This document shows positions 1-34,404 of a stretch of DNA of 34,404 nt, piece by piece. The notes under the pieces are model-generated. The model did no database searches, was not told the DNA's origin, and saw nothing but the letters and a program-made list of their open reading frames with translations. The stretch comes from Nocardiopsis sp. (GTDB lineage Bacteria; Actinomycetota; Actinomycetes; Streptosporangiales; Streptosporangiaceae): assembly GCA_021154785.1 (NCBI GenBank), contig JAJKHX010000570.1, forward strand, positions 1 through 34,404, given 5' to 3'. Every line of letters begins with the position of its first letter. Positions within the stretch are counted from its first letter, which is position 1. Both the position numbers and the translations under genes were made by a program.

Positions 1-59
1 AGCCCGATGCCGGCCACGTCGAGCGCGTGCCGGACGGCCAGCACCGAGGCCGGGCCCGC

Positions 60-1838
60 CTCGGCCAGACCCGCGAGGAGTACGCGGCCGCCATGGGGGC
101 GCTGTTCGCGCCGTTCACCGCGGTGGCGGCGGCGAACCCGCACGCCTCCGCGCCGGTCGAGCGCGACGCGGCCGAGCTGGTCACGCCGACCGAGGCGAAC
201 CGGCCCATCGCCGACCCGTATACCCGCTACATCGTGGCCCGGGAGAAGGTCAACCAGGGCGCCGCCGTGCTGCTCATGTCGGTGGCGGCCGCCCGGCGGC
301 TCGGCGTTACGGAAGACCGGTGGGTGTTCCTGCCTGGCCACGCCGACGTGCGTGACCGGGACCTGCTCGACCGGGCCGACATGTCCGCGGGCCCGGCCTC
401 GGTGCTGGCCGTCCGGCACGCGCTCGACGTGGCCGGCATCGGGCTGGACGAGGTGTCCGCGATCGACCTGTATAGCTGCTTTCCCGCGCCGGTGTTCAAC
501 ATCTGCGACGGCTTCGGCCTGGCCGCCGACGACCCGCGCGGGCTGACGCTCACCGGCGGCCTGCCGTTCTTCGGCGGCGCCGGCAACAACTACTCGATGC
601 ACGCCATCGCCGAGGCCGTCCAGCGGGCCCGGAGCGCGCCCGGCAGCTACGCCCTGGTCGGCGCCAACGGCGGCATCATGACCAAGTACTCGGCCGGGAT
701 CTACTCCACCCGCCCGGCCGCCTGGGTGCCCGACGACAGCGCCGGCCTGCAGGCGGAGGTCGACGGCTGGGCGGCGCCGGAGCAGGCGCACGTCGCCGAC
801 GGCCCGGCGGTCATCGAGACCTACACCGTCAAGCACGCCCGCGACGGCGGCCGGACCGGCATCGTGATCGGCCGCCTGCGCCGCGACGGCCGCCGCTTCA
901 TCGCCCGGGGCGACGACCCGGACCTGCTCGACCTGCTGACGACGGCCAAGGAGCCGATCGGCCAGCCGGTGTACGTCCGGTCGTCCGGCACCGGGAACCG
1001 GGTCACCACCACCCGGGCGCGGATGAACGAGCTGTTCCCGCCTGAGCCCGCGGTCCTGCGGGAGCGGTACGAGCACGTCCTGGTCCGCCGCGACGGCCAC
1101 CTGCTCGAGGTCACCATCAACCGCCCGGAGTCCAGGAACAGCCTGCACCCGATGGCGAACGACGAGCTCGATCACGTCTTCGACGCCTACTTCGCCGACG
1201 ACGAGCTGTGGGTCGCGATCTTGACCGGGGCGGGGGACAAGGCCTTCTCGGCCGGCAACGACCTGGTCTACTCGGCGTCGGGCCAGCCCATGTGGGTGCC
1301 GAAGAACGGGTTCGCCGGCCTGACCGGGCGCCCGTCGATGCCCAAGCCCGTCATCGCCGCCGTCAACGGCTTCGCCATGGGCGGCGGCTGCGAGATCGCG
1401 CTGGCCTGCCACCTGGTCGTGGCCGACGAGACCGCCCGGTTCGCGCTCAGCGAGGTCCGGGTCGGGCTGGTCGCGGGCGCCGGCGGCCTGGTCCGGCTGC
1501 CGCGCACCGTGCCGCCGAAACTCGCCACCGAGATGATCCTCACCGGCCGCCGCCTCAGCGCCGATGAGGCGCTGTCCTACGGCCTGGTCAACCGGGTCGT
1601 CCCGGCCGGGACCGCGCTGGACGGCGCCCGCGCCCTGGCCGCGGAGATCCTCGAGGGCTCGCCCACCTCGGTCCGCGTCTCGCTGCGGATCATGGAGGAG
1701 ACCCGCGGCATCGCCGACGTGGCCGAGGCCGTCAGCTACCCGAGCCCCGCCCTCGACGACCTGATGGCCAGCGAGGACGCCCTCGAAGGCGTCACCGCCT
1801 TCGCCGCCAAACGCAAGCCCCAGTGGCGCAACCGGTGA
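60..1838 (+). CDS. Thiolase-like (acetyl-CoA acetyltransferase family) domain fused to enoyl-CoA hydratase/crotonase domain; 5'-partial
   Basis: ORF 27..1838 is open to the window edge. N-terminal half has thiolase-superfamily-like text (SVLAVRHALDVAGIGLDEVSAIDLYSCFPAPVF, GGLPFFGGAGNNYSMHAIAEAV). C-terminal half is a full crotonase with NGFAMGGGCEIA and FALSEVRVGLVAGAGGLVRLPR. Positions 1-59 are an inverted copy of 387-445, so native coding is only trusted from about 60. Confidence 0.8.
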   Translation, partial: LGQTREEYAAAMGALFAPFTAVAAANPHASAPVERDAAELVTPTEANRPIADPYTRYIVAREKVNQGAAVLLMSVAAARRLGVTEDRWVFLPGHADVRDRDLLDRADMSAGPASVLAVRHALDVAGIGLDEVSAIDLYSCFPAPVFNICDGFGLAADDPRGLTLTGGLPFFGGAGNNYSMHAIAEAVQRARSAPGSYALVGANGGIMTKYSAGIYSTRPAAWVPDDSAGLQAEVDGWAAPEQAHVADGPAVIETYTVKHARDGGRTGIVIGRLRRDGRRFIARGDDPDLLDLLTTAKEPIGQPVYVRSSGTGNRVTTTRARMNELFPPEPAVLRERYEHVLVRRDGHLLEVTINRPESRNSLHPMANDELDHVFDAYFADDELWVAILTGAGDKAFSAGNDLVYSASGQPMWVPKNGFAGLTGRPSMPKPVIAAVNGFAMGGGCEIALACHLVVADETARFALSEVRVGLVAGAGGLVRLPRTVPPKLATEMILTGRRLSADEALSYGLVNRVVPAGTALDGARALAAEILEGSPTSVRVSLRIMEETRGIADVAEAVSYPSPALDDLMASEDALEGVTAFAAKRKPQWRNR

Positions 1839-1839
1839 C

Positions 1840-3363
<1,524 letters not shown>

Positions 3364-3418
3364 CCTCGCCCCTCTCAGGCACCGGGCCTTAGCAGACTGA
3401 CCCGTGCCATACCGGCCT

Positions 3419-3445
3419 GTGAGACATATATTAAGTATGTTTCAC
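3419..3445. promoter_or_regulatory. Candidate operator: 10-bp inverted repeat (one mismatch), 7-nt spacer, in divergent promoter
   Basis: GTGAGACATA-TATTAAG-TATGTTTCAC; AT-rich island between divergent starts at 3363(-) and 3495(+). Confidence 0.6.
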
Positions 3446-3494
3446 CCACGTTGCCTAGGCCGTTGCCGCAGGCGACGCGAGCGAAGGGACCAGC

Positions 3495-4346
3495 ATGATG
3501 TACCTCGTTCGGGGAACTTCCCGGGAAACCGGCGGCGCGGACGGCCCCGCCCGGCCCGCCCAGAACCGGCCAGCCCGGAGCAGGTCAGCGGGCAAGCCGG
3601 CCACCGGGCTGCTGCTGACCGAGCCGCTGCGCGGCCTGGCCGACCTGGGCGCGCTGCTGCTGGCGACACCCGGCCTGCTGGCCGCCCCGCGCGGCGACGG
3701 CCACGGGGTGCTGGTCTTCCCCGGCCTGCTGGCCGGCGACGCGAGCACGGTGCCGCTGCGCGCGTTCCTGCGCTGGCTCGGCTACGACGTCCGGGGATGG
3801 GACCTCGGCCGTAACCACGGACCGACCGAGGCGATACTGGCCGGCCTGCCCCAGGCCGTCCTCGATCATGCCGAACGAACTGGCCGTCCCGTATCGCTGA
3901 TCGGCTGGAGCCTCGGCGGCATCTACGCCCGGGAGATGGCACGCCGTCATCCCCGGCAGGTTCGCCAGGTCATCACGCTGGGCAGTCCCTACGCCATGCG
4001 CGACCCGAGGCAGTCTCACGCCGAGGGTCCTTACCGGCGGCTGCGGTCGCTGCACGCTCCCGGGGCCAGGCTGCCCCGTCCGGAGGTGCGGGCCCGGCCC
4101 ATCGGCGTGCCGTCCACGTCGGTCTACTCCCGCTGGGACGGCGTCGTGGCCTGGCAGGCGTGCGTCGAGCCGCCGACCCCGCTGCACCAGAACGTCGAAG
4201 TCCGGTGCAGCCACCTCGGCTTCGGCGTGGACCCGGCGACGCTCTGGCTGATCGCCGACCGGCTCGCCGTCCCGGCGGGCCAGCGGATCCCGTTCCGCCC
4301 GCCGTTCGCCCTCCGTCCCCTCTACCCGGCGGTGAGTGCGCGATGA
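3495..4346 (+). CDS. Alpha/beta hydrolase (lipase/esterase-like)
   Basis: 283 aa; GWSLGG nucleophile elbow (LIGWSLGGIYAREMARRHP), SRWDGVVAW acid region, RCSHLGFGVDP His region. Confidence 0.8.
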   Translation: MMYLVRGTSRETGGADGPARPAQNRPARSRSAGKPATGLLLTEPLRGLADLGALLLATPGLLAAPRGDGHGVLVFPGLLAGDASTVPLRAFLRWLGYDVRGWDLGRNHGPTEAILAGLPQAVLDHAERTGRPVSLIGWSLGGIYAREMARRHPRQVRQVITLGSPYAMRDPRQSHAEGPYRRLRSLHAPGARLPRPEVRARPIGVPSTSVYSRWDGVVAWQACVEPPTPLHQNVEVRCSHLGFGVDPATLWLIADRLAVPAGQRIPFRPPFALRPLYPAVSAR

Positions 4347-5356
4347 CCAGCACTGTGCCGGCCACCAGGACGGCACCGTGGTCGTTCGCGGCCCCGTGGG
4401 GAGCGCGCGGCTTCGTCACCGACCTCGACGGGCCTGATCACGATGGGCCGGTGCACTGGATCGAATTCGAGGGCAGCGGGGAACCCGCCGGCGACACGAC
4501 GCCGATCGTGTTCGTGCACGGCCTGGGCGGCTCGCACCTGAACTGGTGCCTGATCGGCCCCCAGCTGGCGGCGGGCCGCCGCGCGGTCGCGCTGGACCTG
4601 CACGGGTTCGGCCTGACCCCGGGCACCCGCACGAACTCCACCGTCCAGCGCAACACCAGGCTGCTCGACCGGTTCGTGCGGGAGGTGGTCGGCCGGCCGG
4701 TGATCCTGGCCGGGAACTCCATGGGCGGCCTGATCTCGATCCTGCAGGCCTCCGCCGCGCCGGAGATGGTCCGCGGGCTGGTGCTGCTCGACCCGGCCCT
4801 GCCGCTGCCGGCGCGCAGGCCCGACCGGCAGGTGGCCAGCCAGTTCCTGATGTACGCACTGCCCGGCATCGGCGAGCTGTACCTGCGGTCCGTGCAGTCG
4901 CGCCGCGCACCGCAGGTCGCGGTCCAGCAGGTCATCGAGCTCTGCTTCGCCGACCCGTCCCGGGCCGACCCGGCCATGGTGACCGCGTCGATAGCGCTGG
5001 CCGCCGAGCGCCAGGGCGCCGCGGGGGCCGGAGCCGAGGCCTTCCTGGCCGCGTCTCGCTCGCTGATGCGGGTGGTCGGCCCGCGGTGGCGTTACTTGGG
5101 GATGATGGCCTCGGTACGGGTCCCGGTCCTGCTCGTCGGCGGTGAGGCCGACCGGCTGGTGCCGGTCGCGAGCACCCGGCAGGCGGCGGCCCGCAACCCT
5201 CGCTGGGAAAGCGTTATCCTGCCCGGAGTCGGGCATACGCCGCAGCTCGAGGTGCCCGGTAAGGTCACCGGCACGATCCAGGACTGGCTGGGCCGGCACT
5301 TTGCCCCGGCCGCAGGCTTAGGAGGAACGGGACATGCAGCAGCTCTCCGGCCTTGA
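4343..5356 (+). CDS. Alpha/beta fold hydrolase
   Basis: In-frame ATG at 4343 overlaps the previous stop (ATGA). VFVHGLGGSHLNW, GNSMGGLISIL, GGEADRLVPV and GVGHTPQLEVP form the canonical triad context. The ORF-track start at 4160 lies inside the upstream gene. Confidence 0.88.
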   Translation: MTSTVPATRTAPWSFAAPWGARGFVTDLDGPDHDGPVHWIEFEGSGEPAGDTTPIVFVHGLGGSHLNWCLIGPQLAAGRRAVALDLHGFGLTPGTRTNSTVQRNTRLLDRFVREVVGRPVILAGNSMGGLISILQASAAPEMVRGLVLLDPALPLPARRPDRQVASQFLMYALPGIGELYLRSVQSRRAPQVAVQQVIELCFADPSRADPAMVTASIALAAERQGAAGAGAEAFLAASRSLMRVVGPRWRYLGMMASVRVPVLLVGGEADRLVPVASTRQAAARNPRWESVILPGVGHTPQLEVPGKVTGTIQDWLGRHFAPAAGLGGTGHAAALRP

Positions 5357-6782
5357 CGCCTCCTTCCTGGCCATGGAGACGGCCAACACCACCGGCCACG
5401 TCGGCGGGCTGAGCGTACTCGACCCCAGCGACGCGCCGACGCCGCTGAACCTGGCCCGGCTCACCGAGGTCATGGCCGAGCGACTGCCGCTCGTGCCGGT
5501 CCTGCGGCAAAAGCTGCTCGAGGTGCCGCTCGGCCTAGACCAGCCCTACTGGGTCGACGACCCGCACTTCGACATCGAGTATCACGTCCGCGAGATCGCG
5601 CTGCCCCGTCCGGGCTCCGACGCGCAGCTGAACGAGCAGGTCAGCCGGCTGCACGCCCGGCCGCTCGACCGCAGCAAGCCGCTGTGGGAGCTCTACCTGA
5701 TCACCGGGCTGGCCAAGAAGCGCGCCGCCGTCTACACCAAGATCCACCACGCCGCGATCGACGGCGCCTCCGGCGTGGAACTGCTCACCGTCTTGTTCGA
5801 CCTCAGCCCGGCCGGCCGCGACCTGCCCCCGGCCGAGCCGTTCCGGGCGGCCGCCGCGCCGCCGCTGCCCGCGCTGGCCGCCAAGGCGGCGGCCCGGCTG
5901 GCCTGGCGCCCGGTGCAGACCGCGCGGATCACCAGCGAACTGGTCAAGGTGATCCCCACCCTCGCCCCGGCGGTGAACGCGCTGGTCGGCAACATGCTCG
6001 GGCTGAACCGCGGGGACGGGACGGTGATCTCCACCCGGCCCGGGCGAGCGCCCGCGACGCCGTTCAACCGGTCCATCACGCCGCACCGCCGGTTCGCGTT
6101 CCGCACCGTGGACCTGGCCACGGTCAAGATGGTGAAGAACGCGTTCGGCGTGTCCGTCAATGACGTCGTGATGGCGATGTGCGCCGGGGCGCTGCGGCGC
6201 TGGCTCCTCGATCACGACGCGCTGCCCGACCAGCCGCTGATCGCGATGATCCCGGTGTCCGTGCGGGACCCGTCCAGCAAGGGCGCGCTGGGAAACCGGG
6301 TGTCCGCGATGCTGGCCCCGCTGCCCACCAGCGTCACCGATCCGGCCCTGCGGCTCCAGGTGGTGCACGCCGCCACCCAGGTGGCCAAGGCCCAGCAGGC
6401 CGCGATCCCGCAGGGCCTGGTCGACCAGATCAGCGACTTCGCCGTGCCCGCGCTGGCCGCCCGGGCGGCCCGGGTGGTGTTCGCCACCGGCGTCCTGCAC
6501 CGGCTGCCGCCGTTCAACATCACCATCTCGAACGTCCCCGGCCCGAACACCCAGGTCTACCTGTGCGGGGCCCGGCTCCTGGCGCACTACCCGGTGTCGG
6601 TCGTCACCGACGGCCAGGGCCTGAACATCACCTTGGTCGGTTACCTTGGCCAGCTGCACTTCGGCCTGATCAGCTGCCGTGAGCTCGTCCCGGATATCGA
6701 CGTCCTGGCCGGCTACCTGACCGACGAGCTCGCCCTCCTCGAGCAGGCGGCGAAAGAGCGAATCGCCGATGCCGCGCCCTGA
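5334..6782 (+). CDS. Wax ester synthase / acyl-CoA:diacylglycerol acyltransferase (WS/DGAT)
   Basis: 482 aa; MQQLSGLDASFLAMET start, active-site HHxxxDG (KIHHAAIDGASG), FNITISNVPGP motif. Confidence 0.95.
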   Translation: MQQLSGLDASFLAMETANTTGHVGGLSVLDPSDAPTPLNLARLTEVMAERLPLVPVLRQKLLEVPLGLDQPYWVDDPHFDIEYHVREIALPRPGSDAQLNEQVSRLHARPLDRSKPLWELYLITGLAKKRAAVYTKIHHAAIDGASGVELLTVLFDLSPAGRDLPPAEPFRAAAAPPLPALAAKAAARLAWRPVQTARITSELVKVIPTLAPAVNALVGNMLGLNRGDGTVISTRPGRAPATPFNRSITPHRRFAFRTVDLATVKMVKNAFGVSVNDVVMAMCAGALRRWLLDHDALPDQPLIAMIPVSVRDPSSKGALGNRVSAMLAPLPTSVTDPALRLQVVHAATQVAKAQQAAIPQGLVDQISDFAVPALAARAARVVFATGVLHRLPPFNITISNVPGPNTQVYLCGARLLAHYPVSVVTDGQGLNITLVGYLGQLHFGLISCRELVPDIDVLAGYLTDELALLEQAAKERIADAAP

Positions 6783-7443
6783 CCGCGGCCCTGACAGCAG
6801 TCCCGGCCACGGTGCCGGCGACGGTGCCGGTGACGCCCGGGCGATCGTGCCCGGGGGAGCGGCGGCGCCCGCCGCGATCCCGGCCGAGATCTTCACCGCG
6901 GCCGTGGACGCCTTCGCGGCCGGGCAGCGACTGGACATGCGGTCGCTGGCCGGCCGCCTCGGCGTCGCCCGCGCCACCCTGTACCGGCGGGCCGGCAACC
7001 GCGAGCACCTGCTCGACGAGGTGCTGTGGTGGCGCGCCCGCCGGCTGCTCGTGGACCAGATCCAGGCCAGCGGGTCGCTAGCGGGCACCGAGCGCCTGGT
7101 CGCGGTGATCGGCGGGGTCGTCCGCGCCATTGCCACCGACCGCCCGCTGCGGGTGTTCCTCGAATCCGACCCGGAGACCGCGCTGCGCCTGCTCACCGGC
7201 ACCCGCAGCACCGTCCACCGCGGCATGGCCACCGCGCTGGAGAAGCTCATCGACCTCGAGCGCAGCCGCGGCTGCTTCGAAGCCGCCCTGGACACCCCGA
7301 CGCTGGCCTACGCGATCGTCCGCCTCAGCGAGGGCTTCCTCTACGCCGACCCGATCGCGGACCGCGTTCCCGACATCGACCGCGCCGTCACCCTGGTCCA
7401 CGCCCTCCTCACCGGCCTAGACCGCCGCTCCGCCCCCGTCTAG
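6769..7443 (+). CDS. TetR-like transcriptional regulator (possibly QsdR-type C-terminal)
   Basis: HTH text DMRSLAGRLGVARATLYRRAGNREHLLDEVLWWRARRLL; overlaps the WS/DGAT 3' end by 14 bp. Confidence 0.85.
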   Translation: MPRPDRGPDSSPGHGAGDGAGDARAIVPGGAAAPAAIPAEIFTAAVDAFAAGQRLDMRSLAGRLGVARATLYRRAGNREHLLDEVLWWRARRLLVDQIQASGSLAGTERLVAVIGGVVRAIATDRPLRVFLESDPETALRLLTGTRSTVHRGMATALEKLIDLERSRGCFEAALDTPTLAYAIVRLSEGFLYADPIADRVPDIDRAVTLVHALLTGLDRRSAPV

Positions 7444-7531
7444 CCCGCCCCGCCGCCCCGTCTGATCACCTGCCACTGGGGTCCCATAGCTCTCATGCGT
7501 CCCAATCGCCCCGTGCCGGAGTCAGCCCGCA

Positions 7532-7593
7532 CCGGCTCGATGCTCCATCGATCCGCTTCTGGCCGGCTCAATGCTCCATCGATCCGCTTCTGG
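7532..7593. repeat. Tandem duplication of a 31-bp unit (one mismatch)
   Basis: CCGGCTC(G/A)ATGCTCCATCGATCCGCTTCTGG at 7532-7562 and 7563-7593. Confidence 0.9.
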
Positions 7594-7615
7594 CGCGGGT
7601 CCTGCACCGGCTCCG

Positions 7616-7803
7616 CTCAGCCTGGCCGCCGGCAAGGTCGAGTGGGACAGCAAGTTCCCCTCGATGCCGCTCGGCGCGGCCACCTCGGCCAACGCTCCCA
7701 TCGCCGTTTTCGGCAGCACGGTGCTGGTCCCGGCGGGCTGCCCCAAGATGTCGGCGTCGGGCGGGGCGGCACCCAGCAGCTGGTGGCCTACACGATCCGC
7801 TGA
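7616..7803 (+). pseudogene. C-terminal remnant of a PQQ-like beta-propeller repeat protein
   Basis: LSLAAGKVEWDSKFPSMPLGAAT then SANAPIAVFGSTVLVPAG in one frame, GGTQQLVAYTIR* in another; no initiating region, apparent internal deletion and frameshift. Confidence 0.45.
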
Positions 7804-7813
7804 GCGCCGCCGC

Positions 7814-8830
7814 TCACTCGCCGCCGTCCAGGGCCAGCACCAGCTTGCCGGTGTTCACCCCGTCGAACAGCATCAGCAGCGTCTGCGGGAAGTCGCCCAC
7901 GCTCCCGTGCACCACGTGCTCGCGGGAGACGAGCTTCCCGTCCCGCAGCCAGCCGGCCAGCTCGGCCATGGCCTGCGGGTACTGGTCCTGGTAGTCGAAG
8001 ACGAGCATGCCGGTCATGGAGGCGCGCGCCACCAGCAGCATCATGTAGTTCGCCGGGCCGCGCACCTGGGTCTCGTTGTACTGCGAGACCGCGCCGCAGA
8101 TGACCACCCGGGCGCCGCGGGCCAGCCGGGTCAGCACATCGTCGAGGATCTCGCCGCCCACGTTGTCGAAATACACGTCGACGCCGCGCGGCGCATGCTC
8201 GCGCAGCGCCTTGCGCACGTTCCCGGCCCGGTAGTCGATCGCGGCGTCGAAGCCGAATTCCTCGGTCAGCGCATGGCACTTCTCCGGCCCGCCGGCGATG
8301 CCGATAACCTTGCCCGCTCCTTTGAGCTTGGCGATCTGCCCGGTGATGCTGCCCACCGCCCCGGCCGCGCCGGAGACGACCACGGTGTCACCGGCCTTCA
8401 GCTTGCCCGTATCGAGCAGGCCGAAGTACGCCGTGAGCCCGGTCATCCCCAGCGCGCCCAGGTACACAGAAGGCGCGGCCAGTGAGGTATCGATCTTGAT
8501 CACGCCCTGGCCGTCCGAGACCGCGTGCTCCTGCACCCCGAACACCCCGTACACGTCGTCGCCCACCGCGAAGCCCGGGTGCTCAGAAGCCGTGACCGAG
8601 CCGACCGCGCCGGCCCGCATGACCGCGCCGATCTCTACCGGCGGGACGTAGGACGCCCCCGCGTTCATCCAGCCCCGCATGGCCGGGTCGACCGAGATGT
8701 GCGAGACCGCCACCGTGAACTGGCCCGGCCCGGGGACCGGCACCTCCTCCTCCGTCAGCGACCAGTCGGTGGCCCGGGGCAGCCCGTTGGGCCGGTCGGC
8801 CAGTCGCACTTGGTGGTTCGTCATCGGCAC
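7814..8830 (-). CDS. NADP-dependent medium-chain dehydrogenase/reductase (quinone/enone oxidoreductase type)
   Basis: 338 aa; VVSGAAGAVGSITGQIAKLKGAGKVIGIAGG Rossmann motif, VDVYFDNVGGEILDDVL, N-terminal SVDPAMRGWMN. Confidence 0.92.
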   Translation of the reverse strand: MPMTNHQVRLADRPNGLPRATDWSLTEEEVPVPGPGQFTVAVSHISVDPAMRGWMNAGASYVPPVEIGAVMRAGAVGSVTASEHPGFAVGDDVYGVFGVQEHAVSDGQGVIKIDTSLAAPSVYLGALGMTGLTAYFGLLDTGKLKAGDTVVVSGAAGAVGSITGQIAKLKGAGKVIGIAGGPEKCHALTEEFGFDAAIDYRAGNVRKALREHAPRGVDVYFDNVGGEILDDVLTRLARGARVVICGAVSQYNETQVRGPANYMMLLVARASMTGMLVFDYQDQYPQAMAELAGWLRDGKLVSREHVVHGSVGDFPQTLLMLFDGVNTGKLVLALDGGE

Positions 8831-8871
8831 GGCACCGCTTCCTCTAGCCAGCTAGATCTGATGATCGGACG

Positions 8872-10470
8872 CTAATGCCCGCCGAGCCCGGAAGACAACC
8901 GTTCGCCATCCGCCGGCTCCGCCGAGGGCCGGGCCGGCGGGACCGCCGGAGCCGCCGGCCGGGGCGGCTGAGCCGGCAGGGTCGGGTGGGCGGGCAGGAA
9001 GAAAACCGCTAGCACGGCCCCGGCCCCGGCGACCCCGCCGGCCACCAGGCACCCGATCGACAGTCCGTGCAGGAACGCGTTGGTCGCGGCGTCGTGCACC
9101 GCCCGGCCCGCCGCCCCCGGCACCCGGGCGGACACTGCGTACGCGGCCCCCAGCGACTGGTGCGCGATGTCCCTGACCTGCGTCGGCAACCCGGACGGCA
9201 GGCGCGCGGCCAGCCGCGAACCGTACAGCGACGCGTACACGCTGCCGATCACCGCCACCCCCAGCGTCCCGCCGAGGAGCCGGGTCGAGTCGTTGACCGC
9301 CGAACCCACGCCTGCCTGCCGCCGGGACACCGCGCCCATGATCGACTCGGTGGCCGGCGCCGAGGTCAACCCCATGCCCAGCCCGTACAGCACCATCTGG
9401 ATCGCGATGATGCCGTAGCCGAGGGTCACGCTGGCCGTCACGGCGGCCCAGACGTAGAAGCCCGCCATGGCGACCAGGCCCAGGGTGACGATCAGCTTGG
9501 TGCCGAACCGCACCGCGAGCTGGGTCCCGGCCACCGAGCCGATGCCGACCGACAACGCCACCGGCAGCAGGCGCACGCCGGTCGACAGCGGCGCGTAGCC
9601 CCGGACGGACTGGAAGTACTGGGTCATCAGGAAAATGAAACCGAACAGCGTGAAGAACGCCACGGTCACCGCACCGCTGGCCGCGCTGAACCGCATGTTG
9701 CGGAACAGCCGTACGTCGAGCATCGGGTGGGCCGTCCGCCGTTCCCAGCCGATGAACGCCGCCAGCAGCACCGCACCGCCCGCGAACCCGGCGATACTGC
9801 GCGCGCTACCCCAGCCGTAGTCCGGCGCCTCGATGACGGTGAACACCAGCAGTGCCATGGCCGCGGCCGAGAGCACCAGGCCGGGGACATCCGGCGGCGC
9901 GGCCTCCCGGTTCCTGGACCGGGGGGCGCTGACGGCCACCAGGGCGATGGCGAACGCCGCTACCGGTGCCATGGCCACGAAGATGCTGGACCAGCTGAAA
10001 TGCTCGAGCAGCCAGCCGCCGACGATAGGCCCGAGCGCGATTGCCACCCCGCCGACGGCGCCCCACAGGCCGATGGCCCGGGCCCGTTCCCGGCGTTCGG
10101 TGAAGACGTTCGAGATGAGGGAGAGCGTGGCCGGGAACGTCATGGCGGCGCCGAGCCCCATCACGGCCCGGGCCGCGATCAGCTGGGCCGGGCTGGTGGT
10201 GAAGGCCCCGGCCAGGCTGGCGGCCCCGAACACGGTGAGCCCGGCCAGCAGCATCCCCTTGCGGCCGAACCGGTCCGACAGGCTGCCGAAGGTCAGCAGC
10301 AGCGCGGCGAACACGAGGTTGTAGGCGTCGACCACCCATTGCAGCTGAGTGGTGGTGGCGTGCAGTTCGCGCACCAGCGCCGGGAGCGCCACGTTCACGA
10401 TCGTTGTGTCGAGGTTGATCACGAAGGCGGCGAGCAGCAGAGCGACCAGGATCATTGGTTTGGATCTCAT
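8872..10470 (-). CDS. MFS drug-export permease, DHA2 (14-TM) type
   Basis: Start MRSKPMILVALLLAAFVINLDTTIVNVALPALV at 10470; motif A DRFGRKGMLLAG; ALGPIVGGWLLEHFSWSSIF. The ORF-track extension to 10722 overlaps the divergent HxlR gene and is rejected. Confidence 0.92.
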   Translation of the reverse strand: MRSKPMILVALLLAAFVINLDTTIVNVALPALVRELHATTTQLQWVVDAYNLVFAALLLTFGSLSDRFGRKGMLLAGLTVFGAASLAGAFTTSPAQLIAARAVMGLGAAMTFPATLSLISNVFTERRERARAIGLWGAVGGVAIALGPIVGGWLLEHFSWSSIFVAMAPVAAFAIALVAVSAPRSRNREAAPPDVPGLVLSAAAMALLVFTVIEAPDYGWGSARSIAGFAGGAVLLAAFIGWERRTAHPMLDVRLFRNMRFSAASGAVTVAFFTLFGFIFLMTQYFQSVRGYAPLSTGVRLLPVALSVGIGSVAGTQLAVRFGTKLIVTLGLVAMAGFYVWAAVTASVTLGYGIIAIQMVLYGLGMGLTSAPATESIMGAVSRRQAGVGSAVNDSTRLLGGTLGVAVIGSVYASLYGSRLAARLPSGLPTQVRDIAHQSLGAAYAVSARVPGAAGRAVHDAATNAFLHGLSIGCLVAGGVAGAGAVLAVFFLPAHPTLPAQPPRPAAPAVPPARPSAEPADGERLSSGLGGH

Positions 10471-10471
10471 G

Positions 10472-10528
10472 CTTGAGATAGTTAACGGATAACTTGAGAA
10501 AGTCAAGTCAATAGACTTGGAAGTCAAG
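10472..10528. promoter_or_regulatory. Putative operator array in divergent MFS/HxlR promoter
   Basis: CTTGAGA at 10472 and 10493; CTTGA-gaaag-TCAAG 10493-10507; CAAGTC-aata-GACTTG 10504-10519; AAGTCAAG at 10500 and 10521. Direct repeats are spaced 21 bp. Confidence 0.6.
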
Positions 10529-10551
10529 CGGGCCTGAGCTAACCTAGGGTC

Positions 10552-11208
10552 ATGCGCAGCTATGGCCAGTACTGCTCGGTCGCCAAGGCACTGGACGCGG
10601 TCGGCGACCGGTGGACCCTGCTGATCGTCAGGGAGCTCCTCCTGCAGGGCCCGTGCCGGTACACCGACCTCAGAAACGGGCTGCCGGGCATCGCCACCAA
10701 CCTGCTTGCGGACCGCCTGCACGAACTGGAAGCCGCGGGCCTGGTCCGGCGCGAGGAAGCCGCGCCCCCGGTCGCCACGACCCTGTTCAGCCTGACCGAG
10801 GCCGGCGCGGCCCTAGAGCCGTCCCTCGAGGCCCTCGGCGCGTGGGGGATCAGGTACATGGCCGAGCCCGCCGATGACGACGAGTTCCGCAGCCACTGGT
10901 TCACCTTCCCGGTCGAGCTCTTCCTGCACGACAGTGCCCCGGACGGCCCCCCGCTGGCGATCGAGCTCCGCCCCGCCAGCCCGGCCGCGAGCCGGGCCTC
11001 TAGCCGGCCGGCGGTCGTCGAAGTCTCCGGCGGCGAGGTCCGTACCCGGCTCGGCTCGGCCGCGTCCCCGGACCTGATCCTGGACGGCTCCCCGCGGCTC
11101 ATCCTCGGCCTGCTCGGGGCCTATCTCACCCCGGCCGACGCCGAAGCCCTGGGCCTGTCCGTCACTGGCGACCCCGCGATCCTGCGCCGCCTCCAGCCCG
11201 CCAGCTAG
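10552..11208 (+). CDS. HxlR-family winged-helix transcriptional regulator
   Basis: MRSYGQYCSVAKALDAVGDRWTLLIVRELLLQGPCRYTDLRNGLPGIATNLLADRLHELEAAGLV is a classical HxlR signature. Confidence 0.95.
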   Translation: MRSYGQYCSVAKALDAVGDRWTLLIVRELLLQGPCRYTDLRNGLPGIATNLLADRLHELEAAGLVRREEAAPPVATTLFSLTEAGAALEPSLEALGAWGIRYMAEPADDDEFRSHWFTFPVELFLHDSAPDGPPLAIELRPASPAASRASSRPAVVEVSGGEVRTRLGSAASPDLILDGSPRLILGLLGAYLTPADAEALGLSVTGDPAILRRLQPAS

Positions 11209-11373
11209 CGCCGGCTCGGCTAGTACCGGCTCAGCTCGTGCCGGGCCACAGGAAGGGCGGGTGCAAGGTGGTCGCGGGCCCGCGGCGGTAGGGCAGCGGC
11301 GGTCGGCCCCCGGCGGCAGCGCCACGGTCGCCCACGCCTGCAACCCCCGGGCCCGCCCGCCAACGGGGTACCA

Positions 11374-11425
11374 GAGTCGGTGTGCCACCGGGTACGTTCT
11401 TCGGTACCCGGAGTGCCACCGACTC
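11374..11425. terminator. Candidate bidirectional terminator / strong hairpin between convergent genes
   Basis: GAGTCGGTG-(5)-CCGGGTAC-(8-nt loop)-GTACCCGG-(5)-CACCGACTC; no T-tract. Confidence 0.5.
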
Positions 11426-11451
11426 CGTTGGGTGGGGCTCCGCGGCCAGGG

Positions 11452-12495
11452 TTAGTGCTTGGTGGCGACGAAGTAGGCGCTGCCGAGGTCGCCGTCGTCG
11501 CGATGAACCTCGACCGAGGTGAAACCGGCCTCAGCCAGCATCCGCCGGGCCGTCTGCTCGCCCCACATGGTGCCCAGGCCCATGCCGCCGTCGGCCAGGG
11601 ACACGGTCATGCAGTGCATGGTGGACATCGTGTACATGAACGGCCCCAGCGGATGGTCCAGGTTCTCCGTGAGCAGGCTCGAGGAGGAGGTGTCCACGCA
11701 CAGATAGACGCCGCCGGGCCGCAGCGCCGCCGCGATGCTGGCCAGCACCAGGTCGGGCCGGGCCTGGTCGTGGATCGCGTCGAAGGTGGTGATGAGGTCG
11801 AACCGGGCGGTCTCGCCTAGCCGGGCGGCGTCCCGCTCCTCGAAGCGCGCGTTCCCCAGGCCGTCGCGCGCGGCCTCGGCCCGGGCCGAGGCGATCCCCG
11901 GGCCGGAGAAGTCGAATCCGGTGAACCGCGAGCGGGGAAACGTCGCCGCCATCAGGTTGACGGCGTACCCGGAGCCGCACCCGACGTCGGCGACCTCGAT
12001 CCCGTCCTCGAGCCGGCCGGTGAGGCCGGGGACGAGCGGCAGCGTCTTGCCGATCAGGCTGGCGTCCTGCTCGGCGCGGCTCTCCTCGCCCCTGATCGCC
12101 TGGAACTTCGGAAACGCCGAGTAGGGCACCCCGCCGCCGTTGCGGAAGCAGTCCACGATCTGGTCCTCGACCAGCGCCATCAGCCCGATGTACTGCATCC
12201 CGGTGGCCATGTTGTCCATGCCGGCCGCCCGGGTCAGCCAGGCGGCGTGATCGGCCGGCAGCGAGTAGGTCCCGGTCGCGCCGTCATGCTCGGTGATCCG
12301 GCCGGTGGTCATCGCCGCCAGCCACTCCCGCACGTACCGTTCGTCCAGGCCCGCCGCCGACGCGATCTCCGCGCTGGTCGCGGCTGGTTCCCCCGCCATG
12401 ACGTCGAACAAGCCGGTGCGGTGCCCCACGCTCACCATGAGGGCCAGCGAGGCCTCGTTCATCATGCCGAGCATCCGCGCCGCGAACTGTTCCAT
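11452..12495 (-). CDS. Class I SAM-dependent methyltransferase with N-terminal winged-helix-like domain
   Basis: SAEIASAAGLDERYVREWLAAMTTGRI then VADVGCGSGYAVNLMAATFPRSRFTGFDFS and RFDLITTFDAIHDQARPDLVL. Confidence 0.9.
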   Translation of the reverse strand: MEQFAARMLGMMNEASLALMVSVGHRTGLFDVMAGEPAATSAEIASAAGLDERYVREWLAAMTTGRITEHDGATGTYSLPADHAAWLTRAAGMDNMATGMQYIGLMALVEDQIVDCFRNGGGVPYSAFPKFQAIRGEESRAEQDASLIGKTLPLVPGLTGRLEDGIEVADVGCGSGYAVNLMAATFPRSRFTGFDFSGPGIASARAEAARDGLGNARFEERDAARLGETARFDLITTFDAIHDQARPDLVLASIAAALRPGGVYLCVDTSSSSLLTENLDHPLGPFMYTMSTMHCMTVSLADGGMGLGTMWGEQTARRMLAEAGFTSVEVHRDDGDLGSAYFVATKH

Positions 12496-12523
12496 CCCGG
12501 CAGGCTACCGGTGACCCGGCAGG

Positions 12524-13264
12524 CTACATATAGAGGCCGCCGTTGACCGGGTAGACCTGCCCGGTGATGTAGCCGGACTCGGGGTCGGCCAGGAACTCCA
12601 CCACCCGGGCGACCTCGTTGGGCTCGCCGAGCCGCCCCACCGGGATCCGGGCGATGAGCTTGTCCATCACGTTGCCGGGCACCCCCGCGGTCATGTCGGT
12701 GGAGATGTAGCCGGGGGTGACCGAGTTCACCGTGATGCCCTTCGACGCCGTCTCCAGGGCCATGCTCATGGTCAGCCCGAACAGGCCGGACTTGGCCGAC
12801 GCGTAGTTGGCCTGGCCGAAGGCGCCCGACGAGCCGATGACCGAGGAGATGTTGACGATCCGGCCGTAGTTGCGGTCCAGCATGTGCTGCAGGATGGCCC
12901 GGGACAGGTAGAACGCCCCGGACAGGTTGATGTGGATGACCTTGTCCCATTCCTCGGGGGTCATCTTGCGCATCGTCTTGTCGACCGTCACGCCGGCGTT
13001 GTTGACCAGGACGTCCAGCTGCCCGTGCTGCTCGAGCACCTCGGCGATCACCCGCTCGCAGTCCTCGTTGGAGCCGATGTTGCCCTGGTGGACGGTCACG
13101 CCGTGGTCGGCGTACTTGTCGGCGAACTGCTGGGCCGCGTCCCGGTTGGACGAGTACCCGGCCGCGACGTGCACGCCGCGGTTCATCAGCCGTTCGCAGA
13201 TGGCCAGCCCGATCCCGCGGATACCTCCGGTTACCAGCGCGACCTGGCCGTTCATTTCTGCCAT
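12524..13264 (-). CDS. phaB: Acetoacetyl-CoA / 3-oxoacyl reductase, SDR family (PhaB-type)
   Basis: MAEMNGQVALVTGGIRGIGLAI, NNAGVTVDKTMRKMTPEEW, YASAKSG catalytic motif, PGYISTDM; GGAGGTAAC RBS upstream of 13264; directly downstream of phaC. Confidence 0.88.
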   Translation of the reverse strand: MAEMNGQVALVTGGIRGIGLAICERLMNRGVHVAAGYSSNRDAAQQFADKYADHGVTVHQGNIGSNEDCERVIAEVLEQHGQLDVLVNNAGVTVDKTMRKMTPEEWDKVIHINLSGAFYLSRAILQHMLDRNYGRIVNISSVIGSSGAFGQANYASAKSGLFGLTMSMALETASKGITVNSVTPGYISTDMTAGVPGNVMDKLIARIPVGRLGEPNEVARVVEFLADPESGYITGQVYPVNGGLYM

Positions 13265-13304
13265 GGTGTTACCTCCGTTCGGTTGTCGTGCGCAGGTGAG
13301 CGCC

Positions 13305-15032
13305 TCAGCCGAACACGTACTCCCCGGGGGCGTCCGCGAGGGCCGGGTGCTTCCTGCTTCCCAGGTGCGGCGGCTTGATGAGCTCGCCCGCGCGGGCGCT
13401 GGACCACTCGGTCCAGTCCTCCCACCACGAGCCGTTGTGCTTGGCGCCACGGCGGCGCCAGGCTTCCGGGTCGGGCAGGGCGGCCGTGTCGTCACCGGTC
13501 GCCTCGTGCCAGGCCTTGGGGCCGGGCGGGTTGACGATGCCGGCGATGTGGCCGCCGCTGGACAGCACGTACCTGACCTGGCCGCCCATCAGCCCGACGG
13601 TCTTGTAGGACCCGTGCCAGGGCACGATGTGGTCGTTGATCGCGCCGACCACGTAGGTGTCGTTCTTCACCCGGGACAGCGACAGCTGCTGGCCGAGCAG
13701 CTCGAGCTCGCCGCGGGCCAGTTCGTTGCGCATGTACAGCGAGCGCAGGTAGAACGAGTGCATGGCGGACGGCATCCGGGTACTGTCGCCGTTCCAGGCC
13801 AGGATGTCGAACGCGGGCGGCTCCTGCCCCATCAGCCAGTTCGAGACCACGTAGCTGAAGATCAGGTCGTTGGCGCGCAGCATGTCGAAGGTGCCCGCCA
13901 TCTGGCTCGCCTCCAGCACGCCCTTCTCCGCCATCTGCTTCTCCAGCCGCCGTACCGTCTTCTCGTCGGTGAAGGCGCCGAGGATGCCGGGCTCGCTGTA
14001 GTCGAGCAGCGTGTTGAGGAGCGTGATCGAGCCGATCCGGTCGTCGCCCTTCTCGGCCAGGTAGGCCGCGAGCATGGCGGTCAGCGCGCCGCCCAGGCAC
14101 AGGCCGATGATGTCGATCTTGGGCGAACCGGTGATCTCGGAGATGACGTCGAGCGCCTCCCGCGGCCCGTGGATGAGGTAGTCGTCCAGGGTGGTGCCGC
14201 CCATCGAGGCGTCCGGGTTCCGGTAGGAGATCGCGAACACGGTGCGCTCGTGCTTGACCGCCCACTCCAGGAAGCTGCGGTTCGGCGCCAGGTCCATGAC
14301 GTAGTACTTGTTGATCCAGGGCGGGCTGGCCAGCACCGGCACCGAGTGGACCTTCGGCGTCTGCGGCGCGTACTGGATGAGCTCCATCAGGTCGTTCTGG
14401 AATACGACCTTGCCGGGTGTGGCGGCGAGGTTCTTGCCGACCTGGAACGGCCGGGTGTCGACCTGGCGCGGGCGGCCGTTGTTGTTCAGTACGTCATCGA
14501 CGAGGTGGCTGGCTCCGGCGACCAGGCTGGCCCCGCCGGTCTCGAACATCCGCTTCAGCGCGGCCGGGTTGGTCATCAGGAAGTTCGTCGGCGCCAGCGC
14601 GTCCAGCAGGAAGCCGGTCGCGAGCGCGGCCTTGGCGTCGTCCACGGCTTCACCCGAACCTGCCTCGAGCAGGTCATTGACCAGCCGGGACGTAGCCAGG
14701 TGGGCCTGCCGGAGGGCGAAGAAGGCCGGGTTGTCCGTCCACGCCGGGTCCGCGAAGCGCTTGTCCCGGTCCGGGACCGGTACCGGCGGCGGCGCGTCCA
14801 TCCCCATCCAGCGGGCCGCGGCCACCGGGCCGGCCATCGCCACGGACGTCCAGAAGCGCATCGCCGCGGTCGCCGTGGCGGCCGGATTGGCGGCGGCGCG
14901 CCGCAGCACCGAGAACGTGGAGGAGCCCAGGCCCGCCGCGTCGACCGAGCCGAACACGTCGGCATCCGGGGCCACCGCCCCGGCCGCCGACTCCGCGGCC
15001 TGCCACGCCGATTCCTGGTCCGTCATGTCCAC
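13305..15032 (-). CDS. phaC: Poly(3-hydroxyalkanoate) synthase (class I-like PhaC)
   Basis: 575 aa; lipase-like box IIGLCLGGALT with catalytic Cys, GAINDHIVPW Asp, SSGGHIAGIVNPPG His, WWEDWTEW C-terminus. Confidence 0.95.
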   Translation of the reverse strand: MDMTDQESAWQAAESAAGAVAPDADVFGSVDAAGLGSSTFSVLRRAAANPAATATAAMRFWTSVAMAGPVAAARWMGMDAPPPVPVPDRDKRFADPAWTDNPAFFALRQAHLATSRLVNDLLEAGSGEAVDDAKAALATGFLLDALAPTNFLMTNPAALKRMFETGGASLVAGASHLVDDVLNNNGRPRQVDTRPFQVGKNLAATPGKVVFQNDLMELIQYAPQTPKVHSVPVLASPPWINKYYVMDLAPNRSFLEWAVKHERTVFAISYRNPDASMGGTTLDDYLIHGPREALDVISEITGSPKIDIIGLCLGGALTAMLAAYLAEKGDDRIGSITLLNTLLDYSEPGILGAFTDEKTVRRLEKQMAEKGVLEASQMAGTFDMLRANDLIFSYVVSNWLMGQEPPAFDILAWNGDSTRMPSAMHSFYLRSLYMRNELARGELELLGQQLSLSRVKNDTYVVGAINDHIVPWHGSYKTVGLMGGQVRYVLSSGGHIAGIVNPPGPKAWHEATGDDTAALPDPEAWRRRGAKHNGSWWEDWTEWSSARAGELIKPPHLGSRKHPALADAPGEYVFG

Positions 15033-15167
15033 ATCCTCCCGGTGCCGTCCCGCGCAGGGAACCTTTTCCGACGCTACGTCGCCCTGGGGGCGTACGTAAA
15101 GTCGGCTGCCCGGCGCGAATCCTCCGAAACCAGCGTGCGGGACATTAGCGGTATTAGCATCGGCGGG

Positions 15168-15653
15168 TCAGCGCCAGTGGGTCAGCGGCAGCGGGCCGCG
15201 GCTCAGCACGGTCCGGATGGCGAACGTGCTGTGCGCCGCGATGACGGCCGGAATGGCCAGGATCTGGTCGAGCAGCAGGTCCTCGTAATCGGCCATGTCC
15301 CGCGCCGCGATCTCGACCATGTAGTCGTCGGACCCCGTGACCAGGTAGCAGGCCACCACGGCCGGGATGGCGGTCAGGCCGCGCTCGATCTCGTCCGCTG
15401 TCGCCCGGGAGTGGCTTTCCACCCGGACCCCGATGAACGCCGTCAGGCCCAGGCCGGCCCGAGTCCGGCTGACCTCGGCGCGGTAACCCTCGATGATGCC
15501 GCTGGCCTCCAGGGCCTTGACCCGGCGCAGGCAGGCCGAGGGGGACAGCGATACCGCCTCGGCCAGGTCGATGTTGGCCATGCGGCCGTCATGCTGCAGC
15601 CTGGTCACGATGGCGCGGTCGGTGCGGTCTCCTGGCGGTGGCATAAAAATCAT
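15168..15653 (-). CDS. Lrp/AsnC-family transcriptional regulator
   Basis: DRTDRAIVTRLQHDGRMANIDLAEAVSLSPSACLRRVKALEASGIIEGYRAEV plus RAM domain (VTGSDDYMVEIAARDMADYEDLLLDQI). Start 15653 (or 15644); the 16673 start on the track overlaps the divergent permease. Confidence 0.92.
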   Translation of the reverse strand: MIFMPPPGDRTDRAIVTRLQHDGRMANIDLAEAVSLSPSACLRRVKALEASGIIEGYRAEVSRTRAGLGLTAFIGVRVESHSRATADEIERGLTAIPAVVACYLVTGSDDYMVEIAARDMADYEDLLLDQILAIPAVIAAHSTFAIRTVLSRGPLPLTHWR

Positions 15654-15679
15654 CGTAATGCCGATTTGGCCGCATAGTG

Positions 15680-15706
15680 TTGCGCACTGAGCCGCTAGGT
15701 GCGCAA
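15680..15706. promoter_or_regulatory. Candidate Lrp/AsnC operator in divergent intergenic region
   Basis: Perfect inverted repeat TTGCGCAC-N11-GTGCGCAA. Confidence 0.5.
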
Positions 15707-15749
15707 TATTTGCCATCGTATGCGCGATGCTTTCGACGATCCTTGACGT

Positions 15750-17189
15750 ATGAGTACCTCCGCCGCACGAACCCTGTCGGTACCGCGGGCCACCGCGCTG
15801 TACGTCGGCGCCCTGTTCGGCCCGGGACTCCTGCTCCTGCCCGGCCTGGCCGCCCAGCAGGCGGGGCCGGCCTCGATCATCGCCTGGGTGGCCCTGCTCG
15901 GCCTGTCCGCCGCCTTCGCCGCGGTGTTCGCCGCCCTCGGCCGGGCCCTGCCGAACGCGGCCGGCGCGGCCGGCTACACCGCGGCCGGCCTGGGTCGCCG
16001 GGCCGCCGCGGTGACCCGCTGGTGGTTCCTGGCCGGCGTCGTCGTCGGCGCGCCGATCGTCTGCCTGATCGGCGCCAGCTACGTGACCGCGGTGACCGGC
16101 GGCGGCCCGCTGCTGCGCGCCGCCGTGGCGGCCGGGCTGCTGCTCGTGGTGCTTGGCCTGGCCCTTGGCGGGGTCCGCGCCAGCGCGCTGGCCCAGCTGC
16201 TGCTCGTCGCGCTGCTGATCGCCGTGGTGGTGACCGCGGTGGCCGGCTCGGCGCCCGCGGCCCGCGCGGCCAGCTGGACCCCGTTTGCCCCGCACGGCTG
16301 GCTCTCCATCGGCCGGGCCGCCGCCACCTTGATGCTGTCCTTCGTGGGCTGGGAGGCGGTGGCCCCGCTGACCGCGCGGCTGCGGCCCGGCCAGCTGTCC
16401 CGGGTCATCGGCATCGCGTTCGGCGTGACCACGCTGCTCTACCTGGCCCTGGCCGTCGCCACGGTCAGCTGCCTGGGCCGCGGCTCGGACCTGAGCGTGC
16501 CGCTCGCCGACCTGCTCCAGCTGGCTGTCGGCCCGGCCGGCCGGGTGGTGGCCGCCGTAGCGGCGCTGGTTCTCACCGCCGGCGCGGCCAACGCCTACCT
16601 CTCCGGGGCGGCCGAGATGGTGCGCGAGCTGACCGCCGTGCCCAGTCGGAGGGGACCGAACGAGCTGCGCCACCCGCCCCGGTTCAGCCCTCGCGTCTTC
16701 CTCGGTGTCGTGGCCGTGACCGGCCTGATCCTGCTCGGGCTGTCCGCGCTGCGGCTGGCGGACATCGTCGCCCTGGTCAGCGTGCCGACGGCGATGTTCC
16801 TGTGCGTGTACCTGAGCTGCCTGGGGTCGGCTGCGCGCATCCTGCCCGGGAAGATCCGGGCGGTGGCCGCCGCCGGGACGCTGGCCGTGCTCGCCGTCCT
16901 GGCCTTCAGCGGCTGGCCGGCCCTGCTGGCCGCCGCGGTGGTCGCCGCGATCGCCGCGGTGGCGGACCGCGGGCGTCTCCCGGCCAGCGGGCCTACGCTA
17001 GGGAGGGCAGAACAGAGGGGGTGGGCGCGCGGTGACGATAGTTATCGCCGGAGGCAGCGCCGCGGGCCTGTTCGCGGCGCTGCTGCTGGCCCGGACCGGG
17101 CACGACGTAGTGGTGATCGAGCGGGACCGGCTGGATCCCGCACGGCTGCCCGACGTGTACGCCGGCCTGCTAGCCGCCGGGGTGGCTGA
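15750..17189 (+). CDS. APC-superfamily amino acid permease
   Basis: Multiple hydrophobic segments (ALYVGALFGPGLLLLPGLAAQQAGPASIIAWVALLGLSAAFAAVFAALGRALPNAAGAAGYTAAGLG). The last ~60 codons are low-quality and overlap the next frame, so the true 3' end is uncertain. Confidence 0.85.
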   Translation: MSTSAARTLSVPRATALYVGALFGPGLLLLPGLAAQQAGPASIIAWVALLGLSAAFAAVFAALGRALPNAAGAAGYTAAGLGRRAAAVTRWWFLAGVVVGAPIVCLIGASYVTAVTGGGPLLRAAVAAGLLLVVLGLALGGVRASALAQLLLVALLIAVVVTAVAGSAPAARAASWTPFAPHGWLSIGRAAATLMLSFVGWEAVAPLTARLRPGQLSRVIGIAFGVTTLLYLALAVATVSCLGRGSDLSVPLADLLQLAVGPAGRVVAAVAALVLTAGAANAYLSGAAEMVRELTAVPSRRGPNELRHPPRFSPRVFLGVVAVTGLILLGLSALRLADIVALVSVPTAMFLCVYLSCLGSAARILPGKIRAVAAAGTLAVLAVLAFSGWPALLAAAVVAAIAAVADRGRLPASGPTLGRAEQRGWARGDDSYRRRQRRGPVRGAAAGPDRARRSGDRAGPAGSRTAARRVRRPASRRGG

Positions 17190-18067
17190 GGCCCCGCTGC
17201 GGACCCAGATGCCGGACACCCTGACCGACACCGCGCCCCGGCCCGGGGACGAGCGGCTCATGCCCGTCATGACCAGGCGCGCCACCGTCGACTGGGTGCT
17301 GGGCCGGGTCGCGGCGGCCGAACCGCGGGTCGAGGTGCGCTACGCGGTGAAGGTCACCGGGCTGCTCGCGGCGTCCGGGCCGACCGCCGTCCCGCACGTG
17401 ACCGGCGTCCGGGATCCGGCCGGCGGCGGCCTTGCCCGGCCTGCCGGTAACCAGGACCGTCATCGCGCTGGACGAGTTCCTGGCCGGCAAGTGGGGAGCG
17501 GACAACGCTGCGGTGCAGCTGGTGGTGGCGCCGCTGGCCGCCGACCGCAGGTTCCGGGCCGTGCGCGACCCCCGGGTCTTCACCGCCGTGCTGCGGACCG
17601 TCCCGGTCTACGCCGCCTGGCTGGACGTGATGGACCCGATCACCGACGTGTTCCCGATGGCCGGGCTGCACAACACCATGCGCCGCCTGGTGGTGGACGG
17701 CAGGCCGGTCGCCACCGGCCTGCTCGCCATCGGTGACTCGGTATGCACCACCAACCCGACCCTGGGGCGCGGCCTGGCGCTGGCGCGCCTGGCCGTGATG
17801 CGGCACACCCTGTTCGGCGCGCCGCGCCCCGGCCGTCCGCGGCCGCGGACCGGGTGAGCTATCCGCAGCTGCGCGTGGCCGGATGCTATGACCCGGTTGC
17901 CTTCCGCGCGTTCTGGGAGATCAACGGCATGGTCTGCCTGCCCGAGGAGGTTTTACACCGACCCGCACGTGGTCGCGTGCACGCGGGAGGCGCTCAGCCG
18001 CTACGGCAGCGGCCCGCCGGTGGCCCAGCCCATCCGCGAGCAGCTGCTCGCCGCCCTCGCGCAGTAG
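17032..18067 (+). pseudogene. FAD-dependent oxidoreductase/monooxygenase, degraded
   Basis: TIVIAGGSAAGLFAALLLARTGHDVVVIERDRL at 17032 (GTG); then a frame change to ...VTRTVIALDEFLAGKWGADNAAVQLVVAPLAADRRFRAVRDPRVF...LLAIGDSVCTTNPTLGRGLALARLA; then YPQLRVAGCYDPVAFRAFWEINGMVCLPEEV / TDPHVVACTREALSRYGSGPPVAQPIREQLLAALAQ* in further frames. Confidence 0.75.
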
Positions 18068-18129
18068 TACACCGGCGCAACCTTCAACGCCGACGTGGTC
18101 GCGGATGGGCTGGCCGGCCCGGTCCCGTA

Positions 18130-18381
18130 CTAGACGACCTCGACCGGCAGCTCGTAGATCTCGTCCGCGGGATGCCCGGCCTTCTCGTGCACCCGCCGCA
18201 CCGCCTCCTTGGACGGGCCGCTCGACAGGCAGAACACCACGCCCGACTCCGGGTCCAGCCAGGCCCGCTCGAAGTGCACGCCCTCGGCCGCCTCGACGTC
18301 CAGGTCGCGCTGGTGCGCCTCTTGCAGCTGTCCCTCCGTCACGCCGGTGAACCCGCTGTGCACGTCCATGAACTTCGCCAT
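18130..18381 (-). CDS. DUF4242 / SCO4226-like small (nickel-binding-type) protein
   Basis: MAKFMDVHSGFTGVTEGQLQEAHQRDLDVEAAEGVHFERAWLDPESGVVFCLSSGPSKEAVRRVHEKAGHPADEIYELPVEVV; RBS GAGGAG upstream. An in-frame start at 18561 is also open. Confidence 0.82.
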   Translation of the reverse strand: MAKFMDVHSGFTGVTEGQLQEAHQRDLDVEAAEGVHFERAWLDPESGVVFCLSSGPSKEAVRRVHEKAGHPADEIYELPVEVV

Positions 18382-18409
18382 CTGTGTTCTCCTCGCTGTC
18401 TTGATCGGC

Positions 18410-18450
18410 AACCGGGCCAGCTTCAACCGGGCCAGCTTCAACCGGGTCAG
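18410..18450. repeat. 15-bp tandem repeat, about 2.7 copies
   Basis: AACCGGGCCAGCTTC x2 + AACCGGGTCAG. Confidence 0.9.
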
Positions 18451-18619
18451 CCGCCGCGGGCGGCGGCTGATGGCCGCGTTGACCCGCCGGTCCCGCACGG
18501 CCCGGCGCCGCTGGTCGGCCTCCCGGGCCAGCGTGACCTCGTGGTTGATAAACGGATGCATGACGATCCCCCGGTATTCCGCTGGTCTGACACTCCGAGC
18601 ATGCGGCTAAGACGGCGGC

Positions 18620-21600
18620 CGGGGGATCGGGCAACTGCCTAGGGATGGTCCTTAGATCGGTCCGGGCCCCCTCGGGTCCCCCGGGCGGCTCGAGCAGGCC
18701 GGCCCTCTCGGCGGTGGCGGCGGCCTGGGTCCGGCCGCTAACACCCAGCTTGCGCAGGATGTTGCTCACGTGCACGCTGGCCGTCTTGGGGCTGATATAG
18801 AGCTCGGCGCCGATCTGGGCGTTCGTCCGGCCGGCCGCGAGCAGCCGCAGCACCAGCCGCTCACGAGTGGTCAGCCCGTAGTCCGGGCCGGGCAGGTGCG
18901 GCGTGGCGGCGTCATCGAGCGTGACGCGGGCCCGCAGGGCCAGCTTGCGGATCTCGGCCAGTAGCGGCGCGTGCTCCGCGGCCATCCCGGCCGCCGCGCG
19001 CAGCGCGCTCGCCGCGTCCTGGCCGGCCGCCAGCCGGGCCTGCGCGTACCGCCACCAGGCGTATCCGGCGCGGTGCGGCCGGGTGAAACCCTCCCAGGCC
19101 TTCGCCGCGGCGTGCCACGCGGCGGGGTCCGGGTACCCGTCGAGCCGGCCTCGTTCGGCGGTAAATGTCGCCTGCTCGGCCGGCGTGGTGGCGGCGAACG
19201 GATGCGGCGCGAACGGGTCGGCCGGCAGCCGGCCGCCCAGCTCGGCCAGGTCCTGCCCGGCGGTGAGCGCCGCGCTCCGCCCGATCTCGTCCTGGCGGGC
19301 GGCGGCCCGCTCGGCCTGGTCGGCGCACGCCCGCATGCCCAGGGTCAGCAGCGGGCCGCAGAAGATCGCCTGGCCGGGTGACTTCAGCCCGGTCAGGACC
19401 CGGTGGACCGCGGGCAGGACCCGGTCCGGCGCGCCGGTCCACAGCCACAGCTCGGCCGCCCGCACGGCCCCCTCGCGGGCCCAGTCGTCACTGTCCACCC
19501 GGCCGACCAGCGCCGCGACCTGCTCCTGCCGCGCGGCGGCGGCGGCCGCGTCCCCGCGGAGCAGGTCGATCTCGGCCCGGTGCGCGTCCGCCAGCCAGGT
19601 GTCCCGCTCCGCGGGGCCGTCGGTGAGCGGGCCGATGAGAGCGGCGGCGGCCCCGGTCTGGCCCTGGTGCAGCAGCGCCTCGGCCCCGTTGCCCGCCAGG
19701 ATCGCGGTGTTCCAGAACCCGTCGAGGCCGGCCCGCCGGGCGCTGGCCAGGCCACGCCGGGCCACCTCGGCGGCCTCGGCGACCCGGGCCGTCTTGACCA
19801 GCGCGTCGCTCTCGTACACGTCGATCAGCAGGCAGGCCTCCCCGTCGCGGCCCGACTCGGCCAGCGCGCGGCCCCGGCGGAGCACGGCGAAGCCCTCGTC
19901 CAGTTGTCCGGACACGAACAGGTGGTAGGCCAGCAGCGGCTGCATGCGCGGGATCAGGGCGGTCGCCCCGGCCGCCTCGGCGACGGCCAGGCCGCGGCGG
20001 ATGGCGCGGATGCCGTCATCCTGGCGCCCCTGGCCGGAGAACAGGTAGTGGCCGTAGTAGAACAGCGCCTCGGCGTGCGCGGCCGACGGCGGCGCCTGGT
20101 CGAACAGGGCCAGCGCCTCGGTGATCAGCGGCAGGCCCGAGCCCGCCGCCCCCTGGCCGCCGAGGAACACGTCGCCGATGCCGCGGAACCGCGCGGCGCG
20201 CTCACGGACCACCGCCGCGATGGCCGGGTCGCGGTGGCCGGAGAACCGGCGGCAGGCCTCCTCGGCCAGTGCCCCGGCGGCCTCCACGTCCCCGGCCAGG
20301 TGCCGCGCGTCGATGGCCCGCAGGTACCACCCCGGCACGTCCGCTTCCCCCACCGCGCCAGCGGCCCCGGGCGGCCCCGCCGCGCCAGCGGCCCCGGCCC
20401 GCTCGTCCGGGCTGGCCAGCTCGATGGCCCGCTGCCAGTGGGCCGCTGCTTCGGCGTAGCCGGAGACCTGTTCGGCGGCCCGCGCCGCGGTGAGCCTGGC
20501 CCGCAGCTCCTCGGCGTCCCGGCCTGCCGCTGCCCAGTGGTCGGCTGCCTCGGCGGCCAGCGCGTCCCCGCCCGTCTGCAGCGTCGCGGCGAGGCGCTCG
20601 TGCCGCCCGCGGCGTTCGCACGGCAGCAGCCGGGCCGCGGCGGCCTCGGCGAGCAGCGCGTGCCTGACCCGGTGCCGCCCGCCCGCCGCGGTTTCCGCCA
20701 GCGACCGGTCGTCCAGCTCCCGCAGGCCCGCGCGCACCGCGTCGGCGCCGAGCCCGGTCACCGTGGCCAGCTGGTCCTCGGTCAGCGGCCGCCCGGCCAC
20801 CGATATGGCCGCCAGCAGCTCCCGGGCCTGCGGGCTGCCGCCGCTCACCCGGACGGCCAGCAGCTCGGCCAGCCGCGGCGGCAGCCCGTCGGGGCCGCCC
20901 GGCGCCCCGTCGCCGGCCAGGGCGCCGGCGACCAGCTGCTCGGTGAAGAACGGGTTGCCCTCGCCGCGGGCGTACAGCCCGGGCCACGTCGCCGGCGCCA
21001 GCTGCCCGGCGGTCAGCCCGGTGACCTGCTCGGCTATCTCCTCGCGGCTCAGCGGGCCGAGCCGGATCTCGTGCGCGTGGCCGCTGCCCCGCGCGTAGGC
21101 CAGCCAGCGGCTCACCGCGGGTTCGGCCGGAGTCTCGTCGCTGCGGACGGTGGCCACCACCCGGACCGCCTCGGCCCGCCCGGCCCGGGTCAGGAAGGTC
21201 AGGAAGTCCAGGGTGGCGCCGTCGGCCCAGTGCACGTCCTCGATGACGACGGTGAGCCCGCCTATGCGCGCGGTGGCGGCCAGCAACTCGGCCACGCCGG
21301 AGAACAGGCGCCCGCGCTGGCCGGCCCCCGGCTGGCCAGCAGTGTGCTGTCCGGAGCCCGGCTGACCTGAACCGGGCCGGGCGGCCTCGGCGGCGGACGG
21401 CGGCAGCTGGGGGAGCAGCCGCGCCGCCTCGGCCTGCGCGTACGCCGGGATCGCGGCCAGCGCCCCGGCCAGCAGGACGCCGTCGCCGATCCGGCTCAGC
21501 GCGTCAAGGGCCTCGGTCACCGGCAGGAACGGGAGCTTCTCGGCCAGCGGCAGGCACGCCCCCCAGACCTGGGGCGTGCCCCGCAGGCCCTCGGTCACGA

Positions 21601-21712
21601 ACCGCGTCTTGCCGATGCCGGCGTCGCCCGCCACGAGCACCAGGCGCGATCCGCCGCCCAGCGCGGCCCGCAGGCCGGCCAGCTCACGCTCCCGGCCGGC
21701 GAACATCCCCAT
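18620..21712 (-). CDS. LAL-type LuxR transcriptional regulator with AAA ATPase domain (3' end uncertain)
   Basis: MFAGRERELAGLRAALGGGSRLVLVAGDAGIGKTRFVTEGL Walker A; VVIEDVHWADGATLDFL Walker B; C-terminal HTH LTTRERLVLRLLAAGRTNAQIGAELYISPKTASVHVSNILRKLGVSGRTQAA. The ORF stays open to 17921, through the DUF4242 gene; the end given here is a domain-based estimate. Confidence 0.85.
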
Positions 21713-22087
21713 CACCGCAGGATAGGCCGGAGGATCAAATGCCGGGCGGTGCCGCGGTACCCCGGATCGCCGTGGTCGCCCCCACTCCCTCCAGCGCCGG
21801 CTGACGGGTGCTGACAGGCCCGTCATCTGCCATGCGCGGGAAGCGACCAACGGGGAACAGCTCGGCCCGGGCTGTCCTCGTCCTTCGGTACCGCGGCAAG
21901 CTCGTCAGGCAGGGTGACCATCCGCCCCGGCCGGCTAGCCAGGGCACGACTGGCCCGTGAGCCAGTCCTGCCCCGGCGCGCCGTGCCGCGAGCCCGTCCC
22001 GCCCGGCAAGATCCACGGCTTAAGATCAGCGGCCGGCGGTGTCGCCTCCGTGTAGATGATGTGGAGGCCGTGTGGAGACGACCGGCT

Positions 22088-23743
22088 TCAGGCCTCGCTG
22101 ATGGCGGCGGCGACGATCTCGCGGGCCTGGTCCTGGATGGCGGCCAGGTGCTCCGGGCCGCGGAAGGACTCGGCGTACAGCTTGTAGACGTCCTCGGTGC
22201 CGGAGGGACGGGCGGCGAACCAGCCTGACGCGGTGACGATCTTGAGCCCGCCGATCGGGGCGCCGTTGCCCGGCGCGGTGGTCAGCGCCGCGGTGATCTC
22301 CTCCCCGGCCAGCTCGTGCGCGGAGACCTGATCCGGCGACAGCTTGCCGAGCGCCGCCTTCTGCTCCCGGCTGGCGGCGGTGTCGATGCGCGCGTAGGCG
22401 GGATCGCCGTACCGGGACGTCAGCTCCCGGTACCGCTCCGACGGCGAGTGCCCGGTGACCGCGGTGATCTCCGAGGCCAGCAGGGCCAGGATGATGCCGT
22501 CCTTGTCGGTGGTCCAGATCGAGCCGTCACGCTGCAGGAACGACGCCCCGGCGCTTTCCTCGCCGCCGAAGGCCACCGACCCGTCCAGCAGGCCCGGCAC
22601 GAACCACTTGAACCCGACCGGGACCTCAAGCAGCGTCCGGTCCAGGCCCTCCGTCACCCGGTCGATCATCGAGGAGCTGACCAGGGTCTTGCCCACGGCC
22701 GCCGCCGCCGGCCAGCCGTCCCGGTGCCGGTACAGGTAGTCGATGGCGACCGCGAGGTAGTGGTTGGGGTTCATCAGGCCAGCGTCGGGCGTCACGATCC
22801 CGTGCCGGTCCGCGTCGGTGTCGTTCCCGGTCGCGACCGCGAACTCGTGCTGGCGGGCGATCAGGCTGGCCATCGCGGACGGCGAGGAGCAGTCCATCCG
22901 GATCTTGCCGTCCCAGTCCAGCGTCATGAACCGGAAGGTGGCGTCGACGGCCGGGTTGACGACGGTCAGGTCGAGGCCGTAGCGGTCACCGATCTCGCCC
23001 CAGTAGGCCACGCTGGCCCCGCCGAGCGGGTCGGCGCCGATGCGCACCCCGGCCGCGCTGATCGCGGCCATGTCTACCACCTGGCCGAGCGCGGCCACGT
23101 AGCTGCCGAGGAAGTCGAACGTGCCGGTGGTGGCGGCCGCGGTGGCCCGCGCGTACGGAACCCGGCGGACTCCCTTGAGCCCGTCGGCCAGCAGCTCGTT
23201 GGCCCGGTCCTGGATCTGCCGGGTGATGTCGGTGCCGGCCGGCCCGCCGTCCGGCGGGTTGTACTTGAAGCCGCCGTCCGGCGGCGGGTTGTGCGACGGG
23301 GTGACCACGATCCCGTCCGCCCGCGACCCCGGGCCGGACGCCCCCAGAGCGGCATTGTGCGCCAGGATCGCGCGGGAGACCGCCGGGGTCGGGGTGTACC
23401 CGCCACGGGCGTCCACCAGCACCGTGACCTCGTTGGCGGCCAGCACCTCGAGCGCGCTGACCTGGGCGGGCTCGGACAGCGCGTGCGTGTCGGCGCCCAG
23501 GTACAGCGGCCCGCTGATGCCCTGGGCGGCCCGGTACTCGCAGATCGCCTGGGTGGTGGCGAGGATGTGATCCTCGTTGAACGTCGCCGTGAACGCCGAC
23601 CCGCGGTGCCCGGAGGTGCCGAACGACACCCGCTGTGCGACATCGCCGGGATCGGGGTGCACCGAGTAGTAGGCGGTCACCAGCTTCGCGACGTCCACCA
23701 GGTCTTCAGCGGCCGCGGGCTGCCCCGCACGCGAATCTGTCAT
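22088..23743 (-). CDS. pgm: Phosphoglucomutase, alpha-D-glucose phosphate-specific
   Basis: 551 aa; [20 protein letters not shown], catalytic-Ser loop [37 protein letters not shown] metal loop, [11 protein letters not shown]. Confidence 0.95.
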
Positions 23744-23797
23744 GCGGTCATCCTGGCACGCCGGGCAGTCGCGGGAAACGCCTGCCCCTTGGGATGC

Positions 23798-24937
23798 CTA
23801 ACGGGGCCGCGCCCGGCGTACCCGCTGCCGGAAGCGCCCGGCCAGTACCTGGGCCAGGCTCCTGGTGGACAGTTCGCCGACGGCCTCCTCGGCGGTCTGG
23901 CCGCCCGCCCTGCCTCCGATCATGGCACCGAGCGCGGCCTGGATAGCGGCCTCGACCGGCAGTACCGGGTCCGCGGCGCTCTCCGGCTGGTCCGCGGGCC
24001 GCTTGCCCAGCGCGGAGATGTCGCCGACGATGTTCACGCCGAGCGCCTCGATGCGGGCGGCCATCTCGCCGCTGATCTCGGCGGCCCGGTCCAGCGCCCA
24101 GGCCGGGGTCGCGATCCTCGGCTCGTCCGGGCCGGGCTGGCGGCCGGTCTTCAGCTGCTCGATCAGGCCGTTCCGCATGAACCGGGAGTAGTTGCGCTGC
24201 GGCCACTCCCGGCGGCTGAACTCCTGGCTGAGCCGCCGGACGAGCTCGGCTTCCGCGGCGGTGAGGGACCGGTTGGCCGCGCTTTCCTCGGGGACCAGGA
24301 ACCCCTCGGGCAGGCCGAGCATCGTCTCGAAGACACGCAGCAGCATCAGCCGGTCGGATTCGTCCACCGCGATGACCGTGAGGTTCTCCGGCCCGGTCAC
24401 GGCGGCCCAGCGCGCCACCAGTTCGTCGTGCCGGTGGCGGAGCCAGAACGCCGGCGTCGGCGTCAACGGCGGGTCGCTCAGTATCCCCTCGAGCCATTCG
24501 TGATACCGGAAGTGGAAGCCGTTCTGTACGTACTGCTGCCATTGCGACGGCAGGATCCGGGTGAGGGAGCGCAGCGTCACCACCACGTGGACGCGGTCGC
24601 CGCCCAGGTCGGTGACCACCCGGCGGGCCGTGGCGTCGTCCGCCTGGCAGAAGAACTCGCTGCTCAGCACCACCCGCTGGTCCCCGGTGGCGGCGATCTG
24701 GCCGGTCAGGTCCTCCCAGTAGGAGATCTTCGGCGTCGGCTCGCCGAGCAGCGGCGGCTGGCCGGTGACGGCGAGGATAGGCCACAGGATCGTCCGGCCC
24801 TGGCCCGGGTAGACCACGCCCTGCGCCGCCAGCCGCTCCCGGGCCAGGAACAGGGCGCCCTGGATGGCACTAGTACCGGTCTTATGCGGGCCGATGTGCA
24901 GCAGCCGGGTGCCCGCTCCGGTCCGGTTCGCAGGCAT
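23798..24937 (-). CDS. Sulfotransferase-family-like protein
   Basis: LLHIGPHKTGTSAIQGALFLARERLAAQGVVYPG resembles a 5'-PSB PAPS loop; VHVVVTLRSLTRILPSQWQQYVQNG resembles a 3'-PB region. Confidence 0.75.
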   Translation of the reverse strand: MPANRTGAGTRLLHIGPHKTGTSAIQGALFLARERLAAQGVVYPGQGRTILWPILAVTGQPPLLGEPTPKISYWEDLTGQIAATGDQRVVLSSEFFCQADDATARRVVTDLGGDRVHVVVTLRSLTRILPSQWQQYVQNGFHFRYHEWLEGILSDPPLTPTPAFWLRHRHDELVARWAAVTGPENLTVIAVDESDRLMLLRVFETMLGLPEGFLVPEESAANRSLTAAEAELVRRLSQEFSRREWPQRNYSRFMRNGLIEQLKTGRQPGPDEPRIATPAWALDRAAEISGEMAARIEALGVNIVGDISALGKRPADQPESAADPVLPVEAAIQAALGAMIGGRAGGQTAEEAVGELSTRSLAQVLAGRFRQRVRRARPR

Positions 24938-25127
24938 GGTTCTCCCAGCGTCAGCGGCCCCGCGGTGAGGATTATAGCCCTACGGGCTCACCTCGGGCAG
25001 GCGGGACAGTTCGACCAGCAGCACCACGACGGAACGATTCTCGTATCCCGCCTGCTCCGCGCCAGTGGCTCATTTCACCCCCCAGCGGGGGAGGCTGCCA
25101 CGTACCGCGGAGGGGGAACATGTCATC

Positions 25128-25370
25128 GTGAGCCTGCGCCGACGCCAGCTGCGGATCCTCGACCGCATCGAACGCGACCTGGCCGACTCCGATCCGGGCC
25201 TGAACGACTTCTACCAGGGGCTGGCCCGGCGGACCAGCGGCCTCGACATGAGCTGGGTGGAGAAGATCGATCGCCGGCGGTGGATTTTCCCCCGGCGATC
25301 CCGGCGGCGTGAGCGGAACCTCGGCGAGCAGATGAAGAACTGGACCTCAGAAAACTGGAATGATCCGTGA
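25128..25370 (+). CDS. DUF3040-like small protein
   Basis: GTG start with AGGGGGA upstream; VSLRRRQLRILDRIERDLADSDPGLNDFYQGLARRTSGLDMSWVEKI. Confidence 0.6.
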   Translation: MSLRRRQLRILDRIERDLADSDPGLNDFYQGLARRTSGLDMSWVEKIDRRRWIFPRRSRRRERNLGEQMKNWTSENWNDP

Positions 25371-25599
25371 TTACCAGCGCGGCTGGGCCTAGCGCCACGG
25401 TCATTCTCGGGCGCGCCTGATAATGCCCGTCCGCGTGGTGACCCCGGTCGCGTCTCCGGCGCCACCCCGGCCGCCCTCTTGCCGGACGTGCGATCTGGTG
25501 CAGGCGCCGGCCCCGGCCACAATCACCCTTCGGGGGGTGATGATTCGCCCGCGCCACGCTCCGACGATGGCCTGGTGACCGAGCACGGGATCAGCCGGG

Positions 25600-25796
25600 A
25601 CGAGCGAGGTCGTCGCCAGCCCGGCCGTAGCCGAGGTCTGGGTCCGGGCCAGCACGGTCGCGCACCAGGCGCTGGTCAAGGTGCTCTCCGGATATGCGAT
25701 AGCGCTATCACCACGAGCAACGGCGAGATCACATTCAACCTCGGCCCGTTCATCGCCGTATCGAGCCGGGCAACCAGAGAAAGGATTATGAGATGA
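25600..25796 (+). pseudogene. Remnant of an actinobacterial integral membrane protein (C-terminal part)
   Basis: EVVASPAVAEVWVRASTVAHQALVKVLSG in one frame followed by AITTSNGEITFNLGPFIAV in another; the two read as contiguous parts of one family split by a frameshift. Confidence 0.45.
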
Positions 25797-26158
25797 CCAC
25801 CCCAGCTGAGGGCAATGTAGAGGTCAACGACGAGACCAGGGGCATCTTGGGAGCACTGGCCCAGGGTGATCCCGACCTGCTAGCCACGGGCCTGGAGCTA
25901 CGGGCTGACTGGAAAGCCAAGACCGGTCTCGACGGCCGTAGCTATGCGCTGGTCAAGCTGGCCGCGCTGATCGCGTTGGATGCCCCGCCCGCCTCGTACG
26001 TCTGGCAGGTCGGCAACGCGCTCGCGGAGGGGGCCACCCCGGAGGATCTGGTGGGCGTGCTGATCGCGATCGCGCCGCAGGTCGGCGGACCGCGGCTGGT
26101 GGCGGCGGCGCCCGAGATCATGCTCGCCCTGGGCCTCATGCTGCCCGACGGCATGTAA
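25793..26158 (+). CDS. Carboxymuconolactone decarboxylase-family-like protein
   Basis: DPDLLATGLELRADWKAKTGLDGRSYALVKLAALIALDAPPASYVWQVGNALAEGATPEDLVGVLIAIAPQVGGPRLVAAAPEI; RBS AAAGGA. Confidence 0.75.
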   Translation: MTTPAEGNVEVNDETRGILGALAQGDPDLLATGLELRADWKAKTGLDGRSYALVKLAALIALDAPPASYVWQVGNALAEGATPEDLVGVLIAIAPQVGGPRLVAAAPEIMLALGLMLPDGM

Positions 26159-26182
26159 CGCGACGATGACAAGGAGGCAGTA

Positions 26183-26470
26183 ATGTTCAGGCGGCGACGT
26201 CCGTTGCTGCGCGCGGCTGTCGTAGGTGGCGGCGCGTACATGGCCGGGAAGAGCCATGCCCGGCACTCGATGGAACGGGAGCAGCTCGAGGACGAGCAGA
26301 GCGCACGCATCGGCGACCTGGAGCAGCAGGCGCCCGACCAGCAGGCTCCGGCTCCGGCCCAGCCGTCGCCAATGGTCGATCAGCTAAACCAGCTCGCTGC
26401 GCTGCATCAGCAGGGCGTGCTGACCGACGACGAATTCGCGGCCGCCAAGGCCAAGCTGTTCGGATCCTGA
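26183..26470 (+). CDS. SHOCT-domain small protein
   Basis: C-terminal MVDQLNQLAALHQQGVLTDDEFAAAKAKLFGS is a canonical SHOCT. Confidence 0.9.
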   Translation: MFRRRRPLLRAAVVGGGAYMAGKSHARHSMEREQLEDEQSARIGDLEQQAPDQQAPAPAQPSPMVDQLNQLAALHQQGVLTDDEFAAAKAKLFGS

Positions 26471-26877
26471 GCCCGGCAGGGGGTGGTGCCCGGCACTACC
26501 CCCATGACGATGACCGACAGGCCGAGCAGGACGCCGACGGCGAAGCCCCATCCCAGGGTGATCGTCCGATGTGCCCGGGCCCGGGCGGAGTCGGCCGGAT
26601 CACTGGCGGGCCCCGGCCCGGCGATCGCATAGGCGGACACCGCGTTCAGGTAAAAACTCGCCGCGGTGATCAGGGCCACGGCGAGCATGAGCGGGATCAC
26701 CACCGGACCGGTCAGCACGTGGAAGGTCCTGCCGTGCAGCACGTGGGCCTTCAGGTCGAATATGGCGGCCCAGATCCACATCGCGGGCAGCACCTGGATC
26801 AGCGTCAGCCGCCAGTTCGTGAACGGCGGGCCGGCGCGGGAGCAGCCCACCGCCCGTCGCGGCATCGTCGAGTGCAT
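26407..26877 (-). CDS. Putative membrane protein (possibly 3'-truncated)
   Basis: Hydrophobic helices VIPLMLAVALITAASFYLNAVSAYAIAG and ITLGWGFAVGVLLGLSVIVMGVVPG; the tail reads antisense through the SHOCT domain. Confidence 0.55.
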   Translation of the reverse strand: MHSTMPRRAVGCSRAGPPFTNWRLTLIQVLPAMWIWAAIFDLKAHVLHGRTFHVLTGPVVIPLMLAVALITAASFYLNAVSAYAIAGPGPASDPADSARARAHRTITLGWGFAVGVLLGLSVIVMGVVPGTTPCRAQDPNSLALAAANSSSVSTPC

Positions 26878-26920
26878 AGCTAAGAGGAGCCGAGATTAGG
26901 CAGGCGCCGGAGTAACGGCG

Positions 26921-27133
26921 TCACTCCTCGCGGCTGGTTATGCGGTACAGCCGGAGCATTTCGATGCCGAGTGAGGTGATCCGGTTCAGCGCGCCGTACA
27001 GGGCCGCCTGGTCAAGGTCGGCGATCAGTACGGTGGTCATATCGCCGGATTCGATCTTGAAGTCACCCAATGCTTCCCGGCCGGCCTCGTCCAGATTGCC
27101 GGAAATGGTGATCTGATAACGGTGCGGGTACAC
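26921..27133 (-). CDS. Small conserved actinobacterial protein, unknown function
   Basis: 70 aa MYPHRYQITISGNLDEAGREALGDFKIESGDMTTVLIADLDQAALYGALNRITSLGIEMLRLYRITSREE; compact, codon usage plausible. Confidence 0.72.
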   Translation of the reverse strand: MYPHRYQITISGNLDEAGREALGDFKIESGDMTTVLIADLDQAALYGALNRITSLGIEMLRLYRITSREE

Positions 27134-27379
27134 ATCGCCTCCGTCTGGACATCGATGGCGTGAACCGGACTCTAGCGTCGGCGCGCGCTACCCGGCTGGA
27201 GCTTACCTATGCCTAAAGCGTTATAACGTTCCGCTAGCAGCCGTGACTCAGGCGGCTCAGGGCGTGGTACGCGCTGGCCTTCCCGCTCAGCTTCCTGCTC
27301 TGCGGGCTGGGATTCCCCGGCGATGTTCACCTGCGCGGAGGGGCGTCGTGGTGGTCCGTCACGGCGTTACCGTGGCTAA

Positions 27380-27616
27380 CCGGCGGCGCGAGACGCGCCG
27401 TGCCGTGCGCCGCGCCGTGCGGCGGGCGACCGAAGACGTTGATGCCCTCGGCCGCCGCCATCTCCGCGCCCGCCTCGGCCCGGCCTCGGCCCCCTCTTCC
27501 CCGTCGATGCCGAGCCCGATGAGCGCGCCGATCTTGGTACCGAACTCGATGGCTTCCTCTTGCGTCAGGTTGCTGAGGTGCTCGACTTCGAATTCCCGTC
27601 CCGGTCCCGCCACCAT
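27380..27616 (-). pseudogene. Remnant of a small Gly-rich (DUF6325/DUF1269-like) protein
   Basis: GREFEVEHLSNLTQEEAIEFGTKIGALIGLGIDGEEGAEAG followed in another frame by AEAGAEMAAAEGINVFG; no intact ends. Confidence 0.45.
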
Positions 27617-27745
27617 GTGGGAGGGAGACGACGCTCCTGCTCCTCATGTACCACGGATGGTCGGCAGGCCGCGCCGCGCATCTGGCGGGCCGGTCGCTGG
27701 TGGCCGCCACCTCCGTCCAGGAGCCGATCGAGTCGTCGGGGCTGG

Positions 27746-28165
27746 CTAATTGGGCAGGTTCTCGCGGCTTCCGTAGGCGCACAGGCCCCACAGCGCCACC
27801 ACGTCCGTGGCGATGATCATCAGGGACCAGAACGGGTACCCCGGCAGGAGGAACATCTGCCCGATCGCGTTCAGGCCGATCGCGGCCACCCCGAACCAGC
27901 GAGCCAGTTGGTTGCCGGCCAGCACCCTGATCGAGGCCAGCCCCTGGATCACGCCCAGGATGAGGGCTACCCAGCCCCACGTGCGCAGATCGCCGATCAC
28001 GTAGTGCGCGTTGCCGATGAACACGCCGGAGCGGGCGATCGCGGCGATGCCGTCGATCACGTTGAACAGCCCGAGCATCCCCAGCAGTACCGCGGCGAAG
28101 ACGACCAGCCCGTATCCTTCGCCCCGGCTCGCGCCCTTGGCCCGCTTCATTGTCGCCGACGTCAT
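27746..28165 (-). CDS. DUF7144-like four-TM membrane protein
   Basis: GLVVFAAVLLGMLGLFNVIDGIAAIARSGVFIGNAHYVIGDLRTWGWVALILGVIQGLASIRVLAGNQLARWFGVAAIGLNAIGQMFLLPGYPFWSLMIIATDVVALWGL. Confidence 0.88.
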   Translation of the reverse strand: MTSATMKRAKGASRGEGYGLVVFAAVLLGMLGLFNVIDGIAAIARSGVFIGNAHYVIGDLRTWGWVALILGVIQGLASIRVLAGNQLARWFGVAAIGLNAIGQMFLLPGYPFWSLMIIATDVVALWGLCAYGSRENLPN

Positions 28166-28420
28166 TTTGGCCTCCAGGTCACAGTCACCGGAACCTTTGA
28201 CTCCCACCCTGCCGGGCCGCCGCCGGATGTCCTCGCCCACGCACGGGTTAATCCGCCCGCTTCACGGCGGCCGGCGACCTGACACCACGCCAGGCGCTGG
28301 TGCGCCAGGTGCTGCTGGCCGCCGGCCGCCGGCACCCTCGAGTGGGACGACCCCAGTCGCCGGGAGCACGTTCGGAAGCATCGTGCGCGCGGCCCAGCCC
28401 GGCGCCGCCCGTCCAGCCGG

Positions 28421-28580
28421 GTGCTCACCGAGCACCTGGCCGCGGCTGAGCAACGCATCCTCACGCTCCTGCCGGCCAGCACCTACCTTCAGGCCGCGGA
28501 CACGCTCTATGTCTCCCGCAATACGGTGAAGGCCCACCTCCGGTCGGTCGACCAGAAACTCGGGTGGCATCAGTCTCCCA
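28421..28580 (+). pseudogene. C-terminal LuxR-type HTH remnant
   Basis: LTEHLAAAEQRILTLLPASTYLQAADTLYVSRNTVKAHLRSVDQKLGW, then the frame is lost; no upstream regulator domain. Confidence 0.6.
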
Positions 28581-28689
28581 GTTGCCTCGATCGCATCCGT
28601 GGACCGTGCGGCGGATCTGGCGGTTGCACCGGCTCGGCCTGTTCGGTCCTGCGGACACGTCGACCAAGCGCCCGCCTGCACAGGAATTC

Positions 28690-28719
28690 ATCCGGCCCTG
28701 GGTGACCACAGGGCCGGAT
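28690..28719. promoter_or_regulatory. Perfect 11-bp inverted repeat upstream of GAP-family gene (operator or terminator)
   Basis: ATCCGGCCCTG-GGTGACCA-CAGGGCCGGAT. Confidence 0.55.
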
Positions 28720-28745
28720 GTCTACGGTCAAGGTTGGGTGGGAGG

Positions 28746-29408
28746 ATGGCTGTGGTTCTCAATCTTCTGTTGCTTGGCGCGGCGATAGCCCTCGATCCGC
28801 TGCCGCTGACATCATTCATCGTCGTGCTGCCCTCCAGGCGCGGCGTGCGAAAAGGTGCGGCGTTCCTATTCGGATGGCTCGTTTCCCTGGCCATCGTCGT
28901 CGCGGTCACGGTTCTCGCGACCGGCAATAACCCGCCCAAACCGAACACGGTCCCCTCGCTGGCCTCGCTCGCGGCGAAGATCGCGATCGGAACCGTTCTG
29001 GTCGGGCTCGCGATCCGGCAGCGCCGGAGGATGCGGGCGCCGAAGAAGCCGCGGAAGCCGCCGAAGTGGCAGGAGCACGTGGACAACATGTCTCCGTGGT
29101 TCGCCCTGGGGCTGGCCCCCGCGCTTCAGCCCTGGACCCTGATCGCTGCCGGGGCGGCCACCGTCGTGGAGGCCAAGCTGTCCAGCTGGGAGAGCTTGCT
29201 CGCGCTGTTCGGGTTCTGCGTTCTGGGCTCGTCGTCCTACATCGCCATAGAGATCTACGGCGCTTTCAGGCCCGACCAGAGCCAGGCGTTCCTGACCAGG
29301 TTGAGGACATGGATCGAGACCCGTACCGACCGGGCTATCGTCATCGGGTGCCTGGTCCTCGGTTTCTGGCTCATCGCCAGCAGCATCTACTACGTGATCG
29401 AGAGCTGA
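28746..29408 (+). CDS. GAP-family (Sap, sulfolipid-1-addressing-like) membrane protein
   Basis: MAVVLNLLLLGAAIALDPLPLTSFIVVLPSRRGVRKGAAFLFGWLVSLAIVVAV; six-TM pattern. Confidence 0.85.
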   Translation: MAVVLNLLLLGAAIALDPLPLTSFIVVLPSRRGVRKGAAFLFGWLVSLAIVVAVTVLATGNNPPKPNTVPSLASLAAKIAIGTVLVGLAIRQRRRMRAPKKPRKPPKWQEHVDNMSPWFALGLAPALQPWTLIAAGAATVVEAKLSSWESLLALFGFCVLGSSSYIAIEIYGAFRPDQSQAFLTRLRTWIETRTDRAIVIGCLVLGFWLIASSIYYVIES

Positions 29409-29987
29409 GCGGAGACCGGCACCAGCAAGCCTGCGCCAACAGCTCCGCAGAGCGAAAAAGCAGCAATAGCGGCATAGGCGGAGTTCACGATCGGCCACGG
29501 TGAACTGCCTATCCAGACGAACAGCCAGGCGCCCGCGCTACGGACTGGGCCCGATTGCCGCCGGCATCATACGGACCGCTATCACCCCCAGAAGGGTGAT
29601 GTCGACCGCCTGGCGGCCGCACACACTGGCAGCACGCATTAATCAGCAGGTTTATCCAGCCTGGATACCCAGGCGAGACGACGCAGTCCGCTATGACGGA
29701 GAAGCTCCGCGGCTTACCGCCGATCTCAAGGCAGTGACATCGCGACTACCCGTGGCGCCCGATCGAGTGGAGGACTCAGGGCTCGAGCTGGCCAAGGTGC
29801 GGCGGCTCAATCCGGATCCAGGGCCGACATCGAAGGCGCACGAAAATGAGAAATCGCGTCGGGCAACACTTCCCCGCCGGCTGATGCACCGTCGCGGGGA
29901 GGCTGCTGCTCGTACCAGCCCTGGCCAATGGTGACATACGTCCCAATGCCGGGATAGCCGCCGGGCCATCGTGATGGAGGAGTAGCC

Positions 29988-31787
29988 ATGGCGCGTGACA
30001 TGCCGGGGCCGCCGGTCAGTTCGTCTCCGGATGGGCGTCCCGATGCGGAGGGCAAGGGCGCTGATCTGGCCGGTACCGGTCGGCCGCCCGGGGCCGTCGA
30101 GGCCCCCCCGTCTGCAGTGGCGGCGGCAGGTCCTCAGCCGGCGCCGAAGCCAGGGAAGCCCCGGAAGCTGCTCTATGTCACGCTCCCTGGCTGCTGGGGA
30201 GCGCTCATTGCCGGGTGCCTTTCCTTCACCCCGTCGCTGCTTCCCCGCGGCGGTATCGTCCAGGGCCTGATCTGGGGCATCACTGCGGCCATCGGCTACG
30301 GGCTCGGCGTGCTCGCCGCCTGGATCTGGCGTGCCTTCGCCGACCGGAACCCCCGGCGGCCGGGGCGCCGGTCCTGGCTCGTCCTCTTCATCACCGCGGC
30401 CGTCCTGGTCGCGGTGTCTTTCGGGCTCGGGCAGTACTGGCAGTACGAGATCCGCAAGCTGATGGGGGTGACGGAGTACAACGCCGCGCTCGTCGTCGCC
30501 TCGCCCCTCGTCGCCGCGCTGATCTTCTGCCTACTCCTGCTGATCGGGCGCAGCCTGCGCGGCCTGTACCGCTGGGCAGCGACACTGCTCAGCCGCTGGA
30601 TCGGCCGGCACGCGGCCCACGCGGTCGGCTGGGTCGTGGTGGCCGGGCTGGCTTACCTGGTAGTCTCCGGCCTGCTGCTGCAGGGTTTCATCAACGTGAT
30701 GAACAGCGCATACTCGGTGCGCGACACGAAGACAGCCGAAGGGATACACCAGCCCACCACCAGCCTCCGTTCGGGCGGTCCGGGCTCGCTCATCCCGTGG
30801 GACACGCTGGGCTGGCAAGGCCGCAACTTCATCGGCAAGGGCCCTTCGGCGAGTGATATCGGGAAGTTCACCGGTCAGCCGGCCAGGGAGCCGATCCGGA
30901 TCTACTCCGGACTGGCGTCAGCGGACGACGCCGACGCCCGGGCCGCCCTAGCCGTGCGGGACCTCGAGCGCGCCGGCGGTTTTGATCGCAAGGACCTGCT
31001 GGTGGTGACGACGACCGGCAGCGGGTGGGTCGATCCGGCGCTGGTGGACTCGTTCGAGTATCTCAGCGACGGCGACTCGGCGACCGTGGCCCTCCAGTAC
31101 TCCTACCTGCCGTCCTGGATTTCCTACCTTGTGGACCAGTCCAAGGCCCGCGAGGCGGGTCGGGCGCTGTTCGACGCGGTCTACGGCGCCTGGTCGCAAC
31201 TGCCTCAGGGCCATCGCCCCCGGCTGTACGTGGCCGGGGAAAGCCTGGGGTCGTTCGGTGGCGAGACCGCCTTCAGCGGTGAAAACAGCATGGCCAACCT
31301 CACCTCCGGCGTGCTGTTCGCCGGGCCGCCCAACTTCAACACGCTGTTCCGGGAGTTCAGCGATCACCGCGATGCGGGCAGCCCGGAGGTCCAGCCTGTC
31401 TACCAGGACGGACGGATCGTGCGGTTCGCGAGTGACCCGAGTACGGCCGTACCGCCGCCAGGCCGGGCCTGGGACGGTACCCGGGTGCTGTACATGATGC
31501 ACCCGTCTGACCCGATCGTCTGGTGGAGCCCGCACCTGATCTTCAGCGAGCCCGACTGGATCAGCGAGCCTCCCGGCAAGGACGTGCTCAAGGGCATGTT
31601 CTGGATGCCCTTCGTCACCTTCTGGCAGGTCACCGCCGACCTCCCGTTCGCCACCGGCGTCCCGGGCGGCCACGGGCACACATATAAGACCGAGTACGTA
31701 GACGGCTGGAACGCCGTCATGCGCCCCGCCGGCACGACCGCTCAGGACCTCGGCGACCTCAAGAAGATCATCGCAGCCGAGGGCTAA
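29988..31787 (+). CDS. Membrane-anchored alpha/beta-hydrolase family protein (PF10081/PF15420-type)
   Basis: N-terminal TM region (SLLPRGGIVQGLIWGITAAIGYGLGVLAAWIWRA); C-terminal hydrolase with LYVAGESLGSFGGETAFSG and YMMHPSDPIVWWSPHLIF. Confidence 0.9.
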   Translation: MARDMPGPPVSSSPDGRPDAEGKGADLAGTGRPPGAVEAPPSAVAAAGPQPAPKPGKPRKLLYVTLPGCWGALIAGCLSFTPSLLPRGGIVQGLIWGITAAIGYGLGVLAAWIWRAFADRNPRRPGRRSWLVLFITAAVLVAVSFGLGQYWQYEIRKLMGVTEYNAALVVASPLVAALIFCLLLLIGRSLRGLYRWAATLLSRWIGRHAAHAVGWVVVAGLAYLVVSGLLLQGFINVMNSAYSVRDTKTAEGIHQPTTSLRSGGPGSLIPWDTLGWQGRNFIGKGPSASDIGKFTGQPAREPIRIYSGLASADDADARAALAVRDLERAGGFDRKDLLVVTTTGSGWVDPALVDSFEYLSDGDSATVALQYSYLPSWISYLVDQSKAREAGRALFDAVYGAWSQLPQGHRPRLYVAGESLGSFGGETAFSGENSMANLTSGVLFAGPPNFNTLFREFSDHRDAGSPEVQPVYQDGRIVRFASDPSTAVPPPGRAWDGTRVLYMMHPSDPIVWWSPHLIFSEPDWISEPPGKDVLKGMFWMPFVTFWQVTADLPFATGVPGGHGHTYKTEYVDGWNAVMRPAGTTAQDLGDLKKIIAAEG

Positions 31788-31806
31788 GCGCATGCCAGCC
31801 GGCACG

Positions 31807-32176
31807 TTACCGGAGACTGCCCGGTGGACCGTGAGCCACGCAACGGTGAGCGCGAGGCCGTTGGTGGCGACATGAGCCATCACCGGGGCGATCAGGCTCC
31901 TGGATCGCAGCCTTAGCCAGCAGAACACCAGACCGGCGACAAACGTAACCGCAGCCGCGCAGCGCCAAGTGATCAGGCTCGCGCGCCGCTGATCTGCGCC
32001 CGCGCATCGTGCAGAAAGCCGCGTGTCGCGTGGATCACGGCCACCACTACCAGGAACAGCAAGACGATCCCGAAGGCACATGCTCCGTAGCGCACGCCCG
32101 CGCGCACATCGGTTCGGCCGAGCCCGAGATCAGCACGTGTGGCGCCGGCCCGCCAGGCGATCAGGACCAGCGCCAC
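31807..32176 (-). pseudogene. CPBP-family intramembrane protease remnant
   Basis: ALVLIAWRAGATRADLGLGRTDVRAGVRYGACAFGIVLLFLVVVAVIHATR in one frame; RCAAAVTFVAGLVFCWLRLRSRSLIAPVMAHVATNGLALTVAW in another; the central EExxxR-bearing portion is missing. Confidence 0.7.
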
Positions 32177-32214
32177 GACCAGAAGCCTGACCGGTACGTA
32201 AATTTACCTAAACG

Positions 32215-32547
32215 TCACGAGGTGCCACCCACAGGATTTGCCGCAACGTGCGTGGATCCTTCTCGCCGGCGTATGTGGCCTGCCTCACGAACCGACTCCG
32301 GCTTGTGCCGAAGCCTGACGTGCTCTCCGTAGGCCGCGATGCCGACCGCGAACGCGTACGGCCCGCGGATCCGCCGAAGCTCAGCCGAGATCTCGCGGTA
32401 ATCCAGGTCGGGATGGTCACCGCACTCGCAGCAGATGAGCTCATATGCATCGGTGTAGCCGCCTTCAGGCTGGCCCTTCACGATGCGGACCGGCTGGCGT
32501 CGCAGGACGACCGTCCACCCCAGCGTCGGCTGATCATATGTCGGCAC
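32215..32547 (-). CDS. Conserved hypothetical protein, likely GTG start
   Basis: VPTYDQPTLGWTVVLRRQPVRIVKGQPEGGYTDAYELICCECGDHPDLDYREISAELRRIRGPYAFAVGIAAYGEHVRLRHKP; GGAGG upstream of GTG at 32547; overlaps the SulP stop. Confidence 0.72.
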   Translation of the reverse strand: MPTYDQPTLGWTVVLRRQPVRIVKGQPEGGYTDAYELICCECGDHPDLDYREISAELRRIRGPYAFAVGIAAYGEHVRLRHKPESVREAGHIRRREGSTHVAANPVGGTS

Positions 32548-34300
32548 GGCTGCCTCCTTCTGCAGCAATCTGGGCCTCCACGGCCTGATCGACGTTCCCG
32601 TGAGTCTTGTCATCGCCGATGTGGTTTAGGACGCCGTCGCGTTCGAGCACCTCACGGACGGCTGGTTTCACGCGGGCGAGCCGCAGGGTCACATCGGCTT
32701 GTTCAGTGAGCTCGAGGATCTCGCGCATCTTCGCTGACCCTTGCGAGTCGATGAAGTCGATTCCCTCGCAATCGAGCACGATCCCGGTGATGCCAGGCGT
32801 GGACAACGCGACCTCCCGGACCCGGTCCTCCAGGGCGTCCGAGGTGGCGAAGAACAGGCCGCCGTCCAGCCGCAGGACGACGATCCCGGGGAACTGCTCG
32901 TCGCCGGGGTACTCGTCCAGCTGCCGGAAAGCCTGCGTGCCTGGCTCTCGTCCCAAGAGAGGCATGTGGGGGCGAGTGGCCACGGAGATGAGCCAGATCA
33001 GCGAGAACCCGACCCCGATGATCACTCCGGCGAGCACGCCGACCAGGAGCGTGGAGGTGATCGCCGCGATCGCGATCCAGAAGTCGAAGCGCTGCACCCT
33101 GGCCAGGCGGCGCATCTCGGGCACGTCCATCATCCCCATGACTACGGCCTCGATGATCAGGGCGGCCAGCACGGGCTTGGGCAGCTTCGAAAAGACCGGC
33201 GCTAGCACCACCAGGGTGAGCAGGACGGTTACACCGGAGGTAAGCGACGCCAGGCCGGTGCGGGCGCCCGCGTGGTCGTTCAGGGAGCTGGCTGACAGGC
33301 TCGTCGAGACCGGCATCCCCTGGAACAGGCCAGCGCCGGCGTTCGCGATGCCCTGAGCGGCCGATTCCTGGTCGATGTCAATGCGGTAGTGGTGCCTGGC
33401 CGCGAACGTCCTGGCGTCACCGGCGGTCTGGGAGAACCCGATGAGGACCAGTGCCACTGCCGCGACCGTGATCGTGCTGGCGTGATCGCCCAGCAGGTGA
33501 AGGCCTGGGACCTGGAGGACCGGCAGCCCTCTTGGCACGTCGCCGACCAAGGCCACCCCGTGGGTCCCGAGATCAAACAGCCATGACGCCACCAGACCGC
33601 CGACGACCAGGACAAGGGCCCCGGGGATGCGGGGCGCGATCGCCCTGAGCCCGAAGACCACAACCAGCGCGGCTACGCCGACCACCACGGTTGCCAGACT
33701 GGCGTCGGCGAGCGTGCCGAACCAGGACCATAGCTCCTGGAGCGGGTTCGAGCCGGTTACCTTTGTCCCCGTGAGCTTGGGAAGCTCGCCGATCACGACG
33801 TCGATCGCCGCACCGAACAGGAAGCCGGTGACCACGGCACGGGACAGGAACTGCGCGATCCACCCCATCTTGAGCACTGCGAGGACGAGGAACAGCACGC
33901 CGGAAACGACGGTAATCATCGCCACGAAGGACGCCACATCCTGGACTCCGGTGATCCCGGCCATCGCGACCGCGCTTGCGGCTACGGCCGCCAATCCCGA
34001 GCTCGGCCCGGTCGAGATCTGCCGGCTCGTCCCGAAGACCGCGTAAAGGATCGCACCGGCCGCCGCCGCGTACAGGCCGTTCTGCAGCGGGATCCCCGCG
34101 ATGCCGGCATAACCGAGGTTCTTCGGAACGATCAGGGCAGCGACGGTGACTCCGGCGATGAGATCACTCCTGAGCCAGCGGCGCTCGTACGAGCGGATCC
34201 ACCCGACCATCGGGATAAAGCGCCATCGATCCCGCGTCGGAGCCGGCCTGGCGCCTCTTATCGGTCCATCTGGTGCTGAGACCCGTCCCTTGTCATCCAT
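32534..34300 (-). CDS. SulP-family inorganic anion transporter with C-terminal STAS domain
   Basis: DLIAGVTVAALIVPKNLGYAGIAGIPLQNGLYAAAAGAILYAVFGTSRQISTGPSS; STAS domain GIVVLRLDGGLFFATSDALEDRV...GIVLDCEGIDFIDSQGSAKMREIL. Start MDDKGRVS at 34300; the frame is open upstream to 34402. Confidence 0.93.
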   Translation of the reverse strand: MDDKGRVSAPDGPIRGARPAPTRDRWRFIPMVGWIRSYERRWLRSDLIAGVTVAALIVPKNLGYAGIAGIPLQNGLYAAAAGAILYAVFGTSRQISTGPSSGLAAVAASAVAMAGITGVQDVASFVAMITVVSGVLFLVLAVLKMGWIAQFLSRAVVTGFLFGAAIDVVIGELPKLTGTKVTGSNPLQELWSWFGTLADASLATVVVGVAALVVVFGLRAIAPRIPGALVLVVGGLVASWLFDLGTHGVALVGDVPRGLPVLQVPGLHLLGDHASTITVAAVALVLIGFSQTAGDARTFAARHHYRIDIDQESAAQGIANAGAGLFQGMPVSTSLSASSLNDHAGARTGLASLTSGVTVLLTLVVLAPVFSKLPKPVLAALIIEAVVMGMMDVPEMRRLARVQRFDFWIAIAAITSTLLVGVLAGVIIGVGFSLIWLISVATRPHMPLLGREPGTQAFRQLDEYPGDEQFPGIVVLRLDGGLFFATSDALEDRVREVALSTPGITGIVLDCEGIDFIDSQGSAKMREILELTEQADVTLRLARVKPAVREVLERDGVLNHIGDDKTHGNVDQAVEAQIAAEGGSRADI

Positions 34301-34404
34301 GCTCTGGTACCTCGCGAACTGGAGCGGTGAGGGGTTGCCGAGACGGCTCAGGGCAGGCGAAGGCTGGCTGGGCGAGGCGTGCCTGCGCGCGCCATCGTTC
34401 ATGG

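Follow-up and report, generated by a model that had tools for sequence, protein, structure and literature searches.

The 27-bp palindrome at positions 3419-3445 of the window (the whole stretch of 34,404 nucleotides of Nocardiopsis sp. DNA that was analysed) is very probably the operator of a TetR repressor of the QsdR type, the product of the rightward operon's last gene. This reading draws on the sequence, on how it is conserved, on the family to which the regulator belongs and on a design identical to that of the QsdR site; from these we infer binding by the regulator, repression, the promoter positions and the class of ligand. As judged from sequence comparison, the element is most likely a known kind of repressor site, that of the QsdR family, in a new setting, a wax-ester/storage-lipid operon. 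To our knowledge, the QsdR repressor has until now been known only from bacteria that destroy the chemical signals of other bacteria. The locus comprises the following parts:

1840-3363, minus strand: long-chain acyl-CoA synthetase (ACS), divergent from the operon; PRK06187 subfamily, above cutoff
3419-3445, no strand: proposed operator of the TetR/QsdR-type regulator, 27-bp palindrome, from sequence and conservation
3420-3426, plus strand: left half-site TGAGACA; invariant in nine loci and the same as the half-site of QsdR orthologues
3427-3432, plus strand: candidate -10 TATATT of the rightward operon, inside the operator spacer, placed by alignment
3428-3433, minus strand: candidate -10 TAATAT of the leftward ACS promoter, inside the operator spacer, placed by alignment
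3438-3444, plus strand: right half-site TGTTTCA; TGTATCA in relatives, TGTCTCA in QsdR orthologues
3452-3457, minus strand: candidate -35 of the ACS promoter, TAGGCA (TGCCTA on the plus strand); invariant in nine loci, role putative
3495-4346, plus strand: HYD1, alpha/beta-hydrolase-like protein, first gene of the operon; weak Pfam match
4343-5356, plus strand: HYD2, alpha/beta hydrolase; absent from the operon in the five other relatives with the TetR gene
5334-6782, plus strand: wax ester synthase/diacylglycerol acyltransferase (WS/DGAT); TIGR02946, above cutoff
6769-7443, plus strand: QsdR-type TetR regulator (PF18598, TetR_C_36), last gene of the operon; overlaps WS/DGAT by 14 bp

Only some relatives, among them G133, G135 and Kutzneria, have HYD2 in the position between HYD1 and WS/DGAT. 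The rightward candidate -10 position reads TANNNT in eight of nine loci, and a promoter scan pairs TATATT with a weak -35. On the other strand, TAGGCA/TGCCTA is located 17-18 bp from the minus-strand TANNNT (the leftward -10) in most loci and, given this spacing and its invariance, TGCCTA may be the leftward -35. At the left end of the window, a long reading frame (27-1838) combines a C-terminal part resembling thiolase with an enoyl-CoA hydratase domain; it stops 1 bp before the end of the convergent ACS gene and is possibly cut by the contig start.

The palindrome, GTGAGACATATATTAAGTATGTTTCAC, occupies exactly 3419-3445 and consists of 10-bp arms with one mismatch and a 7-bp loop. The divergent ACS gene and the rightward operon are separated by a 131-bp gap (3364-3494), with the palindrome close to its centre; the palindrome is 70% A+T, as against 71% G+C (29% A+T) for the window. 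The original prediction had described it in these terms, as a 27-bp palindrome with 10-bp arms and one mismatch, as an AT-rich island in GC-rich DNA and as centred in the 131-bp divergent promoter, and had placed a TetR-like regulator in the last gene of the rightward operon, all of which was borne out, the regulator being the PF18598 protein of 6769-7443. As a bare palindrome the element is unremarkable, and its significance comes above all from its conservation, together with its A+T-rich composition and intergenic position. Counting inverted repeats with 10-bp arms, up to one mismatch and gaps of 0-12 (each nested register on its own), we obtained 103 in the window and 33-76 in shuffled windows, while a comparable inverted repeat arose in 3.3% of dinucleotide shuffles of the intergenic gap; as these figures are not beyond chance, the palindrome count was rejected as evidence. 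Across the 6.68-Mb, 74%-complete genome the pattern has this sole match at up to three mismatches and no second exact operator-type site was found, so the palindrome is essentially single-copy, as expected for a local regulator of the TetR type.

The regulator has 224 amino acids and matches PF18598 at 103.1 bits (cutoff 33.7), QsdR itself scoring 82.7 bits. Its nearest solved relative by sequence is QsdR of Rhodococcus erythropolis (PDB 4za6, E 1.6e-16), and the same structure came first when an AlphaFold2 model of the protein (mean pLDDT 85) was searched with Foldseek (E 2.9e-8, TM 0.70/0.82; next match 5e-4). The recognition helix R-A-T-L-Y-R and the linker residue Gly45 are conserved between the two proteins. 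Arg96, which in QsdR hydrogen-bonds the lactone carbonyl in docking (residue roles according to the main texts of PMC6262395 and PMC4640858), is present in the window protein and its five orthologues, although not in all near QsdR orthologues, and in the pocket Ala and Asp stand where QsdR has Phe106 and Pro161. Moreover, the linked PTE-type lactonase (QsdA) that characterizes QsdR proper is missing beside the window gene, where hydrolases of another fold and WS/DGAT are found instead. The regulator is a QsdR-type TetR protein, a relative within the subfamily and not a QsdR orthologue.

We collected QsdR orthologues at 52-100% identity; in nearly all of them TGAGACA-N11-TGTCTCA lies in the qsdA-qsdR gap or precedes the qsdR orthologue. 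The sequence is exact between qsdA and qsdR in five loci with 99-100% identical QsdR; the gene order in locus L227 is qsdC-qsdA-site-qsdR. In an electrophoretic mobility shift assay described in the main text of PMC6262395, QsdR shifts a 170-bp fragment of the qsdA-qsdR intergenic region and homoserine lactone releases it. That text mentions two inverted repeats in the region without mapping an operator, and reports 5'RACE starts of both qsd promoters 43 and 104 bp before the start codons; these starts map inside the L227 palindrome, the second with an uncertainty of one base. No QsdR footprint was found in the main texts of PMC6262395, PMC6476934 and PMC4640858. The window site therefore shares its half-site and spacing with a region to which the best-studied subfamily member binds, which strengthens the link between the TetR protein and the proposed operator.

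To follow the locus through other genomes, we used six-frame searches, which recovered orthologues of the TetR protein (about 57-71% identity) in five other genomes, each time behind HYD1 and WS/DGAT; the named relatives sharing the locus are mostly labelled Streptosporangiaceae. A contig search with short exact peptides of the window protein gave no match, such peptides of one sequence being too specific, and no relatives of the TetR protein or of QsdR were found in a plasmid search. The core TGAGACA-N11-TGTWTCA is exact upstream of HYD1 in all six loci that encode the regulator, with the right arm TGTTTCA in the window and TGTATCA in the other five. The test named with the original prediction was whether relatives sharing the gene order conserve the palindrome, and each of the five other HYD1-WS/DGAT-TetR loci keeps the core. 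Over seven intact sites (the window, the five other loci with the gene and G131), 13 of the 14 half-site positions (93%) are invariant, compared with 27% in the spacer and with 4% and 7.5% in the left and right flanks. This pattern of conservation bears on a reading in which the palindrome functions at the RNA level, as a leader hairpin for termination or attenuation. Although 10-bp arms with a 7-nt loop would suit a hairpin, no Rfam match and no terminator-like site appeared in the scans, and the relatives keep a G-A mismatch at the fourth half-site base (TGAGACA/TGTATCA) uncompensated, that is, the letters are conserved and the pairing is not. In the QsdR system, moreover, transcription starts inside the palindrome, which is therefore not fully transcribed there. 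We regard the RNA reading as extremely improbable.

The operator reading gains further from the loci that have lost the regulator. A search with HYD1 recovered 12 Streptosporangiaceae genomes, six with an adjacent TetR gene and six without, absence being judged from contigs of incomplete genomes. The site is intact in 6/6 HYD1 loci with the gene and in 1/6 without it (one-sided exact p 0.0076, a value that ignores kinship). There is no site in G019, G118 and G120, the last of which also lacks WS/DGAT at this position, while the sister genomes G133 and G135 retain the left arm and show a right arm decayed to TCCATCA. The exception is G131, with an intact site despite having no adjacent TetR gene. 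In a WS/DGAT tree G131 groups with G133 and G135 with moderate support (88/86), G133 and G135 being strongly supported as a pair, and this grouping fits a single loss of the regulator followed by decay of the site. A QsdR-like paralogue encoded elsewhere in G131 has TGCAACA-N11-TGTATCA just upstream of its own gene, the right half of which equals the right half of the lipid-operon site, so it is possible that this distant paralogue uses the lipid-operon site. HYD1-WS/DGAT operons beyond the family that have no TetR gene (Kutzneria, Nostocoides and others) also lack the site. The exception is a metagenome-assembled genome labelled Aeromicrobium (locus L124), which contains HYD1-HYD2-WS/DGAT and, at 3186-3210, a one-mismatch operator, TGAGACA-N11-TGTATTA; no QsdR-type gene was found in the 11 kb covered.

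The intact site of G131 could also mean that the palindrome is the operator of a regulator encoded elsewhere, with the linked TetR protein acting on other targets. A TetR gene beside a P450 gene in G014 points the same way: it has a similar palindrome (GAGACATAC..GTATGTTTC), and the sequence in this divergent P450/TetR promoter, GAGACATACGCTGTGTATGTTTC (contig C242, locus L229, about 4413-4437), is very like that of the window, although the TetR protein belongs to a subfamily other than the QsdR type. The motif alone therefore does not name its regulator. Near some of the other pattern matches in relatives (G024 C291, G014 C242, G029 C841 and G022 C45) we found no QsdR-type gene. Nevertheless, the site is intact in every locus that encodes the linked regulator and decayed or absent in five of the six that do not, its design is identical to that of the QsdR intergenic site, and the genome contains no second exact copy, all of which make control from elsewhere improbable. 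Even less likely is that the block is conserved mainly as overlapping promoter sequence (-10 elements), the dyad being incidental. The spacer TANNNT and the TGCCTA 7-8 bp downstream are indeed conserved, also in G131, G133 and G135 where the TetR gene is missing; however, conservation is highest in the half-sites on either side of the -10, it is in the right arm that loci lacking the TetR gene show decay, and QsdR orthologues keep the half-sites around a quite different spacer.

We also looked for the half-site among more distant members of the family. TGNNACA-N8..13-TGTNNCA, with at most one mismatch, lies upstream of the paralogue's own gene in 9 of 19 distant non-Streptomyces paralogues, where 0.33 were expected and 200 shuffles gave three or fewer, in a test that is partly post hoc because some of these loci had first drawn attention to the half-site. 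Independent evidence, from outside the paralogue set that suggested the motif, comes from the QsdR loci and the G131 paralogue. The palindrome was found in none of 18 family members of presumed Streptomyces type, a label taken from sequence similarity, and this result counts against the operator reading. In three loci of QsdR-like paralogues (L013, L016 and L017) two operator-like palindromes occur 29 bp apart upstream of the TetR gene, an arrangement that suggests two dimers.

In the mechanism that we propose, a TetR dimer would read two TGAGACA-type half-sites 11 bp apart and cover the shared -10/start region of both divergent promoters. It would thereby repress the HYD1-HYD2-WS/DGAT-tetR operon, including its own gene, and also the ACS gene in the window locus and wherever that gene is divergent. 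A small carbonyl-containing metabolite would free the protein from the operator, and fatty-acid activation and wax-ester/triacylglycerol synthesis would be switched on together. The original prediction of an autoregulated site for the linked TetR protein is supported by all six loci encoding the regulator and by the QsdR match. Of the dual control that it foresaw, the lipid operon stands as the constant target; control of ACS, deduced from position, is less general. The divergent ACS gene is intact in 7 of the 12 loci, and two loci with the TetR gene keep the site without an intact copy: in G036 a decayed remnant is left, and in G012 the gene is missing next to the operon. This makes the lipid operon (including the regulator) the more general target. 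The remnant in G036 (contig C28, locus L022) is located at 685-960 on the minus strand, next to the intact operator. On the other hand, the presence of the site tracks the divergent ACS gene to some extent, which counts against the operator reading. Regarding the ligand, an acyl-CoA is possible but unsupported, the studied relative QsdR responding to gamma-lactones; by analogy with QsdR, and given Arg96, a lactone or other carbonyl compound is suggested. We also consider, tentatively and as rather unlikely, that a lactone- or ester-sensing regulator of the quorum-quenching QsdR family was taken over for storage-lipid control, in which case wax-ester/triacylglycerol formation would be induced by a carbonyl metabolite (lactone, hydroxy-acid derivative or ester) and not by acyl-CoA.

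The consensus TGAGACA-N11-TGTYTCA, derived in the present analysis, gives the QsdR-type (TetR_C_36) repressors a concrete putative operator and also pinpoints a probable binding site in the qsd promoter. If the operator reading holds, the QsdR subfamily would serve storage-lipid synthesis in addition to quorum-signal degradation; the reading also makes WS/DGAT regulation in uncultured soil Streptosporangiaceae directly testable.

Finally, we compared the proposed system with known ones. The KstR/FasR-type TetR repressors of mycobacteria control lipid genes through palindromic operators, as proposed for the window, with only distant structural similarity to its regulator. FadR of Bacillus (5gp9, 3whc), a regulator that responds to acyl-CoA, shares the TetR fold and the control of fatty-acid genes and is a plausible functional analogue, although its match to the regulator is much weaker (phmmer 0.005; Foldseek 8.6e-4). 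The QsdR system differs from that of the window in its targets, the lactonase QsdA in the former and, as proposed, WS/DGAT and hydrolases in the latter; in the position of the regulator gene, divergent from the repressed operon in one and last in the operon in the other; in the pocket, where Phe106 and Pro161 face Ala and Asp; and in the acyl-CoA synthetase, that of the window being only about 35% identical to QsdC. Nevertheless, the two have in common the TetR subfamily PF18598, the helix core R-A-T-L-Y-R, Arg96 and Gly45, an identical left half-site, the 11-bp spacing, an operator in a divergent gap and an acyl-CoA ligase among the targets, which for the window are those proposed here.
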